From positions 1-64,000 of the forward strand of contig NZ_JAGQDH010000005.1 in the NCBI RefSeq assembly GCF_018069895.1: a DNA stretch of 64,000 nt. The letters are read 5' to 3'. The notes beneath the pieces were generated by a model. The model had not been told where the DNA came from, made no database searches, and was given only the letters and a program-made list of their open reading frames with translations. The DNA comes from Roseovarius autotrophicus (GTDB lineage Bacteria; Pseudomonadota; Alphaproteobacteria; Rhodobacterales; Rhodobacteraceae). The position numbers and the translations under genes are program-made. Of the stretch, positions 1 to 64,000 are shown piece by piece; position 1 is the stretch's first letter; each line of letters starts with the position of its first letter.

Positions 1-59
1 CACAATCCCCAGACCCAACCAACCGCGCCTCAGCGCCGCCGGTGAAGGCGTATTTACGG

Positions 60-90
60 GCGACCCCCAAAAGTCGCAAGAGCTTTTTTT
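60..90 (+). terminator. Possible intrinsic terminator of a gene left of the window
   Basis: GCGAC (60-64) can pair with GTCGC (73-77) around an 8-nt loop, and seven T residues follow at 84-90. This could end a transcript entering from the left edge. The stem is only 5 bp and no coding region is visible in the bases before it, so the call is weak. I see nothing else in positions 1-160. Confidence 0.35.
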
Positions 91-160
91 CGCTTTCGTC
101 ACTTTTTCTGCATGTAAGCGGATTTTCTTTTGTTCTGGCGTGGTTTTCGCAGCGCACCGC

Positions 161-191
161 TTGACCTTCCGGTAGCTGGAAGGACCATCTG
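161..191 (+). promoter_or_regulatory. CueR/HmrR-type copper-responsive promoter of copA-cueR
   Basis: A -35 element TTGACC (161-166) runs into the dyad CCTTCC-N7-GGAAGG (165-183), and a -10-like CATCTG lies at 186-191, giving a 19-bp spacer. Over-long spacers with a centred dyad are the hallmark of promoters that MerR-family activators untwist, and this dyad has the form known for CueR/HmrR copper sensors. It sits 28 bp before the copA start codon, and the regulator is the next gene. The -10 assignment is the least certain part. Confidence 0.85.
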
Positions 192-219
192 TGGTCTCGT
201 CTGGCAACGAGGTATCATC

Positions 220-2687
<2,468 letters not shown>

Positions 2688-2691
<4 letters not shown>

Positions 2692-3074
2692 ATATTTCAG
2701 ATGTCGCCCGCGAAACCGGCCTGCCCGCCAAGACGATCCGCTATTACGAAGAAATCAATCTGATCAAACCGCTGCGCGACACCAATGGCTACCGCCTGTT
2801 CCGCGTCTCGGACGTGCACAAACTGGCCTTTCTGGGGCGGGCACGCGCGCTCGGCTTCTCAATCGAGGATTGCCGCAGGCTTCTGGCGCTTTACGAGGAT
2901 CAGGACCGCGCCAGCGCCGATGTCAAGCAACTCGCCGAAGAGCATCTGGCGCAGATCGACGAGAAGATCGCGCAACTGCGCTCAATGCAGGAAACGCTGC
3001 GCCACCTGGTTCGCGAATGCGCAGGCGACAGCCGACCCGACTGCCCGATCCTGCGAGATCTGGCGAATGGTTGA
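2688..3074 (+). CDS. cueR: MerR-family copper-sensing activator CueR
   Basis: This cytoplasmic regulator senses Cu(I) and activates copA. The 128-aa protein begins with the MerR winged-helix DNA-binding region (residues 1-70, with the TIRYYEE segment). A dimerisation helix follows, then the metal loop with C111 and C119, the C-x7-C spacing of CueR/HmrR proteins. It starts inside the copA stop (ATGA), so pump and sensor share one mRNA. The promoter dyad at 165-183 matches its expected operator, giving positive autoregulation through the shared transcript. The cysteine spacing argues against the mercury (MerR) or zinc (ZntR) branches. Confidence 0.94.
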
Positions 3075-3086
3075 TTTGTAACACAA

Positions 3087-3096
3087 TGTATATACA
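3087..3096. promoter_or_regulatory. AT-rich palindrome before a ribbon-helix-helix-like gene
   Basis: TGTATATACA is a perfect 10-bp palindrome in a short AT-rich stretch (3070-3110), which is unusual in this G+C-rich window. It lies 43 bp before the start of the small gene at 3140. It could be the operator or -10 region of that gene. The role is inferred from position only. Confidence 0.3.
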
Positions 3097-3139
3097 AACG
3101 ATATTATTTGCCTTACGGTTACCCCCAGGAGGGCATCCC

Positions 3140-3400
3140 GTGGCCGAAGCCGGACGACGCCGAAAGCAGACCAAGGACAGCCAACTCGTGATCCGCATCC
3201 CCAAGGCGGACCGAGATGCGTTCGTCGATCTCTGCGATGCGCTTGACACAAGCGCCGCGCGCGAAATCCGGCGCTTCATCCGAGAGTTCACCGAAGCCCA
3301 TTGGGTGTCCCCTGGGGAAGTGCCGCCAGCCATCGTCGGCGCGGCGGGATCCGAAAAGAAGTCAAGGAAGAAAAAGGCCAAACGCGCAGGCAAGTCCTGA
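3140..3400 (+). CDS. Small ribbon-helix-helix-like protein with lysine-rich tail
   Basis: This 86-aa protein has the shape of an Arc/MetJ-type DNA-binding protein. A short strand-like stretch (QLVIRIPKADRDAF) is followed by two helices, and the C-terminus is basic (KKSRKKKAKRAGKS). I chose the GTG at 3140 because GGAGGG lies 6 bp upstream. The frame is open further upstream, but that part overlaps cueR and lacks a good ribosome site. An AT-rich palindrome precedes it and a helix-hairpin-helix gene follows 31 bp downstream. No partner toxin is visible, so an antitoxin role is not supported. DNA binding is inferred from the pattern only. Confidence 0.6.
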   Translation: MAEAGRRRKQTKDSQLVIRIPKADRDAFVDLCDALDTSAAREIRRFIREFTEAHWVSPGEVPPAIVGAAGSEKKSRKKKAKRAGKS

Positions 3401-3431
3401 TGCGCCCGGCCCCCAGTTCAGGACAGACCGC

Positions 3432-3782
3432 ATGAGCACACTCGAAGACATCGGCGGCATCGGCCCCGCCCTGCGCCGCGCGCTGGAAGACCTTGGAATA
3501 AGCGATCCGGCGGCCCTTGCCGCGGCGGATGCGGCAACGCTCACACAGGTGCGCGGCATCAGCCCGGAGCGCGCCGCGCGTTTCATCGCCGAGGCACAAA
3601 CCTTTGTCTCGCCCTCTGTGGCGACAGCCCCTGACGCCGCCCCTGCGAAAGCAAAGGGCAAGACCAAGAACAGCAAGAAGGACAGGGCCGGCAAGAAAGG
3701 CAAGGCCGACAAGGACGGAAAGAAGAACAAGAAGAAAGACAAGGACAGAAAGGCCCGGAGTGGCAAGAAGAAAAAAGGCTGA
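3432..3782 (+). CDS. Helix-hairpin-helix protein with lysine-rich C-terminal tail
   Basis: This 116-aa protein starts with a helix-hairpin-helix pair (residues 1-55, with GGIGPALRRAL and VRGISPERA), a fold that binds DNA backbone without sequence preference. From about residue 70 to the end it is almost entirely Lys, Gly, Asp and Arg, resembling histone H1-like or nucleoid-binding tails. It lies 31 bp after another small lysine-tailed gene, so the two may form an operon. I recognise the fold but not the function. A nucleoid or DNA-repair accessory role is inference. It converges on ggt with 2 bp between stops. Confidence 0.75.
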   Translation: MSTLEDIGGIGPALRRALEDLGISDPAALAAADAATLTQVRGISPERAARFIAEAQTFVSPSVATAPDAAPAKAKGKTKNSKKDRAGKKGKADKDGKKNKKKDKDRKARSGKKKKG

Positions 3783-3784
3783 GC

Positions 3785-5554
3785 CTACTCGCCGTAGGCA
3801 AGCCCCTCGCGGCGCGGATCGGCCCCTCCTTGCAGGTGAGAGCCGATTGAGATGACGTGCAGGCCCGAGGCAAGATCACGGATGTCCACCTCATAGCCCA
3901 ACGCCCGCAGCCCCGGCGCGAGTTGGGACACGCCTTCTTCCAAGTCATAGATGCCGAACCGATTGACCAGATGCGGCAGGTCCACCGCGGTCTGCGGGTC
4001 CATCCCCCAATCGACCATGGCAATGATGGTTTTCGCCACGAAGGGGATGATCCGACTGCCTCCCGGACTGCCGAGGATCATCACCGGCGCGCCATCGCGC
4101 CGCAGGATCGTCGGCGCCATCGAGGAACGCGGCCTTTTCCCCGGCGCGACCGAATTGGCGATGGGACGGCCGTCCTGGTGGCTGGCGAAGGAAAAATCGG
4201 TGAGTTGATTGTTGAGCAGGAAGCCCCGCACCATGAGCCGCGATCCGAACCCGTTTTCGATGCTCGACGTCATGGCGAGCGCATTACCATAGGCATCGAC
4301 CATCGAGACATGCGAGGTCGCGGGTCGCGCAAGAGTCCGCTCGGCCCCCCAATTCAGGGCATGATCGAAAGAGGGCGTGCCCGATGTGACCTCGGGCAAC
4401 GCGTCATCGCCCTGCAGGAGCACCGCTCTCGCCACGAGATAGTCGGGCGCGAGCAAACCCTTGACCGGCACCGGCACGAAATCGCTGTCGGCGATAAAGC
4501 GCCCCCGGTCGGCAAAGGCGAGACGCGTAGCGTCGCCAATCAGCCGCCAGACGTCAGAATTGTCAGACCCGAGCGCCGCCAGATCGTATTGCTCCAGAAG
4601 GCCGAGAATCTGCCCCACTCCGACGCCACCCGACGATGGCGGCCCCATGCCGCAGACTTCATGACCGCGATAGGGCACACAGACCGGCGCACGCTCTCGC
4701 ACCTGATAGATGGCAAGATCCGTCCCCGTCAAAAGTCCCGGATTGCCCTCTGCACCCTGCACCCGCACAACGATATCGGCAGCGATCCTGCCTGTGTAGA
4801 AGGGCCGCACCCCCTCTCGGGCGAAGATGCGCAGCGTTTCGGCATAGGCTGGGTTGCTCAGGACGGTGCCCGCCTGCAAGGGACGCCCCCTGGGCAGGAA
4901 ATAGGCGCGCGTCTCGGGATGGCGTGCAAGGCGGGCGGCGTCGCGCGCGACGAGTTGGGCCAGCCGCGGGCTGACCGGAAACCCCTCACCCGCGAGCCCG
5001 ATCGCGTCGTCGAACAGCCCCGCCCAATCTGCGCGACCCCATCGCCCATGCGCCTCGGCCAGGAGCGCGGGCACACCCGGCACACCGACCGCGCGCCCGC
5101 CCATCACCGCCTCGAAGAACTCAAGCGGTTGACCCGCCTCATCGAGAAAGAGCCTGGGCGTCGCCGCGAGCGGCGCGGTCTCGCGCCCGTCGAGGGTGGT
5201 AAGCTCGCCCGTCGCCCCGTCATGCCAGACAAGAAAGGCCCCGCCGCCCAACCCCGAGCTTTGCGGCTCCACCAGGCCGAGCACCACCTGCACCGCCACA
5301 AGCGCATCCGCCGCCGTCCCGCCCGCGCGCAGCACCCGCGCCCCGGCCTCGACCGCGAGAGGGTGCGCGGCGGCGATCATCCAGTTATCCGCCTCGAACG
5401 CTCGCCCCTCCGCCTTGGCCTGCGCCGCAGCGGCAAGCGAGGGGGGCACCTGCACACCCCCTGCCCCGCGCCCCTCGGGCGCGATCGCATCGGTCGCCTG
5501 CTGTGCCATCAGCGGCGCGGCAAGGAACGCCAGAACAAGCAGCAACGCGCGCAT
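3785..5554 (-). CDS. ggt: Gamma-glutamyltransferase (glutathione hydrolase)
   Basis: This periplasmic enzyme cleaves or transfers the gamma-glutamyl group of glutathione. The 589-aa precursor starts with a signal peptide (about residues 1-18). Family members cut themselves into two subunits before a catalytic Thr, which here is T413 in the PATSHVS motif. The substrate-binding DGRETAP (near 123) and the PSSGG turn (306-310) are present, and the length is normal. AAGGAG lies 7 bp before the start codon. It appears to be transcribed alone and converges with the small DNA-binding genes. In the periplasm it would salvage glutathione cysteine and glutamate. Confidence 0.94.
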   Translation of the reverse strand: MRALLLVLAFLAAPLMAQQATDAIAPEGRGAGGVQVPPSLAAAAQAKAEGRAFEADNWMIAAAHPLAVEAGARVLRAGGTAADALVAVQVVLGLVEPQSSGLGGGAFLVWHDGATGELTTLDGRETAPLAATPRLFLDEAGQPLEFFEAVMGGRAVGVPGVPALLAEAHGRWGRADWAGLFDDAIGLAGEGFPVSPRLAQLVARDAARLARHPETRAYFLPRGRPLQAGTVLSNPAYAETLRIFAREGVRPFYTGRIAADIVVRVQGAEGNPGLLTGTDLAIYQVRERAPVCVPYRGHEVCGMGPPSSGGVGVGQILGLLEQYDLAALGSDNSDVWRLIGDATRLAFADRGRFIADSDFVPVPVKGLLAPDYLVARAVLLQGDDALPEVTSGTPSFDHALNWGAERTLARPATSHVSMVDAYGNALAMTSSIENGFGSRLMVRGFLLNNQLTDFSFASHQDGRPIANSVAPGKRPRSSMAPTILRRDGAPVMILGSPGGSRIIPFVAKTIIAMVDWGMDPQTAVDLPHLVNRFGIYDLEEGVSQLAPGLRALGYEVDIRDLASGLHVISIGSHLQGGADPRREGLAYGE

Positions 5555-5653
5555 TCATCGACTCCTTAGGTTCCTGTCCGTCACTCTATCCGAGGTCGGG
5601 TTAACACCCCGTTACCGCCATCCGGACATTACCGAAAACTCTCCACAATCGCT

Positions 5654-6754
5654 TCAGAGCGGGCCGGTGCGCCAGAGCGTCACCTTGAGCCCACCATGCG
5701 CCACCGGCGGCCCCGGTGGCAAGAACGGCAAGCCGGTCGCCTTGGCCAGCCCGCCATCGCTTGTCACCAGCCCCACGCGCCAGCCGCGCATCTCGCGCCG
5801 GAGCACCTCGCCAAGGCTGCCGTAAAGGCCGAAAAGCAGTTTGCGCTCACCGATGCGCGCGCCATAGGGCGGGTTGACCATGACAAGACCGGGCGGACCG
5901 TCGGGGCGCACAAGCGCCGAAACCGGCTGACAGGCAAAATGCGTGAACGCGGCCACGCCTGCGCGTTCGGCATTGGCCATTGCCATGCGCACGGCGCCTG
6001 CGTCCCGGTCATACCCGTGGAACATGACGGAAACCGGCTTGGGCGCGATATCGCCTTTCATCGCCTGCCACGCGCCCGTGTCGAATCCCGCCAACTCCTC
6101 GAAGCCAAAGCGCCGGTCACGACCCGGCAGAAGCCCCGCTGCCATCTCGGCCGCCTCGATCGGAAAGGTGCCCGAACCACACATCGGATCGAGCACCGGC
6201 TCGCTCCCGTCGAAGCCGCATTGCCACAGGAAAAGCGCGGCCAGCGTCTCGCGCAGGGGGGCCTTGCCGACGGCCTCCTTGTGGCCGCGCCGGTGCAGCG
6301 GCTCGCCGGACGTATCGACACTGAGCGACACCAGATCGTCCTCGATCCGCGCCATCACCCGGATCGCTCCCTCGCCGCCTTCCGGCGCGCCACGCGTCTC
6401 GGAAATGGCGCGGCTGATGCGCTCGGCAGCCGCCCCGGCATGATAGATTTTCGAGCGCCGACAGGTGACCTCGACCTTCACCGGCACATCGGCGCGCAGC
6501 ACCGCAGCCCAGTCGAACTTGCGCGCCCGCTTGTCAAGCTGCGCAAGATGAAAGGCGCGAAATTCACCGATGCGGGCCAGCACACGGTTCGCGCCGCGGA
6601 CCGCGAGATTGGCGCGCCACACCTCGGGCCAGCCACCGGTGAAGGTCACGCCTCCCGGCACCGCAATCACCGACGCAAAGCCAAGAGCGCGGGCCTCCTC
6701 TGCCAGAGCCGCCTCCAGCCCCGGCGCAGTCGCAAGGAAAATCTCGAAGGCCAC
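5654..6754 (-). CDS. THUMP-domain RNA guanine-N2-methyltransferase, RlmL-like
   Basis: This 366-aa protein has an N-terminal THUMP RNA-binding region followed by a class I SAM-dependent methyltransferase domain. The SAM loop is DPMCGSGTF and the catalytic NPPYG motif typical of base N-methyltransferases is present. In Escherichia coli the matching half of RlmL methylates G2445 of 23S rRNA, so a 23S rRNA target is likely but not shown. I start it at the GTG at 6754, because the upstream frame overlaps the end of the dehydrogenase gene. Only 4 bp separate the two genes, so they are probably one transcript. Confidence 0.82.
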   Translation of the reverse strand: MAFEIFLATAPGLEAALAEEARALGFASVIAVPGGVTFTGGWPEVWRANLAVRGANRVLARIGEFRAFHLAQLDKRARKFDWAAVLRADVPVKVEVTCRRSKIYHAGAAAERISRAISETRGAPEGGEGAIRVMARIEDDLVSLSVDTSGEPLHRRGHKEAVGKAPLRETLAALFLWQCGFDGSEPVLDPMCGSGTFPIEAAEMAAGLLPGRDRRFGFEELAGFDTGAWQAMKGDIAPKPVSVMFHGYDRDAGAVRMAMANAERAGVAAFTHFACQPVSALVRPDGPPGLVMVNPPYGARIGERKLLFGLYGSLGEVLRREMRGWRVGLVTSDGGLAKATGLPFLPPGPPVAHGGLKVTLWRTGPL

Positions 6755-6758
6755 CCGT

Positions 6759-7745
6759 TTACAGCATCGCCGGGACGACCAGATCGGGCGGGCGATGACC
6801 ATCATCGAAAGTCTTGATGTTGATGATCACCTTTTCGCCCATCTCAAGCCGCCCCTCGACCGTGGCCGAGCCCATATGCGGCAACAGCACCACGTTCTTG
6901 AGATCCCGCAGGCGCGGGTTGATCTCGGCCCCACGCTCGTAAACGTCGAGCCCCGCACCGGCGATCTCTCCGGCGCGAAGCATCCGGGTCAGCGCGTTCT
7001 CGTCGATCACCTCGCCGCGCGAGGTGTTCACGATCACCGCGTCGGGCTTCATCAGCTTGAGCCGCCGCGCGTTCATCAAGTGAAAGGTCGAAGGTGTATG
7101 TGGGCAGTTGACGCTGATCACATCCATCCGCGCAACCATCTGATCAAGGCTCTCCCACCAGGTCGCACAGAGCGCTTCCTCGATCTCGGGGCGCAAACGG
7201 CGACGGTTGTGGTAATGCACCTGCATCCCGAAGGCCGCCGCGCGCCGCGCCACCGCCTGCCCGATCCGGCCCATCCCGAGAATGCCAAGCCGCCGCCCCG
7301 CGATCCGCCCCCCAAGAAAGGCCGTCGGCGACCAGCCGCGCCAGTCGCCCGACTGCATCACCGCCAGCCCCTCGGGCAGACGGCGCGTAACGGCAAGGAT
7401 CAGCGCCATGGTCATGTCGGCAGTGTCGTCGGTCAGCACACCGGGGGTATTGGAGACGAGGATGCCGCGCTGCCGGGCTGTTTCCACGTCGATGTGATCC
7501 ACGCCCGCACCGTAATTGGCGATCAGACGCAGCCGCTCTCCGGCCTGCCCGACAAGGCCCGCGTCAATCCGGTCGGTGATGACCGGCACCAGCACATCCG
7601 ACTCGCGCAACGCAGCGGCAAGCTCGTCACGGTTCATCGGCGTATCATCCTCGCGCAGACGCACATCGAACAGTTCCTGCATCCGGCGTTCAACCGGCTC
7701 CGGCAAGCGTCGCGTCACGACAACACTCAGGCGTTGAGATGGCAT
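6759..7745 (-). CDS. D-2-hydroxyacid dehydrogenase (glyoxylate/hydroxypyruvate reductase type)
   Basis: This is a cytoplasmic NAD(P)-dependent dehydrogenase of the D-isomer 2-hydroxyacid family, 328 aa. The Rossmann motif GILGMGRIGQAVA is followed by the segment HYHNRRRL. The catalytic Arg lies in NTSRGEV, and the catalytic His in LPHMGSAT. The ATG at 7745 has GAGGGG 5 bp upstream and was preferred over an in-frame start 87 bp earlier. The RNA methyltransferase gene follows 4 bp later. Likely substrates are glyoxylate, hydroxypyruvate or D-glycerate, which the sequence does not decide. A related enzyme lies at 12530-13492. Confidence 0.88.
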   Translation of the reverse strand: MPSQRLSVVVTRRLPEPVERRMQELFDVRLREDDTPMNRDELAAALRESDVLVPVITDRIDAGLVGQAGERLRLIANYGAGVDHIDVETARQRGILVSNTPGVLTDDTADMTMALILAVTRRLPEGLAVMQSGDWRGWSPTAFLGGRIAGRRLGILGMGRIGQAVARRAAAFGMQVHYHNRRRLRPEIEEALCATWWESLDQMVARMDVISVNCPHTPSTFHLMNARRLKLMKPDAVIVNTSRGEVIDENALTRMLRAGEIAGAGLDVYERGAEINPRLRDLKNVVLLPHMGSATVEGRLEMGEKVIINIKTFDDGHRPPDLVVPAML

Positions 7746-7854
7746 GAAGCCCCTCCTCTGGCTTTTCTTTTCCGCGCGTTGCTGCCAGAGTGGCGCAGGA
7801 ACGAGCGGGGCACAAGAACCCTTTGCAGGCACTGACGGAAATCGGAGAGAAGCG

Positions 7855-8346
7855 ATGCGGCGTCTGGCACTGACCCTTATCGTGATGGCGCTCTGGCCGC
7901 TGATGGTGGCGGCGGAGGAACGCGGGCCGGTGACTGGCCTGCCATTGCCGCGCTATGTCTCGCTCAAGGCGTCCGAGGCCAATGTGCGGCGCGGCCCGAG
8001 CCTGACTCACCGGATCGACTGGGTGTTCAAGCATCGCGACATGCCGCTGCGCATCACCGCCGAATTCGGCCACTGGCGGCGGGTCGAGGACCGCGACGGC
8101 GCGGGCGGCTGGGTGCATTACATGCTGTTGTCGGGCGTGCGCACCGTGATCGTGGAGCAGGACATGCTTGAGTTGCGGGCGCGCCCAGACCCGGCCACGA
8201 TGGTCGTGGCGCGGCTGGAGGCGGGGGTGATCGCGCGTCTATCGGAATGTGGTCCCGAATGGTGCGCGCTTGCGACCGAGGGTTATCGGGGCTGGGCCCA
8301 GAAGACTGCGCTCTGGGGCGTGGAGACCGACGAGCTGGTCAACTGA
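7855..8346 (+). CDS. Exported protein with two bacterial SH3 domains
   Basis: This 163-aa protein has a signal peptide (residues 1-20, ending near VAAEE), then two SH3b-like repeats. The first covers about 35-95 (SEANVRRGPSLTHRIDW) and the second about 100-160 (LELRARPDP and GWAQKTALWG). Such domains usually bind cell-wall peptides or proteins in the periplasm. The start at 7855 has GGAGAG upstream. It is divergent from the dehydrogenase gene, with 109 bp between the start codons for both promoters. No catalytic domain is present. The family is common in Rhodobacterales and its exact role is unknown. Confidence 0.85.
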   Translation: MRRLALTLIVMALWPLMVAAEERGPVTGLPLPRYVSLKASEANVRRGPSLTHRIDWVFKHRDMPLRITAEFGHWRRVEDRDGAGGWVHYMLLSGVRTVIVEQDMLELRARPDPATMVVARLEAGVIARLSECGPEWCALATEGYRGWAQKTALWGVETDELVN

Positions 8347-8426
8347 CCCGCCCCCGGCTCACCTGCAATTTTTTTGCGCTGCACTCTTGAACCGCGCCAG
8401 CCCCCGGAGTAATGAGCGCCTCACAC

Positions 8427-8501
8427 TGGGGTGTAGCCAAGTGGTAAGGCAACGGTTTTTGGTACCGTGTACCGTAGGTTCGAATCCTACCACCCCAGCC
8501 A
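8427..8501 (+). tRNA. tRNA-Gln(UUG)
   Basis: The sequence folds into a full cloverleaf. The acceptor stem is TGGGGTG with CACCCCA (8491-8497), and the anticodon stem is ACGGT/ACCGT (8452-8456, 8464-8468) around loop TTTTGGT. The anticodon TTG is at 8459-8461. The T arm carries GGTTCGAATCC, and CCA is encoded at 8499-8501. The anticodon reads glutamine codons. Confidence 0.95.
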
Positions 8502-8754
8502 ACGCTCCCTCGACCAGCCTTCTAACGCCTCGGAGACCAGAACTGGCTCTGAAATGCCCCCAGCCCTAGGGCTAGAGTTTGTCATGGCGGGACAGGGTCA
8601 CGGCAGGCGAGGATCAAACCCATTCGCCATGCGCTCCCACTGAGAACATAGGTGACAATGGTTGCGGATTGCGTCGTCACGCATAATCTGCCCTGAGTGA
8701 ACGGCTCCGGGTGGTCAGCGTTGGCGAAATTCAATTCATAAAGCAAGGTGTCAC

Positions 8755-8952
8755 ATGTCGAAAATCATTGGGGTTTTCAGGAACATTGTTTTCCTCGGAT
8801 GGCTTAGCTTCGCACTGATGTCGACCACTATCGCTGCGGGCTTCTGGGCGATGCAGATGGCAACTACAGTCGCCACAATGAGCGCCAGGCGGTCGCGCAT
8901 CGAAAGCAACTGGCGAGGGCTGTCGCGAGAACAAAGGCTAAGGCCCGGCTAA
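8755..8952 (+). CDS. Small membrane-anchored protein, probably the 5' part of a frameshifted gene
   Basis: This 65-aa product starts with a hydrophobic stretch (residues 5-35, one membrane helix) and then turns into a polar segment with no recognisable pattern. AAGGTG lies 4 bp before its ATG, so initiation is plausible. The second frame, which is open from 8808 onward, reads AVAHRKQLARAVARTKAKAR over 8889-8948. That looks like the natural basic continuation and runs directly into the next ORF at 8961. A single base lost between about 8860 and 8890 would explain the split. It may instead be a true overlapping pair, or a sequencing error. Confidence 0.45.
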   Translation: MSKIIGVFRNIVFLGWLSFALMSTTIAAGFWAMQMATTVATMSARRSRIESNWRGLSREQRLRPG

Positions 8953-8960
8953 GGAGAGCC

Positions 8961-9206
8961 ATGGTCGCCATTCCCGTTGTGGGTGCCTTGACCATCGCTT
9001 ACTTTGAGGAACAAGACTTTCAGGACTGGCTGGAGGAAAACCCCGAGGGCACGCGTAAGCAATACGCCTGCAAAGTGGCCTCGCTAACCGCCGAGGTGAT
9101 GGATGAAGTCTTACAGGACTTGCCCGAAAGCATTCGCCCAGCGCCTGAAACGGTGCTCCGCTACATGCCGGAGTGCAACGCGGAAATAGAACGTCTGGAG
9201 AATTAG
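8961..9206 (+). CDS. Small conserved-looking protein, probably the 3' part of a frameshifted gene
   Basis: This 81-aa product begins with a hydrophobic helix (VAIPVVGALTIAYF), followed by an acidic domain rich in Glu and Asp that ends at ERLEN. It has Cys at residues 38 and 71. AAGGAG lies 5 bp before its ATG and overlaps the stop of the upstream ORF, so it may be translated by coupling. The same frame is open upstream to 8808 with a basic, alanine-rich linker, suggesting that both ORFs were once a single protein of about 150 residues with two membrane helices. I do not recognise a function. Confidence 0.5.
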   Translation: MVAIPVVGALTIAYFEEQDFQDWLEENPEGTRKQYACKVASLTAEVMDEVLQDLPESIRPAPETVLRYMPECNAEIERLEN

Positions 9207-9229
9207 GATGTTGCTTACGCCAATGGCGC

Positions 9230-9359
9230 GGCTCTGTTTCACAAATCCCGTGAGGGATTCATTTTGTGAATCCAGTGTGATAGCTGGACTGCATGAGCAA
9301 ACCCATACCCCCCGCCTTGGCACATCGATGCCGTCGGGGGGCGGTCACATCATCAGAGC
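9230..9359 (+). mobile_element. Remnant of an IS5-family-like insertion sequence (internally deleted)
   Basis: GGCTCTGTTTCACAAA at 9230-9245 has the form of the terminal repeat of IS5-group elements common in this order. The ATG at 9293 opens a reading frame MSKPIPPALA, like the N-terminus of their transposases, but the similarity ends after about ten residues. AGAGCC at 9354-9359, the reverse complement of the first six bases, could be the other end. The element would then be about 130 bp, with nearly all of the transposase gone. This rests on my recall of the family. No target duplication is obvious. Confidence 0.45.
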
Positions 9360-9433
9360 CGGTAACTGCACATAGTTGTATCAAGCGTCAAATGTCACTT
9401 CTGGAAAAATTGAATCTCGTAAGGGAAACGAAT

Positions 9434-10600
9434 ATGCCGGTCCACCTCTCCCCCTTCGACATCATGGCGCGGCTGGTGGCCTTTCCGACCGTCAGCCGGG
9501 ACAGCAACCTGCCCTTGGTGGACTGGGTCGCGGGCTATCTTGCCGGTCACGGCATCCAAGCGCATCGCCACTATGACAAGAACGGCGAGAAGGCCGCGCT
9601 TTTCGCCCATGTCGGGCCGGAGGTGGCGGGCGGTGTCGTGCTCTCGGGGCATACCGATGTGGTGCCGGTCGATGGCCAGCCCTGGGCCAGTGATCCCTTT
9701 ACCGTGGTCGAGCGGGACGGCAAATATTATGGTCGCGGCTGCTGCGACATGAAGGGGTTTGACGCGCTGGCAATCTGGGCGTTGGTCGAGGCGCATCGGC
9801 GGGGCGTTGCGCGCCCGCTGCAACTGGCGCTCAGTTACGACGAGGAGGTGGGCTGCATCGGAGCGCCGCCGATGATCGCCGCGATGCAAGGCGTGGTGCC
9901 TCGCGCCGGTCTCGCCATCATCGGGGAACCCACGACGATGCAGACGGTGACAGGCCACAAGGGGGGGCTTGGCTTTGACGTGCATGTGCAAGGCTACGAG
10001 GTGCATAGCTCGCTCATGCACCGGGGCGTCAACGCGATCATGGCCGCCGCGCCGCTGATCGACTGGGCCAACCGCATGAATGCCGAGAACCGCGCCGCCC
10101 CCTCCTCGGACCTTGCCGCCATGTTCGAGCCGCCCTGGACCACGCTTCATGTCGGCCAGATTTCGGGTGGCACGGCGCATAACATCACCGCCAAGGACTG
10201 CCGCTTCGGCATGGATTTCCGCGTCGTGCCGGGCGAGGAGCCGGAGGCATGGGGCGCGCGCTTCATCGAGCAGGTGCGCGTGGCCGAGACCGCCATGCAG
10301 GCCGTGCGCCCCGAGACGCGGATAGAGACGCGGCGGAAGTTCACCGTGCCGGGCCTGCGCCCCGAGACGGATGGCGCTGCCGAGGCGCTGATCCGCCAGA
10401 TCACCGGCGACAATGCCGGCCACGTTGTCAGCTACGGCACCGAGGCAGGACAGTTCCAGGAGGCGGGCTATTCGGCGGCAATCTGCGGCCCCGGCGATAT
10501 CGCGCAGGCCCATCAGCCCGATGAGTATATCACCGTTGCGCAGTTCGAGGCCGGTCACGGCTTCATGCGGGCGCTGCTGGATCGGCTCGCGGCTGGGTAG
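9434..10600 (+). CDS. argE: Acetylornithine deacetylase / M20 family peptidase (ArgE-like)
   Basis: This 388-aa cytoplasmic metallohydrolase would remove the acetyl group from N-acetylornithine in arginine synthesis. Metal-binding motifs of the M20 family are visible: SGHTDVVP (His ligand and Asp), GRGCCDMKG (bridging Asp) and SYDEEVGC (catalytic Glu and ligand). The dimerisation domain sits in the middle. The start at 9434 has AAGGGA upstream. The frame stays open to 9293, but that part belongs to the IS remnant. A paralogous M20 deacylase with another substrate is possible, since no other arg gene is nearby. Confidence 0.88.
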   Translation: MPVHLSPFDIMARLVAFPTVSRDSNLPLVDWVAGYLAGHGIQAHRHYDKNGEKAALFAHVGPEVAGGVVLSGHTDVVPVDGQPWASDPFTVVERDGKYYGRGCCDMKGFDALAIWALVEAHRRGVARPLQLALSYDEEVGCIGAPPMIAAMQGVVPRAGLAIIGEPTTMQTVTGHKGGLGFDVHVQGYEVHSSLMHRGVNAIMAAAPLIDWANRMNAENRAAPSSDLAAMFEPPWTTLHVGQISGGTAHNITAKDCRFGMDFRVVPGEEPEAWGARFIEQVRVAETAMQAVRPETRIETRRKFTVPGLRPETDGAAEALIRQITGDNAGHVVSYGTEAGQFQEAGYSAAICGPGDIAQAHQPDEYITVAQFEAGHGFMRALLDRLAAG

Positions 10601-10651
10601 GGGCGGCGATGGCCCCTTGCCTTAGCCCTGCCCCTGCGCCATTTTCGCGTC

Positions 10652-12526
10652 ATGACAAAGCCCAGCGACAACCCCGCCGATCCGTTCAAGAAGGCGCTCG
10701 CCAATGCCACCAAGGTGATGGCCGATGACAGCGAGCTGACGATTTCCTATTCGGTCGATCCGAGCGGGCTGTCGGGCGAGGCGATGCGCCTGCCACAGGT
10801 GAGCCGCCGCATGACGCGCGAAGAGGTTCTGCTTGCTCGCGGCACGGCGGATGCGCTGGCGCTGCGGCACAAGTTCCATGATGCGGGCGTCCACGCCCGC
10901 TATGCGCCCCCCGGAGAGATGGCACGCGAGTTATACGAGGCGATGGAAACCGCCCGCTGCGAGGCCGTGGGCGCGCGCGACATGCCCGGCACCGCCACCA
11001 ATATCGACGCCAAGATAGCACAAGACGCCGCGCGCCTTGGCTATGACCGGATCACCTCGACCGCCGACGCCCCGCTGCCCGCCGCCGCCGGATACCTTAT
11101 CCGCCATCTCGCCACGGGCCGCGACATGCCCGCGGGCGCACAGAACGTCATGGACCTCTGGCGCGGCTTCATCGAGGAGCAGGCGGGCGGCACGCTGGAG
11201 AAGTTGCAGGACATCCTTGCCGATCAGTCCGATTTCGCCCGTTTTGCCCGACGCATGATCGAGGATCTGGGCTATGGCGATCAGCTTGGTGAGGATCCAG
11301 ACAGCACCGACGATAACCAGGAGGACGAGGCCGAGGAATCGGGCGAGGAGCAGCAGCAGGACAGCACCGGCGAGGACGATAGCGACGAGGACGAGGACGA
11401 GGCCGACCCCGAACGTTCTCAGGACGACCAGCAGGATGCGCAACAGGCGCAGGTGAGCCTTGACGAGATGGCCGATCAGGAGATGGACGAAGACGCCGAG
11501 CTGCCCGAGGGCGAGGCCCCGCTGGATCCGCCCCCGCCGCCGCCCCCATCAGAGGCCGACCCGACCTACACCGTCTATCACGCCGAGTTTGACGAGGAAA
11601 TCCGCGCCGAGGATCTGGCCGATCCGGCCGAGTTGGAGCGGCTGCGCGCCTATCTCGATCAGCAGTTGGAGCCGCTCAAGGGTGCGGTGTCGCGTCTGGC
11701 AAACAAGCTGCAACGCCGCCTTCAGGCGCAGCAGAGCCGAAGCTGGGAGTTCGACCGCGAAGAGGGTATCCTTGATGCGGGCCGGCTTGCGCGCGTCGTG
11801 GCCAACCCGACCACACCGCTTTCCTTCAAGGTCGAGAAGGACACGGAGTTCCGCGATACGGTGGTGACGCTTCTCTTGGACAATTCCGGCTCGATGCGCG
11901 GGCGGCCCATCTCGATCGCCGCGATCTGTGCCGATGTTCTGGCGCGGACGCTGGAGCGGTGCAGCGTCAAGGTGGAGATCCTCGGTTTTACCACCCGCGC
12001 ATGGAAGGGCGGGCAGAGCCGCGAGAAATGGCTGGCCGAGGGCCGCCCGCAACTGCCCGGTCGCCTCAACGATCTGCGCCACATCATTTACAAGGCCGCG
12101 GATGCGCCGATGCGGCGGACCCGCGACAACCTTGGCCTGATGATGAAAGAGGGGCTGCTCAAGGAAAATATCGACGGCGAGGCGCTGGAATGGGCGCACC
12201 GGCGCACGGTGACCCGCAAGGAGGCACGCAAGATCCTGATGGTGATCTCTGACGGCGCGCCAGTGGATGACAGCACGCTCTCGGTCAACCCCGCCAATTA
12301 CCTTGAAAAGCACCTACGCGACGTCATCGCCATGGTCGAGCGCCGCAAACAGGTGGAATTGCTGGCCATCGGCATCGGCCATGACGTCACCCGCTATTAC
12401 CAGCGTGCCGTGACCATAACCGACGCCGACCAACTGGCGGGCGCCATGACCGAACAACTGGCCGCGCTCTTCGACAGCGACCCGCGCGCGCGGGCGCGGG
12501 TGATGGGGATGCGGCGAGCCTCGTAG
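10652..12526 (+). CDS. cobT: Cobaltochelatase subunit CobT
   Basis: CobT is a subunit of the ATP-driven CobNST chelatase that inserts cobalt into hydrogenobyrinic acid diamide in aerobic vitamin B12 synthesis. The 624-aa protein has an N-terminal helical domain (1-200) and a very acidic linker of Glu, Asp and Gln (about 210-300) ending in a run of prolines. The C-terminal von Willebrand A domain has the metal site D410-x-S412-x-S414. The length is normal for CobT. Its AAA+ partner CobS is usually adjacent but is absent here. The start lies 51 bp after argE, so the two may be cotranscribed. Confidence 0.95.
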
Positions 12527-12529
12527 GGC

Positions 12530-13492
12530 TCAGACCAGCCGGTCGCGCGGCTCTTTGCCAGCAAAGAACGCGTCGAGGTTGTCGAGCGCGCGAAAGCCCA
12601 TGGCGTCGCGCGTCGCACGGGTGGCGCTGCCGATATGGGGCAGCATGAAGATGTTTTCATGCGCCGCAAAGGCGGGGTTTCCGCCCGGTTCCACCTTGAA
12701 GCAGTCGAGACCGGCCGCGGCGACATGGCCGCTCTCTATGGCCGCAAGCAGAGCCGTCTCGTCGATGAGCGCGCCGCGCGCGGTATTGACCACCACCGCG
12801 CCCGCAGGCAGGCGCGCGATACGCGCGGCGTTGAGAAAATCCACCGTTTCTGGCGTCGCGGGACAATGCAGCGACAGGAAATCGGCCACCCCCAGCAGGC
12901 TTTCCACATCGGCGTGGAACACCGCGCCCTGTTCCGCCTCGGGCGAGAGCCGCGACCGGTTGTGATAGTGAATTTCCATACCGAAGCCGCGTGCCTTTTC
13001 AGCAAAGGCACGGCCCACCCGGCCCATGCCCACGATACCCAGCCGCGCGCCGCTCACCTGCTTGCCCACCATGAAGGACGGCGACCAGCTATCCCATTGA
13101 CCCTGCCGCACCAGCCGGTCCCCGCGGACCGCGTGCCGCGCTGCGCCGAGCATAAGGAGCATGGCGATCTCGGCGGTCGCGTCCGAGAGCACGTCGGGCG
13201 TGTTGGTCACGACGATGCCGCGCGACTTGAACGCGGCAAGGTCGCAGTGATCAACGCCGACGGAATGGTTGGCCACGATCCTGAGCCGGGGATCGAGCCG
13301 CGCCACCACATCGGCGCTGAAATGCTCGGAATGGCAGGGGATCATCGCATCCACCCGCGCGCTCATGGCGATGATCTCTTCTGCCGTGCCGGGGGTGTCC
13401 TCCTCGTTCAGGATCACCTCGTAATCGCGGCGCGCGCGCGCGATTGTCGCCTCCGACAGACGGCGAGGGAGCCAGATCGCGGGCCTTGCCAT
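12530..13492 (-). CDS. D-2-hydroxyacid dehydrogenase of the TRAP operon
   Basis: This 320-aa NAD(P)-dependent enzyme interconverts 2-hydroxy and 2-oxo acids. The Rossmann motif GIVGMGRVGRAFA, catalytic Arg in NTARGAL and catalytic His in LPHIGSAT are all present. It is the last gene of a minus-strand operon and starts 3 bp after the stop of a 52-aa membrane protein. The preceding genes encode an amidase and a TRAP transporter. This context suggests it processes the imported acid, or the product of the amidase. It resembles the enzyme at 6759-7745, sharing the HYHNR-type segment after the nucleotide-binding loop. Confidence 0.88.
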   Translation of the reverse strand: MARPAIWLPRRLSEATIARARRDYEVILNEEDTPGTAEEIIAMSARVDAMIPCHSEHFSADVVARLDPRLRIVANHSVGVDHCDLAAFKSRGIVVTNTPDVLSDATAEIAMLLMLGAARHAVRGDRLVRQGQWDSWSPSFMVGKQVSGARLGIVGMGRVGRAFAEKARGFGMEIHYHNRSRLSPEAEQGAVFHADVESLLGVADFLSLHCPATPETVDFLNAARIARLPAGAVVVNTARGALIDETALLAAIESGHVAAAGLDCFKVEPGGNPAFAAHENIFMLPHIGSATRATRDAMGFRALDNLDAFFAGKEPRDRLV

Positions 13493-13495
13493 GGC

Positions 13496-13654
13496 TCAGC
13501 TCTTGTTCTTGCTGGAGGTCACGAAATCATAAGCGGCCAGCGCCACCGTGAGCACCGTCACCAACAACAGATCGAGCGAGCCGATCTTGCTGGCGAGGAT
13601 GTAGAGAAATCCCGCCAGAACGACGAAGGCAAAAAGCGCCAGTATCCGGTTCAT
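13496..13654 (-). CDS. 52-aa protein with two membrane helices in the TRAP operon
   Basis: This short reading frame lies between the amidase and the dehydrogenase. Its 52 residues form two hydrophobic helices (about 3-21 and 27-42) and a short polar tail ending SSKNKS. AAAGGATG precedes its ATG, and the gaps to its neighbours are 15 bp and 3 bp, as expected inside an operon. I do not recognise the family. A small accessory subunit of the transporter, or an anchor for the enzymes, would fit its position, but that is inference. Confidence 0.72.
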   Translation of the reverse strand: MNRILALFAFVVLAGFLYILASKIGSLDLLLVTVLTVALAAYDFVTSSKNKS

Positions 13655-13669
13655 GTTCTCATCCTTTCG

Positions 13670-15004
13670 TCATGCGCTGGCCTCGGAGAGCCAGGCGTGA
13701 AACCAGTTCGCCGTGCGCAGCAGCCGCGCATCGCCACCGCGGGGCCCCACGAGCTGCACGCCCATGGGCAGGCCGTTCGAGGCGGTGAAGGCGGGCACGG
13801 TCACGGCGGGGGTGCCGGTCAGCGTCCACAATCCGTTGAAGATCGCGTCGCCGGTAAAGTCCAGCCCCTCGGGCGCGGGGCCGGTGGCGGCGGGGCAGAG
13901 GATCGCGTCGCAGCGCTCGAATATCTCGCCCAGTCCCGCATAGAGCACATCCGCCCAGTCGAGCGCGGCGATATAGTCGCGCGCAAGGATGCCCTCGCCC
14001 TCTTCGATGGCGGCACGGGTGCGCTCGCCCAGCGCCTCGCGGTTTTTCGCATAGCGGTGATAATAGCGCGCCATTTCCGCAAAATTGATCCGTGCGCGCA
14101 CCTCTGCCGCAGCGTCAAAGGCATTGGGCAGCGGCGCCTCGAACACCTGATCGCCCAAGGCCGCGAAAAGCTCTTCAAAGGCCGCGTGCAGCTCCGGGTG
14201 GGCCTTGTCCCATCCCGGCGGGCGCACGAAGGCCAGCACTGGCTTGACCGGAGGCGCGGAGCGTGCGACCTCGAAAAGGTGCGGCACAGGGGCGGGCGCG
14301 GTGGCGCTGTCGCCCGCGTCATGGCCCATCAGCACCTCGGCCAGAAGCGCCGCGTCAAGTGGCGAGGCAGCGAACACGCCCACCGTATCCAGCGTGGGCG
14401 ACTGCATCAGCACGCCGGTGCGCGGGATCGCACCAAAGCTGGGTTTGTAGCCGGTCACGCCGCAGAAGGACGCGGGCCGGATCACCGAACCGCCCGTTTG
14501 CGTGCCGATGGCCAAGGGCACCATCCCATCCGCGACCGCCGCCGCCGAACCCGAGGAAGAGCCTCCGGGCGTGTGCGCGGGGTTGTGCGGGTTGCGCGTG
14601 TGTCCTGCCTGCATATAGGCCAGTTCAGTCGTGACCGTCTTGCCCATGATGATCGCGCCCGCCGATCTGAGCCGGGCGACGATGGCGGCATCTTCGATCG
14701 GCACGCGCCCCTTGTCGAGCAGACAGCCGTTCTCGGTCGGGATCTTCGCCGTGTCGATGATATCCTTGAGCGCGACCGGCAACCCATGCAGCGCCCCGAT
14801 GGGCCGCCCCGCCTGCCGTTGCGCGTCAAGCGCCTTGGCCTGCTGACGCACAAAATCGGCGTCGAACCAGGCAAAGGCCCCGATCTCGGGCTCGCGCGCC
14901 TCGATCCTGGCGATCAGCGCGTCGGCCAGTTCGGACGCGCGCAGCGCGCCCGAGGCCAGACGATCACGCAGGACATGCGCCTCGGGAATGGTCTCAGCGG
15001 CCAT
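13670..15004 (-). CDS. Amidase-signature family amidase
   Basis: This 444-aa enzyme hydrolyses carboxylic amides. It shows the family Ser-cisSer-Lys triad: K80 in ALKD, the cis-Ser in GGSSSGS (about 149), and the nucleophile S173 in QTGGSVIRPAS. The full domain is present. Its start overlaps the end of dctM by 11 bp, so it belongs to the transporter operon. The substrate is probably related to what the TRAP system imports, for example an amide released as an acid. It lacks the features of the GatA subunit context, since gatB and gatC are not nearby. Confidence 0.88.
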   Translation of the reverse strand: MAAETIPEAHVLRDRLASGALRASELADALIARIEAREPEIGAFAWFDADFVRQQAKALDAQRQAGRPIGALHGLPVALKDIIDTAKIPTENGCLLDKGRVPIEDAAIVARLRSAGAIIMGKTVTTELAYMQAGHTRNPHNPAHTPGGSSSGSAAAVADGMVPLAIGTQTGGSVIRPASFCGVTGYKPSFGAIPRTGVLMQSPTLDTVGVFAASPLDAALLAEVLMGHDAGDSATAPAPVPHLFEVARSAPPVKPVLAFVRPPGWDKAHPELHAAFEELFAALGDQVFEAPLPNAFDAAAEVRARINFAEMARYYHRYAKNREALGERTRAAIEEGEGILARDYIAALDWADVLYAGLGEIFERCDAILCPAATGPAPEGLDFTGDAIFNGLWTLTGTPAVTVPAFTASNGLPMGVQLVGPRGGDARLLRTANWFHAWLSEASA

Positions 15005-16412
15005 ACATCAACTCCGGAAGGTAGAACACGATCTGCGGAAAGACATACATGATCGCCATCGACAGGATCACGCAGGCCAGAAACGGCATGACGCCCGAAA
15101 AGATCTGCGTGAGCCGGATTTCCGGCGGCGCGATCCCCTTGAGGTAATAGGCCGACATGGCCATAGGTGGTGTCAAGAAACTCGTTTGCAGGTTGAGCGC
15201 CACAAGGATGCCGAAGAACAGCGGATCGACATCGAAGAACTGCAACAGCGGCAGGAAGATCGGCACGAAGATGATGATGATCTCGGACCATTCCAGCGGC
15301 CAGCCCAGCAGGAAGATGATGAGCTGCGCCAGAAGCAGGAACATCAGCGGGCTGAGGTTAAGGCCCTGCACGAATTCGGAAATCACATGCTCGCCGCCGA
15401 GATAGGAAAACACCGACGAAAACGTGTAGGAGCCGACAAACAGCCAGCAAACCATCGCCGTTGTGCGCACCGTGAGATAGACGCTCTCGCGCATCCGCTG
15501 CCATGTCATCGCGCGATAGGCGAAGGCAAGGAAGATGCCGCCAAGCGCCCCGATCGAGGCTGCCTCTGTGGGGGTGGCGAGACCGAACAGGATCGAGCCG
15601 AGCACCGCGAGGATGAGGAAAGCCAGCGGCACGAAGGACGAGAAGATCATCAGCGCGAGCTTGAGCATCGGGACATCGGGCACCTCTTCCTTGCTCGGTT
15701 TTGGCGCGACCGAGGGCTGGAGGATGGAGCGTCCGACGATATAGATGAGGTAAAGCCCCACCAGCGTCAGCCCCGGCAAAAGCGCCGCCGCATAGAGCCG
15801 GACGATCGAGACGCCCGAGGAGGCCGCATAGACGATCAGCATGATCGACGGCGGAATAAGAATGCCAAGCGTGCCGCCCGCGCAGATGATTCCGCTCGCA
15901 AAGGACGGATTGTAACGCGCCTTGAGCATCGCCGGCAGCGCCAGAAGCCCCATCAGCGTCACCACCGCGCCCACGATCCCCGTGGCCGTTGCGAAGAGTG
16001 CGCAGGTGATCAGCGCCGCAACGCCCATCGAACCGGGCATTCTCTTGGCCGCGATGTTGAGTGTCGAGAACAGGCGGTCTACGATATTCGCACGCTCGAC
16101 GATGTAGCCCATGAACAGAAACAGCGGCACGGCGGTCAGAACCTCGTTCGACATCACCGAATATGTCTGGTTCACGAAGAGGTCGAATATTCGATTGTTG
16201 TAGAACCCCTCCAACCACAGGCGCCATTGATCCCATGTGCCCGCATCCTCACCAAGCCGGTCAAAGGCACGCCACATGCGCCGCGCGTCGTAAAAGGCGT
16301 AATAGCCAAAACCGATGCCCATAGCCATCAGCGTAAAGGCGATGGGAAAGCCCAGGAACACAAAAACGATAAACAGCCCCAGCATCATCAGGGCGACTTG
16401 CGGATCGGTCAT
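14994..16412 (-). CDS. dctM: TRAP transporter large permease subunit DctM
   Basis: DctM is the main channel of a tripartite ATP-independent periplasmic transporter and uses an ion gradient to import organic acids. The 472-aa protein is hydrophobic throughout, with about 12-13 helices and conserved loops such as GAVVTLMGLLALPAM and the CAGGTLGILIPPS motif. Its start overlaps the dctQ stop by 4 bp (ATGA). Downstream, the amidase start overlaps its stop. The length suits the separate (not Q-fused) form. Confidence 0.94.
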   Translation of the reverse strand: MTDPQVALMMLGLFIVFVFLGFPIAFTLMAMGIGFGYYAFYDARRMWRAFDRLGEDAGTWDQWRLWLEGFYNNRIFDLFVNQTYSVMSNEVLTAVPLFLFMGYIVERANIVDRLFSTLNIAAKRMPGSMGVAALITCALFATATGIVGAVVTLMGLLALPAMLKARYNPSFASGIICAGGTLGILIPPSIMLIVYAASSGVSIVRLYAAALLPGLTLVGLYLIYIVGRSILQPSVAPKPSKEEVPDVPMLKLALMIFSSFVPLAFLILAVLGSILFGLATPTEAASIGALGGIFLAFAYRAMTWQRMRESVYLTVRTTAMVCWLFVGSYTFSSVFSYLGGEHVISEFVQGLNLSPLMFLLLAQLIIFLLGWPLEWSEIIIIFVPIFLPLLQFFDVDPLFFGILVALNLQTSFLTPPMAMSAYYLKGIAPPEIRLTQIFSGVMPFLACVILSMAIMYVFPQIVFYLPELMYGR

Positions 16413-16993
16413 GGATGTGCGTCCTTCTCGGCCTTCGCGGCCTGTTGCATCAGCAGGTCCTCGGTCTCGAAGACATCTTCATCGGCGGGCAGCCATTCAT
16501 TGGTGCGCATCGCCAGGATGCAGCGGCAGACCTGCGCCATGCCCTGAATGAAAAGCAGTATCCCGGCGGCCGCGATCACGGCCTTGAACTGGTAGATCGG
16601 CACGCCTGCGGGACTGTTGATGGACACCTCGGTATAGGACCAGCTTTTTGCCGCGTATTTCCAGCCCGCGAGTATGAGCGCGGTCACACCCGGAAAGAAG
16701 AAGAGGAAATAGAGCACCAGGTCCACCTTGGCCTGATTGCGCGGTTGCCACAGGCGATAAAGGAAGTCACCCCGCACATGCCCGCCCCGCGACAGCGTAT
16801 AGGCCCCGCCCATCATGAAGAGCGTGCCATACATGATGAAGGACACATCGAGCGCCCATGCTGTCGGACTGTTGAAGAGATAGCGCACCACCACCTCATA
16901 GCCGGTGCCCACCGCCATCAGGACGATGAGCCAGGCAAAGGCCTTGCCAAACCAGGCCGACAGATTGTCGGCGAAGCGAATGAAGCCGATCAC
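16409..16993 (-). CDS. dctQ: TRAP transporter small permease subunit DctQ
   Basis: DctQ is the small four-helix membrane subunit that joins DctM. The 194-aa protein has helices at about 20-40, 50-70, 90-110 and 135-155, and the usual motif VVVRYLFNSPTAWALDVS in the first half. Its polar tail is rich in Glu and Asp. It follows dctP after an 82-bp gap that holds a strong stem-loop, and overlaps dctM by 4 bp. It would be made in smaller amounts than the binding protein. Confidence 0.9.
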   Translation of the reverse strand: MIGFIRFADNLSAWFGKAFAWLIVLMAVGTGYEVVVRYLFNSPTAWALDVSFIMYGTLFMMGGAYTLSRGGHVRGDFLYRLWQPRNQAKVDLVLYFLFFFPGVTALILAGWKYAAKSWSYTEVSINSPAGVPIYQFKAVIAAAGILLFIQGMAQVCRCILAMRTNEWLPADEDVFETEDLLMQQAAKAEKDAHP

Positions 16994-17023
16994 GCGAAAG
17001 CCCCCTTTCCTCTATTGAAAGTC

Positions 17024-17049
17024 GGCCCCGGCGATAGCGCGCCGGGGCC
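17024..17049 (-). other. Intercistronic stem-loop between dctP and dctQ
   Basis: GGCCCCGGCG (17024-17033) pairs perfectly with CGCCGGGGCC (17040-17049) around a 6-nt loop. It lies between the binding-protein gene and the permease genes. No T tract follows on the minus strand, so it is more likely a partial terminator or mRNA-stabilising hairpin than a full stop. Such elements let the binding protein be made in excess. Confidence 0.6.
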
Positions 17050-17075
17050 TTCGTCAACTCTGGACGAAATCGCCG

Positions 17076-18206
17076 TCAGATCTTGAGTCGTCCGGGGAAG
17101 AAGTGATTGTAGGCCAGCGCCAGATCGGGCGCGTTCATCAACTCGAAATAGCCGACCTGCTCCACCCACGCGCGCTGGCTGTCCATCACACGCTTCATGT
17201 AATCGTCGCCGCTCAACTCGTCGATCAGCTGATCCCATGCCTTGAGCTGTGCCGCGAGAATATCCTCGGAGGTGCGATGCACCGTGACGCCGAACTCGTT
17301 CTCGATACGCTGAAGGTCGTTGGAATATTCCCTCATCGACAGCGCCGTGTTCGATGTCGAGGCGGCCTCGACGGAATATCTCAGGATCGCCTGCAGGTCT
17401 TCGTCGAGGTCATCGAAGAAGTCCTTGTTGAACAGGAATTCAAAGCTCTCCGACGCCTGATGGTAGGACGAGAGATAGTAGTGCTTGGCCACGTCAGGCG
17501 ACCCGAAGCGCAGGTCCGACGAGGGGTTGTTGAACTCGAACGCGTCGATCACGCCGCGCTCCATCGCCGGCACGATTTCGCCGCCGGGAAGCTGGGCCAC
17601 GCTCATGCCCATGGCTTGCAACAGGTCGGCAGCAAGGCCGACGGTGCGATACTTGAAGCCTTGCAGGTCGGCCGCGGTGTTCACCTCGCCCTTGAACCAG
17701 CCAAAGGGCTGCGCGGGCATCGGGAAGCCCATGAAGCCGTAAACTTCGAGGCCAAGGATATCCTGCGTCAGTTCCCGGTAGAGCTCTGCCCCGCCACCCT
17801 GATAGAACCAGCCAAGCATGGTATTGGCATTGCCGCCCCAGACCGGCCCGGTGCCAAAGAACGAGGCGCCCTTGTGCTTGCCATACCAGTAGACCGGCAC
17901 CGTGTGAGCGGCGTCGAGAATCCCGTCGCTGACCGCATCCATCACCTGAAATGCCGCCACGACGGCACCCGCGGGCAGCAGGTCCACCTTGAGGCGGCCA
18001 CCTGACATCTGCTCGACCCGGGCAATGTATTCGCGCGCGAAATCCATCCAGATGTCCGAAGCCGGCCAGGATGTCTGCATTTTCACAACGATCGGTGCCT
18101 GCGCAAGCACCGCAGGGGCCGCGAGGCCGCCCACGGCTGCGGCGGGTGCGCCGACGGCGGCGCGGCGCAGGAACGAGCGCCGGTCGAGTTTGGTCTTGTC
18201 GGTCAT
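17076..18206 (-). CDS. dctP: TRAP transporter periplasmic substrate-binding protein DctP
   Basis: This protein captures the substrate in the periplasm and delivers it to DctQM. The 376-aa precursor starts with a twin-arginine-type signal (DRRSFLRRAAVG) ending near VLAQA. The mature part has the DctP fold with the ligand-arginine region FKYRTVGLAADLL and a following PGGEIVPAMERGVIDA. It resembles the branch containing TakP, which binds 2-oxo acids, agreeing with the hydroxyacid dehydrogenase downstream. The start at 18206 has GGGAGGA 5 bp upstream. An in-frame extension to 18329 lacks a ribosome site. Substrate identity is inference. Confidence 0.93.
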   Translation of the reverse strand: MTDKTKLDRRSFLRRAAVGAPAAAVGGLAAPAVLAQAPIVVKMQTSWPASDIWMDFAREYIARVEQMSGGRLKVDLLPAGAVVAAFQVMDAVSDGILDAAHTVPVYWYGKHKGASFFGTGPVWGGNANTMLGWFYQGGGAELYRELTQDILGLEVYGFMGFPMPAQPFGWFKGEVNTAADLQGFKYRTVGLAADLLQAMGMSVAQLPGGEIVPAMERGVIDAFEFNNPSSDLRFGSPDVAKHYYLSSYHQASESFEFLFNKDFFDDLDEDLQAILRYSVEAASTSNTALSMREYSNDLQRIENEFGVTVHRTSEDILAAQLKAWDQLIDELSGDDYMKRVMDSQRAWVEQVGYFELMNAPDLALAYNHFFPGRLKI

Positions 18207-18337
18207 GATATCCTCCCAGATCTCACATATGTCGCTGTCCGGATGGTCACACACGCACTCGCCATCAGGCGATTCGGGACTGAACGACCTCCGTAACAGC
18301 GCTATCGTATCGCGGTGTTCCGCAAACACAAGCGTTC

Positions 18338-18356
18338 TGGTAAAGAAATTTTACCA
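18338..18356 (-). promoter_or_regulatory. GntR-like operator dyad upstream of the TRAP operon
   Basis: TGGTAAA-N5-TTTACCA is a perfect 19-bp dyad about 130 bp upstream of dctP. TGGT-N-ACCA symmetry is typical of operators for FadR-branch GntR regulators, which often control TRAP and sugar-acid operons. No GntR gene is in the window, so the regulator would have to act from elsewhere. Confidence 0.55.
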
Positions 18357-18382
18357 AAGCCGCCCGATTGGCTGATTAACTG

Positions 18383-18709
18383 TCAGATGTTACGCCTTTT
18401 GGATAGGCGCGCGGCGGCAAAAGCCCCGGCAAAGGCCCCGAGGCCATCGGCCACAAGATCGCCCCATTCGGCGCTGCGCCCGGCAAAAGGCTGAATGAGC
18501 TCGATCGCTCCGCCATAGGCCAGCACGCCAAGCGCCACCGCCCGCCAATGCCGGGGATGGCGCCACGCCAGAGGCACGGCAATGGCCGCGAAGGCGAGAA
18601 AATGCGCCAACTTGTCCAGATGGGGAATGCCGGCCGGGCCGGCCGGGGCCGAGCTGAGCGTCAGAACCGCCACAATAAGGGCAAGAAGAATGCTTGAGAC
18701 AATCGCCAT
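18383..18709 (-). CDS. VanZ-like small membrane protein
   Basis: This 108-aa protein has three to four membrane helices. It carries the pattern of VanZ-like proteins: HLDKLAHFLAFA near the N-terminus, then a conserved Glu and Gln in GGAIELIQPF and an Asp in WGDLVADGLGAFAG. VanZ confers low-level teicoplanin resistance in enterococci, but in Gram-negative bacteria this family has no defined function. It stands between the TRAP operon and a stress protein gene, all on the same strand but with enough space to be separate. Confidence 0.75.
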   Translation of the reverse strand: MAIVSSILLALIVAVLTLSSAPAGPAGIPHLDKLAHFLAFAAIAVPLAWRHPRHWRAVALGVLAYGGAIELIQPFAGRSAEWGDLVADGLGAFAGAFAAARLSKRRNI

Positions 18710-18760
18710 GCCCCCGCGATAGTCGCTGCGGGGGCACCCTTCAACCGCGTTTTCCGCAGA

Positions 18761-19168
18761 TCAGCGAATCACATGGACCGCGCATTGCGCGTGCCGGACC
18801 ACCTTGGCGGCGGTAGAGCCAAGCAGCAGGTCCTGCATTCCGGGCCGGTGGCTGGCGATGACGATGCAATCGGGCTTGTGGCTTTCGGCCCAGTCGAGGA
18901 TCGTGCGGCCCGAATGGCCCTCGACGACATGGGCGCTGGCATCGGATAGATCGGCGGCGATCTTCGCCAACTCCGCCTCGATCGCCTTGCGCGCCTCTGC
19001 CTGATACCCGGCAGGCAGGTAGGAGATGGCATAGCCAGGCACCTGCTCGACCACATGCAGAAGGCTGATATGACCACTTTCCCCGGCCAGAAGGCGGGCC
19101 ACGGCCAACGCGCCGGCGCTGTCGCGCTCGGCATCGAAAGAGACGGGAACCAGAACGTGCGCATACAT
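18761..19168 (-). CDS. Universal stress protein (UspA family)
   Basis: This 135-aa cytoplasmic protein has one Usp domain. The N-terminal strand YAHVLVPVSFD and the nucleotide-binding tail SHRPGMQDLLLGSTAAKVV fit the ATP-binding branch. An FNR-like box centred about 64 bp upstream of the start codon suggests induction when oxygen falls. Usp genes are frequent members of such regulons in this order. Its exact cellular role, often tolerance of stress and energy limitation, is not shown by sequence. Confidence 0.9.
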   Translation of the reverse strand: MYAHVLVPVSFDAERDSAGALAVARLLAGESGHISLLHVVEQVPGYAISYLPAGYQAEARKAIEAELAKIAADLSDASAHVVEGHSGRTILDWAESHKPDCIVIASHRPGMQDLLLGSTAAKVVRHAQCAVHVIR

Positions 19169-19225
19169 TGGATGATCCTTTCCTGTTCGTTTGAAAGACT
19201 ATCATGCTGGCATGTCTTGCGCGCC

Positions 19226-19239
19226 TTGATCCAGATCAC
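19226..19239 (-). promoter_or_regulatory. FNR/FnrL-like box upstream of the stress protein gene
   Basis: TTGATCCAGATCAC matches the consensus TTGAT-N4-ATCAA at nine of ten fixed positions. It overlaps the end of the DUF5665-like gene and lies about 60 bp before the Usp start codon, a distance that suits class II activation from a promoter between them. The assignment is by motif match. Confidence 0.55.
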
Positions 19240-19523
19240 TCCTGTGAGGTGCGCATCTCGGCCGCGATCTGCGCCGCCCAATCGCCGATGATGGGCAGAA
19301 ATTCGATCTGACTCAGCGACCAGACGATGAGCGACAGAAACACCGTCGCCCCCAGCACCGTGCCCAGGCCCACCGCCAGCCCGCGCGCGAAATTGAACGC
19401 CAGAAGGCGCGGCAGGCTGTTGTGGATCCGCACGAATCGGTGGCTGTTCAGAAGCGCCAACTCGGCGCGCAGTGCGCGCACCTCCTCGGCCAGCGCGTCG
19501 TCCTGCCGGGCATTCTCCACCAT
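19236..19523 (-). CDS. DUF5665-type small membrane protein
   Basis: This 95-aa protein starts with a charged helical segment (residues 1-35, rich in Glu and Arg), followed by FNFARGLAVGLGTVLGATV and a second hydrophobic stretch ending FLPIIGDWA. This is the pattern of a small membrane family common in Rhodobacterales that I associate with DUF5665. Its ATG overlaps the stop of the upstream monooxygenase-like gene by one base, so the two are translationally coupled. Function is unknown. Confidence 0.78.
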   Translation of the reverse strand: MVENARQDDALAEEVRALRAELALLNSHRFVRIHNSLPRLLAFNFARGLAVGLGTVLGATVFLSLIVWSLSQIEFLPIIGDWAAQIAAEMRTSQE

Positions 19524-19840
19524 CAGAACACGGCCACCACATCATACATTACCGGCTCGAACCCCTTGCACAGCTCGTTGATCTGCCGGTTGCGGGTGCG
19601 CATCTCGTCGGAGCGCAGCATGGCCTGAAAATCCTCGCGCGCGCGCCATTGCGAGTAATTGGCGATCCGCGTCTGGGCGTCGTTCACATGCAGCCCCGCC
19701 GCGATGAAGCCGGGCTGTTTCGAGATCACTTGGTGATAGGCATCGTTGAGCAGGTCGAGCAGGTCCTGACAGGTGCCGGGCGTGACCTCGAAGGTCGTCA
19801 GGACGGTCTGGTGGCTGGTGTCTTGGCTGATCCGGGGCAT
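19523..19840 (-). CDS. Antibiotic-biosynthesis-monooxygenase-domain protein
   Basis: This 105-aa protein has the small alpha/beta-barrel ABM fold. The first strand is TVLTTFEVTPGTCQDLLDLL, then VISKQPGFIAAGLHV, and RIANYSQWRAREDFQAML completes the core. Relatives act as cofactor-less quinol oxygenases, haem-degrading enzymes or regulators, usually as dimers. The ATG at 19840 follows AGGAGGA and was preferred to one 30 bp upstream. It overlaps the DUF5665-like gene by one base. The substrate cannot be read from the sequence. Confidence 0.8.
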   Translation of the reverse strand: MPRISQDTSHQTVLTTFEVTPGTCQDLLDLLNDAYHQVISKQPGFIAAGLHVNDAQTRIANYSQWRAREDFQAMLRSDEMRTRNRQINELCKGFEPVMYDVVAVF

Positions 19841-19950
19841 GATGGCGTCCTCCTGCCCCCTTGATAACACCGGTCCGCGCGTCGGTAAATTCCGCGCCGC
19901 TCTTAACCGCCGGTTTACTCTTTTTAATCAAGCTCAAGGCGGAGGTAACC

Positions 19951-20604
19951 ATGCCCGCCCGCCTGCTCGTCGCGCTTTTGCTGCTGCCTTGGTTCGCCGC
20001 CATGGTCGAGGCAGGCGCCTGGCCGCGCGAAAAAGGGCAGGTGTTCCTGTCCTTTTCCAGCCAGTTCGAAGAGCGCGACAAGACCGGCATAAATCGCCAG
20101 AGTTTCTCCTTCTACGCCGAATACGGTGCGACGGAGCGGCTGACGCTCGGGCTTGATATCAACGGTGACGCGCTGCGCATGTCCAAGGCCATCGCCTTTC
20201 TGCGCTGGTCGGTCGGACACACCGGTCGCCCGCTGAAACTGGCCCTCGAGTTGGGGGCAGGGCAGGCCGAGGACGCTGCCGCCCTGCGCCCCGGTCTATC
20301 GATTGGCCGGGGCTTCGCCCTTGGCAAGCGTCACGGCTGGCTCAATGCCGATCTGCGCGCGATCCTTGGCGGCGGCACCGCCTTCGAGACCGACCTGACC
20401 GCCGGTCTTGCCGTCATGCCCCGCACCCTTGCGGTGGTCCAGCTTCAGGCCGGTGCGCCGGGCGAGGGGCGGGACTATCTGCGCCTCGCCCCCTCTCTTG
20501 TCTACGAGATGCGCCCCGGCGCGCAGATCGAGCTTGGCCTGATCCAGCCGCTTTCAGGCGGCGGCGAGCGCGGCGTGACGCTCGGTCTCTGGCGCAGGTT
20601 CTGA
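19951..20604 (+). CDS. Putative outer-membrane beta-barrel-like exported protein
   Basis: This 217-aa protein has a signal peptide (residues 1-21, ending near VEAGAW). The rest consists of alternating strands such as VFLSFSSQFEE, FSFYAEYGATERLTLGLDI and AQIELGLIQPLSGGGERGV, ending in Phe (LWRRF) as many outer-membrane proteins do. GGAGGTAACC gives a strong ribosome site for 19951, and the frame upstream to 19861 is not needed. It diverges from the ABM gene. I do not recognise the family. A small porin-like or surface role is inference. Confidence 0.6.
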   Translation: MPARLLVALLLLPWFAAMVEAGAWPREKGQVFLSFSSQFEERDKTGINRQSFSFYAEYGATERLTLGLDINGDALRMSKAIAFLRWSVGHTGRPLKLALELGAGQAEDAAALRPGLSIGRGFALGKRHGWLNADLRAILGGGTAFETDLTAGLAVMPRTLAVVQLQAGAPGEGRDYLRLAPSLVYEMRPGAQIELGLIQPLSGGGERGVTLGLWRRF

Positions 20605-20608
20605 GGGC

Positions 20609-22900
20609 TCAGCGCGCGTCGTCGATGCGCACCCGCAGGATCACCTTGCCCCTGACCGCCGAAGGCCAGACCACATGCACCTGATCCTTGCCCTGCCCCT
20701 GATTGGCCTCGAAATAGGGGCTGACATGCTGCACCGTGCCGCCCGCGTTGCGCAACGGCCCCTCTGCCACAAGCGATTCGACGGTTTGCGCCCAGGCCCC
20801 GAAAGGCAGGCGCGGGGCGGGGCTGATCACCCATGTGCTGCTCGCCGTCGCCTCCTCATGTTCCATCACCAGCGGGCTTTCGGAATGCACATCCACATTG
20901 TGAAAGCTGTTTTCGGCAAAGGTGATGTTGCGCACCCGGTCATAGTTGAGATCGGCAAAGCTCGTATCCACCGTCTCCACCCGGTCGATCGTGCCGATGG
21001 CGCGGAACGTGTTGCCGGTGACGATGAGACCGTCGAGAAAATGCCCCGGCCCATACGGCTTGACAGTAAGAAAGGTGAACCACGGCGCCATGTCGCTGGC
21101 CAGAAACATGTTACCGGTCACGCTGAGCGCGCTGAACGAGAACTCGCGCGCGAAATCCGGCGCGGCATCGTGCTCGTTGCCCCATTCGATGAAGCAGTTG
21201 TCGATATAGTTTCCGGTGATCGTGCCGCGATTGTTGGTCCGCGTCAGCACAAAACCCGCGCTGCGCAGCCCGTTTGTCGCCGAATCGCCCTGAAACACAT
21301 GGTTGCCGGTGATGAGCGAGCTTGATCCGGCCATGACCGCGAAATGGCGAAAGAACGTCACCCGGTTGTCGCGGATCTTGAGGTCGTTGGCATTGGCGTT
21401 GAAGCCGATGCTGGTGCGGTCGCTCACCACGGACGCGCTCTCGTTCGAAATGAACTGGCAGCGATCGATCATCATGCCCTGATCGCCCTCGCCATGGCTG
21501 GTGATCCCGCGATCCTTCGGCCGGGTGAAGAAACAGTCGCGGAAATGGTTGGCCGAACCTTGCGGCGGCATGAGGACTGCGCTGCAATTCCCGCCGCACT
21601 GGAAATCCACCTCCGAGATCACCATGCGCGAGACATCCTGAAACCCGCTGAAGTCGAGCATGTATCTGAACCGCCGGAAGGTGTAGATCTGCGTTCCGGC
21701 GGCATCGAAAAGCGGCTGACTCAGCGTGAGCCGTCCCGCCGCGATGTTGCGGTCTGTGACATAGACCTCGCGGCCCACGCCATTGCCCTCGACCAGCGAG
21801 CCGACGGGGATATTGGCCACATTCACCACATTGTTGAGCCGCCGGGCGTTGGTGTCGGGCGCATAGGTGGCCTGCGACGTCACCACCTCGGTTTCCCAGG
21901 CAGGCGTCGGAAAGACCGAGAACTGCCCGTTCTGGATCACATGACGCTGGTTGTAAGCGGTGCGGTTGCCGACGGCGGCCTGCATGTCGATAGGCGCCCT
22001 CAGCGCAATCTTGCGCCCCGCGAGATCGAGCGTCACATGGTCGGGGTTGTTCAAAAGCGCCTGATACGCCTTCTTGAACGCCAGTTCGCTGTCGCCGAAC
22101 GCGTCGATATAGGCGGGCAGATCATAGTTCCTGGTCAGCGCCAGAATCGCCGCTTCGGGCATCACCACCGTGCCCTCGAACCGGATACGACTCTGGATCG
22201 TGGTGCTCTGGCCCAGAAAGTAAGTGCCCGCAGGCACGATGATTTCCCGCCCACCCGCCGCCGTGTCGGCGGCTTCGAAAGCCGCGTGATCGTCCGTCAC
22301 CCCATCGCCGATGGCCCCGAAATCGCGAACATCCACCGTGGCGATGATGTCGCGCAGAAAGAACCGGCTCACATCCTCGATCGCGATATCGTCAATACGC
22401 ACCACGCCGCCCGACGGACCAGTGAGATCCAGCCCGAAATGGCCAAAGACCGCCTGCGGCCCCCAGACCATGTCCACGCCGCCGCGCTGCCCGGTGCCGA
22501 CGATGGCGGTCACCTCGACCACTTCACCATAGGTGGTCAGCGTCACCTGCGGCCCGCTCACCGTCACGCCCGAAAGCGCCACGCCACCCGCGCCGCCCGC
22601 GAAACTCGCGATGCGCACATTGGGCAGGTTGCCCGCCACCGCCTTGATCCGCGCGCGGATCTGAAGGTAGCAGCCCGCCAGGATCGGCGTCTCGCCCATG
22701 AAGCGCAGGCGCTGCACGGCCTCGATCTTCTGGAGTTCCAGCGCGCCGCCGAAATCCTGATCGGCAGGGACAAAGGCGGCATTGGGGGCGCCTGCATACG
22801 TGTCCGAGCCGGGCCGTCCGTCGCCGCTCGACCATTGATCAAGCCCCGCCGCAAAGGGCTGGGGCATGAAGGTGATACCTCGGGTGATTGCCTTGTTCAT
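20609..22900 (-). CDS. Right-handed beta-helix protein, pectate-lyase-3/GH28-like
   Basis: This 763-aa protein has an N-terminal carbohydrate-binding-like sandwich (about 10-190). Then VDVRDFGAIGDGVTDDHAAF (about 192-211) opens a pectate-lyase-3 type parallel beta-helix, as in phage tail spikes and polysaccharide lyases. Repeats such as ITGNYIDN and VTGNTFRA fill the middle. There is no clear signal peptide, so export, if any, uses another route. It is transcribed alone, converging with the barrel-like gene 4 bp away. Binding or cutting a surface polysaccharide is likely, but no catalytic residues are identifiable. Confidence 0.8.
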   Translation of the reverse strand: MNKAITRGITFMPQPFAAGLDQWSSGDGRPGSDTYAGAPNAAFVPADQDFGGALELQKIEAVQRLRFMGETPILAGCYLQIRARIKAVAGNLPNVRIASFAGGAGGVALSGVTVSGPQVTLTTYGEVVEVTAIVGTGQRGGVDMVWGPQAVFGHFGLDLTGPSGGVVRIDDIAIEDVSRFFLRDIIATVDVRDFGAIGDGVTDDHAAFEAADTAAGGREIIVPAGTYFLGQSTTIQSRIRFEGTVVMPEAAILALTRNYDLPAYIDAFGDSELAFKKAYQALLNNPDHVTLDLAGRKIALRAPIDMQAAVGNRTAYNQRHVIQNGQFSVFPTPAWETEVVTSQATYAPDTNARRLNNVVNVANIPVGSLVEGNGVGREVYVTDRNIAAGRLTLSQPLFDAAGTQIYTFRRFRYMLDFSGFQDVSRMVISEVDFQCGGNCSAVLMPPQGSANHFRDCFFTRPKDRGITSHGEGDQGMMIDRCQFISNESASVVSDRTSIGFNANANDLKIRDNRVTFFRHFAVMAGSSSLITGNHVFQGDSATNGLRSAGFVLTRTNNRGTITGNYIDNCFIEWGNEHDAAPDFAREFSFSALSVTGNMFLASDMAPWFTFLTVKPYGPGHFLDGLIVTGNTFRAIGTIDRVETVDTSFADLNYDRVRNITFAENSFHNVDVHSESPLVMEHEEATASSTWVISPAPRLPFGAWAQTVESLVAEGPLRNAGGTVQHVSPYFEANQGQGKDQVHVVWPSAVRGKVILRVRIDDAR

Positions 22901-22972
22901 CGGATCCCTTTCCAATTCCCGTATGGGCCGCGTGCCGGGGAAGGGAGTTATCAACGCGCGGTTAACGAGGGA

Positions 22973-23395
22973 TCAGGCCACCGTCACGATGCCCCGCGCC
23001 CGGACCGTGCTCTCGGGCGCCTCGCGCAGATGCACGCCGTTGACCCTGAGCGTGCCGTTCTCTTCTATCATCTCGTAATCCGCGATCCAGCCACGCCCTG
23101 CCATGTCGCGCAGGAACACCTCCTGCCAGAGACGGCCACCGATCTCGCGCGCCTCGAGAAAGATCACCTCAGAGGGTCGCCAGACCATCGGATAGCCCTG
23201 CTCGACCATGCGGCCGAACACCTCGGGCGTGCCGAATTTCTGCTGGATCATGGGGCTTGCGAACCGATAGGCGCGGGCCAGATCGCCCACCCGGAACGCC
23301 TCGATCTGCGCTTCGATCACCGCGCGCGCACCATCGGCGCGGACGGGCAGGGCAAGGGCCAGGCTCAGCATCAGGGTCAGGACAAGGGCGCGCAT
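22973..23395 (-). CDS. Exported DUF4864-type protein
   Basis: This 140-aa protein has a signal peptide (about 1-20, MRALVLTLMLSLALALPVRA). The remaining NTF2-like domain contains IEAQIEAFRVGDLARAYRFA and SPMIQQKFGTPEVFGRMVEQ, the pattern of the DUF4864 family. Its role is unknown. GGAGGAG precedes the start at 23395, chosen because the earlier in-frame region does not look like a signal peptide. It is divergent from the small copper-linked gene at 23532. Confidence 0.82.
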   Translation of the reverse strand: MRALVLTLMLSLALALPVRADGARAVIEAQIEAFRVGDLARAYRFASPMIQQKFGTPEVFGRMVEQGYPMVWRPSEVIFLEAREIGGRLWQEVFLRDMAGRGWIADYEMIEENGTLRVNGVHLREAPESTVRARGIVTVA

Positions 23396-23531
23396 CGCAT
23401 CTCCTCCAATCCTTGAAATAGCCCGGCTCCTGGCCACAGCAAGGGGCCAGAACCGGGCACTCGGCGGCGCGCCCGCACCTTTGCGCATGTTTGACCTTGC
23501 CGAATACGCCGCGCGACCCTAGCTTTGCCCC

Positions 23532-23888
23532 ATGCGCCAAGCTGCCAAAGCCCTGCCCGTCTTCGCCGTCCTGCTCGCCCTCGTGCTGAGCCTGCCGGTG
23601 CTTGGGCTGCATGGCTTCACGCATGGGGCGGTGCCTGCCACCGATACGGCTCAGCACCTCCACCACATCCCGACGCACCCCACAAGCCCCGACGACAGCT
23701 TGAACAGGGGCGTGAACGACTCTGCCGACATCGCCTGCAAGGCGCTTTGCACCGGTCCGCTTCTGGCCACCGCAACGGATGCCTCGCATCCCGCCGCCCT
23801 CCGCCTCGCGCCGCATCGGTCCGATGCGCCCCGGCTCTGGGTCAACTGGACACGCCCGCAATCCCCGCCTCCGAAGCCTGCGGCCTGA
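23532..23888 (+). CDS. Small exported His/Cys-containing protein upstream of a multicopper oxidase
   Basis: This 118-aa protein has an N-terminal signal or anchor helix (residues 8-25). Then come several histidines (HGFTHG, QHLHHIPTH) and a C-x3-C pair (CKALC), followed by a proline-rich tail. It ends 55 bp before the multicopper oxidase gene on the same strand. Histidines and a cysteine pair suit metal binding, so it may help deliver or sense copper for the oxidase. That role is inference. I do not recognise a named family with certainty. Confidence 0.6.
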   Translation: MRQAAKALPVFAVLLALVLSLPVLGLHGFTHGAVPATDTAQHLHHIPTHPTSPDDSLNRGVNDSADIACKALCTGPLLATATDASHPAALRLAPHRSDAPRLWVNWTRPQSPPPKPAA

Positions 23889-23943
23889 CCCCTTCATCTG
23901 GCCTGCCGGGTGCGTCCCGGCCCTTCTTTTCGGAGATATAAGA

Positions 23944-25446
23944 ATGACTTGCTTCACCCGCCGCGGCTTTCTTGCCGCCAGCACCGCCGCATCTGCGGCC
24001 CTCCTCCTGCCGGCCCGCGTTCGCGCCGCATCTGACGCGCGCCGCCTTGTCGCCGCCACCCGCACCATCGAGGTGCAGGGTCGCGCCGCCACCGTCCTGG
24101 GCCTTATGGACGAGGGCGGGCGCCTTGGCCTCACTCTCGATCCCGGCGAGCGGTTCCGCGTCGATCTGACCAACGACCTCGCCCATGAGACGATCATCCA
24201 CTGGCACGGCCAGATCCCGCCCAATGCCCAGGATGGCGTGCCCAATACCAACCCTATGCTCGCCCCGGGCGAGACCCGCGCCTATGATTTCGCCGCCCGC
24301 CCCGGCACTTTCTGGATGCACAGCCACATCCCGGCGCAGGAAATCGGCCTGCTCGCCGCACCGTTGATCGTGCGCTCCGAGACCGACCTGGCCGAGGACC
24401 GGCAGGAGGTTGTGCTGTTCCTGCACGATTTCTCGTTCAAGACCCCCGATGAGGTTCTGGCCGAAGTCAAGGGCGGACATGCCGGTGGGCAGGGCGGTGG
24501 CCATGGAGCAGCCCCCGCGATGGGCCACGGCCAGATGCAGGGCATGCAGGGCATGAGCCAGGGTCAGGGCATGATGGGCGGCATGAACCATGGCATGATG
24601 GGCAACATGGGGGCCATGGGGGCCATGGAAATGGACCTCAACGATTTCGATTTCGACGCCTATCTCGCCAATGACCGCACCCTTGACGACCCCGAGGTGA
24701 TCGCCGTCGAGCGCGCCGGCCGTGTGCGTCTGCGCGCCATCAACGCGTCTTCGATGACCGCCTATTGGCTCGACCTTGGAACCGTCATCGGGCGGCTTGT
24801 CGCCACGGATGGGGACGCCTGTCATCCCTATGCCGCGTCGCGCTTCGCCATCGCACCAGGCCAGCGCCTCGATATCGAGATCGACCTGCCCGAGGACGGC
24901 AGCGCCCTGCCCGTCCTCGCCCTGCGCGAAGGCGCGCGCGAGCGCACCGGAATCATTCTCGCGCCGAAAGGGGCGGAGATCCATCGCATCCCCGGGCTTT
25001 CGGAGGCCGATCATCCCCCCGCCTCGATGGACCTCACGCAAGAGGCCGCGCTGCGCGCCCTCTCGCCCCTGCCAGAGCGCCCGGCGGATCGCGCGCCCAT
25101 GGTCATGCTCGGCGGAACCATGAGCCCCTATCAATGGACCATCGACGGACGCCTCTGGGGCAATCACGCCCCGATCCCCGCCCGCAGCGGCGAGCGGGTC
25201 GAGATGATGTTTCACAACATGTCGATGATGGCGCATCCGATGCACCTGCACGGCCATGTGTTTCAGGTCGTGGGGCTTGGTATGTCCCGCATCGCGGGCG
25301 CGCTGCGTGACACGGTGCAGGTGCCCCCGATGAGCATGGTGACGATCGCCTTTGACGCGGGCGAGGTAGCGCCCTGGATGCTGCATTGTCACCACATGGG
25401 CCATCTCGAAACTGGCATGATGACCGAGCTTGCCGTAGGCGCCTGA
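23944..25446 (+). CDS. Multicopper oxidase with methionine-rich insert (copper-tolerance type)
   Basis: This periplasmic oxidase oxidises Cu(I) or other substrates using four copper ions. The 500-aa precursor has a twin-arginine-like signal (TRRGFLAAS). The copper ligands are HWH (86-88), HSH (126-128), HPMHLHGH, and HCH-x3-H-x4-M with H481, C482, H483, H487 and axial M492. A Met/Gly/His-rich insert at about 178-232 resembles the Cu(I)-binding segment of CueO and CopA-type oxidases, supporting copper detoxification. The ATG at 23944 directly precedes the signal. No complete CueR box was found upstream. Confidence 0.93.
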   Translation: MTCFTRRGFLAASTAASAALLLPARVRAASDARRLVAATRTIEVQGRAATVLGLMDEGGRLGLTLDPGERFRVDLTNDLAHETIIHWHGQIPPNAQDGVPNTNPMLAPGETRAYDFAARPGTFWMHSHIPAQEIGLLAAPLIVRSETDLAEDRQEVVLFLHDFSFKTPDEVLAEVKGGHAGGQGGGHGAAPAMGHGQMQGMQGMSQGQGMMGGMNHGMMGNMGAMGAMEMDLNDFDFDAYLANDRTLDDPEVIAVERAGRVRLRAINASSMTAYWLDLGTVIGRLVATDGDACHPYAASRFAIAPGQRLDIEIDLPEDGSALPVLALREGARERTGIILAPKGAEIHRIPGLSEADHPPASMDLTQEAALRALSPLPERPADRAPMVMLGGTMSPYQWTIDGRLWGNHAPIPARSGERVEMMFHNMSMMAHPMHLHGHVFQVVGLGMSRIAGALRDTVQVPPMSMVTIAFDAGEVAPWMLHCHHMGHLETGMMTELAVGA

Positions 25447-25455
25447 ACGAGTTGT

Positions 25456-25479
25456 CGCCGCCCCCTCACCGGGGCGGCG
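25456..25479. terminator. Bidirectional terminator between the multicopper oxidase gene and lolD
   Basis: CGCCGCCCC (25456-25464) pairs perfectly with GGGGCGGCG (25471-25479) around a 6-nt loop, between the convergent ends of the oxidase and lolD. The plus side is followed by CCTTATTA, only a weak U tract. Confidence 0.7.
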
Positions 25480-25485
25480 GCCTTA

Positions 25486-26163
25486 TTACACCACCCGCCC
25501 CTGATCGAGGCGCACCACCCGGTCCATCCGCGCGGCAAGCTCAAGGTTGTGCGTGGCAATCAGCGCGGCCAGCCCCTCGCCACGCACCAGCCGTTCCAGC
25601 GCCCCGAACACCTGATCGGCGGTGCCGGGGTCGAGATTGCCCGTCGGCTCGTCCGCCAGCAACAGCCCTGGACGGTTTGCCAGCGCCCGGCAGAAGGCCA
25701 CGCGCTGTTGCTCGCCCCCCGACATGGCCGCGGGCCGGTGACCGGCGCGCGCGGCCACGCCCACCTCTGTAAGCAGCGCCTCGGCGCGTGCCTCGGCCGC
25801 GCCACGCGCCACGCCATCGGCCAGTTGCGGCAGCACGATGTTCTCCAGCGCCGTGAACTCCGGCAGCAGGTGGTGAAACTGATAGACAAAGCCCACCTCG
25901 CGCCGCCGGACCGCCGTGCGCCGCCGGTCGCTGAGGCCAGTGACATCCTTGCCACCGATCGCGACCGTTCCGCTGTCGGCGCTGTCAAGCAGCCCCGCGA
26001 TATGCAGAAGCGTCGATTTTCCCGCCCCAGAGGGAGCCACGAGCGCCACCATCTCGCCCCGCCGAACCTCCAGGTTCACGCCCTGGAGCACGAGAACCTC
26101 GCCCACGCGGCCCCGGTTATATCCCTTCTCGACACCCGCGAGGCGCAGCATCGGATCACTCAT
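25486..26163 (-). CDS. lolD: Lipoprotein-releasing ABC transporter ATPase LolD
   Basis: LolD hydrolyses ATP to detach lipoproteins from the inner membrane for transport to the outer membrane. The 225-aa protein has Walker A (APSGAGKST), the Q loop ([11 protein letters not shown]), the signature [10 protein letters not shown] and Walker B ([12 protein letters not shown]). Its start overlaps the end of the permease gene by 8 bp, so the two are co-translated. Size and neighbour settle the assignment over the related MacB-type ATPases. Confidence 0.94.
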
Positions 26164-27445
26164 AGCGCAACGCCTCCACCGGGTTCATCCGCGCCGCCCG
26201 CCGCGCCGGGAAGAGCGTGACCACGAAGCTCAGGCCAAGCGACAGCGCGACAGCGGTAAGCACATCACCCGCCTGCAATTTTGCGGGCAGGTGATAGATG
26301 CCCCGGATCGACGGATCCCAGACCTGCCCGCCCATCAGCATGTTCACGAAAGAGAAGATCGGATCGATATAGATAGCAAAAAGGCAGCCCAGGAACACCC
26401 CCGCCACCGTCCCGACAAGGCCGGTCGCCGCCCCGCAGATAAAGAATACCCGCAGGATAGAGCCCTCGCTCAGCCCCATGGTGCGCAGGATGCCGATATC
26501 GCGGCCCTTGTTCTTGACCAGCATCACCAACCCCGAGGTGATGTTGAGGGTGGCGATCAGCACCAGAATAGAGAGGATCACGAACATGACGTTATCCTCG
26601 ACTTCCAGCGCCCTGAGGAACGCCCCACTCGAATCCTGCCATGTCCAGACCAGTGCCCGCTCTCCCGCCGCCCGCAGCAAGGCGGGGGTCATGCCAGCAA
26701 CCGTCTCTGGATTGCGCACCATGACCTCGATCTCGTCGGCGCGCCCGTCGCGGTTGAAGTAGCTCTGCGCCTCGGCAAAGGACAGATAGACCCGCACCCG
26801 GTCGATATCATAGCGCCCCGCCGAAAAGATATAGACCACGTCATAGGCGTTGATACGGGGACTTGTGCCAAGCGGGGTCTTGACCCCGTCGGGCGAGATG
26901 AGGCGGATACGATCGCCCACCGTAAGCCCGAGTTCCTGCGCCACGCCAGAGCCGATGGCGATGCCTGCCTCGAACTGCCCCAGATCACCCAGAGATGTCT
27001 CGGGATCAGCCACCCGCGGGATCGTCGCAAGATCTCCTGGCGCGATGCCGAACACTTGCACCCCGGCATTGCGCCCGTTCGCGGTAGCCATCACCTGCCC
27101 CTTGACCAGCGGTGCGGCGCGCGTCACTCCCTCGACGGCCCGAAGCCGCTCGGCCATGCCGGTATAATCCTCGATCGTGCGATCAATCCGCCCCGTCGCG
27201 GCATCCGCCTGCCCGGCATTGTAAACCGTCACATGGGCATTCGCGCCCAGGATCGTATCGACAAATTCGGCTCGGAAACCCGAGCGCACCGAAAGCGTCG
27301 CAATCAGCGCGAAAACCGCCAGCGTGATCCCCACAAGGCTGATCCAGGTCATCACGCTCACGCCGCCCTCGGCGCGGCGGGCGCGCAGATAGCGCCAGGC
27401 GATCATCCATTCGAACGGGGCGAAAGGGGGGGGCGTCGCGGCCAT
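26156..27445 (-). CDS. lolC: Lipoprotein-releasing permease, LolC/LolE family
   Basis: This 429-aa inner-membrane protein has one N-terminal helix (about 28-50), a large periplasmic domain (50-270) and three C-terminal helices with the loop [15 protein letters not shown] (coupling to LolD). This is the LolC/E architecture. Only one permease gene is present with lolD, so the complex may use two identical subunits, as in the LolF type, unless another copy lies elsewhere. The ATG at 27445 follows GAGGAG and was preferred to an earlier in-frame start. Confidence 0.92.
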
Positions 27446-27511
27446 CACGGCTCCTCGGGGCAAACTCGCGCGGACAGTGGGCATTTCGCCCCATGGCGTC
27501 AAGGGAGGCGC

Positions 27512-28729
27512 TCAGCCCTTCATCAGCGCGGGCAAGTCGCCGGTCAGCCCCGCCGCCTCGCGGATGAAGCCGCGGCGCAGCGCGGGCAAGCAGGAAATGG
27601 CCCCCATGCCCAGATCGCGGGCCGCACGCAAAAGCGGGTTGTCGTTGGAGAATAACCGGTTGGTGAGGTCTGTGGCCAGCGCCAGCGTGGCCGTGTCGAA
27701 GCGCCGCCATTCCTGATAGCGCGCCAGCACATCAGGGGCGCCGATTTCCTCGCCGCGCCGCCGCGCCTCGTCCAGCACCTGCGCCAACGCCGCCACATCG
27801 CGCAGTCCGGCATTGAGGCCCTGTCCGGCGATCGGGTGCATCCCATGCGCCGCGTCGCCGATGAGCGCCAGACGCCCGGAGACAAAGCTGTTGGCGACGG
27901 TGAGGTTGAGCGGATAGGTGAAGCGTTTGCCGCGCAGCGCGATCTTTCCCAGAAAATCGCCGAAGCGCGGGCGCAACACCTCCATGAACGCATCATCGGT
28001 CAAGGCGGCAAAGCGCGCGGCGGTCTCGTCGGTCTCGCTCCACACAATCGAACTCACATTCCCCAGCAGGGGCAGAATCGCCAAAGGTCCGGGCGGCATG
28101 AAGAACTGATGTGCGATGCCATGATGGGGCAATTCATGTTCGATGGCGGCCACAAGCGCGGTCTGACCATAGCCCCAGCCCGTGCGCCCGATCCCCGCGC
28201 GCCGCGCCGTGCCCGAGCCGCGCCCATCGGCGCCGATGAGAACCCGCCCCGCGAGCACCTTGCCGGAGGCAAGGGAGAGCGTCACGCCCTGCGGCCCGAC
28301 CTCCTGCGCCATCACCTCTTCGCCTGAAAGCTGCGTGATTTCAGGAGTTTCATCCATCGCCGCGATCAGCGCGCGGCGCAGAAAGCGGTCTTCGAGCATG
28401 TGGCCCATCGGACCTTCCTCGATCTCGGCATGGTCGAAATGCAGAAAGAAGGGCGCAGGCCCCTCGCCCGCGCGCCCGTCCGAGACCTTGATTTCCAGCA
28501 TCGGCTGCGCGTTATCCGCGACCCGGCCCCATAGCCCGAGATTGCGCAGAAGCCGCACCGAGGACAGCGCCAGCGCATAGGCGCGCCCGTCGAAATCATC
28601 GGCCTCGCGAGCTGGGGCGGGCAGCGCGTCGATCACGGTGCTTGTCAGTCCCGAACGCGCGGCGGCAAGTGCCAGCGCCGGGCCATTCAGCCCGCCGCCG
28701 ACAATCAGAAGGTCACTGGTCTTGTTCAT
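27512..28729 (-). CDS. ubiH: UbiH/UbiF/VisC/COQ6-family FAD-dependent hydroxylase
   Basis: This 405-aa flavoprotein adds a hydroxyl group to the benzoquinone ring in ubiquinone synthesis. The FAD motifs are GGGLNGPALALAAARSG at the N-terminus, ADGRGSGTARRAGI in the middle, and GDAAHGMHPIAGQGLNAG near residue 300. The start at 28729 has GAGGGA upstream. A longer frame to 28828 is less likely, because it overlaps the divergent amidase promoter region. The exact ring position (C1, C5 or C6) is not decided by sequence. It lies alone between lolC and amidase. Confidence 0.84.
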   Translation of the reverse strand: MNKTSDLLIVGGGLNGPALALAAARSGLTSTVIDALPAPAREADDFDGRAYALALSSVRLLRNLGLWGRVADNAQPMLEIKVSDGRAGEGPAPFFLHFDHAEIEEGPMGHMLEDRFLRRALIAAMDETPEITQLSGEEVMAQEVGPQGVTLSLASGKVLAGRVLIGADGRGSGTARRAGIGRTGWGYGQTALVAAIEHELPHHGIAHQFFMPPGPLAILPLLGNVSSIVWSETDETAARFAALTDDAFMEVLRPRFGDFLGKIALRGKRFTYPLNLTVANSFVSGRLALIGDAAHGMHPIAGQGLNAGLRDVAALAQVLDEARRRGEEIGAPDVLARYQEWRRFDTATLALATDLTNRLFSNDNPLLRAARDLGMGAISCLPALRRGFIREAAGLTGDLPALMKG

Positions 28730-28808
28730 GTCCCTCAATATGTCCTCGCGCGCGGGATTGTCCATGCGCCCTCGTGCCGCTAGCAATGGAACAAAGTGGA
28801 GGATGGCA

Positions 28809-30146
28809 ATGCAGGACTGGCTGAACATGAGCGCCGCCGATCTGGGGCGCGGAATAGCGGCAGGAGAGATCGACCCTGAGGCGCTGACCGACGCCTATCT
28901 CGGGGCGATCGCGGCGCATCCCCTGCGCGACCGAATCTACAGCGCCGTGACCGAGAACCGCGCCCGCGCCGAGGCGGCGGCGGCAGCGGCACGCGCGACG
29001 GCGGGGCAGCGGCGCGGGCCGCTCGATGGCGTGCCGATAAGCTGGAAGGACCTTTTCGACAGCGCGGGCGTGGCGACCGAGGCGGGATCAGCCCTGCTCA
29101 GGGGCCGTGTGCCCGCCCGCGATGCAGAGGTGTTGCGCAATGCGACAGCGGCGGGTCTCGTCTGTCTCGGCAAGACCCATATGAGCGAACTGGCCTTTTC
29201 CGGCCTTGGCCTCAACCCGATCACCGCCACCCCGCCTTGCGTCAATGACGCGGACGCCGTGCCGGGCGGATCCTCTTCGGGGGCAGCAGCGAGCGTGGCT
29301 TTCGGCCTCGCCGCCTGCGGGATCGGGTCGGACACAGGCGGTTCGGTGCGCATCCCCTCGGCGTGGAATGATCTGGTCGGGCTGAAGACCACGGCGACCC
29401 GCCTCTCGCTTGACGGGGTGGTGCCGCTCTGCCAGAAATTCGACACGGTGGGTCCGCTCGCGCGCTCGGTTGAGGATGCGGCCCTGATGCTTGCGGCGCT
29501 CGAAGGCGGCAAGCCTGCCGATCTGCGCGGAACATCGATCAGGAGCGCGCGATTCGCGGTTCTGGCCACCGTGGTGCTCGATGATCTGCGCGCCGACCCC
29601 GAGGCCGCTTTTGCCGGAGCGATCGCGAGGCTCCGCGCCGCCGGCGCGACGGTGGAAGAGATCGACGCACCCGAAGTGGCCGAAGCGATGCCGCTCTCGC
29701 CCGCGCTTTTTACCGGCGAGGCCTATGGCCTATGGCGCGACGTGATCGAGGCCGACCCCGAGAAGATGTTCACGCCGATTCTGGACCGCTTCCGGGGCGG
29801 ACGCGAAATCTCCGGTGCCGATTATGTGGCTGCGTGGCAGAAGCTCGAACATCTGCGCGAGCAATGGCACGCACGGGTGGCAGGCTATGACGCGGTCTTG
29901 ATGCCCTCTGCCCCCAACCTGCCGCCCGACCGCGAACGGCTTATGCGGGACAGCGACTATTACGTGACCGAGAACCTTCTGACGCTGCGCAACACGCGGG
30001 TCGGCAACCTGATGGGGCTTTGCGCCGTGACGCTGCCCACAGGCACACCCTCTTGCGGGATCATGCTCTGTGGAAAACCGTTTCAGGAAGAGCGGCTTTT
30101 GCGCGTGGCGAAAGCGGTCGAGGATACGATTGCCCTCACCATTTGA
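28809..30146 (+). CDS. Amidase-signature family amidase (second copy)
   Basis: This 445-aa enzyme carries the triad K80, S155 in GGSSSGAA, and S179 in SDTGGSVR. The family hydrolyses amide bonds, and the substrate is not predictable. GGAGG lies 6 bp before the ATG at 28809, while the ATG at 28803 touches that site and is unlikely to be used. It is divergent from the UbiH-type gene. No gatB, gatC or transporter is beside it, unlike the operon amidase at 13670-15004. Confidence 0.88.
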   Translation: MQDWLNMSAADLGRGIAAGEIDPEALTDAYLGAIAAHPLRDRIYSAVTENRARAEAAAAAARATAGQRRGPLDGVPISWKDLFDSAGVATEAGSALLRGRVPARDAEVLRNATAAGLVCLGKTHMSELAFSGLGLNPITATPPCVNDADAVPGGSSSGAAASVAFGLAACGIGSDTGGSVRIPSAWNDLVGLKTTATRLSLDGVVPLCQKFDTVGPLARSVEDAALMLAALEGGKPADLRGTSIRSARFAVLATVVLDDLRADPEAAFAGAIARLRAAGATVEEIDAPEVAEAMPLSPALFTGEAYGLWRDVIEADPEKMFTPILDRFRGGREISGADYVAAWQKLEHLREQWHARVAGYDAVLMPSAPNLPPDRERLMRDSDYYVTENLLTLRNTRVGNLMGLCAVTLPTGTPSCGIMLCGKPFQEERLLRVAKAVEDTIALTI

Positions 30147-30153
30147 AAACAAA

Positions 30154-30209
30154 CCCCAAGAAAATTCTCGAATTTTCTTGGGGCGGGAATTTTTTCTCGA
30201 AAAAATTCC
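30154..30209. terminator. Two tandem AT-rich terminator hairpins
   Basis: Hairpin 1 pairs 30154-30167 with 30170-30183 (14 bp, beginning CCCCAAGAAAATTC). Hairpin 2 pairs GGAATTTTTTC (30186-30196) with 30199-30209 (11 bp). Both close on the dinucleotide TC within CTCGA. They separate the convergent amidase and Dabb genes, and each provides A/T-rich arms that can act as U tracts in either direction. Confidence 0.8.
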
Positions 30210-30223
30210 GGGGCGAAACCTGC

Positions 30224-30514
30224 TTAGCCAGCCGTGAAATCGGCGGCGATGCGCAGATCACGCAGGGGCCTCACCAGCGCGATGCACTCGGCATAGATCG
30301 GGTGGGCCTTGTAAGCGGCCAGTGCCGCCTCATCCTCGAATTCGGCATAGACCACCAGATCGACCCGCGCGCCCGAGATCGGGTCACTTTGCAGGTTGCG
30401 CCCCACCTCGAAATGGCGCGCCTGCGGGATCTGCGCCAGCATCATCAGCCCCTTGCGGATGCGTTCGACATCATCCGGGTTGGCGGCGGAAAAGAACACG
30501 ATATGGCGGATCAT
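30224..30514 (-). CDS. Dabb-domain (stress-responsive A/B barrel) protein
   Basis: This 96-aa protein matches the Dabb fold: IRHIVFFSA at the N-terminus, then HFEVGRNLQSD, DLVVYAEFEDEAAL, AYKAHPIY and a final helix. Dabb proteins form dimeric barrels, and their roles are mostly unknown. It starts 4 bp after the hisE stop, so it is the last gene of the hisF-hisE transcript, though no link to histidine synthesis is established. The ATG at 30514 opens the natural first strand. Confidence 0.85.
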   Translation of the reverse strand: MIRHIVFFSAANPDDVERIRKGLMMLAQIPQARHFEVGRNLQSDPISGARVDLVVYAEFEDEAALAAYKAHPIYAECIALVRPLRDLRIAADFTAG

Positions 30515-30518
30515 CAGC

Positions 30519-30833
30519 TTACTCTTTGGAACGGGCGGCTTTTTCGGACAGGCCCGAGACGCCCTGACGCCGCGCAAGCTCGGCCATGACATCGGACAGG
30601 GCAACCTCGCGCGAGTGCAGCATGACGAGCAGGTGAAAGAGCACATCCGCCGCCTCTGACGTGAGGCGGTCGCGGTCGCCCTTCACCGCCTCGATGATGG
30701 CCTCCACCGCCTCTTCACCGAATTTCTCGGCGCATTTCTCGGGGCCTTTCGCCAGCAGCTTGGCGGTCCAGCTTGTCTCAGGGTCGGCGCTGGCGCGCGC
30801 CGCAATGGTGCGGGCGAGTTCGTCAAGCGTCAT
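30519..30833 (-). CDS. hisE: Phosphoribosyl-ATP pyrophosphatase HisE
   Basis: HisE removes pyrophosphate from phosphoribosyl-ATP, the second step of histidine synthesis. The 104-aa protein contains the MazG-like helices with [17 protein letters not shown] (the acidic metal-binding ExxE motifs) and [14 protein letters not shown]. It is the stand-alone form, not fused to HisI. Its start codon overlaps the hisF stop (ATGA). Confidence 0.95.
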
Positions 30834-31594
30834 GCCGCCAGCCTCATCGGAATACCGGCTGCGGCCATATGCGCCTTGGCCTCGGCAATGGTGTAGGTGC
30901 CGAAATGAAAGATCGAGGCGGCAAGGACAGCTGAGGCGTGGCCCTCGGTTACGCCTTCCACCAGATGATCGAGCGTGCCCACGCCCCCCGAGGCGATCAC
31001 CGGAATATCCACCGCATCGGCAATGGCGCGGGTGAGAGGGATATTGAAGCCTGCGCGCGTGCCGTCGCGGTCCATCGAGGTAAGCAGGATCTCGCCCGCG
31101 CCTTTTGCCGCGACAAGGCGCGCGAACGCCACCGCGTCGATGCCGGTGGGTTTGCGCCCGCCATGGGTGAAGATCTCCCATTTGCCGGGGCTGACCGTCT
31201 TGGCGTCGATCGCCACCACGATGCACTGGCTGCCGAAGCGGTCGGCCGCGCGCGCGACCACCTCCGGGTCGGCGACCGCCGCCGAGTTGAAACTTACCTT
31301 GTCCGCCCCGGCAAGAAGTAGCGCGCGCACGTCCTCGGGGGTTCGCACGCCACCGCCCACGGTCAGCGGGATGAAGCATTGCTCGGCGGTGCGGCGGACC
31401 ACATCGAACATGGTGCCGCGATTCTCGTGCGTGGCGTGGATGTCGAGAAAACACAGTTCATCCGCGCCGGCCGCATCATAGGCGCGCGCGGCATCAACCG
31501 GGTCGCCCGCATCGCGCAGATCGACAAAGTTGACACCCTTGACCACGCGCCCGTCGGCCACGTCGAGGCAGGGGATGATGCGGGTCTTGAGCAT
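30830..31594 (-). CDS. hisF: Imidazole glycerol phosphate synthase subunit HisF
   Basis: HisF is the cyclase half of the HisFH complex: ammonia from HisH reacts with PRFAR to form imidazole glycerol phosphate and AICAR. The 254-aa TIM barrel has catalytic D11 (PCLDVADG) and the second catalytic Asp in the segment DRDGTRAGF. Its phosphate sites are in the second half ([10 protein letters not shown]). The ATG at 31594 fits the family start exactly; the upstream open frame is not coding. It overlaps hisE by 4 bp. Confidence 0.97.
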
Positions 31595-31610
31595 GGGTTC
31601 GCCGGATTTG

Positions 31611-31623
31611 GTGACAGTGTCAC
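31611..31623. promoter_or_regulatory. Dyad in the divergent hisF / DUF302 promoter region
   Basis: GTGACA-G-TGTCAC is a perfect 13-bp dyad located 17 bp upstream of hisF and 75 bp upstream of the DUF302 gene. It could be an operator for either gene. No regulator can be named. Confidence 0.3.
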
Positions 31624-31697
31624 GGTTTCTATGGGCAAATCCGTCAGGATGCCAGAGGATGCAACACAGATTCGCTGGATCATTGATGGAGAGTTTC

Positions 31698-32147
31698 ATG
31701 AGACAATTTCTGGCCGCAGCGGCAATCACACTGGCGGCGCTGCCCGCAGTCGCGAGCGATGACGATATCATCAGCCTTCGCGCCGGGGCCGATGTGCCCA
31801 CCACCATGGACCGGCTCGAGGCCGCGGTGAGCGGGGCGGGGGCCACGGTTTTTGCCCGCGTCGATCATGCTGCAGGCGCGGCCAGCGTCGCTATGGCGCT
31901 CGCGCCGTCGCAACTGCTGATCTTCGGCAATCCCAAGATGGGCACGGCCCCGATGCAAGACGATCCGCGCGCTGGGCTGTTTTTGCCGCTGCGGGTGCTG
32001 GTCTATGAGGATGCGGCGGGGCAGGTGTGGGTCGCCTATCAGGACCCCAGGGAGATGTTCGAAGATCTCGATATTTCCGACGATGCACCGTATCTCGAAA
32101 TGATGGCGGGGGCGCTTGCGAAACTCACCGCTGCCGCAGCGGAATGA
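31698..32147 (+). CDS. Exported DUF302 protein
   Basis: This 149-aa protein has a signal peptide (about 1-18, ending PAVAS). A DUF302 domain follows, recognisable from [25 protein letters not shown] and [20 protein letters not shown]302 proteins bind small ligands or haem-like compounds in some cases, but their role is largely unknown. It is transcribed opposite to its his neighbours, between hisF and hisA, ending 4 bp from the hisA stop. Confidence 0.86.
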
Positions 32148-32151
32148 CGGC

Positions 32152-32874
32152 TCAGCCCCTGAGCGCCGCGAGGGCCGCGCTCAGGTCGAGCGCCCCATCA
32201 TAAAGCGCGCGCCCAGAGATCGCACCGTTCAGACCCGCGCCGCAATCACGCAGGGCAATGAGATCCACCAGGGAGGACACACCACCAGAGGCGATGACCG
32301 GGATCGACACCGCCCGCGCCAGCGCTGCCGTGGCCTCGACATTCGGCCCCTGCATGGCCCCGTCGCGATTGATATCGGTATAGATGATCGCGGCCACGCC
32401 CGCGTCTTCAAAGGATCGCGCGAGGTCGGTGGCGTCCACATCCGTCTCCTCGGCCCAGCCCTTTGTGGCCACGCGGCCGCCGCGCGCGTCGATCCCCACC
32501 GCCACCTGACCGGGGAAGGCGCGCGCCGCCTCGCGCACAAGGGCGGGGTTTTCCACCGCCACGGTCCCGAGGATCACGCGCGCGAGGCCGCGATCCAGCC
32601 AGCGCTCGATGGTCGCCATGTCGCGGATGCCGCCGCCCAACTGCGCGGGCACCGGACAGGCGGCAAGGATCGCCTCGACCGGCGCGGCATTGACCGGCTG
32701 ACCGGCGAATGCGCCGTTGAGGTCCACCAGATGCAGCCATTCGCACCCCGCCTCGACAAAGGCGCGCGCCTGTGCTGCCGGGTCCTCGTTGAACACCGTC
32801 GCCTTCTCCATGTCGCCGCGCAAGAGGCGCACAGCCTTGCCGTCCTTGAGGTCGATGGCGGGGTAGAGGATCAT
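32152..32874 (-). CDS. hisA: ProFAR isomerase HisA
   Basis: HisA isomerises ProFAR to PRFAR, the substrate of HisFH. The 240-aa TIM barrel has D8 in YPAIDLKDG and the second catalytic Asp in [12 protein letters not shown], with phosphate-binding loops GGGIRD and ASGGVSS. The start at 32874 follows GGAAAGG and the length is standard. It stands alone between two plus-strand genes, so it likely has its own promoter. Confidence 0.97.
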
Positions 32875-33005
32875 CGGCGCACCTTTCCTTCTGATGGGCG
32901 CGGTTATGCACGGCTGCGCGAGAATTGCAACGCGACCCGACGTCAGACTTGATTTGCCCACAAGCCATGGCAGAGCATGCCCCAGCAGTCAGGGAGGACA
33001 AAGGC

Positions 33006-33395
33006 ATGCGCAAACTGGTGATGATGACGGTGGTCTTGAGCCTTGGGGCGGGGGCGGCGATAGCCGAGCCGCTTCTGGGCATGTGGCGCACGGCGGGCGA
33101 TGACAACGGCAATTCCGGGCTGATCGAGGTGGCCCCCTGCGGTAGCACACTGTGCGGCAAGCTGATCAAGTCGTTCAACGCCGCCGGACAGGAAATCCCG
33201 AGCGACAATATCGGGCGCAACATCATCTCCGAGACGGTGCCAACGGGCGGCGGGGCCTACAAGGGCAAGGTCTACAGCCCGGATCGCGGCAAGACCTACA
33301 ATTCCAGGCTGCAGCTCAGCGGCGACACGCTCAAGGTCAGCGGCTGCATGTTCGGGGTTTGCCGCGACGGCGGCCACTGGTTGCGGGTGAAATAA
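33006..33395 (+). CDS. Exported DUF2147 protein
   Basis: This 129-aa protein has a signal peptide (1-19, ending AAIAEP). The DUF2147 domain shows PLLGMWRTAGDDNGNSGLI, CGSTLCGKLIK and a C-terminal CMFGVCRDGGHW. The two Cys pairs may form disulfides in the periplasm. Function is unknown. GGAGG lies 10 bp before the ATG. Like the DUF302 gene it runs opposite to the surrounding his genes, ending 3 bp from the hisH stop. Confidence 0.86.
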   Translation: MRKLVMMTVVLSLGAGAAIAEPLLGMWRTAGDDNGNSGLIEVAPCGSTLCGKLIKSFNAAGQEIPSDNIGRNIISETVPTGGGAYKGKVYSPDRGKTYNSRLQLSGDTLKVSGCMFGVCRDGGHWLRVK

Positions 33396-33398
33396 GCC

Positions 33399-34037
33399 TC
33401 AGGGTCGCCACGCCAGGAAATTGGCGATGAGCCGAAGGCCGGTCTGCTGGCTTTTTTCCGGGTGGAACTGGGTGCCCAGCATCGTGTCGCGTCCGACGAT
33501 TGCGGTTATCGCGCCGCCATAGTCCACATGCGCCAGCCGGTGCGCAGGGTCCGCCACCTCGAAATGAAAGGAATGGACGAAATAAGCGTGATCGCCGGTT
33601 TCGATTCCGTCAAGCACCGGGTGGGCATGGTCGACCACCAGATCGTTCCAGCCCATGTGCGGCACCTTGAGCGAGGGCCCATCAGGGCGGATCGCCGCGA
33701 CCGTGCCGCCGATCCAGTCAAAACCGGGGGTCTCCTCGTATTCCATCCCGCGCGTGGCCAGCATCTGCATCCCGATGCAGATGCCAAGGAAGGGGCGGGC
33801 ATTCTGGCGCACGGCCTCGTCGATCGCCTCATAAACGCCGCGATGATCGAAAAGCGCGGCGCGGCAGGCCGGAAACGCCCCATCGCCGGGCAGCACGATC
33901 CGATCCGCGCTGCGGATCGTCCCGGGGTCGGCGGTCACGATGACATCGCCCGCGCCGGTCTCCTGCGCCATGCGCTGAAACGCCTTTTCCGCCGAGTGCA
34001 GGTTGCCGCTCTCGTAATCGATGATGACAGTGGTCAT
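33399..34037 (-). CDS. hisH: Imidazole glycerol phosphate synthase subunit HisH
   Basis: HisH is the glutaminase half of HisFH and supplies ammonia from glutamine. The 212-aa class I amidotransferase has nucleophile C87 (GICIGMQ) and the His/Glu pair in FHPEKSQ near the C-terminus. The oxyanion region PGDGAF is present. It starts at 34037, 61 bp after hisB, so the two are likely one transcript, separated from hisA and hisF by opposite-strand genes. Confidence 0.97.
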   Translation of the reverse strand: MTTVIIDYESGNLHSAEKAFQRMAQETGAGDVIVTADPGTIRSADRIVLPGDGAFPACRAALFDHRGVYEAIDEAVRQNARPFLGICIGMQMLATRGMEYEETPGFDWIGGTVAAIRPDGPSLKVPHMGWNDLVVDHAHPVLDGIETGDHAYFVHSFHFEVADPAHRLAHVDYGGAITAIVGRDTMLGTQFHPEKSQQTGLRLIANFLAWRP

Positions 34038-34098
34038 GGGTTTTGTCCTTTGTCGCGCAGCTTGCTCCGAAAACCGGTGCCCACTTTTCGGGCTGCGC

Positions 34099-34686
34099 TC
34101 AGAGGCTGCCCTTGGTGGACGGAATGGCATCCGATTTGCGCGGATCGCTTTCCACCGCCTCGCGCAGGGCGCGCGCCACCGCCTTGAACGCGGCTTCGGC
34201 GATGTGGTGGCTGTTGAGTCCGTGCAGGGCCTCCACATTCAGGGTGATGCCGCCATGGGTGCTCAGAGCCTGAAAGAACTCGCGCACCAACTCAGTGTCG
34301 AACGTGCCGATCTTGGCCGTGGGCAGGGTCACGTTCCACACCAGATAGGGCCGCCCCGACAGATCGAGCGCGGCGCGCACAAGCGCATCATCCATCGGCA
34401 GAAGGCACGCGCCATAGCGCCGGATGCCGCGCTTGTCGCCAAGCGCCTGCGCCAACGCCTGACCGAGCGCGATACCCACATCCTCGACCGTGTGGTGATC
34501 GTCGATATGAAGATCGCCCGAACAGCGCACCACCATGTCAATCAGCGAGTGCCGCGCCAGTTGATCCAGCATGTGATCGAAGAACCCCACGCCGGTGCGG
34601 TTGTCATAGCGGCCCGAGCCATCGAGCGTGATCTCCACGCTGATATCGGTCTCGGCGGTCTTGCGGGTGATGGTTGCGCTGCGCAT
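34099..34686 (-). CDS. hisB: Imidazoleglycerol-phosphate dehydratase HisB
   Basis: HisB dehydrates imidazole glycerol phosphate to imidazole acetol phosphate. The 195-aa protein is the single-function type, without the phosphatase domain seen in enterobacteria. Its two metal-binding repeats are [10 protein letters not shown] and [10 protein letters not shown]. The start at 34686 ([15 protein letters not shown]) is the usual one. It heads the minus-strand his cluster, 108 bp from the tRNA-Gly gene. Confidence 0.97.
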
Positions 34687-34794
34687 GGGGCCTCCGGCTG
34701 GCGATGCGCGGTCTATACTGCGCCGCGCGCGGCAAGGGAAGGGCCACGCGCACACAGGACGGTGCTCCACATCCGCATGATGATGCTTGGAAAA

Positions 34795-34869
34795 TGGAGC
34801 GGGCGATGAGATTCGAACTCACGACCCTTACCTTGGCAAGGTAATGCTCTACCCCTGAGCTACGCCCGC
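34795..34869 (-). tRNA. tRNA-Gly(GCC)
   Basis: Read on the minus strand, GCGGGCG pairs with CGCCCGC. The D arm GTAGCTCAGGGGTAGAGC is regular, and the anticodon stem TTACC/GGTAA encloses loop TTGCCAA. The anticodon GCC lies at 34835-34837, and the T loop reads GAGTTCGAATCTC. CCA is encoded (34795-34797). Confidence 0.96.
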
Positions 34870-35058
34870 GTCCTTGGGTGAGGCGTCAGATACAAAGCCT
34901 CGCGCCGGGCCGCAAGAGGAAAATTGCGACGGCGTGGCGATTTCTCGCTTTCCGGCGCGTGTCGGGCAGGGGCCATGCCCTGTCTGCCCAGGGTCTGACT
35001 CTCTGCGCTTGCCAATCATGCCGCAGCGCCGCATCCTTTGACCGCGAGGAGGGCAGGA

Positions 35059-36609
35059 ATGGCAAGTAACATTCTGACCGGGCTCGGCGGGGTCGGGCTG
35101 TTTCTACTGGGCATGGAGATCATGACCGGTGCGCTGCGCGAGGTGGCGGGGCGCGGCCTTCGCCGGGCGCTGGCAAAGCTGACCGCCTCGCCGCTGCGGG
35201 GCGTGGCGACGGGTGCGCTGGCGACGGCGACGATCCAGTCATCCACCGCTGTTTCGCTCATCACCATCGGCGCGGTCGGCGCGGGGCTTCTGGGCTTTGT
35301 GCAGTCGCTTGGCGTGCTTTACGGCGCCAATATCGGCACCACCGTCACCGGCTGGCTCATCATGATTCTGGGGCTGAAGCTCAAACTGGGCACGCTGGCG
35401 CTACCGGTGCTGTTCGTGGCCGCCATGCTGATGCTGCTGGGGCGTAACCGGGTTGCGCGGACCGGGCGGGCGCTGGCCGGGTTCTGCCTTCTGTTCATCG
35501 GACTGGACATGATGCAGGCCGCCACGGGCGGGCTTGGGGCTTGGCTCTCGCCCGGGATGCTGCCCGGCGATGGCTGGGGCGCGCGGCTGATTCTCTTGCT
35601 CATGGGGGCAGGAATCGTGGCGCTGATCCAGTCCTCCTCGGCGGCGATGGCGCTGGTGCTGGTGCTGCTGGGGGCGGGCGCGATCGGCTTTGCGCAGGCG
35701 GCGGCGCTGGTGATCGGCTTCAACATGGGCACGACGGCGACGGGGCTGCTGGCATCGCTTGGCGGGGCGCGCGCGATGCGGATGACGGCAGTGGCAAACC
35801 TGATGTTCAACATCGGCACGGCGGCGCTGGCCTTTCCACTGCTCGATCTGGTCGCACCACTCCTGCATGGCACCTGGCTTGGAACAGATGACCAGACCGC
35901 GTTGGTGCTGTTTCACACCGGGTTCAACCTTCTTGGCGCGGCGGTGTTCCTGCCGCTCACCCCGCGCTTTGCCGCGCTGGTCTCGCGACTGGTGCCCGAG
36001 CGCCCGGTGCCGCTGGCCGAGGGTCTGGATCGGCGGCTCCTGGCTGACGAGGGCGCGGCGCTCGATGCCGCGCAGGCGGTGGCCGACCGGTTGCGCCGCA
36101 CTCTCTTTGGCGCACTGGCGCGTGCCCTCGGTCCTGAGGGCGACCTGCGCGGGCTGGCCTCGGTCGCGGTGCAGGGCAACGAGGTGATGGCCGCCATCGA
36201 AACGTTCCTGTCACAGGTGCGCATAGCCCCTGACCGGGCCGATGAGGCCGCGCGCTATGCCGCCCTTCTGCACCAGATCGATCATTTCCAGCGGTTGCTG
36301 GAACGCTGCGCGCAGCGCGACCGGATCGCCACCGTCCGTCAGGACGCGCGGCTTGACCGCGACGTGGCGGCACTTGCCGCCGCGCTTCGACAGGATCGGG
36401 CAAGCGTGTCCCTGGCCAACCTGCTGGCCCGGCGCGGGCGGCGCTATCGCAGGGGCGTGCTGTTGCGGGAACATGTCGGCCTTGTTCCCGTGGGCGAGGT
36501 CTTTGCCCGCACCGATGCTCTGCGCTGGCTGGTGCGCGTGGCCGATCACGCGGCGCGCCTCGACCGTCACGCAAAAGAGGGCCGACAGGACATGCGCCCC
36601 GCCGCCTGA
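35059..36609 (+). CDS. Na/Pi cotransporter family protein (NptA/PNaS) with PhoU-like tail
   Basis: This 516-aa protein has about eight to nine membrane helices (residues 1-300) with the two inverted family repeats QSSTAVSLITIG and QSSSAAMALVLV. GANIGTTVTG and GFNMGTTATG follow them. Sodium-dependent phosphate transport is the known role. The C-terminal 200 residues are helical and PhoU-like, a common bacterial addition. The start at 35059 has GGAGGGCAGGA just upstream. It stands alone behind the tRNA. No phosphate-regulation box was recognised. Confidence 0.9.
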   Translation: MASNILTGLGGVGLFLLGMEIMTGALREVAGRGLRRALAKLTASPLRGVATGALATATIQSSTAVSLITIGAVGAGLLGFVQSLGVLYGANIGTTVTGWLIMILGLKLKLGTLALPVLFVAAMLMLLGRNRVARTGRALAGFCLLFIGLDMMQAATGGLGAWLSPGMLPGDGWGARLILLLMGAGIVALIQSSSAAMALVLVLLGAGAIGFAQAAALVIGFNMGTTATGLLASLGGARAMRMTAVANLMFNIGTAALAFPLLDLVAPLLHGTWLGTDDQTALVLFHTGFNLLGAAVFLPLTPRFAALVSRLVPERPVPLAEGLDRRLLADEGAALDAAQAVADRLRRTLFGALARALGPEGDLRGLASVAVQGNEVMAAIETFLSQVRIAPDRADEAARYAALLHQIDHFQRLLERCAQRDRIATVRQDARLDRDVAALAAALRQDRASVSLANLLARRGRRYRRGVLLREHVGLVPVGEVFARTDALRWLVRVADHAARLDRHAKEGRQDMRPAA

Positions 36610-36623
36610 CCCACGGCCTTGGC

Positions 36624-37025
36624 TCAACCCTCCTGGATACTTTCCAGATAGACCAGAAGCGCCGCAAGAGGACGAGGCGTCGGCGTCAGCACGCCGTCGC
36701 CCACATCCAAGGGCACCGTATCGCCACGCAGGAGCAGACCGAATTCCGGCATCTCCTGCCCCGGCAGCCCGGTCCGGTCATAGCCGTCAATCACCGAGAG
36801 AACATGGGTGCGCGGGAACGCCCCGTCACCAAGCCGCGTCAGATCGGAGGGCGGCGGACGCAACCCCTTGGCCCATGGCCCGTCACCCTTGCCGCCCGCG
36901 CCATGGCATTGCGCGCAATTTGCGGCAAAAATCGGCGCTCCCTCCCGCGCGTCGGGCATCGACACTGCCTGAACGCAGGCGGCAAGGCCAAGGGCGGCCA
37001 TGAGGGTGACGACAGGATACTGCAT
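36624..37025 (-). CDS. Lipoprotein c-type cytochrome
   Basis: This 133-aa protein has a lipoprotein signal (MAALGLAAC, modified Cys at residue 17) and one haem site CAQCH (37-41). The axial Met is likely in EMPEFG. A single-haem electron carrier anchored to a membrane fits. GAGG precedes the ATG at 37025. It converges with the phosphate transporter gene (14 bp between). Its redox partners cannot be named from the neighbours. Confidence 0.85.
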   Translation of the reverse strand: MQYPVVTLMAALGLAACVQAVSMPDAREGAPIFAANCAQCHGAGGKGDGPWAKGLRPPPSDLTRLGDGAFPRTHVLSVIDGYDRTGLPGQEMPEFGLLLRGDTVPLDVGDGVLTPTPRPLAALLVYLESIQEG

Positions 37026-37089
37026 TGCTGGCCTCATGCTGTTTTGCCACGAAGCTACCAAGCCCCCGACCCGCGCGCAATCATCCGCG

Positions 37090-38664
37090 TCAGGCCAACT
37101 CGCCCGCAAGCGCCCGGTCGATCAACGCCACGGTCTCCTCCACGCCATAAAGCGCGATGAATCCGCCAAAGCGAGGCCCCTGAGAGGCCCCCAGCAGCAC
37201 CTCGTAAAGCGCCTTGAACCAGTCGCGCAGCGGCTCGAACCGGTCGCGCCCCACGTCATAGACAATCCCTTGCAGCGCCTCGTCATCGCGGGCCCCCTCA
37301 TGCGCGGCAAGACGCGCGCGCAGATCGGAAAGCGCCTCGCGCTCCAGATCAGTGGGCGCACGATAAACCTTGTGGGGTGCGACGAAATCCTCGTAATAAC
37401 GCACCGCGCCCCCCGCCGCAGCATCCAGATCGGGGTGCGTCTCGGGGCTGGCCTCGGGCGCATAGCGGCGGATGAAGCCCCAGAGCACGTCCTTGTCATG
37501 GGCATGGGCCACCGAGGCGAGATTGAGCAGCATCGAGAAGGACACGACCATACGGCTCTCGGGCACATCGCCGTTGTGGATGTGATGCACCGGGTTGTTC
37601 AGCCTTTGCGCCACGTCCTGATCCACATAGGCGCGCAATTGCTGGTGGTATTCGTCCAGCGCCTTGGGGATCACATCGAAATGCAGCCGCTTCGCCGTCT
37701 TGGGCTTTTGATACATGAAATAGCTGAGGCTCTCGGTCGCCGCATAGCGCAGCCATTCATCAATGGAGATACCGTTGCCGGAGGATTTGGAAATCTTCTG
37801 CCCGGTCTCGTCCAGAAACAGCTCATAGGTGAAATGCTCGGGCGGCTGCACACCAAGCGCCCGGCAAATGCCGTCATAAATCGGCGTGTTGGTGGAATGG
37901 TCCTTGCCATACATCTCGAAATCGACGCCAAGCGCCGCCCAGCGCGCGCCGAAATCGGGCTTCCACTGCAATTTGACGCGGCCCCCGGTGACGGGCAGCG
38001 TCCATTCCCGCCCGTCCTCGTCATCAAAGGTGATCTCGCCCTTCGCGCCGTCCACATGCTTCATCGGCACGTAAAGGACGCGCCCCGTCTCGGGGTGGAT
38101 CGGCAGGAAGATCGAATAGGTCTTCTGCCGCTCCTCGCGCAAGGATTTCAGCATGATCGCCATGATCGCGTCATAGCGCTCGGCCGCGCGCAACAGAACC
38201 TCGTCAAACTGCCCCGAGCGGTAGAACTCGGTCGCGGAATAGAACTCGTACTCGAACCCGAACGTGTCGAGAAACCGCCGCAGCATGGCGTTGTTGTGAT
38301 GGCCGAAACTCTCGTGTTCACCGAACGGGTCGGGCACGCTTGTCAGCGGCTTTTGCAGATGCTCGCGCAATGCCTCCTGACCCGGCACGTTGCCCGGCAC
38401 CTTACGCATCCCGTCAAGATCGTCGGAAAAACAGATAAGCCGCGTCGGAATATCGCTGATCGCCTCAAAGGCGCGGCGGATCATCGTCGTGCGCAGCACC
38501 TCGCCAAACGTGCCGATATGCGGCAATCCGCTCGGGCCATAGCCGGTCTCGAACAGCACATAGCCCTTCTCCGGCGGGGCGTTCTCATAGCGTTTGAGCA
38601 CCCGGCGCGCTTCCTCAAAAGGCCAGGCTTTCGATTGCATCGCTGCTTCGCGCAGATCGGGCAT
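37090..38664 (-). CDS. lysS: Lysyl-tRNA synthetase, class I
   Basis: This 524-aa enzyme attaches lysine to tRNA-Lys. It is the class I type of archaea and alphaproteobacteria, not the class II type of most bacteria. The HIGH-like motif is PHIGTF (48-53) and the KMSKS-like motif is KISKSSGNG. The C-terminal alpha-helix cage completes the fold. Length is typical. It precedes the divergent TerB-like gene. Confidence 0.95.
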
Positions 38665-38784
38665 TGCTCAAACTCCGGGTGTTCTGTGCGCGCATGAGAC
38701 CGCGCGGCCATTCCGCTTCCTATTGCCGGGGGGGCGGACAGTCAATATTCTGCGCCGCAACACCACTCCCCTGAAAGGCTCCCC

Positions 38785-39210
38785 ATGTCCGATCCCGTCC
38801 CCCATCCGCTCAGCCCCGAGGATTGCCTTGTCGCGGTGATGATCGCCGTCTCCGCCTCGGATGAGGACATCCGAACCGCCGAACTGGTCAAGATCGAAAG
38901 CCAGATCAACAACCTGCCGGTTTTTGCCAGCTACGATCTCGACCGGCTGCGCGTCATGTCGCAAACCGTCTTTGACCTCTTCGCCGTCGAGGACGGTCTC
39001 GACGCGCTTTTCGGCCTTGTCCGCGCCAACCTGCCCGAACACCTCTACGAAACTGCCTATGCGCTCGCTTGCGACGTGGCCGCCGCCGATGGCACGCTCA
39101 ACGACCGCGAATTGCGCCTGCTCGAAGAAATGCGCTACGAGTTGAACATCGACCGGCTGCACGCGGCGGCGATCGAGCGCGGGGCGCGGGCGCGTCACAT
39201 GACCGTCTGA
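38785..39210 (+). CDS. TerB-like tellurite-resistance-family protein
   Basis: This 141-aa protein is all-helical with the acidic pattern of TerB-type domains: CLVAVMIAVSASDEDIRTAEL in the first repeat and ACDVAAADGTLNDRELRLLEE in the second. Such domains bind divalent metals through Asp and Glu. No other ter gene is nearby, so a role in tellurite resistance is not implied. It sits 72 bp before rpiA on the same strand. Confidence 0.75.
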   Translation: MSDPVPHPLSPEDCLVAVMIAVSASDEDIRTAELVKIESQINNLPVFASYDLDRLRVMSQTVFDLFAVEDGLDALFGLVRANLPEHLYETAYALACDVAAADGTLNDRELRLLEEMRYELNIDRLHAAAIERGARARHMTV

Positions 39211-39282
39211 GGGCGATTGCCCCTCGCGCCGGGTGGCCAACGCGCCTATAAGACCGGGCAAAGCCACGCGGAGGTGCCTCAC

Positions 39283-40071
39283 ATGACCGGAGAATTGTCC
39301 CCCATCGACAAGGCCAAGTTCGTCGCCGCAAAACGCTCGGTGGATTTTATCGAGGACGGGATGCGCGTTGGCCTCGGCACCGGCTCTACCGCCGCGTGGA
39401 TGGTTCGCTGTCTCGGAGAGATGGTGCGCCATGACGGGCTTCGCATCAAGGGTGTGCCTACCTCAACCCGCACCGCAGAGCTTGCCCGCGAGGTCGGCAT
39501 CGAGGTCATCAGCCTCGACGAGGCGAAATGGCTTGATGTCACCATCGACGGCGCGGACGAGTTCGACGCCAATCTCAACCTGATCAAGGGCGGCGGCGGG
39601 GCGCTGTTGCAGGAAAAGATCGTCGCGACGGCCTCGGACCAGATGGTCGTCATTGCGGATGTGGGCAAGGAGGTCGAGGCGCTCGGTGCCTTCCCGTTGC
39701 CGGTCGAGATAATCCCCTTCGGCTGGCAAACCACGAAATCTCTGGTCGAGGAACTGCTGATCAACATGGACGTGCTCGGGCGGGAAACAACCCTCCGCAT
39801 GAACGGCGACCGCCCCTTCATCACCGACGAGGGTAATTACATCGTCGATCTGCACCTTGGCCGCATCGGCAATCCGCACCAACTCTCCATGGCACTCAAC
39901 CAGATGCCGGGGGTGGTGGAGAACGGGCTTTTTCTGGATATCTGCGACGTGGTGATCCTCGGCTTTGGTGACGGGCGGGTGGAAACCCGCGATATCAACG
40001 ACGGCACCGTGGCCCGTGACCGCATCGACTTTGTCGAGAGCGAGAACCTTTTCGCCGATCTCGACGACTGA
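39283..40071 (+). CDS. rpiA: Ribose-5-phosphate isomerase A
   Basis: This 262-aa cytoplasmic enzyme interconverts ribose-5-phosphate and ribulose-5-phosphate in the pentose phosphate pathway. The family motifs are GLGTGSTA (phosphate loop), DGADEFD and [11 protein letters not shown] with the catalytic residues. The start at 39283 follows GGAGGTGCC. An in-frame extension to 39217 overlaps the TerB-like gene end and is unlikely. It is followed by rbfA 38 bp later. Confidence 0.96.
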
Positions 40072-40109
40072 GTCGCCGCCCGCTTGGCACGGCCCACCCC
40101 AAGGATTAC

Positions 40110-40517
40110 ATGCCCGCCATGGCACGACATCATAAACATGACGGCCCCGGCCCCTCGCAGCGCCAGTTGCGGGTGGGCGAACTGATCCGTCGCACCCTGT
40201 CGGACGTGCTCATGCGCGGCGACATCCATGATCCCGACCTCAACCGCCTGTCGATCACCGTGGGCGAGGTGCGGCTGTCGCCCGATCTCAAGATCGCCAC
40301 CGCCTATGTCATGCCACTGGGCGGGCAGGGCGCGGAGGAGGTGATCGAGTTGCTCGCTCGCAATCGCGCCGAATTGCGCCGCATCATCGGGCGCAAGGCG
40401 GGGCTCAAGTTCACGCCAGACCTGCGCTTTCGTCTCGATGAGACCTTCGACCAGATCGACGAGACCCGGCGGCTTTTTTCGGATGAAAAGGTGCGGCGGG
40501 ATGTGGAGGGCGAGTGA
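40110..40517 (+). CDS. rbfA: Ribosome-binding factor A
   Basis: RbfA helps 16S rRNA mature on the 30S subunit and is linked to cold adaptation. The 135-aa protein has the KH-like fold with [17 protein letters not shown], then [14 protein letters not shown] and [23 protein letters not shown] lies 4 bp before the ATG at 40110; the second ATG (40119) is too far from it. TruB follows downstream, as in many bacteria, but here an extra gene lies between. Confidence 0.93.
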
Positions 40518-40540
40518 GTCGCCCGCGCCCTTTGGGCGGG

Positions 40541-40623
40541 TCATTGCCCGGCTTGACCAGGCAATCTCTCAGGCTGGCCAGAGCAGTTGGCAAGAGATGC
40601 TCCGGTCAAGCCGGAGCATGACG
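40541..40623 (+). repeat. Composite hairpin repeat element overlapping a start codon
   Basis: The element has two stem-loops. ATTGCC (40543-40548) pairs with GGCAAT (40560-40565) around GGCTTGACC. ATGCTCCGG (40597-40605) pairs with CCGGAGCAT (40611-40619) around TCAAG. The loops hold GGCTTGACC and its complement GGTCAAGCC, so the whole unit is itself an inverted repeat. Units like this recur between genes in Rhodobacterales, from memory. The right arm supplies both CGGAG and the ATG at 40618 of the next gene. Confidence 0.65.
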
Positions 40624-41379
40624 CGCGCTCTTTTGCGCGGTCCCGCCCTTGCCCTCCTGCTTGCGCCCCTTCCCGCCGCTGCGACTTCCTGTCGCGCGAT
40701 CACCGTCGAGGGCGTAGGATACACCCTGTGCGAGGCCGATGCCGCGCGCGACGATATCCGCCTTTTTCTCAACGATCCCGCCAGCGATGCGCCGCTCGGC
40801 AGTTTCTCCAATATCAATCGGGTTCTGAAACCACAGGGCAAGCGGCTCGCCTTCGCAATGAACGCGGGCATGTATCACGCCGACCGAAGCCCCGTGGGCC
40901 TTTTTATCGAGGACAGGCGGGAACGAGCACCCCTCATCACCTCTGCCGGTCCTGGCAATTTCGGGATGCTGCCCAACGGCGTGTTCTGCATCTCCGAGAC
41001 CGGTGCCCATGTCATCGAAGCGCACCGCTTCGCGCAGTTGTCCCCCGCCTGCCGCTTTGCCACCCAGTCCGGGCCAATGCTGGTGATCGACGGCGCGCTC
41101 CATCCCCGTTTCCTTGCGGACAGCGACAGCCTGCATATCCGCAACGGTGTCGGCACCTCCACCGATGGGCGGCGCGTGTGGTTCCTGATTTCCGACGCGC
41201 CGGTGAATTTCCACCGCTTCGCGCGCGTGTTCCGCGACCATCTCGGCGCGCCGCAGGCGCTCTACTTCGACGGCAAGGTGTCTCGGCTTCACGCGCCGGG
41301 GCTGAACCGCTCCGATCTGGGCTTTCCGCTCGGGCCGATGGTGGGGGTGGTGGTTGACGCCGGGGACGCGCTCGATTAG
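40618..41379 (+). CDS. Exported phosphodiester glycosidase (NAGPA/DUF2233) family protein
   Basis: This 253-aa protein has a signal peptide (residues 1-21, ending PAAATS). The NAGPA-like domain shows FAMNAGMYHADRSPVGLFIE, LPNGVFCISE and a C-terminal GPMVGVVV. The human relative removes N-acetylglucosamine from a phosphodiester, and in bacteria the role is unclear. The chosen start gives a clean signal peptide; an earlier ATG at 40597, in the repeat's left arm, would add a charged N-terminus. Its start codon and ribosome site lie in the upstream hairpin repeat. Confidence 0.8.
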   Translation: MTRALLRGPALALLLAPLPAAATSCRAITVEGVGYTLCEADAARDDIRLFLNDPASDAPLGSFSNINRVLKPQGKRLAFAMNAGMYHADRSPVGLFIEDRRERAPLITSAGPGNFGMLPNGVFCISETGAHVIEAHRFAQLSPACRFATQSGPMLVIDGALHPRFLADSDSLHIRNGVGTSTDGRRVWFLISDAPVNFHRFARVFRDHLGAPQALYFDGKVSRLHAPGLNRSDLGFPLGPMVGVVVDAGDALD

Positions 41380-41417
41380 GCGCTCGGCCCTGATCCGCAA
41401 AGAACAAGGGGCCAGAC

Positions 41418-42323
41418 ATGGCACGAAAGCCCAAGGGGCGCGATATCTCGGGATGGCTGGTGGTGGACAAACCCGCAGGGCTGACCTCCACCGCCGTCGT
41501 CAACAAGGTCAAATGGGCGCTTGACGCGCGCAAGGCGGGCCATGCCGGCACGCTCGACCCCGAGGCGACCGGCGTTCTGGCCATCGCGCTTGGCGAGGCG
41601 ACCAAGACCGTTCCCTACATCACAGAGGCACTCAAGGCCTATCGTTTCACCGTGCGCTTCGGGCAGGCCACCAATACCGACGATGCCGAGGGCGAGGTCA
41701 TCGCCGAGAGCGATGCACGCCCCACCGATGACGCGATCAAGGCCGCACTCGGGGTCTTTGTGGGCGAGATCATGCAGGTCCCGCCGCGCTTCTCCGCCGT
41801 CAAGATCGACGGTGAACGCGCCTACAAGCGCGCGCGCGACGGCGAGGAATTCGAGGTCGAAGCCCGCCCGCTCTGGGTCGAGGAACTGCTGCTCGTGGAC
41901 CGCCCCGGTCCCGATACCGCCGTGCTCGACATGGTCTGTGGCAAGGGCGGCTATGTGCGCTCCATCGCCCGTGATCTCGGGGCCGCGCTCGGCTGTCATG
42001 GCCATGTGGTCACGCTCCGCCGCCTCTGGTCCGGTCCCTTCGATGCCGAGGACGGCGTGAGCATGGAAACCATCGAGGCGCTCGCCCGCACCGGCGATCT
42101 TGACACCTATATTCGCCCGCTGGAGGAGGGACTGGCCGATCTGGCCATGGTCACCGCCACCCCCGAGGGCGCGGCGCGGTTGCGCAACGGCAATCCCGGC
42201 ATGGTGATCGCGCGGGACGTGGAGTATGGCGAGGAATGCTGGGCCGCGTTCGACGGTCGCGCGCTTGCCGTGGGGCACTACAAGGCCGGCGAGTTGCACC
42301 CCGTGCGCGTGTTCAACCGATGA
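41418..42323 (+). CDS. truB: tRNA pseudouridine-55 synthase TruB
   Basis: TruB forms pseudouridine 55 in the T loop of tRNAs. The 301-aa enzyme has [16 protein letters not shown] at the N-terminus. The catalytic Asp is in [14 protein letters not shown], and the C-terminal PUA domain completes the chain. AAGGGG precedes the ATG. Its stop overlaps the next gene by 4 bp. Confidence 0.96.
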
Positions 42324-42880
42324 CCGGTGCGCCCGACCATCTGCACGACCCCGGCGGCAAGGTGCGGCTACGCCTGCCCGATGGCGTGACGGGTGGCGCG
42401 ACGTTTTCGCCCTGTGGGCGCTACCGGCAGACCCTCAGCCGTGACTGGACGACCCAAGGCGTCACACCCCGCGCCGTGCTCTTTGTCGGCATGAACCCAT
42501 CGGTGGCCAGCGCCGAAGTGTCGGACCCCACCTGCCACCGCGAACTGACCTTCGCCCGCGACTGGGGCTTTACCCGCTATCTCAAGGGCAATGTGCTCGA
42601 CTGGCGCGCCACCGCGCCGCACGACCTGCCCGGTCCGGACCTCGCATGTAGCCCCGCCAATATCCCCGCGCTTGTCGCCATGGCCCATGAGGCGGATCTG
42701 ATTGTCATGGCCTATGGCAAGCTGCACACGCGCTACGCCGGGATCGTGCGCGCCGCCACTCTGGCCCTGACCGAAACGGGCCGCCCCCTCAGATGCTTCG
42801 GCCTCAACAAGGACGGTTCGGCCAAGCACCCGCTCTACCTGCGCAAGGACGCGGCGCTGGTGCCGTTTTCGATATCCTGA
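42320..42880 (+). CDS. DUF1643 family protein
   Basis: This 186-aa protein carries the DUF1643 pattern: [32 protein letters not shown] and a final [18 protein letters not shown]. Its function is unknown, although members resemble nucleic-acid glycosylase-like folds in my recollection. The ATG overlaps the truB stop (ATGA), so the two are translated together, which hints at an RNA-related role. That link is inference. Confidence 0.88.
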
Positions 42881-42927
42881 GCCGGTTCGCCACACAAAGC
42901 GTCAGCCATTCCTTGCCCCCAAATGCA

Positions 42928-42952
42928 AAAGGCCCCCGCACGGGGGGCCTTT
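42928..42952. terminator. Bidirectional terminator between DUF1643 and the Do-family protease gene
   Basis: AAAGGCCCCC (42928-42937) pairs with GGGGGCCTTT (42943-42952) around a 5-nt loop. It ends both convergent genes, with T-rich edges on either strand. Confidence 0.78.
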
Positions 42953-42974
42953 CACTGACCTTGGGCCGTTGCGC

Positions 42975-44438
42975 CTAGTTTTCGATCCCCAGCGCCACAA
43001 AGCGCGGATCGCCGCCGCGCCGCACCAGAAGCAGGATAGACTTGCGCCCCGCCTCTCGCGCCTCGGCAATGCGCGCCTCGAGATCATCAATGCTCGTCAC
43101 CTTCTGCTGGCCGGCTTCGGTGATCACGTCTCCTGCGCGCAAACCCTTCTCGAATGCCTCGGAAAGATCATCCACATCGGTCACGACAAGGCCGGTGACG
43201 CTCCGGTCCAGTTCGAGCTGCGTGCGCAGATCGTCATCAAGCGGCTGCACCGTCAGGCCAAAGACCGACTTCTGCTCGGCTGAGTCCGGCTGGCCATCGG
43301 GCTGCGCCACCGGGATCGCGCCTTCAGCCTCCTCACGGCGGCCTAGCGTCACCCGCAGCGTCTGCGTCTTGCCCTCGCGGAACACCACCACGCGCACGGT
43401 CTTGCCAACCTCGGTATTGCCAACCTGCCGCACAAGGCCGCGCGTATCGGCCACGTCATGCCCGTCAAAGGACAGGATGACATCGCCCGCCTGCATCCCG
43501 GCCTCGGCCGCAGGCCCTTCGGGCACATCCGTGACCAGTGCACCCGTCGCCTTCTCTAGACCCATGGCCTCGGCAACATCCTCGGTCACATCCTGGATAC
43601 GCACACCCAGCCAGCCACGCCGCGTCTCGCCGAATTGCTGCAACTGGTCAACCACGCGCTTGACCACGTTCGACGCCATGGAAAACCCGATCCCGATGGA
43701 GCCGCCTGTAGGGCTGAGGATCGCGGTGTTCACGCCCACAACCTCGCCATCGAGGTTGAACAGCGGCCCGCCCGAATTGCCCCGGTTGATCGCCGCATCG
43801 GTCTGGATGTAATCGTCATAGGTGCCGCTCAGCGCGCGGTTGCGCGCCGAGACGATCCCCGCCGAGAGCGAGAACCCCTGCCCCAGCGGATTGCCCATGG
43901 CCAGCACCCAATCGCCCACGCGCGCAGTGTCGCTGTCACCGAACTTGACGAAGGGCAGCGGGTTATCGCTCTTGACCTTCAACAGCGCGATATCGGTCTT
44001 GGGGTCGGTTCCGATCACCTCGGCGGGCAGCGTCGCACCCGAGAAGAACTCGATATTGATTTCGTCGGCACCCTCGATCACATGGTTGTTCGTCACTACG
44101 AAGCCATCCTCCGAGATCACGAACCCCGAGCCAAGCGCCGAAGAACGGCGCGGGCGGTTGCCCTCGTCCATCCGGTCGCGGAACCGCTCGAAGAAATCCT
44201 CGAAGGGCGAGCCTTCGGGCACCATTGGCGAGCGCCCGGCATTACCCTCGACCACGGTCGAGGTGGTGATATTGACAACCGAGGGGCTGACCTTCTGCGC
44301 CAGATCAGCGAAACTGTCAGGGCGCGCCTGCGCCACGAGGGCCTGAGCGATCAAGACTCCGATGCTCAATGCCAGAAGCCACAGGGCGCGCATGGGCACC
44401 TGCACCGGCCGCGTTGCAGTAATCACAGCTTTGGTCAC
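42975..44438 (-). CDS. Do/DegP-family periplasmic serine endoprotease
   Basis: This 487-aa exported protease degrades misfolded proteins in the periplasm. It has a signal segment (about 16-38, LALSIGVLIAQALVAQA), a trypsin-like domain with triad H119 (TNNHV), D149 (KTDIALL) and S222 (GNSGGPL), and two PDZ domains. I start at the GTG at 44438, since AAGGAG lies 7 bp upstream; an internal Met start at 44393 lacks a good site. It follows hflK, hflC and DUF2065 in one direction, forming a quality-control operon. Confidence 0.94.
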   Translation of the reverse strand: MTKAVITATRPVQVPMRALWLLALSIGVLIAQALVAQARPDSFADLAQKVSPSVVNITTSTVVEGNAGRSPMVPEGSPFEDFFERFRDRMDEGNRPRRSSALGSGFVISEDGFVVTNNHVIEGADEINIEFFSGATLPAEVIGTDPKTDIALLKVKSDNPLPFVKFGDSDTARVGDWVLAMGNPLGQGFSLSAGIVSARNRALSGTYDDYIQTDAAINRGNSGGPLFNLDGEVVGVNTAILSPTGGSIGIGFSMASNVVKRVVDQLQQFGETRRGWLGVRIQDVTEDVAEAMGLEKATGALVTDVPEGPAAEAGMQAGDVILSFDGHDVADTRGLVRQVGNTEVGKTVRVVVFREGKTQTLRVTLGRREEAEGAIPVAQPDGQPDSAEQKSVFGLTVQPLDDDLRTQLELDRSVTGLVVTDVDDLSEAFEKGLRAGDVITEAGQQKVTSIDDLEARIAEAREAGRKSILLLVRRGGDPRFVALGIEN

Positions 44439-44574
44439 TCCGAACTCTCCTTTGATCAATTCCGGCTATCGCCAGTCTGACCCAGCGCGCTGGCGTGAAT
44501 GTAGGAGCGCGCGTCGCTTTCGCAAACCCCTCGCCATCCGGTAACGGCCATGTGATCCCCAAGGCACGCGAAAA

Positions 44575-44772
44575 TCAAGCGCCAAGCGTCTTGGCTGCCC
44601 AGACGAGCGCCAGGCCGATCACCAGCGCCAGCAGACCCAACAGCCGCCGCGCCTCGGGCGGGATTGCGGCCAGCGCGACCAGCATCTGTTCGACAAGAGA
44701 AGGGGCCAGCGCATAGACCAGCCCCTCCACAACTAACACCAGCCCGAGGGCCAGAAGCGCCGTTTCAATCAT
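44575..44772 (-). CDS. DUF2065 small membrane protein
   Basis: This 65-aa protein has two membrane helices with the DUF2065 pattern LLALGLVLVVEGLVYALAPS and LLGLLALVIGLALVW. It overlaps the hflC stop by 4 bp (ATGA). Members are nearly always found with hflK and hflC, so it probably assists this complex, but direct evidence is lacking. The protease gene follows after 136 bp. Confidence 0.88.
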   Translation of the reverse strand: MIETALLALGLVLVVEGLVYALAPSLVEQMLVALAAIPPEARRLLGLLALVIGLALVWAAKTLGA

Positions 44773-45653
44773 TGCAGCCCGCTACCAGAGCGGAAATAAT
44801 CGAAGAATTCGCTGTCCGGCGTCATCACCAGCATCGAATTCTTGCCTTGCAGCGATTTCTCGTAGGCTTCGAGCGAGCGGTAGAAGGCAAAGAACTCCGG
44901 ATCCGCGCCGAACGCCTCGGCAAAGATCGCGTTACGCTCGGCATCGGCCTCGCCTCGGATCACCTGCGCCTGCCTCTCGGCATCCGACAATGTCTCGGTC
45001 ACGGTCCGGTCAGCGAGCGCGCGCACCCGCTGCGCCGCCTCGTTACCGCGCGCGATCTCGTCGGCGGCTTCGCGCTCGCGCTCGGCGCGCATCCGGGCAA
45101 AGGTGGCCTCGAGGTTCTGATCGGGCAGGTTGGTCTGCTTGAGCCGCACGTCCACGACATCAAGCCCGAGCGACGACGCGCTGCGCTGCGCGCCGACGCG
45201 GATACGAGTCATCAGACTGCGACGTTCTTCCGAAAGGATGGTGTCCGACGTCACCTGATCGGCACCCAGAACCTCGCGGATCTGCGCGTTGAGGATCGAC
45301 GACAGCCGGTCCTCGGCCATGCGGATACCGCCCACGCCCACCGCCTGGCGGAACTGCACGACATCGCGGATCCGGTAGCGGGCAAAGGCATCGACCACCA
45401 GACGGCGATCGTCCGAGGGCGTCACCTCGATCGTGTCGGTATCCAGTGACAGGATGCGGGCGTCATAGCGCACCACTTCCTGAATAAAGGGGATCTTGAA
45501 GTTGAGCCCCGGCGTTTCCTTGACGGATTTGATCTGTCCGAACTGCAGCACCAGCGCCTTTTCGCGCTCGTCCACCACAAAGATCGACGACAAGCCCAGA
45601 AAGATCACAACCGCCAGAAACGGAAGGAGAAACTTGCTCTTACCCATGATCAA
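44769..45653 (-). CDS. hflC: Protease modulator HflC
   Basis: HflC pairs with HflK to form a large membrane ring around the FtsH protease and controls its access to membrane proteins. The 294-aa protein has one N-terminal membrane helix (LLPFLAVVIFLGLSSIFVV) and an SPFH domain with KALVLQFGQIKSV. A long coiled coil (about 180-240, many Arg and Glu) ends the protein. Its start overlaps the hflK stop by 4 bp. Confidence 0.95.
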   Translation of the reverse strand: MIMGKSKFLLPFLAVVIFLGLSSIFVVDEREKALVLQFGQIKSVKETPGLNFKIPFIQEVVRYDARILSLDTDTIEVTPSDDRRLVVDAFARYRIRDVVQFRQAVGVGGIRMAEDRLSSILNAQIREVLGADQVTSDTILSEERRSLMTRIRVGAQRSASSLGLDVVDVRLKQTNLPDQNLEATFARMRAEREREAADEIARGNEAAQRVRALADRTVTETLSDAERQAQVIRGEADAERNAIFAEAFGADPEFFAFYRSLEAYEKSLQGKNSMLVMTPDSEFFDYFRSGSGLQ

Positions 45654-46798
45654 TTCCCCCCTGCGTTCGGGCTGCGGCGCAACTCGTTTAGCGGCAGATA
45701 CGGCACTACGCCGCCGCCGCCACCATCGCCTCCGACAAGTGCATTGTCGAGAATGGTCTTGTCGATATCGCCCAGAACACGCTCCATCGTCTCGATATAG
45801 AGACGGCGGCGCGTCACATCCGGAGCCTTGGCATATTCCGTGAGAACCGAGGTGAAGCGGCTTGCGTCACCCTGTGCCTCGTTGACCACGCGGGCGCGGT
45901 AGCCTTCGGAATCCTCGAGGATCTGCGCGGCCTGACCGCGGGCTTCGGCCAGAACACGGTTGGCATAGGCATCGGCCTGACGTTGCAGACGGTCGCGTTC
46001 CTGCTCGGCGGCCTGCACTTCGCGGAAGCTGTCGATCACTTCGCGCGGCGGATCGGCCTTGTCGAGGTTGAGGCGGACAATCTGGATTCCGCTGGCATAT
46101 TCGTCCATCGTTTCCTGAATGTTGGCCATCGCGGTATCGGCGATGATCCCGCGATCCCGGTTGAGGATCGGCGACAGGTTCGACGCGGCGATGATCTCGC
46201 GCATGACCGATTCGGACACCGCCTGCACCGTCAGCTGCGGGTCGCGGATGTTGAACAGCACCTTGGACGGGTCGGAAATGTTCCACACCACCTGAAAGTC
46301 GATATCGACGATATTGGCGTCGGTGGTCAGCATCAGCCCCTCTTCGCGCCCACCGACCCGCCTCCCGATATCCTCGGTCCGTTCCGAGGTCACGTTGACG
46401 ATCTCGGCCTTGACCAGCGGCCAGGGCGCAAAGTTCAGACCGGGGTTGCCGGTCTTGTAATAGGTCCCGAGAAACAGTTCGACCGATTGCTCTTCGGGCT
46501 TGACCGTATAGAGGCTCGAAAACAGCCAGAGCGCCACGGCACCGAGCGCCGCCAGCCCGATCGTGCCTTTGCCGAATTGTGGCCCCTCGCCGTCGCCGCC
46601 CGCGCCACCCCGACCACCGCCGCCGCGGCCGCCCATGAGCACGCGCAACTGATCCTGACCCTTGCGCACCAGATCTTCGATTTCGGGGAGTTGCGGCCCA
46701 CCTTCGGGGGGGCGCCTGCCGCCGCCCGGTGGGCGTCGCTCGTCATCGCCGCCGCGATTACCGCCTCCACCCCACGGGCCACCATTGTTTCCAGCCAT
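45650..46798 (-). CDS. hflK: FtsH protease activity modulator HflK
   Basis: HflK is the partner of HflC. The 382-aa protein has a Gly-rich, disordered cytoplasmic start (NNGGPWGGGGNRGG), one membrane helix (IGLAALGAVALWLFSSLYT), an SPFH domain, and a long coiled coil. GGGAAG lies 6 bp before the ATG at 46798. The ATG at 46804 sits directly on that site and is unlikely. A short hairpin (46820-46833) lies in the 69-bp gap after gor. Confidence 0.95.
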   Translation of the reverse strand: MAGNNGGPWGGGGNRGGDDERRPPGGGRRPPEGGPQLPEIEDLVRKGQDQLRVLMGGRGGGGRGGAGGDGEGPQFGKGTIGLAALGAVALWLFSSLYTVKPEEQSVELFLGTYYKTGNPGLNFAPWPLVKAEIVNVTSERTEDIGRRVGGREEGLMLTTDANIVDIDFQVVWNISDPSKVLFNIRDPQLTVQAVSESVMREIIAASNLSPILNRDRGIIADTAMANIQETMDEYASGIQIVRLNLDKADPPREVIDSFREVQAAEQERDRLQRQADAYANRVLAEARGQAAQILEDSEGYRARVVNEAQGDASRFTSVLTEYAKAPDVTRRRLYIETMERVLGDIDKTILDNALVGGDGGGGGVVPYLPLNELRRSPNAGGN

Positions 46799-46867
46799 GA
46801 ACATCTTCCCTTGTTGTATCCGCCTTTCGGCGGGCTTGTTTCTAACCTGTGCGATGAGTCCGAGAAT

Positions 46868-48223
46868 TCAAGCCGTTCGCACCGGTGTTTTCATCGTCAC
46901 GATCTCTTCCGACATGGTCGGATGCACCGCAACGGTGCGGTCGAAATCCTCCTTGGTCGCGCCCATCTTGACCGCGATTCCGGCAAGCTGGATCATCTCA
47001 CCCGCACCGGGGGCGACGATATGGCACCCCAGAACGCGGCGTGTCTCGGCACAGACCACTAGCTTCATCAGCACGCGCGTCGTGCGCCCGGCAAAGCTCT
47101 CGCGCATGGGTTTGAACGAAGTGGCGTAGACCTCGATCGGCCCGCGCTCGCGCGCTGCCTCCTCGCTCAGCCCCACTGTGCCCATCTCGGGCTGGGTGAA
47201 GATTGCCGTGGGAATCAGGTCGTGATCCACAGGCGTCGGATTGCCGCCAAACACCGTTTCCACAAAGGCCATGCCCTCGCGGATCGCCACCGGCGTGAGG
47301 TTCACGCGGTCGGTCACGTCGCCGATGGCATAGACGGAGGGCACGCTGGTCTGGCTATAATCGTCCACCACGATCTCGCCCTTGCGCCCGACCGCAACAC
47401 CGGCGACCTCCAGCCCCAGATCGGCCGTGTTGGGGGCACGCCCGGTGGCAAAAAGAACCTCCTCATGGACGGCCTCCCGCCCGTTGGTATCGGTTACGCG
47501 ATAGCCGCCCGCGACCTTCTCCATGGCGGCGATGTTGGTATTGAGACGAAGCCCTACACCAGAGGCGGCCATCTCCTCGGCGACCAGCCCCCGCGCCTCC
47601 TCGTCAAAGCCGCGCAGCACCTGCGCACCGCGATAGAATTGCGTCACCTCGACACCCAGACCGTTGAGGATGCAGGCGAATTCACAGGCGATATAGCCGC
47701 CACCGACGATCAGGATAGATTTTGGCATCCGCTCCATCAGGAACAGATCGTCGCTCACCAGCGCGTGCTCGGCCCCCGGCAGATCGGGTTTCACGGGGTG
47801 GCCGCCGGTGGCAATGAGGATATGCCGCGCGCTATGCCGCGTGCCGTCGGCCAGTTCCACCGTATGCGGATCAATGAGCCGCGCACGCATGTCGTAGGTC
47901 GTGACACCATTGTTGCCCAGAATGCCGCGGTAAACCCCTTCGAGCCGGTCCAATTCAGCGTGGAGCCTGGCGCGGAACACAGCCCAGTCGAACGGGCCTT
48001 GCGCCACCTCCCAGCCATAGGCCCGCGCCTCGGAGAGGGCAGTCGGAAATTCGGAGGCAAAGACCATGAGCTTTTTCGGTACGCAGCCCCGGATCACGCA
48101 GGTGCCGCCATAGCGGCTCTCTTCGGCCAGCGCGACCTTTGCACCGCCCTGTGCCGCCACCCGCGCCGCGCGCACACCGCCCGATCCACCGCCGATCACG
48201 AAAAGGTCGTAGTCAAATGCCAT
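46868..48223 (-). CDS. gor: Glutathione-disulfide reductase
   Basis: This NADPH flavoenzyme keeps glutathione reduced. The 451-aa protein has the FAD motif GGGSGGVRAARVAAQ, the redox-active GGTCVIRGCVPKK disulfide, the NADPH-binding GGGYIACEFA, and the C-terminal catalytic HPTMSEE. All key residues are present. It lies upstream of hflK on the same strand, but the 69-bp gap suggests separate control is possible. Confidence 0.95.
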   Translation of the reverse strand: MAFDYDLFVIGGGSGGVRAARVAAQGGAKVALAEESRYGGTCVIRGCVPKKLMVFASEFPTALSEARAYGWEVAQGPFDWAVFRARLHAELDRLEGVYRGILGNNGVTTYDMRARLIDPHTVELADGTRHSARHILIATGGHPVKPDLPGAEHALVSDDLFLMERMPKSILIVGGGYIACEFACILNGLGVEVTQFYRGAQVLRGFDEEARGLVAEEMAASGVGLRLNTNIAAMEKVAGGYRVTDTNGREAVHEEVLFATGRAPNTADLGLEVAGVAVGRKGEIVVDDYSQTSVPSVYAIGDVTDRVNLTPVAIREGMAFVETVFGGNPTPVDHDLIPTAIFTQPEMGTVGLSEEAARERGPIEVYATSFKPMRESFAGRTTRVLMKLVVCAETRRVLGCHIVAPGAGEMIQLAGIAVKMGATKEDFDRTVAVHPTMSEEIVTMKTPVRTA

Positions 48224-48307
48224 GCCAATCGGTTCCTTTTCCCTGCCACGCTGACATATCTCAGCCGGGGTGCAAAGTTAAACCCTCAATCGACCCCTTG
48301 AATGCAC

Positions 48308-48338
48308 CAAGGCCGCGCCCTTTCGGAGCACGGCCTTG
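48308..48338 (-). terminator. Stem-loop after the F0 operon
   Basis: CAAGGCCG (48308-48315) pairs with CGGCCTTG (48331-48338). On the minus strand the stem extends through wobble pairs to about 12 bp around a GAAA loop. It lies 22 bp downstream of the atpF stop. No long U tract follows, so it may terminate weakly or protect the 3' end. Confidence 0.6.
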
Positions 48339-48360
48339 CGCGAACCTTTCCTGCGCTGCC

Positions 48361-48930
48361 TCAGTGGAGCTTGGCCCCGACCTCGGCGATGCCCGCGTCG
48401 ATCAGGCTGTCGCCTTCGGCGTCGGTCATCTGACGCGCGATAACGTCGCGCGCGGCGGCGGTGGCCACGAGGATGGCCTGATTGCGCACATCGCGCACGG
48501 CGCGCGCCTCTGCACTGGCAATCTGGTCCTCGGCAGCCTGAAGACGGCGGGCGATGGATGCCTTGATCTCGTCCTTGGCATCCCTGGCGGCCTGCTCGGC
48601 CTCTTCCCTGGCCTGTTTCACGATGCGGTCGGCCTGCGCCTGCACATCCTTCTGTTGGCGCTCATATTGTGCAAGAAGCGCCTGCGCTTCCTCGCGAAGA
48701 CGGCGCGCCTCGTCGAGATCGCCCTTGATGCCCTCGGCCCGCTCGTCGAGTTTGCGGCCCAAAAGCCCCGGCACCTTCAGATAGACAAGAACGCCCACGA
48801 AGATCAGAAACGCCAGAAGCACCACGAAATCGGTGTTGCCCAGCGAAAGAAACGGGCCACCTGCGGCAAGGGCCGGGCTTGCGGCCAGCGTCGCGGCCAG
48901 TGTCACACTCAGCTTGCGCATCGGCCTCAT
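48361..48930 (-). CDS. atpF: ATP synthase F0 subunit b
   Basis: Subunit b is part of the peripheral stalk that holds F1 to the membrane. The 189-aa protein begins with a signal-like stretch (1-22), followed by a membrane helix ([17 protein letters not shown]) and then a long charged coiled coil to the end. It overlaps the b' gene by 4 bp. It is one of the two stalk subunits expected in photosynthetic-lineage alphaproteobacteria. Confidence 0.94.
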
Positions 48931-49448
48931 CCCTTCATCCGGGCGGTGACCGCCGCGCTCACGCTGCGCCCGTCCGCCTTGCCACCCATGGCCGAGACCA
49001 GCTCGGCGGTGACATCCTTGGCCACGTCCCGGACGGCCTCGAGCGCGCCGTCGCGGATCTCGGCCAGCGCCTTTTCGCCTTCGGCGGTGCGCGCCTTGAT
49101 CTCCTGATCGGCCTTTTCATTGGCCTTGTCCAGATCGGCCTTGATGGCCGCCTTGGTTTCGGCAACGATCTTCTGCGCCTCAGTGCGGGCATCGGCGAGC
49201 GCCTTCTTGTAGGCCTCTTCCGCCTCGACCGCCTTGACCTTGAGGTCCTCGGCGGCGGCAAGATCGTTGGTGATGGTTCCCTGACGCTCGGCCAGAACGG
49301 CGGCGATGCGCGGCAGGGCCACGCGCGACAGGATGAAATAGATCACGACCAGCGCCACCAGCAGCCAGAAGATCTGGTTGCCGAATGTCGAGAAATCGAG
49401 CTGCGGCAAGCCCGACGCGCTCTCGGTCGCTTGTGGTTCGCTCGCCAT
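48927..49448 (-). CDS. atpF': ATP synthase F0 subunit b'
   Basis: Subunit b' forms the peripheral stalk together with b. The 173-aa protein has an N-terminal helix ([20 protein letters not shown]) and a long coiled coil rich in Ala, Glu and Lys. The gene lies between atpE and atpF, as is usual where both b and b' occur. Two hairpins stand in the gap to atpE. Confidence 0.93.
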
Positions 49449-49468
49449 GTCACTCTCCCTCGGGATTG

Positions 49469-49499
49469 TTCCGGTTACACCGGAAGGCGACGCATCGCC
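49469..49499 (-). other. Two hairpins between atpE and atpF'
   Basis: TTCCGGT (49469-49475) pairs with ACCGGAA (49479-49485), and GGCGA (49486-49490) pairs with TCGCC (49495-49499). They lie just after atpE on the minus-strand mRNA. Such structures can protect the atpE part of the message, in line with the many c subunits needed per complex. Confidence 0.5.
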
Positions 49500-49534
49500 G
49501 CCCCCCGGCCGTAAGGATCAGTTACCCGTAAGGC

Positions 49535-49771
49535 TCAGACGGCGAACATCAGCAGGAGCGCGACGAGGAACGAGAAGATCCCCAGCGCTTCGGCGAATGC
49601 GATGCCGATGAACAGCGTCGCGGTCTGGCCGCCGGCGGCAGACGGGTTGCGCAGCGCACCGGCAAGGAAGTTGCCGGCAACATTGCCCACACCGACCGCA
49701 GCCCCGCCCATGCCCATGCAGGCCAGGCCAGCGCCGATATATGCACCCATTTGAACGATATCGCCTTCCAT
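49535..49771 (-). CDS. atpE: ATP synthase F0 subunit c
   Basis: Subunit c forms the proton-driven rotor ring. The 78-aa protein is two membrane helices with a polar loop (ALRNPSAA). The proton-binding E61 lies in [20 protein letters not shown] precedes the start. It is flanked by hairpins on both sides in the polycistronic message. Confidence 0.97.
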
Positions 49772-49847
49772 AGTGATGTCTCCTTACGTTGGAATTGGCA
49801 GTGGTTCGTGGTTCGTGTGGCACAAGGTGGGGGACACCCACCGTTGC

Positions 49848-50630
49848 TCAATGATGAGGATGCAGCGCATCCTTGAGGTAAACGCAGGTCAGGATCGTGA
49901 ACACATAGGCCTGGATGAAGGCCACCAGCAGTTCGAGCGCATAGATCGTGGCAATCGCCAGGATCGACAGCGGCGTGACCAGAAGGCCGATGCCGGTGGA
50001 GATGATGATCATCGGCGCGAAGGCGGCAAACACCTTTACCACCGCGTGCCCGGCCATCATGTTGCCGGCAAGACGGATGGAGTGGCTCACGGGACGCACA
50101 AAGTAGGAAATCACCTCGATCAGCGCCAGCACCGGGCGCAGCGGCAAGGGTGCCGAGCTGACCCAGAACAGGCTAAGAAAGCCCGCGCCATGGCGGACGA
50201 AGCCCACGATCGTCACGGTGAGGAACACCATCATCGCCAGCACCGCCGTCACCGCGATATGGCTCGTGGTGGTGAAGGCCATCGGCAGAAGGCCCAGCAC
50301 GTTGGCGAAGAGGATGAAAAGAAACAGCGTCATGATGTAGGGAAAGAACACCAGCCCGTCCTTGCCCGCCACATCCTCGACCATCTTGCGCACGAAATCA
50401 TAGGCCAGCTCGGCGATGGATTGGGTCCGGCTCGGGATCGTGGCGCGGCCCGCCGTGCCCAGCACCAGAAGCGCGAAGATCGCGGCCACCGTCAGCGCCA
50501 TCCACAGCGTCACGTTGGTCAGGGTAAAGAACCCCACCTCGCCCGCACCGAAGAGTGGCTTGACCATGAACTGATCCATCGGGTGGAAAACCAGACCGCC
50601 GTCACCGGCACCTTGCGCTTCAGTCGCCAT
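49848..50630 (-). CDS. atpB: ATP synthase F0 subunit a
   Basis: Subunit a carries the proton half-channels. The 260-aa membrane protein has the essential Arg in [16 protein letters not shown] and a second conserved segment [16 protein letters not shown]. It overlaps the atpI gene by 11 bp; the ATG at 50630 follows GGCGAAGG. A weak hairpin (49826-49842) stands in the gap to atpE. Confidence 0.96.
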
Positions 50631-50964
50631 CCTTCGCCCTCTCATCCCCGCCCTGTCCGGGCGCGTTGGTCTTCTGTATCTCTGCGGCGGAACGCATCAT
50701 CGTCTTTATGCCCGCCGCAAGACCCAGCAATGTAAACACGACAAGGAAGACCGGCAGCGTGCCAAAGAGCGTATCCAGCCCGTATCCCATGCCGAAACCG
50801 ATCATCAGACCGGCCACAAGCTCGATCACCATCCGCCACGCATGCTGCGCCTGCGAATAATGCTCCTCCCGGTGGGGGCGCGGCGCGTCCTTGCCGCGCA
50901 GCTTCGCGATCCTCGCCTCGATGTCCTTCAGACGCTCGTCACGGTCAGGATCGGTCACGCGCAT
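50620..50964 (-). CDS. atpI: ATP synthase assembly protein AtpI
   Basis: AtpI helps insert subunit c into the membrane ring. The 114-aa protein has a charged N-terminus ([18 protein letters not shown]) and two helices, with [17 protein letters not shown] and [16 protein letters not shown]. It heads the operon atpI-atpB-atpE-atpF'-atpF. The F1 genes are absent from the window, as in other alphaproteobacteria where the two halves are separate. AAGGGGG precedes the start. Confidence 0.92.
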
Positions 50965-51139
50965 CCCCCTTGGGAAGTTGCCGCCTTGCTATGGCGGCGG
51001 CGCGCGCGAGTCAAGCACGCGGAATGGCGGCGTCTCCCCTGTGTAGTGGATTGTTTTAACAAGTATTTTTTGAACAGTGAAACAGCGCGGTCATTCTGCC
51101 GCAACCGCTCCGGACGGGGTGTGTGGCGGTTTGGGGTTA

Positions 51140-51155
51140 TTCAACCGAGCGGTTG
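51140..51155. promoter_or_regulatory. Perfect palindrome upstream of the ArsR-family gene
   Basis: TCAACCGAGCGGTTGA is a perfect 16-bp palindrome 74 bp before the ArsR start. ArsR-family regulators commonly bind such CAACCG-type dyads and repress their own gene. The 265-bp region 50965-51229 also contains the atpI promoter side and an AT-rich patch (51048-51078); I see no gene in it. Confidence 0.5.
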
Positions 51156-51229
51156 AGTTTTTGCATCACCCCGGCAATTCCTCTTCCGGTCCGGTTGACG
51201 CCGCCTGCGCGCCTCGGGCTTATAGCCCC

Positions 51230-51565
51230 ATGTCCAAGGCGCAGGCCCTCGATACCGTCTTTGCCGCCCTCGCCGATCCCACGCGGCGGGCGATCCTTGC
51301 CATGCTGCTCGAGGATGACATGGCGGTAACCGATGTGGCCGAACCGTTCGCGATAAGCCTTGCCGCGATTTCCAAGCATCTCGGCATCCTCAGCCGCGCC
51401 GGTCTCATCACGCAGGAGCGGCGCGGGCGCGTGGTCTGGTGCAAGCTGGAACCGGACGCGCTGCGCGACGCCTCGATCTGGATGCAGGGCTTTGGCCAGT
51501 TCGAGGCGGTGAACCTCGATGCGTTCGAGCGGTTCTTGGCGCGGGAACTGCCCGATGGCACCTGA
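51230..51565 (+). CDS. ArsR-family transcriptional regulator
   Basis: This 111-aa protein has the winged-helix ArsR fold: LADPTRRAILAMLLEDDMAV, then VAEPFAISLAAISKHLGILS (recognition helix) and a beta hairpin around RRGRVVWCKLE. It carries only one Cys near the hairpin and no classic metal motif, so it belongs to the group that often responds to other signals. The start at 51230 gives the natural N-terminus. It overlaps the glycosyltransferase gene by 11 bp. Confidence 0.88.
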   Translation: MSKAQALDTVFAALADPTRRAILAMLLEDDMAVTDVAEPFAISLAAISKHLGILSRAGLITQERRGRVVWCKLEPDALRDASIWMQGFGQFEAVNLDAFERFLARELPDGT

Positions 51566-52520
51566 CACCCGCCACCTGCCAAAGGCCCATATCGAAACCG
51601 TCGCGCGCGCCGTAGTAATGCCGATGCGCACGGGCAACCACGCCTGCGGCGTGCTCGGCCCGGATGGCGCGCCCGTCCCCATGGCACGCACATTGCTTTC
51701 CGGCAGCCGCTTCACCCCGGATCCCGCGCCGCCCGAGGCCCCGCCCGCGCGGCTTGCCGGTCGCTGGCTCCTTGGCGGGGTCGGGCGGCATCATTTCGGG
51801 CATTTCCTGCTGGAGGCCACGCCGCGGCTATGGGCGCTCGATCATCTCGACGCGCGCCCCGATGGCATCCTCCTGTTGCCCATGGCCGGGCGCGACATCG
51901 CCGCCGTGCTGCGCCGCCGCCTCGGGCCGCTCATGGACCTTCTCGGCCAAGGTCTGCCCGTGCATCTGGTGGCGGAGCCGACCGAGGTCGAGACGCTGAT
52001 CCTGCCTTCTCAGGGCTTCGGCCACCTGCACTGGACCCATGGCACGCCCGAGGCGCGCACCTACATGCGCCGCCACCTCTCGGCAATCGCGCCCGATGGC
52101 CCCGCGCGCCTTTATATCTCGCGCCGCCGCCTCAAGAGTGCGGCCCAACAGGTGCCCCATGAGGGCCGGATCGAGAAATGGCTTTCGCGCGCAGGCTTTG
52201 CGATCTTCCACCCAGAGCGGCATTCCATCCCCGAACAGATCGCCGCCTACCGCGCCGCGCGCATGCTGCTTGGCCCCGACGGCTCGGCCTTTCATCTCGC
52301 GCCCTTCGTGGCCCACCCGGAGACGCGCATCGGCCTCATCCAGCGCCGCACCCGACAGCCGGTCTTTGACGCCATCCTGCGCCAGATCGAGGGCTTCGCC
52401 GGAATCACGCCCTGGATCAGCACCGCGCTTGCCTCCGCCGCGCCCGACAACCGCGAGGGTACCCTGCCGCCCGAACTGCACCAGTTGCGCGCCGATCTGC
52501 ACAACGGCGGCTTTCTCTGA
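51555..52520 (+). CDS. Glycosyltransferase family 61-like protein
   Basis: This 321-aa protein matches the GT61 (DUF563) pattern: LLGGVGRHHFGHFLLEATPRLW near residue 80, RLYISRRRLKSA in the middle and LLGPDGSAFHLAPFV, near the nucleotide-sugar site. GT61 enzymes attach sugars to surface glycans or proteins. Its start lies inside the arsR gene (11-bp overlap), so translation is coupled to that of a regulator, which is unusual. The acceptor is unknown. Confidence 0.78.
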   Translation: MAPDTRHLPKAHIETVARAVVMPMRTGNHACGVLGPDGAPVPMARTLLSGSRFTPDPAPPEAPPARLAGRWLLGGVGRHHFGHFLLEATPRLWALDHLDARPDGILLLPMAGRDIAAVLRRRLGPLMDLLGQGLPVHLVAEPTEVETLILPSQGFGHLHWTHGTPEARTYMRRHLSAIAPDGPARLYISRRRLKSAAQQVPHEGRIEKWLSRAGFAIFHPERHSIPEQIAAYRAARMLLGPDGSAFHLAPFVAHPETRIGLIQRRTRQPVFDAILRQIEGFAGITPWISTALASAAPDNREGTLPPELHQLRADLHNGGFL

Positions 52521-53399
52521 TCACCCTTTCCAGCCCTGCGCACGATCCTTGAGAAACCGCAGGAACGCCTGCACCTTGGTGGTGCGGTGCAGGTCCATAT
52601 GTGTCACCAACCAGAGCGGCGCGGCCCAGTCGGCACGCGGCGCCATGACCTGCCGCAGGTCAGGATGATCGCGCGCCTGCGTCACGGCGACAAAGCCGAT
52701 CCCCGCCCCGGCAAGGATGGCGTTGCGCTGCGAATGCACATCGCTTGAGCGAAAAACGATGGCCTCGGGCGGCACCGCCTCATTCAGCCAGCGATGGAAG
52801 GGCGCGCGCGTCTTGGCGTCATCCGCGCCAACAAAGCGATGCCGCGCCAGATCGCCCTCGCCCTCGGGCACACCATGGCGCACCACATAGCTTTCGGCGG
52901 CATAGAGCGCGAATTCCTGCCGAAAGAACGGCTGCACCACATTGTCGGGCTGATCGGGGGCCGTGCCCGCGCGCACCGCCACATGCGCCTCGCCATATTC
53001 CAGTCGAAACAGGCGGTCGCCGGTCAGATAGCGCACGATCAGCTCGGGATACTCGGTCTGGAAATCAGCCAGAGCCGGGGCCAGAAGATGGCTCAGCCCG
53101 CTGATCGAGGTCACGACCAGCTCGCCCCCCACCTCGTTGCCCTGCCCGCGCAACCGGCCCGCAAGCTGATGAAACTGATCGTCAGTCGCCTGCGCCACCC
53201 GGAGCAGGTCCTCGCCTGCCTCGGTCGGCGTATAGCCGCGTGCGTGGCGCTGAAAGAGCCGCACGCCCAGCCGCTCTTCGAGTGCGTCGATATGGCGGAT
53301 CACCGTGGCATGATGGACGCCGAGAACCTCGGCCGCGCCGCTCACCGTGCCCACCCGCGCCACATGAAAGGCGGTGCGCACCTCATCCCAGTTGTCCAT
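52521..53399 (-). CDS. LysR-family transcriptional regulator
   Basis: This 292-aa protein has an N-terminal helix-turn-helix (about 4-60, VSGAAEVLGVHHATVIRHID) and a C-terminal ligand-binding domain like that of periplasmic binding proteins. The ligand and targets are unknown; such regulators often control the adjacent divergent gene, which here is the small membrane protein at 53505. Its stop directly abuts that of the GT61 gene. Confidence 0.92.
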   Translation of the reverse strand: MDNWDEVRTAFHVARVGTVSGAAEVLGVHHATVIRHIDALEERLGVRLFQRHARGYTPTEAGEDLLRVAQATDDQFHQLAGRLRGQGNEVGGELVVTSISGLSHLLAPALADFQTEYPELIVRYLTGDRLFRLEYGEAHVAVRAGTAPDQPDNVVQPFFRQEFALYAAESYVVRHGVPEGEGDLARHRFVGADDAKTRAPFHRWLNEAVPPEAIVFRSSDVHSQRNAILAGAGIGFVAVTQARDHPDLRQVMAPRADWAAPLWLVTHMDLHRTTKVQAFLRFLKDRAQGWKG

Positions 53400-53504
53400 C
53401 GCCTGTCCTGTCCACCAGTCTTCGTGATCCGACTATGAAACGGCAACGAAAGAGTTGCAATCTCACGCGATGTTCCTACCATCGAAGCATCGGTCGCGAC
53501 AGAC

Positions 53505-53819
53505 ATGACAAGAAGCATGGCGGTGAAGATCACGCACGACACCCCCGACCTGCTGATCGCCGAGAATACGCCATGGGTCATTGCCGTGATGCTCTCGCTC
53601 GGCCTGCTGCTGTTCGCCGGAATTGGCTCTCTGGTCGCGTCCCAGACCCTGATCGGCGCCTTCGTCATGGCCGGGATCGGCGGCGGCATGTGCCTTGCCG
53701 CAATCTGCATCTTCGTCGAAAGGCTGCAAGTCATCCTCGACGCGCGCGCGGGCACCGTCACGCTCCGCTCCCGCACGATCCTGCGACGGCGTGGTCACGG
53801 TTCCGCGTCGCGCGCTTGA
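53505..53819 (+). CDS. Small protein with two membrane helices, divergent from the LysR gene
   Basis: This 104-aa protein has two hydrophobic helices (about 24-44 and 48-71) followed by a basic strand VILDARAGTVTLRSRTILRRR. The start could be 53505 or 53517, since neither has a clear ribosome site. The last residues (GHGSASRA) look unlike the rest; the alternative frame over 53790-53850 reads VVTVPRRALDSAPPRA, so a small frameshift near the end is possible. I do not recognise a function. It may be controlled by the LysR gene next to it. Confidence 0.55.
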   Translation: MTRSMAVKITHDTPDLLIAENTPWVIAVMLSLGLLLFAGIGSLVASQTLIGAFVMAGIGGGMCLAAICIFVERLQVILDARAGTVTLRSRTILRRRGHGSASRA

Positions 53820-53857
53820 CTCGGCCCCGCCACGCGCTTAAACGCCTGCCCAAGTCC

Positions 53858-53896
53858 CCGGAAGCCAGGCGCTTCCGGTCCCGGTTTTGCGCCGGG
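53858..53896 (+). other. Two hairpins in the ffh leader
   Basis: CCGGAAGC (53858-53865) pairs with GCTTCCGG (53871-53878), and CCCGG (53880-53884) pairs with CCGGG (53892-53896). They lie 100-140 bp before ffh and may terminate the preceding small gene or shape the ffh leader. They do not show the conserved loops of the signal recognition particle RNA. Confidence 0.4.
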
Positions 53897-53998
53897 ATCG
53901 CCCTCCACCAGCGCGTTGCGCCCGTGGGGGCGTTCATGTTTGAGACGTCACCCCTATCTTGGGGCGGCATGGCAGCAACCGGCACGAGGAGGCCCGCG

Positions 53999-55489
53999 AT
54001 GTTTGAAAACCTGTCCGACCGCCTCTCCGGCGTTCTCGAACGGCTGACCAGACAGGGCGCGCTCTCCGAGGAGGATGTGAAGACCGCCCTGCGCGAGGTT
54101 CGCGTCGCGCTGCTTGAGGCCGATGTCTCGCTGCCGGTCGCGCGCGATTTCATCAAGCGGGTGGAGACCGAGGCCACCGGACAGGCCGTCACCAAATCCG
54201 TCACCCCCGGCCAGCAGGTCGTCAAGATCGTCCACGACGCCCTGATCGCCACCCTGCGCGGCGAAGGCGATCCCGGCGCGCTCAAGATCGACAACCCGCC
54301 CGCACCCATCCTCATGGTCGGCCTGCAAGGCTCGGGCAAGACCACCACCACCGCCAAGCTCGCCAAGCGTCTGAAAGAGCGCGAGGGCAAGCGCGTGCTC
54401 ATGGCCTCGCTCGACACCAACCGCCCGGCGGCGATGGAACAGCTTGCCATTCTGGGCCGTCAGATCGGCGTCGATACCCTGCCCATCGTCAAGGGCGAGG
54501 ATCCCGTCGCCATCGCCCGGCGCGCGAAAACCCAGGCGAGCCTCGGCGGCTACGATGTCTACATGCTCGACACAGCCGGACGCCTGCATATCGACGCAGA
54601 GCTGATCGCGCAGGCCGCTGCCGTGCGCGACGTGGCCAACCCCCGCGAAACGCTCCTCGTCGTCGATGGCCTGACCGGTCAGGATGCCGTCAACGTCGCC
54701 ACCGAATTCGACGACAAGATCGGTGTGACCGGCGTGGTCCTCACCCGGATGGACGGCGACGGACGCGGCGGCGCGGCCCTCTCGATGCGCGCGATCACCG
54801 GCAAGCCCATCCGCTTCGTGGGCCTCGGCGAAAAGATGGACGCCATCGAGACCTTCGAGCCAGAGCGCATCGCCGGCCGCATCCTCGGCATGGGCGATAT
54901 CGTCGCGTTGGTCGAAAAGGCGCAGGAAACCATCGAGGCCGAACAGGCCGAACGCATGATGCGCCGCATGGCCAAGGGTCAGTTCAACATGAACGACCTC
55001 AAGGGCCAGCTTGAGCAGATGCAGAAGATGGGCGGCATGGAAGGGCTCATGGGCATGATGCCCGGCATGGGCAAGATGGCCAGACAGGTGCAGGAGGCGG
55101 GCTTTGACGACCGCGTGATCACCCGCCAGATCGCCCTTATCCAGTCCATGACGAAAAAGGAACGCGCCAACCCCGCCCTGTTGCAGGCCAGCCGCAAGAA
55201 ACGCATTGCGGCGGGCGCGGGGCAGGATGTGTCAGAACTCAACAAGCTGCTGAAAATGCATCGCCAGATGGCGGATATGATGAAGAAACTCGGCCGCAAC
55301 AAGGGCGGGATGCTGAAACAGGCGATGAAGGGCATGTTCGGCAAGGGCGGAATGCCCGACATGACCGACCCCAAGGCCATGGAAGAGGCCGCCCGCGCCA
55401 TGGGCGGCAAGCTGCCCGGCGGGATGCCCGGCCTCGGCGGCGGCCTCTCGCTGCCCCCCGGCCTTTCGGGCTTTGGCAAAAAGAAATAG
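53999..55489 (+). CDS. ffh: Signal recognition particle protein Ffh
   Basis: Ffh binds 4.5S RNA and targets nascent membrane proteins to the translocon. The 496-aa protein has the N domain, a GTPase domain with P-loop GLQGSGKTTT (108-117) and DTAGRLHID, and a Met-rich M domain at the C-terminus that holds RNA and signal sequences. GAGGAGG precedes the ATG at 53999. The frame is open far upstream (53240), but that part is non-coding. It starts the translation-related block. Confidence 0.97.
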   Translation: MFENLSDRLSGVLERLTRQGALSEEDVKTALREVRVALLEADVSLPVARDFIKRVETEATGQAVTKSVTPGQQVVKIVHDALIATLRGEGDPGALKIDNPPAPILMVGLQGSGKTTTTAKLAKRLKEREGKRVLMASLDTNRPAAMEQLAILGRQIGVDTLPIVKGEDPVAIARRAKTQASLGGYDVYMLDTAGRLHIDAELIAQAAAVRDVANPRETLLVVDGLTGQDAVNVATEFDDKIGVTGVVLTRMDGDGRGGAALSMRAITGKPIRFVGLGEKMDAIETFEPERIAGRILGMGDIVALVEKAQETIEAEQAERMMRRMAKGQFNMNDLKGQLEQMQKMGGMEGLMGMMPGMGKMARQVQEAGFDDRVITRQIALIQSMTKKERANPALLQASRKKRIAAGAGQDVSELNKLLKMHRQMADMMKKLGRNKGGMLKQAMKGMFGKGGMPDMTDPKAMEEAARAMGGKLPGGMPGLGGGLSLPPGLSGFGKKK

Positions 55490-55549
55490 CGCCGTGCTTT
55501 CATCGTTCCCCAAATACTCGACTTCCGACGCGCGCCGCGTAGCACGGCG
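55490..55549. other. Long-loop inverted repeat between ffh and the acetyltransferase gene
   Basis: CGCCGTGCT (55490-55498) is the exact complement of AGCACGGCG (55541-55549), with 42 bp between. The left arm starts at the last base before the ffh trailer, and the right arm stands just before the ribosome site of the next gene. It could form a large mRNA loop. It is not a standard terminator. Confidence 0.4.
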
Positions 55550-55564
55550 GGAAAGGGTCTTGCC

Positions 55565-56110
55565 ATGACCTTGACCCAAGCGCCCGTGCTCGACACCCCC
55601 CGCCTGATCCTGCGCGGGCCAGAGCCGCGCGATATTGACCCCACCATCGCCTTCCTGCTCGACCACGCGCGCGCCGAGGGCTTTGGCAGCGCCCCCAACC
55701 GGGGCGAGGCGTGGCGCTGGTTCGCGCTCAACGTGGGCCATTGGCATATCCACGGCTACGGCTATTTCACCATCGAGATGAAAGACACCGGCGAGACCGC
55801 AGGTATCGCAGGCATCTGGAACCCCGAAGGCTGGCCCGAGCCGGAACTGGGCTGGGTGGTCTTTGACGGGTTCGAGGGGCAGGGCATCGCCTATGAGGCG
55901 GCAGCGCGCGCCCGGCAATGGGCCTATGAGGATCTCGGGTTCACCACGCTCACCTCCAACATCGTGCCCGGCAATACCCGCTCGGTCGCCCTTGCCGAAC
56001 GGCTGGGCGCGTGGTTCGAGCGCGAATATGACAATATCCACATGGGCCGCGACCTGCTCTATCGCCACCCCGGTCCCGACGATGACGGCTCGGTCGAGGC
56101 CTACGCATGA
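55565..56110 (+). CDS. GNAT family N-acetyltransferase (RimJ/RimL-like)
   Basis: This 181-aa protein has the acetyl-CoA fold: PRLILRGPEPRDIDP at the start, YFTIEMKDTGETAGIAGIW, ELGWVVFDGFEGQGIAYEAA (pyrophosphate loop) and a final VALAERLGAWFE. The RimJ/RimL branch acetylates protein N-termini, but many members modify small molecules. It lies between ffh and chorismate mutase on the same strand. Substrate is unknown. Confidence 0.88.
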   Translation: MTLTQAPVLDTPRLILRGPEPRDIDPTIAFLLDHARAEGFGSAPNRGEAWRWFALNVGHWHIHGYGYFTIEMKDTGETAGIAGIWNPEGWPEPELGWVVFDGFEGQGIAYEAAARARQWAYEDLGFTTLTSNIVPGNTRSVALAERLGAWFEREYDNIHMGRDLLYRHPGPDDDGSVEAYA

Positions 56111-56200
56111 CCCATATGATCCAGACCCGCGCACCGACGCGATATCGACCCAATACCGACGTCTTGCAAACCCGCCTTTTCGCCGGATCGGAGCCCCGCC

Positions 56201-56497
56201 ATGACCAATGACGCCACCCGCGCCGCCGCCCTTCTGGCCGAGCATCGCAAGAGCATCGACCGGCTCGACGCGATCCTTGTTTTCACGCTGGCCGAACGGT
56301 TCAAGCACACGCAGGCCGTGGGGAAACTCAAGGCCACACACGACCTTCCCCCGTCCGATCCCGCGCGCGAGGCGCAACAGATCGAACGGCTCGAAGAATT
56401 GGCAAAAGCGGCCGACCTCGATCCCGCCTTCGCCAAGGAGTTTCTGAACTTCATCATCGCCGAGGTGATCCGACATCACCAGAAGCACCAATCGTAA
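56201..56497 (+). CDS. Chorismate mutase, AroQ type
   Basis: This 98-aa enzyme converts chorismate to prephenate, the first step to phenylalanine and tyrosine. The all-helical AroQ fold shows HRKSIDRLDAILVFTLAERF, then QAVGKLKATHDLPPSDPAREA, with the key Arg and Lys residues of the active site. It is the single-domain, monofunctional form. It sits 48 bp before rpsP. Confidence 0.88.
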   Translation: MTNDATRAAALLAEHRKSIDRLDAILVFTLAERFKHTQAVGKLKATHDLPPSDPAREAQQIERLEELAKAADLDPAFAKEFLNFIIAEVIRHHQKHQS

Positions 56498-56545
56498 GGC
56501 GGGTCTGATCCCCGCCAAACCAACGCCATTAAAGGAGAATATCAA

Positions 56546-56932
56546 ATGGCCATGAAAATCCGTCTCGCCCGTGGTGGCAGCAAGAAGCGCCCCTTCTACC
56601 GTATCGTCGCCGCCGACAGCCGCATGCCGCGCGATGGCCGCTTCATCGAGAAGCTGGGCACCTACAACCCGCTCCTGCCCAAGGACAGCGAGGACCGCGT
56701 GAAGATGGATATCGAGCGCATCCAGCATTGGCTCGCCGAGGGCGCGCAGCCGACCGACCGCATCAGCCGCATGCTCGAGGCCGCTGGCGTCATCGAGAAG
56801 AAACAGCGCGCCAACCTGAAGAAGGCCGAGCCGGGCAAGAAAGCCAAGGAGCGCGCCGCCGAGAAAGCCGAGAAGGCCGCCACTGCCGCCGAGTCCGCAA
56901 ACGCCCCCGCCGAAGAGGCATCGGCCGAGTAA
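56546..56932 (+). CDS. rpsP: 30S ribosomal protein S16
   Basis: S16 stabilises the 30S body. The 128-aa protein starts [19 protein letters not shown] after two residues and contains [20 protein letters not shown]. The C-terminal tail is long and rich in Ala, Glu and Lys, as usual in this lineage. AAAGGAG precedes the ATG. bluB follows 19 bp later. Confidence 0.97.
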
Positions 56933-56951
56933 GATTAGGCAAGGTGCTGGA

Positions 56952-57581
56952 ATGTCACAGTTTTCCCAAGACTTCCAGGCCGACCTGCGCGATCTCATGT
57001 GCTGGCGGCGCGACGTGCGCCGCTTTCGCACTGATCCTGTGGACGAGGCACTCCTGCGCGATTGCCTCGCCACTTTCGCCCTTGCTCCCTCGGTTGGGCT
57101 GAGCGAACCGTGGCGCGTCGTGCGCGTCCAAAGCCCCGCCGCGCGCGCCGCCGCGCTCACCAATTTCACCGCCGCCAATGCCACGGCGCTTGACGGCTAC
57201 AAGGGCGAGAAGGCGCGCCTTTACAGCGGGCTGAAACTGTCCGGGATGCGGGAAGCACCGGTTCAGCTTGCCATTTTCTGCGACGAGGCAACCGGGAAAG
57301 GCGCAGGGCTGGGCGCCGCCACCATGCCTGAGATGCGCCGCTATTCAGTGGTGGCCGCGATCACGCAATTCTGGCTCTTTGCCCGCGCGCGTGGGCTGGG
57401 ACTTGGCTGGGTGTCGATTCTCGATCCCGCGCGTCTTTGCCAAGACCTTGATATCCCTGATGATTGGGCACTTGTGGCTTATCTCTGCGTGGGCTGGCCC
57501 GAACAGGAATGCGCCACGCCGGAACTCGAGCTTGCCGGATGGGAACGCCGCCGTCAGGATGTTCCGGTGGAAACCCGATGA
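56952..57581 (+). CDS. bluB: 5,6-dimethylbenzimidazole synthase BluB
   Basis: BluB makes the lower ligand of vitamin B12 by splitting reduced FMN with oxygen. The 209-aa nitroreductase-fold enzyme shows [20 protein letters not shown] (FMN phosphate site), [13 protein letters not shown] and [12 protein letters not shown]. Spacing to rpsP (19 bp) and rimM (22 bp) implies one message. It is a cobalamin gene embedded among translation genes. Confidence 0.93.
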
Positions 57582-57603
57582 CCCGCTGCGAAAGGATGAG
57601 ACG

Positions 57604-58107
57604 ATGAGCGACATGGTCTGTCTCGGCGCCATCGCCGGGGCCTTTGGTGTCCGGGGCGAGGTGCGGCTCAAGAGCTTTACGGCGCGCCCCGAGGATATCG
57701 CCGCCTATGGCCCGCTCACTTCCGAAGATGGCAAACGCCGCTTCGAGATCACTCTGACAGGCCAGACCTCGGGCGCGTTGACCGCGCAGCTCTCGGGCGT
57801 CGCGACCAAGGAACAAGCCGACGGTCTGCGCGGTGTGCGGCTTCATGTTCCGCGCGAGTGCCTACCCGCCCTGCCCGATGACGAGTTCTATCATGCTGAT
57901 CTCATTGGATTAGAGGTATTCGATACCGGCGGCGCCCCGCTTGGTCGCGTCAAGGCAGTGCTCAATCACGGCGCCTCGGACCTGCTCGAGATCCACGGTC
58001 CCGGCCTGACATCCACCGTCCTTCTGCCCTTCACGCGCGAGGCGGTCCCGACGGTCGATCTTGGCGCGCGCCGGATTGTCGCCGACCCGCCCGAGGGGTT
58101 GTTCTAA
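57604..58107 (+). CDS. rimM: 16S rRNA processing protein RimM
   Basis: RimM helps assemble the 30S head. The 167-aa protein has the N-terminal beta barrel ([20 protein letters not shown]) and a PRC-type C-terminal barrel ([20 protein letters not shown]). The ATG at 57604 follows AAAGGATG. It ends 3 bp before trmD. Confidence 0.95.
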
Positions 58108-58110
58108 GCC

Positions 58111-58911
58111 ATGGCCGACACGCCCCGCTCTCATGGCAACAAGAGCGTCCGCCCCTCGCTCGCGCCGCGCGACCTCATGGCCGAGACGGCACCGCGCCCC
58201 GGTATCTGGACGGCGCGCGTCATCACCCTTTTGCCGCAGGCTTTCCCCGGCGCCCTCGGCGAGAGCCTGACAGGCCGCGCCCTGCGCGAGGGTCTCTGGG
58301 CGCTGGAAACGATCGACCTGCGCCCCTTCGGCGAGGGACGGCACCGTAATGTCGATGACACGCCTGCAGGCGGCGGCGCGGGGATGGTGCTGCGCCCCGA
58401 CGTGATGGGCCGCGCCATCGACATGGCCATGGCCGCGACCCCGCCCCACTGGCCACTCGTCTACCTCAGCCCGCGTGGCGCGCCCTTTACTCAGGCCCGC
58501 GCCCGCGCGTTGGCCGAGGGTCCGGGCGTCACACTGATCTGTGGCCGGTTCGAGGGACTGGACGAGAGGGTGATCGAGCATTACGAAATCGAGGAAATCA
58601 GCCTCGGCGATTTCGTCATGACCGGCGGCGAGATCGCCGCGCAGGCGGTGATCGATGCGAGTGTGCGGCTTCTGCCCGGTGTTCTGGGAAACGAGGCCTC
58701 TGTCGAGGAAGAAAGCTTTGCCGCAGGGCTGCTGGAGCATCCCCAATATACCCGCCCCGCCGAGTGGCGTGGGCGCACCATCCCCGCCGTGCTGACCTCG
58801 GGCGATCACGGCAGGGTGGCGGAGTGGCGGCGCGAGATGGCCGAAAGGATCACCCGGGAACGCCGCCCCGATCTGTGGCAGGTGCATCCGGCGCGGGACG
58901 AGGACAGCTGA
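58111..58911 (+). CDS. trmD: tRNA (guanine-37-N1)-methyltransferase TrmD
   Basis: TrmD methylates G37 next to the anticodon and prevents frameshifts. The 266-aa protein has the trefoil-knot SAM site (YLSPRGAPFTQARA and EISLGDFVMTGGEIAA) and the segment VDDTPAGGGAGMV with catalytic residues. The N-terminus is about 30 residues longer than in Escherichia coli, which I see as a lineage extension. It is 3 bp after rimM. Confidence 0.97.
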   Translation: MADTPRSHGNKSVRPSLAPRDLMAETAPRPGIWTARVITLLPQAFPGALGESLTGRALREGLWALETIDLRPFGEGRHRNVDDTPAGGGAGMVLRPDVMGRAIDMAMAATPPHWPLVYLSPRGAPFTQARARALAEGPGVTLICGRFEGLDERVIEHYEIEEISLGDFVMTGGEIAAQAVIDASVRLLPGVLGNEASVEEESFAAGLLEHPQYTRPAEWRGRTIPAVLTSGDHGRVAEWRREMAERITRERRPDLWQVHPARDEDS

Positions 58912-58973
58912 TCTTGCGGCGCGCGACGCAAACGGGGTAGGTGATTCCCGACACGCCAGAGCAGGAGCCGCCG

Positions 58974-59585
58974 ATGACCACAGACCCCAAGGCCCATACC
59001 GAAAAGATGAAGCGGATCAAGGCCGCCCGCGACAAGCTCATGGCGCACAAGACCGGCGAAAAGGGCCTCATCATCGTCCATACCGGCAATGGCAAGGGCA
59101 AAAGCAGCTCGGGCTTCGGGATGATCCTGCGCTGTATCGGCCACGGCTTTCCCTGCGCGGTGGTGCAGTTCATCAAGGGCTCCATGCCGAGCGGCGAGCG
59201 CGACCTGCTCAAGCAGAGGTTTGCCGACATCTGCGCGTTTCATGTCATGGGCGAGGGCTTTACCTGGGAGACACAGGACCGCGAGCGCGATACCGAGATG
59301 GCGCAGGCGGCCTGGGAGAAGGCCAAGGAGTTGATCCGCGACGAGCGCAACCGCATGGTGCTGCTCGACGAAATCAACATCGCGCTGCGCTATGACTACC
59401 TCGATATCAACGATGTGGTGGCCTTTCTCGCAGAGGAAAAACCGCCGATGACCCATGTCGTGCTGACCGGGCGCAGCGCCAAACCGGAGCTGATCGAGAT
59501 CGCCGATCTGGTCAGCGAGATGAAAGAGGTCAAGCACCCGTTCCGCGAACAGAACATCAAGGCGCAGGCAGGCGTGGAATTCTGA
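58974..59585 (+). CDS. cobO: Cob(I)yrinic acid a,c-diamide adenosyltransferase CobO
   Basis: CobO attaches the adenosyl group to cobalt in the corrin ring. The 203-aa enzyme has a Walker-type HTGNGKGKSSSGFG loop near residues 36-49, then FIKGSMPSGERDLL and LLDEINIALRYDYL. The ATG at 58974 follows AGGAG; an in-frame extension to 58941 is unlikely. It lies between trmD and rplS, a place where most bacteria have no cobalamin gene. Confidence 0.95.
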   Translation: MTTDPKAHTEKMKRIKAARDKLMAHKTGEKGLIIVHTGNGKGKSSSGFGMILRCIGHGFPCAVVQFIKGSMPSGERDLLKQRFADICAFHVMGEGFTWETQDRERDTEMAQAAWEKAKELIRDERNRMVLLDEINIALRYDYLDINDVVAFLAEEKPPMTHVVLTGRSAKPELIEIADLVSEMKEVKHPFREQNIKAQAGVEF

Positions 59586-59842
59586 CACCAAGGCTTGATT
59601 GCCGCGCCGATCCCGCCTATACCCCGCTGGTCCGGAATCGCCCTAGTGGTTGCGGGCCAGTTTTCTGTTGGCATCCTGCTCCGGCTTTCTTCGGCCACAA
59701 ACAGCAGCCTCGGAAAGCGCAGCATATGAAATGACGACCTGATCTCTGGCGGGCGCAGCCGCGGACCCGGAAGAAGACCAAGAGCTCTGAGGGCGCGAGA
59801 CATCTTTGCGGAAAAAACCGCAAGCAGTTCAGGAGAGAAGCG
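59586..59842 (+). other. 257-bp leader region of rplS with a stem-loop
   Basis: No gene is visible here. The region holds a hairpin TTGCGG-A6-CCGCAA (59807-59824) shortly before the ribosome site of rplS, and several G+C-rich patches. A promoter for rplS and a structured leader could be present. No match to a known leader family was recognised. Confidence 0.35.
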
Positions 59843-60226
59843 ATGGACATTATCGCTCAGATCGAGGCGGAACAGATCGCCGCCCTCGGGAAGACCATTC
59901 CCGATTTCAAGGCCGGCGACACAATCCGCGTAGGCTACAAGGTGACTGAAGGCACCCGCTCGCGCGTGCAGGCGTTCGAAGGCGTGTGCATCAGCCGCAA
60001 GAACGGCAAGGGCATCGCCGGTTCATTCACCGTCCGCAAGATTTCCTTTGGCGAAGGCGTGGAACGGATGTTCCCGCTCTATTCGACCAATATCGACTCG
60101 ATCGAGGTCGTGCGTCGTGGCCGCGTGCGCCGCGCCAAGCTCTACTACCTGCGCTCGCGTCGTGGCAAATCCGCCCGCATCGCCGAGGACGCCAATTACA
60201 AGGCCCTTTCGGGCAAATCCGCATAA
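59843..60226 (+). CDS. rplS: 50S ribosomal protein L19
   Basis: L19 lies at the interface of the two ribosomal subunits. The 127-aa protein shows [40 protein letters not shown] and [27 protein letters not shown] precedes the ATG. rpmE follows 11 bp later. Confidence 0.98.
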
Positions 60227-60237
60227 GGACCGGCACG

Positions 60238-60459
60238 ATGAAAAAGGACATCCACCCCGATTATCACGTCATCGACGTCAAGATGACCGATGGCACTATC
60301 GTGCAGATGCGCTCCACCTGGGGCAAGGAGGGCGATACGCTCTCGCTCGATATCGACCCCTCGGTGCACCCCGCCTGGACCGGTGGCGGCACGCGCCTCA
60401 CCGATGCCGGTGGCCGCGTCTCGAAGTTCAAGAACAAATACGCCGGTCTCGGCTTCTGA
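60238..60459 (+). CDS. rpmE: 50S ribosomal protein L31, zinc-free form
   Basis: L31 bridges the subunits near the central protuberance. The 73-aa protein has [20 protein letters not shown] and ends [11 protein letters not shown]. It contains no Cys, so it lacks the CxxC zinc site of the C+ type. A zinc-independent L31 is typical of this lineage. It shares the operon with rplS and ends before a strong terminator. Confidence 0.96.
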
Positions 60460-60482
60460 TCACGCATCGGATTTCGGACAGG

Positions 60483-60504
60483 ACGCCGCCCTTCGGGGCG
60501 GCGT
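60483..60504 (+). terminator. Intrinsic terminator of rplS-rpmE
   Basis: ACGCCGCCC (60483-60491) pairs perfectly with GGGCGGCGT (60496-60504) around the stable TTCG loop. A T-rich stretch TTGCGTTT follows. It ends the rplS-rpmE message and stands before the convergent ABC transporter ATPase gene. Confidence 0.86.
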
Positions 60505-60526
60505 TTGCGTTTGGCCATTTGGCCCC

Positions 60527-61168
60527 TCACGCCAGTGTCACCACCTCGCCCGCTGCCGCCTCGGCATCGGAATGATCGTGCGTGACCTGAAGCACCGGCA
60601 AGGCACGACGGCGGGCCGTGTCGAACACAAGTTCGCGCACCTGCGCGCGCAGCCCGGTATCGAGCTTGGAAAACGCCTCGTCGAGCAAGAGAGCGCGCGG
60701 TTCCGACAGAAGCATCCGTTGCAGCGCCACCCGCGCCCGCTGCCCGCCAGAGAGCGTGGCCGGATCACGCCCGGCAAAGCCTGCAAGCCCCACCTCCGCC
60801 AGCGCCGCCTCGACCCGCGCGCGGCGCGCGGCGCGGCCCCGCACAACGGGTTTCAGCCCGAAGGCAAGGTTGGCCCCCACCGAGAGATGCGGAAACAGAT
60901 ACTCGTCCTGGAACAGGATGCCGATCTGCCGCGCCTCGGTGGGCAGGCTCATCAGGTCACGCCCGTCAAGCCGGATACGCCCCGCCATGTCGAAAACCGG
61001 ATCGAGCGTGCCGGTGATCGCCGCCAGTAGCGTGGACTTGCCAGAGCCGGACGGCCCCATCACGGTCAGCACCTCACCCGGTCCGATGGTGCAATCGAGT
61101 TCGATAAGCCGCACCGCACCGAGCGAGATCGTCACCTTTTCGAACCGCAGCCCGCGCGCATCAGCCAT
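60527..61168 (-). CDS. YnjD-type ABC transporter ATPase
   Basis: This 213-aa ATPase has Walker A (GPSGSGKST), Q loop (GILFQDEYLFPHLSVG), signature LSGGQRARVALQ and Walker B (ALLLDEAFSKLD). It overlaps the permease gene by 8 bp. Together with YnjC and YnjB homologues it forms an importer of unknown substrate. The ATG at 61168 follows AAGGGGA; a longer in-frame start is rejected because it overlaps the permease. Confidence 0.86.
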   Translation of the reverse strand: MADARGLRFEKVTISLGAVRLIELDCTIGPGEVLTVMGPSGSGKSTLLAAITGTLDPVFDMAGRIRLDGRDLMSLPTEARQIGILFQDEYLFPHLSVGANLAFGLKPVVRGRAARRARVEAALAEVGLAGFAGRDPATLSGGQRARVALQRMLLSEPRALLLDEAFSKLDTGLRAQVRELVFDTARRRALPVLQVTHDHSDAEAAAGEVVTLA

Positions 61169-62900
61169 CGCGCATCCCCTTCCTGTTGCGCCACGCCAAT
61201 CGCGGCAATAGCACGGCGAGGGTAAAGGGCGCAAACGCCGCCGCGGTCTGCGCCAGCGCATAGACCCCGATCACCCGCCTGTCGCCGCCCGAGGCAAGAG
61301 CCACCGCCTCGGTCGTCAGCGTCGCCACCCGCCCCGCGCCGACCAGCAGCGTCGGCAGGTATTGCCCCACCGACACGGCAAAGCCGACCGCCGCCGCAAT
61401 GAGCAGGGGCCGCAGCAGCATCGGCATCCGCACCACCCAGAGCACGCGATCCGGCCCGGCGCCCAATGCGCGCGCGATCGTATCCTGCCTCCGGTCCCAG
61501 GCGCGCCACGGATCGGACAGCGACAGGAACACATAAGGCAGCACGAAAACCAGATGCGCCAGCACCACCGCCGCGCGCCCGCCATCGACCCCGGTGGCGA
61601 TGGAGAGGGTCTGAAACCCCATGAGAAACGCCACCTGCGGCACGATCAGCGGCAGGTAAAGCAGCCAGAGCGCGCGCGTCGCGGGCCGCAACCCGTGGCG
61701 ATGCTCTGCCTCGAGACTCGCCAGTGTCAGCAAAAGCGCCAGAAACGTCGCCGCCCCGGCGATAAGCAGCGTCTCCATCACGGGCCCGGCAAGGCGCGGC
61801 CCGTGGCGCTGCCAGTTGCGCAGGGTAAAGGCGTCGGGCCAGAAATCGGGAAACTGCCACAACCCGGCGAAGGACCACACTACCTGCCCCGCCAGCCCGG
61901 CAATCACCGCCAGCGCGGCCAGACCGCCCAGCACCAGCGCGCCCAAACGCACCGCCTGTTCGGCCCCCCGCCGCCCCCGGGCGCCCGAGGCGATCCAGAC
62001 GCGGCCGAGCGCCGCCACCGTGACCTCCATGATCCGCCAAAGGCCAAGCCCCAGCAGCACCAGCCCCAGTTGCAGCACCGCCCCCGCCGCCGCCTGAAAG
62101 CGGAACGCCAGATCGGGGTCATTCATCCAGCGCACCACCTGCACCGCCAGCGTCGGCGGCGTGTTGGGACCAAGGATGATCGCGACATCCACCACCGACA
62201 TCGAGAACGCCAGAACCGCATAGACCGGCAGCCGGATCTGCCGGTAGACCAGCGGAAAGATCACCTTGAGCCAGCCGGTCACGCGGGCATAGCCCAGCGC
62301 CTGCGCCACCCGCAGGCTCTGACCGGGGCGCACCTGGGTCAGCGCCGCGAGGGTCATCAGCAAGAGGAACGGCACCTCCTTCGTGACCAGCCCGAAGATA
62401 AGGCTGAGGCCCGCCGGGTCTTGCAGGATCAACAGATCGGGTGGGCGCCCCCACCCCGTCGCCCAGGGCGAGAGCGCGCGCGTGATCCAGCCCGAGGGCG
62501 CGATGAGAAAGGCAAGGCCAAAGGCCGCCGCCGCGTGCGGAACCGACAGGAGCGGTGACAAGAGGCGTTCGATCACGCCAAAGGCGCGCGTGCCCGCCCA
62601 GCCCGCGCAAATCAGCGTGACGATGACAAGCGAGAGCGCGGTTGCGGCAAAGCCCACCCCAAGGCTGAGCGCCACCGCACGCGGCAGGCCCGGCCATGCA
62701 AACAGCGCGTCAAAGGCGGCAAGGCTAAGACCCGTGCCGCCCAGTGCGGGCATGTAGCCCAGCGCGGGCGCCAGCGTGCCAGCAAGCCCCGCCAGCACCG
62801 GCCCCAGCATGACGGCCAGCGTCAAGAGCGGCGCCCAGGGCAGGAATCGCGCCCGTCGCGTGGCGCGCGGCGGCGCCGTGGTGGCACGCGCCGCGCGCAT
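61161..62900 (-). CDS. YnjC-type ABC transporter permease (two fused halves)
   Basis: This 579-aa membrane protein has about 12 helices arranged as two similar halves (about 1-290 and 300-579), each with an EAA-like cytoplasmic loop (QALGYARVTGWLKVIFP and RALGAGPDRVLWVVRMPM). The size and neighbours match YnjC of the YnjBCD system, and the thiamin-type ThiP is also similar. The substrate is unknown. It starts 6 bp after the binding-protein gene. Confidence 0.88.
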   Translation of the reverse strand: MRAARATTAPPRATRRARFLPWAPLLTLAVMLGPVLAGLAGTLAPALGYMPALGGTGLSLAAFDALFAWPGLPRAVALSLGVGFAATALSLVIVTLICAGWAGTRAFGVIERLLSPLLSVPHAAAAFGLAFLIAPSGWITRALSPWATGWGRPPDLLILQDPAGLSLIFGLVTKEVPFLLLMTLAALTQVRPGQSLRVAQALGYARVTGWLKVIFPLVYRQIRLPVYAVLAFSMSVVDVAIILGPNTPPTLAVQVVRWMNDPDLAFRFQAAAGAVLQLGLVLLGLGLWRIMEVTVAALGRVWIASGARGRRGAEQAVRLGALVLGGLAALAVIAGLAGQVVWSFAGLWQFPDFWPDAFTLRNWQRHGPRLAGPVMETLLIAGAATFLALLLTLASLEAEHRHGLRPATRALWLLYLPLIVPQVAFLMGFQTLSIATGVDGGRAAVVLAHLVFVLPYVFLSLSDPWRAWDRRQDTIARALGAGPDRVLWVVRMPMLLRPLLIAAAVGFAVSVGQYLPTLLVGAGRVATLTTEAVALASGGDRRVIGVYALAQTAAAFAPFTLAVLLPRLAWRNRKGMRDG

Positions 62901-62906
62901 CGGGCC

Positions 62907-64000
62907 TTACTGACCGACGCCGTAGCGCGCGGTCCAGTCCTCTTCCAGCCGGGTCATCCACGACGGCGGCGGCTGCGGGATGGTCGTGCCCAGTTCTTCC
63001 GCCGACAGGGTCGCGATGCCGCGCTCGATCGCATCAAAGCGCGCGCGGTCCTCGGGGTCGAGCCGGTCCATCGACAGCACCGTGCCGCTGCCCCAGACCA
63101 CCGGGTCGGCCTTGCGGGCCTGCGCCTCGGGCGACATCAGGAAATTCGCCACCACCATCGCGCCCGCCTTGGCACTTGCGTTATAGGGGATCGCCACGAA
63201 GCTGATGTTGCTGATGGTGCCGCCATCGAGGACATAGGTGCGCACCGTATCAGGCAGCTCGAAACTGGCGATGGCGTTCGAGGCCTCGTTGGGGTTAAAG
63301 CTGATCGCAAGGTCAATCTCGCCATCGTTCATGAGCTGGATCAGCCGGGGCCCTATCTGCGGATAGGCCGCACCGCCGCGCCAGAGGTTCGGGGTGATCT
63401 CATTGAGATACGCCCAGAGCGGGGCGGTCGTGGCGGCGTAGGCCTCTTCGGTCACGGGCTTTTCAAGCACCGCAGGATCGGGGGCAAGCTCCATCAGCGC
63501 CTGCTTGAGAAAGGTCGTTCCGAGGAAATCCGGCGGCTGCGGATAGGCAAAGCGGCCCGGATTGTCGCGCAGCCAGTCGCCCAGCGCGCGGATCGAGCGC
63601 GGCGGCGCATCAACCCGTGCGGTGTCATAGTAGAACACGACCTGGCTCTGGCTCCACGGGGCCTCTAGCCCGTCGGTCGGCACGGTGAAATCGACAATTG
63701 TGCCGGGGTTTCCCACCGGGTCTATGTATTGCCAGTTGGGCAGGTCCTCGACCCAGGGACCGAAAAACAGACCCTGTTCCTTCATCGCCGCGAAATTCTC
63801 GCCGTTGATCCAGATCAGATCGACCGCACCCCCCTCATCCTTGCCCGCCGATTTCTCGGCGATCACGCGGCTGACGGCCTCGGCGGTGTCGTTGAGCTTC
63901 ACATGCTCGATCCTGACGCCATAGCGCTCGGACACCGTGTCGCCGACCCAGGCGATATACTCATTGGTAGAGTTCCACCCGGCCCAGGCATGCCAATAGA
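62907..64000 (-). CDS. YnjB-type ABC transporter substrate-binding protein, 5' end outside the window
   Basis: The visible 364 residues are of a periplasmic binding protein. The coding frame continues through 64000, reading YWHAWAGWNSTNEYIAWVGD before the internal Val at 63935, so the true start and signal peptide lie to the right. The body has YnjB features: VDLIWINGENFAAMKEQGLF and FSQ-type strands near 230. It forms an operon with the YnjC- and YnjD-like genes downstream. The ligand is unknown. Confidence 0.9.
   Translation of the reverse strand, partial: YWHAWAGWNSTNEYIAWVGDTVSERYGVRIEHVKLNDTAEAVSRVIAEKSAGKDEGGAVDLIWINGENFAAMKEQGLFFGPWVEDLPNWQYIDPVGNPGTIVDFTVPTDGLEAPWSQSQVVFYYDTARVDAPPRSIRALGDWLRDNPGRFAYPQPPDFLGTTFLKQALMELAPDPAVLEKPVTEEAYAATTAPLWAYLNEITPNLWRGGAAYPQIGPRLIQLMNDGEIDLAISFNPNEASNAIASFELPDTVRTYVLDGGTISNISFVAIPYNASAKAGAMVVANFLMSPEAQARKADPVVWGSGTVLSMDRLDPEDRARFDAIERGIATLSAEELGTTIPQPPPSWMTRLEEDWTARYGVGQ

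Follow-up and report, generated by a model that had tools for sequence, protein, structure and literature searches.

The window (the whole stretch of DNA analyzed, 64,000 nucleotides long) is the start of a 225-kb contig in a genome of 3.68 Mb, and carries the gene order rpiA - rbfA - NAGPA-family phosphodiester glycosidase - truB. The rbfA gene, encoding ribosome-binding factor A, spans 40110..40517 on the plus strand (PF02033, E 4e-24, and ORF list) and ends with the TGA stop codon at 40515-40517. The glycosidase gene is proposed to span 40501..41379 on the same strand (PF09992, E 5.4e-19, open frame), that is 292 codons plus stop, coding for a REP-encoded leader, a signal peptide whose hydrophobic stretch begins at about 40642, and a mature part. 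The downstream truB gene (41418..42323, plus strand; PF01509, E 6.8e-48) is found 3' of the NAGPA gene in 27 of 30 loci, the window's own included, the other three having no truB match in the stretch examined. The closest NAGPA proteins share 76-86% identity and, among five named contigs, come from four labelled Roseovarius and one labelled only Alphaproteobacteria.

The interval between rbfA and the signal peptide is largely occupied by an inverted repeat (40540-40623), in which two CGTC-tagged REP units form an inverted dimer of 84 bp. The left unit (40540..40569, plus strand) has a stem formed by 40543-40551 and 40557-40565, and, according to an eight-copy alignment and pair counts, the tag GGTC replacing CGTC. 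The right unit (40594..40623) has its CGTC tag on the minus strand and a stem formed by 40597-40605 and 40611-40619. Nine stem positions and a 5-nt loop are found in both units, with one mismatch in the left stem. The spacer between the units measures 24 nt (40570..40593, plus strand), and exceeds that of the other seven own-genome dimers aligned. Two plus-strand ATG triplets of the right unit are in frame with the glycosidase gene, one at 40597..40599, which is AGG in the carrier L047, and one at 40618..40620, at the edge of the unit (complement of the tag CGTC plus AT; hereafter the edge ATG), kept in all the five genomes found to carry the insert. A third ATG, at 40501..40503 on the plus strand, lies inside the 3' end of rbfA and is an ancestral start codon, here proposed as the main one, as judged from its occurrence at the same place in many insert-free relatives and from its anti-SD pairing. 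It opens a run of 13 leader codons preceding the REP (40501..40539, plus strand; the first 17 nt overlap rbfA), identical in length and strongly diverged in the five carriers. A sequence-only reading of the locus had placed an intergenic hairpin at 40541-40623, with CGGAG and the start codon of the gene, namely the edge ATG, in its right arm. A hairpin is indeed found at 40540-40623 (a 110-nt segment has an MFE of -56.9 kcal/mol, z -3.86, one in 200 shuffles being equally stable), and the right arm reads CCGGAGC-ATG.

Other copies of the repeat are present in the same genome, so the objection that the element might not be repeated falls. A blastn search of the genome with the element returned 9 rows, the window itself included, and a covariance model search at least 87 rows at E<=1, most places being hit on both strands; the latter figure is a lower bound, 150 of 1,254 first-look candidates having been scored. 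At least 37 distinct places, mostly inverted dimers, make up the family in this genome, to the exclusion of about ten weaker or adjacent single-unit rows of the covariance search. Matches to the model were found in at least 33 of 60 genomes, own included (24 of 36 of the genus, 9 of 24 others), counts which are again lower bounds, as 85 candidates were scored per genome under stricter filters. The stop codon of a codon-usage ORF lies within 30 nt to one side at 24 of the 37 places, in agreement with the description of CGTC-tagged REPs in PMC3733652; the window copy sits 22 nt after the rbfA stop. The repeat is thus a dispersed palindromic one, as the sequence-only reading had supposed; its mobility, which that reading also entertained, is presumed.

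Eight full copies from the own genome align as back-to-back palindromic units (GTCAT-stem-loop-stem plus its reverse complement) separated by spacers of variable length. Taken as two small hairpins, they show 143 of 144 cells paired and 11 of 18 pairs changed on both sides. For four of five covariation measures none of 500 shuffles reached the observed value; for the fifth, counting further pair types, 103 of 500 did. The signal is lost in slid versions of the alignment. Stem changes in these copies are always two-sided, with no G-U intermediates in the 144 cells, a pattern in the aligned sequences that hints at upkeep of the palindromes at the DNA rather than at the RNA level. Rfam returned nothing at the gathering score over 40400-40750, only P17 being listed with 12.9 bits (gathering 45; E 0.46).

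The window element belongs to the class of CGTC-tagged REPs, since its tag, 9-bp stem, 5-nt loop and inverted dimer fit the published description, its copies covary, and many copies exist; the repeat is thus of a known kind. As described in the text of Di Nocera, De Gregorio and Rocco (2013; PMC3733652), such elements occur in alphaproteobacteria and carry CGTC, or else TGTC/CCTC, as a tag on one side, together with a stem of 8-9 bp beginning with A-T pairs, a loop of 4-5 nt and, in "most" members, CCA as 3' tail; they are dispersed, mostly as inverted dimers, just past the 3' end of genes, and are also found within ORFs, including N-termini, tRNA synthetases of other genera, and uvrA. The window element likewise is CGTC-tagged, has an AT-initial stem of 9 bp and a 5-nt loop, and forms an inverted dimer at the 3' end of a gene. 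Its tail, however, is CTC(T) rather than the CCA of the published consensus, a tail which is not strictly defining, and the GGTC of its left tag is a variant that the paper does not list. Neither Roseovarius, nor Rhodobacter, nor "start codon" occurs in the main text of PMC3733652; "start codon" is likewise missing from the main texts of PMC2229807, PMC12306157 and PMC10969869, and no title on a CGTC REP family in Roseovarius was found among the open-access PMC matches listed. Inverted pairs of short palindromes are shared with the REPIN/RAYT systems (PMC3116915). These feature a Y1 (REP-associated tyrosine) transposase, whereas the RAYT-type domain PF01797 had no match in the own genome, a control search being positive in 5 of 14 genomes.

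The position of the NAGPA start was monitored in relatives. Eighty loci were compared, of which 79 show both rbfA and the NAGPA gene (L060, with no rbfA in the stretch examined, was left out), 4 with the insert and 75 without. In the latter the distance from the rbfA stop to the mature-protein anchor (the residue aligned to the mature-protein cysteine of the NAGPA protein) is 52-94 nt in 71 loci, and 106, 125, 127 and 146 nt in the other four. A gap of 52-94 nt, if it is to accommodate an ordinary signal peptide, implies that the gene starts at or in the end of rbfA. In 47 of the 75 insert-free loci the first candidate start is between -20 and +8 relative to the rbfA stop and precedes the anchor by 15-40 residues; in 33 insert-free loci all ATG candidates lie in that zone near the rbfA stop, others having a GTG at -4 or an ATG farther upstream. 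In L042, the nearest insert-free relative among the loci compared (76%), an ATG is at the same place as 40501, and only TTGs, no later ATG, are met before the anchor. Judged from these positions, a NAGPA start inside or beside the end of rbfA is the ancestral arrangement. In the window such a start survives as ATG 40501, whose frame stays open across the REP and on into the signal peptide.

The insert is carried by the own genome (G000) and by L039, L040, L041 and L047, which over the 300 nt compared are identical to G079, G084, G015 and G081, respectively. A search of the genus found the gene in 80 of 84 genomes, the leader being matched from its first residue only in G000 and the four carriers; the other genus alignments listed begin at query residue 30 or later. 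The distance from ATG 40501 to the edge ATG is exactly 117 nt in all five carriers, with no in-frame stop and no gap among them, although the mean pairwise difference of this stretch is 0.24, near the neutral rate. All of five nearby non-coding spacers differ in length among the same genomes (for example 120/117/132/120/120 and 91/83/67/98/98; one spacer was computed from an rpiA start at 39286, the ATG being at 39283, and its length is off by 3 nt). From a single MAFFT alignment of the roughly 6 kb common to the five genomes, 22 gap intervals were counted in 362 spacer nt, which predict 4.6-6.1 in the 76-100 leader nt outside rbfA; none was observed (Poisson P 0.01-0.002, or 0.10-0.05 on the assumption of a true rate of half the spacer value). 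Gaps seen in the right-unit and signal-peptide part of the alignment accompany the longer L250 sequence. A length that does not change and a frame that stays open, amid spacers varying by indels, favor translation through the REP. Selection at the protein level is not visible in the leader, its pN/pS of 0.66 being equalled by one of the wrong frames (1.62 and 0.66); the wrong frame with 1.62 is also free of stops in all five carriers, and the one with 0.66 has six.

The two halves of the insert did not evolve alike. Against the window, the right unit shows 0 differences in 30 in L039 and L040, 1 in L041 and 4 in L047 (4-5 in any pair that includes L047); left unit plus spacer (54 nt), by contrast, differ at 5-22 positions per carrier pair, and fourfold sites of the NAGPA gene by 0.28-0.38. 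The difference in conservation between right and left has a Fisher P <=0.02 in 6 of 10 pairs, those not involving L047, and >0.18 in the 4 pairs with L047, in which ATG 40597 is gone and 3 of 9 right-stem pairs are broken, the gene still being open and the edge ATG kept. Except in L047, the right unit thus seems, from substitution counts, to be held by something other than the protein, and its near-invariance would be compatible with a second start or with a function as RNA. Homogenization by an identical copy is unlikely in the own genome, for which blastn listed no second full-length right unit exceeding 93%. In L039 (the same locus as L249) the left palindrome has switched arms and loop, from the CGG-CTTGA-CCG class to CGA-CCCTG-TCG, with retention of self-complementarity.

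Given the CGTC tag and a stem beginning with AT, the edge of any perfect CGTC REP reads ATGACG in the outward direction. Codon-usage ORFs served to screen all 37 own-genome places, and the frame was inspected at ten loci (eleven places). The edge ATG is in frame with a recognizable gene at 4 of the 37 places, i.e. in the window, L199, L151 and L207. In L199 (G000:C22:266469-266534) it lies in frame upstream of uvrA (UvrA domains; homologs in 20 of 21 genomes, own included), but homology begins at residue 12-40 from the edge ATG within the genus and at 43-49 in eight genomes outside it, and a later ATG is found at residue 43. In L151 (G000:C65:86425-86492) the gene encodes a metallophosphatase; alignments to its eight best homologs of the genus start at residue 8-28, and further ATGs follow at residues 17 and 29. 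Automatic annotation may put starts inside the REP in both cases, and more generally gene starts beside CGTC REPs may be miscalled, because a well-kept unit bears an edge ATG. L207 (G000:C11:499245-499323, minus strand) differs: its edge ATG is in frame with a gene for a PEP-utilizer domain, twelve same-genus homologs align from residue 5-26, the conserved part of the protein starts some 20-30 residues after the edge ATG, and the next start listed nearby is a GTG at residue 31. Alignments of this kind suggest that the L207 edge ATG may be the start of its gene, and a second candidate for a REP-supplied start. At L143 (FGGY kinase), L158 (glucose-6-phosphate dehydrogenase) and L202 (a weak alpha/beta hydrolase) the position of the Pfam domain agrees with a start beyond the REP. 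The family is not a usual supplier of starts, and the window is not provably unique.

According to the sequence-only reading, the repeat supplies the ribosome site and the start codon of the gene. The former part does not hold, as the GGAG of the right arm is only 1 nt from the edge ATG, too close to act as its SD, and the strongest anti-SD pairing available to this ATG with a spacing of 4-11 nt reaches -2.9 kcal/mol, in the window as in the other four carriers, against -6.2 at 40501 (-6.2 to -7.4 over the five). Values at ATG 40597 range from -1.5 to -6.2 in the four carriers possessing it. SDs are modest in the window (truB -6.6; rbfA -4.3 or -5.0, depending on which of two candidate starts is taken; terB -3.5; the rpiA control, -13.1, is off by one codon), so that -2.9 is weak rather than impossible. 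Conservation of ATG 40501 and of its SD is not independent evidence for its use, because this ATG overlaps rbfA codons. Nor is it the more accessible site: at 37 C the unpaired probability over the five carriers is 0.15-0.37 around 40501 and 0.11-0.34 around 40618, with 0.17 and 0.28, respectively, in the window. As to the start codon, the edge ATG does share the frame of the glycosidase-family gene, as claimed, but an ancestral start, also in frame, lies 117 nt upstream.

We consider it rather probable that the REP is an in-frame insertion which lengthened the N-terminal leader of a protein still translated from 40501. A CGTC-type REP dimer, its 84 bp being equal to 28 codons, would have entered this locus in the ancestor of a small subclade of Roseovarius; the insertion point lies 22 bp past the rbfA stop and, counted from the first base of the former NAGPA start codon, at 39 bp, the frame being preserved. 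Ribosomes would most likely initiate at the old ATG, beside the site of rbfA termination, and read through the REP; the precursor would carry a leader of 39 residues (13 old and 26 REP-encoded, up to the edge ATG) ahead of the signal peptide, and the leader would presumably be removed with the signal peptide at export. Such cleavage would account both for leader residues weakly constrained and for a frame kept open. The domestication of the repeat as a translation start, which the sequence-only reading had proposed, becomes doubtful, insert-free relatives starting at or in the rbfA end, that start being retained in frame, and the 117 nt being constant; the ancestral start and the constant open stretch make a protein beginning elsewhere the likelier case. 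Against read-through count the compact signal peptide encoded from 40618, and the edge ATG kept in all the carriers, even in L047 despite the decay of the surrounding arm. The n-region of about 47 residues that read-through implies is unusual for a signal peptide, and simple read-through gives no account of the near-invariance of the right unit in four carriers.

The same facts, together with the strong divergence of the upstream leader codons (5-22 of 39 positions per pair) and the possible parallel of L207, speak for a gene severed from its old start and initiated at the edge ATG, the hairpin region serving as a 5' leader which tunes translation. If true, a selfish repeat would have supplied the start of a gene. 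We find this unlikely, though worth keeping in mind, given the weak SD, the length and frame kept constant upstream of 40618, a start region mostly paired at 37 C (40501 being no better), and the example of L199 and L151, which have an edge ATG in frame and yet encode proteins that seem to begin later. Initiation both at 40501 and in the right unit, at 40597 or 40618, giving precursors with long and short leaders that mature to the same enzyme, would agree with 40501 and 40618 being conserved in all five carriers and in frame; the loss of ATG 40597 in L047 and the poor SD at 40618 make it more doubtful still. The sequence-only reading had also seen in the hairpin a thermosensor-like or ribosome-operated switch, hiding SD and start until melted by heat or by the passage of ribosomes. 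In RNA thermometers (ROSE, FourU) the start codon resides in a hairpin, and the helix over SD/AUG melts in the physiological range. The start within the 3' arm of a stable hairpin is common to both, and on warming from 10 to 55 C the unpaired probability of the three edge-ATG bases alone does rise, from 0.08 to 0.43 in the window and from 0.05 to 0.37 in L040. The window has, however, no well-spaced SD in the helix to be hidden, and no melting of the start region is predicted between 10 and 55 C: the mean unpaired probability of the -15..+15 region around ATG 40618 goes from 0.27 at 10 C to 0.29 at 55 C in the window, with a change of <=0.05 in each of the five carriers, so that the region as a whole stays shut. 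The ATG bases are still closed at 55 C in L039 (0.13) and L041 (0.05), and open at all temperatures in L047 (0.67-0.69), where the gene is open notwithstanding the three broken stem pairs. A start operated by temperature is not supported by predicted accessibility, and a switch of either sort looks highly improbable. The locus offers an insertion that can be compared with a nearly empty site in a relative, together with five carriers and a variant with a broken hairpin, in a genus that has cultured members; it lends itself to the question of whether bacterial translation crosses selfish palindromes or begins anew within them.

Reading of a REP in frame is met elsewhere in the same genome. One of the 37 places, L252 (G000:C65:95648-95716), lies inside valS (best NCBIfam match of the fragment query, NF004349, valine--tRNA ligase), and is read in frame as SSSGLTRGSQEAGDPRVKPEDD; this copy makes a read-through REP at the NAGPA leader plausible in the genus. 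In Rickettsia, palindromic repeats inserted in frame in protein genes are known as Rickettsia palindromic elements (RPE; Ogata et al. 2000, as described in PMC2229807, PMC10969869 and PMC3733652), two of which, RPE-4 and RPE-6, are assigned to CGTC families in the text of PMC3733652. The window REP lies in a stretch of open frame and constant length in 5 of 5 carriers, and would be an insertion of this sort if the proposed start at 40501 is the real one; the likeness is clear for the valS copy. RPEs, as presented in these sources, are Rickettsia-specific and 105-146 bp long, whereas the window REP measures 84 bp, resides in a Roseovarius-type host, and would contribute an N-terminal leader.

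The valS stretch was found in 76 of 84 genomes of the genus; G015, rated 100% complete, has no match to it at E<=0.001, and may have a different ValS or an assembly gap. The loop hosting the REP was resolved in 55 of the 76 by a first pattern and in 73 by a second, the remaining three being dropped (loops L253-L257 and L264-L334). A short loop of 15 residues (margins set in the analysis) is found in 20 of the 73 genomes, and at least one hairpin of at least 8 bp with a 5-nt loop in 11, own included, over a total of 6,015 nt of loop sequence; 17,520 nt of upstream valS sequence, used as control, contain two such hairpins. Comparison of these loops indicates that in-frame REPs are tolerated in the genus, seem to have been gained more than once at this site, and likely make of the valS loop a recurrent insertion site in an essential gene. 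The loops show in-frame REPs in an essential enzyme outside Rickettsia. A wider proposal, that the edge ATG in the near-invariant right hairpin is now a real start, sole or second, that L207 is perhaps likewise, and that CGTC REPs, entering the ValS loop in frame as well, supply new coding sequence generally among free-living alphaproteobacteria, is put forward tentatively and strikes us as rather doubtful. In most of the valS hairpins the loop letters are CTTGA/CTCGA or the complements of these, which CGTC REPs also have; those of G070 and G086 are different, and the dimers in the valS loop read SSSG...
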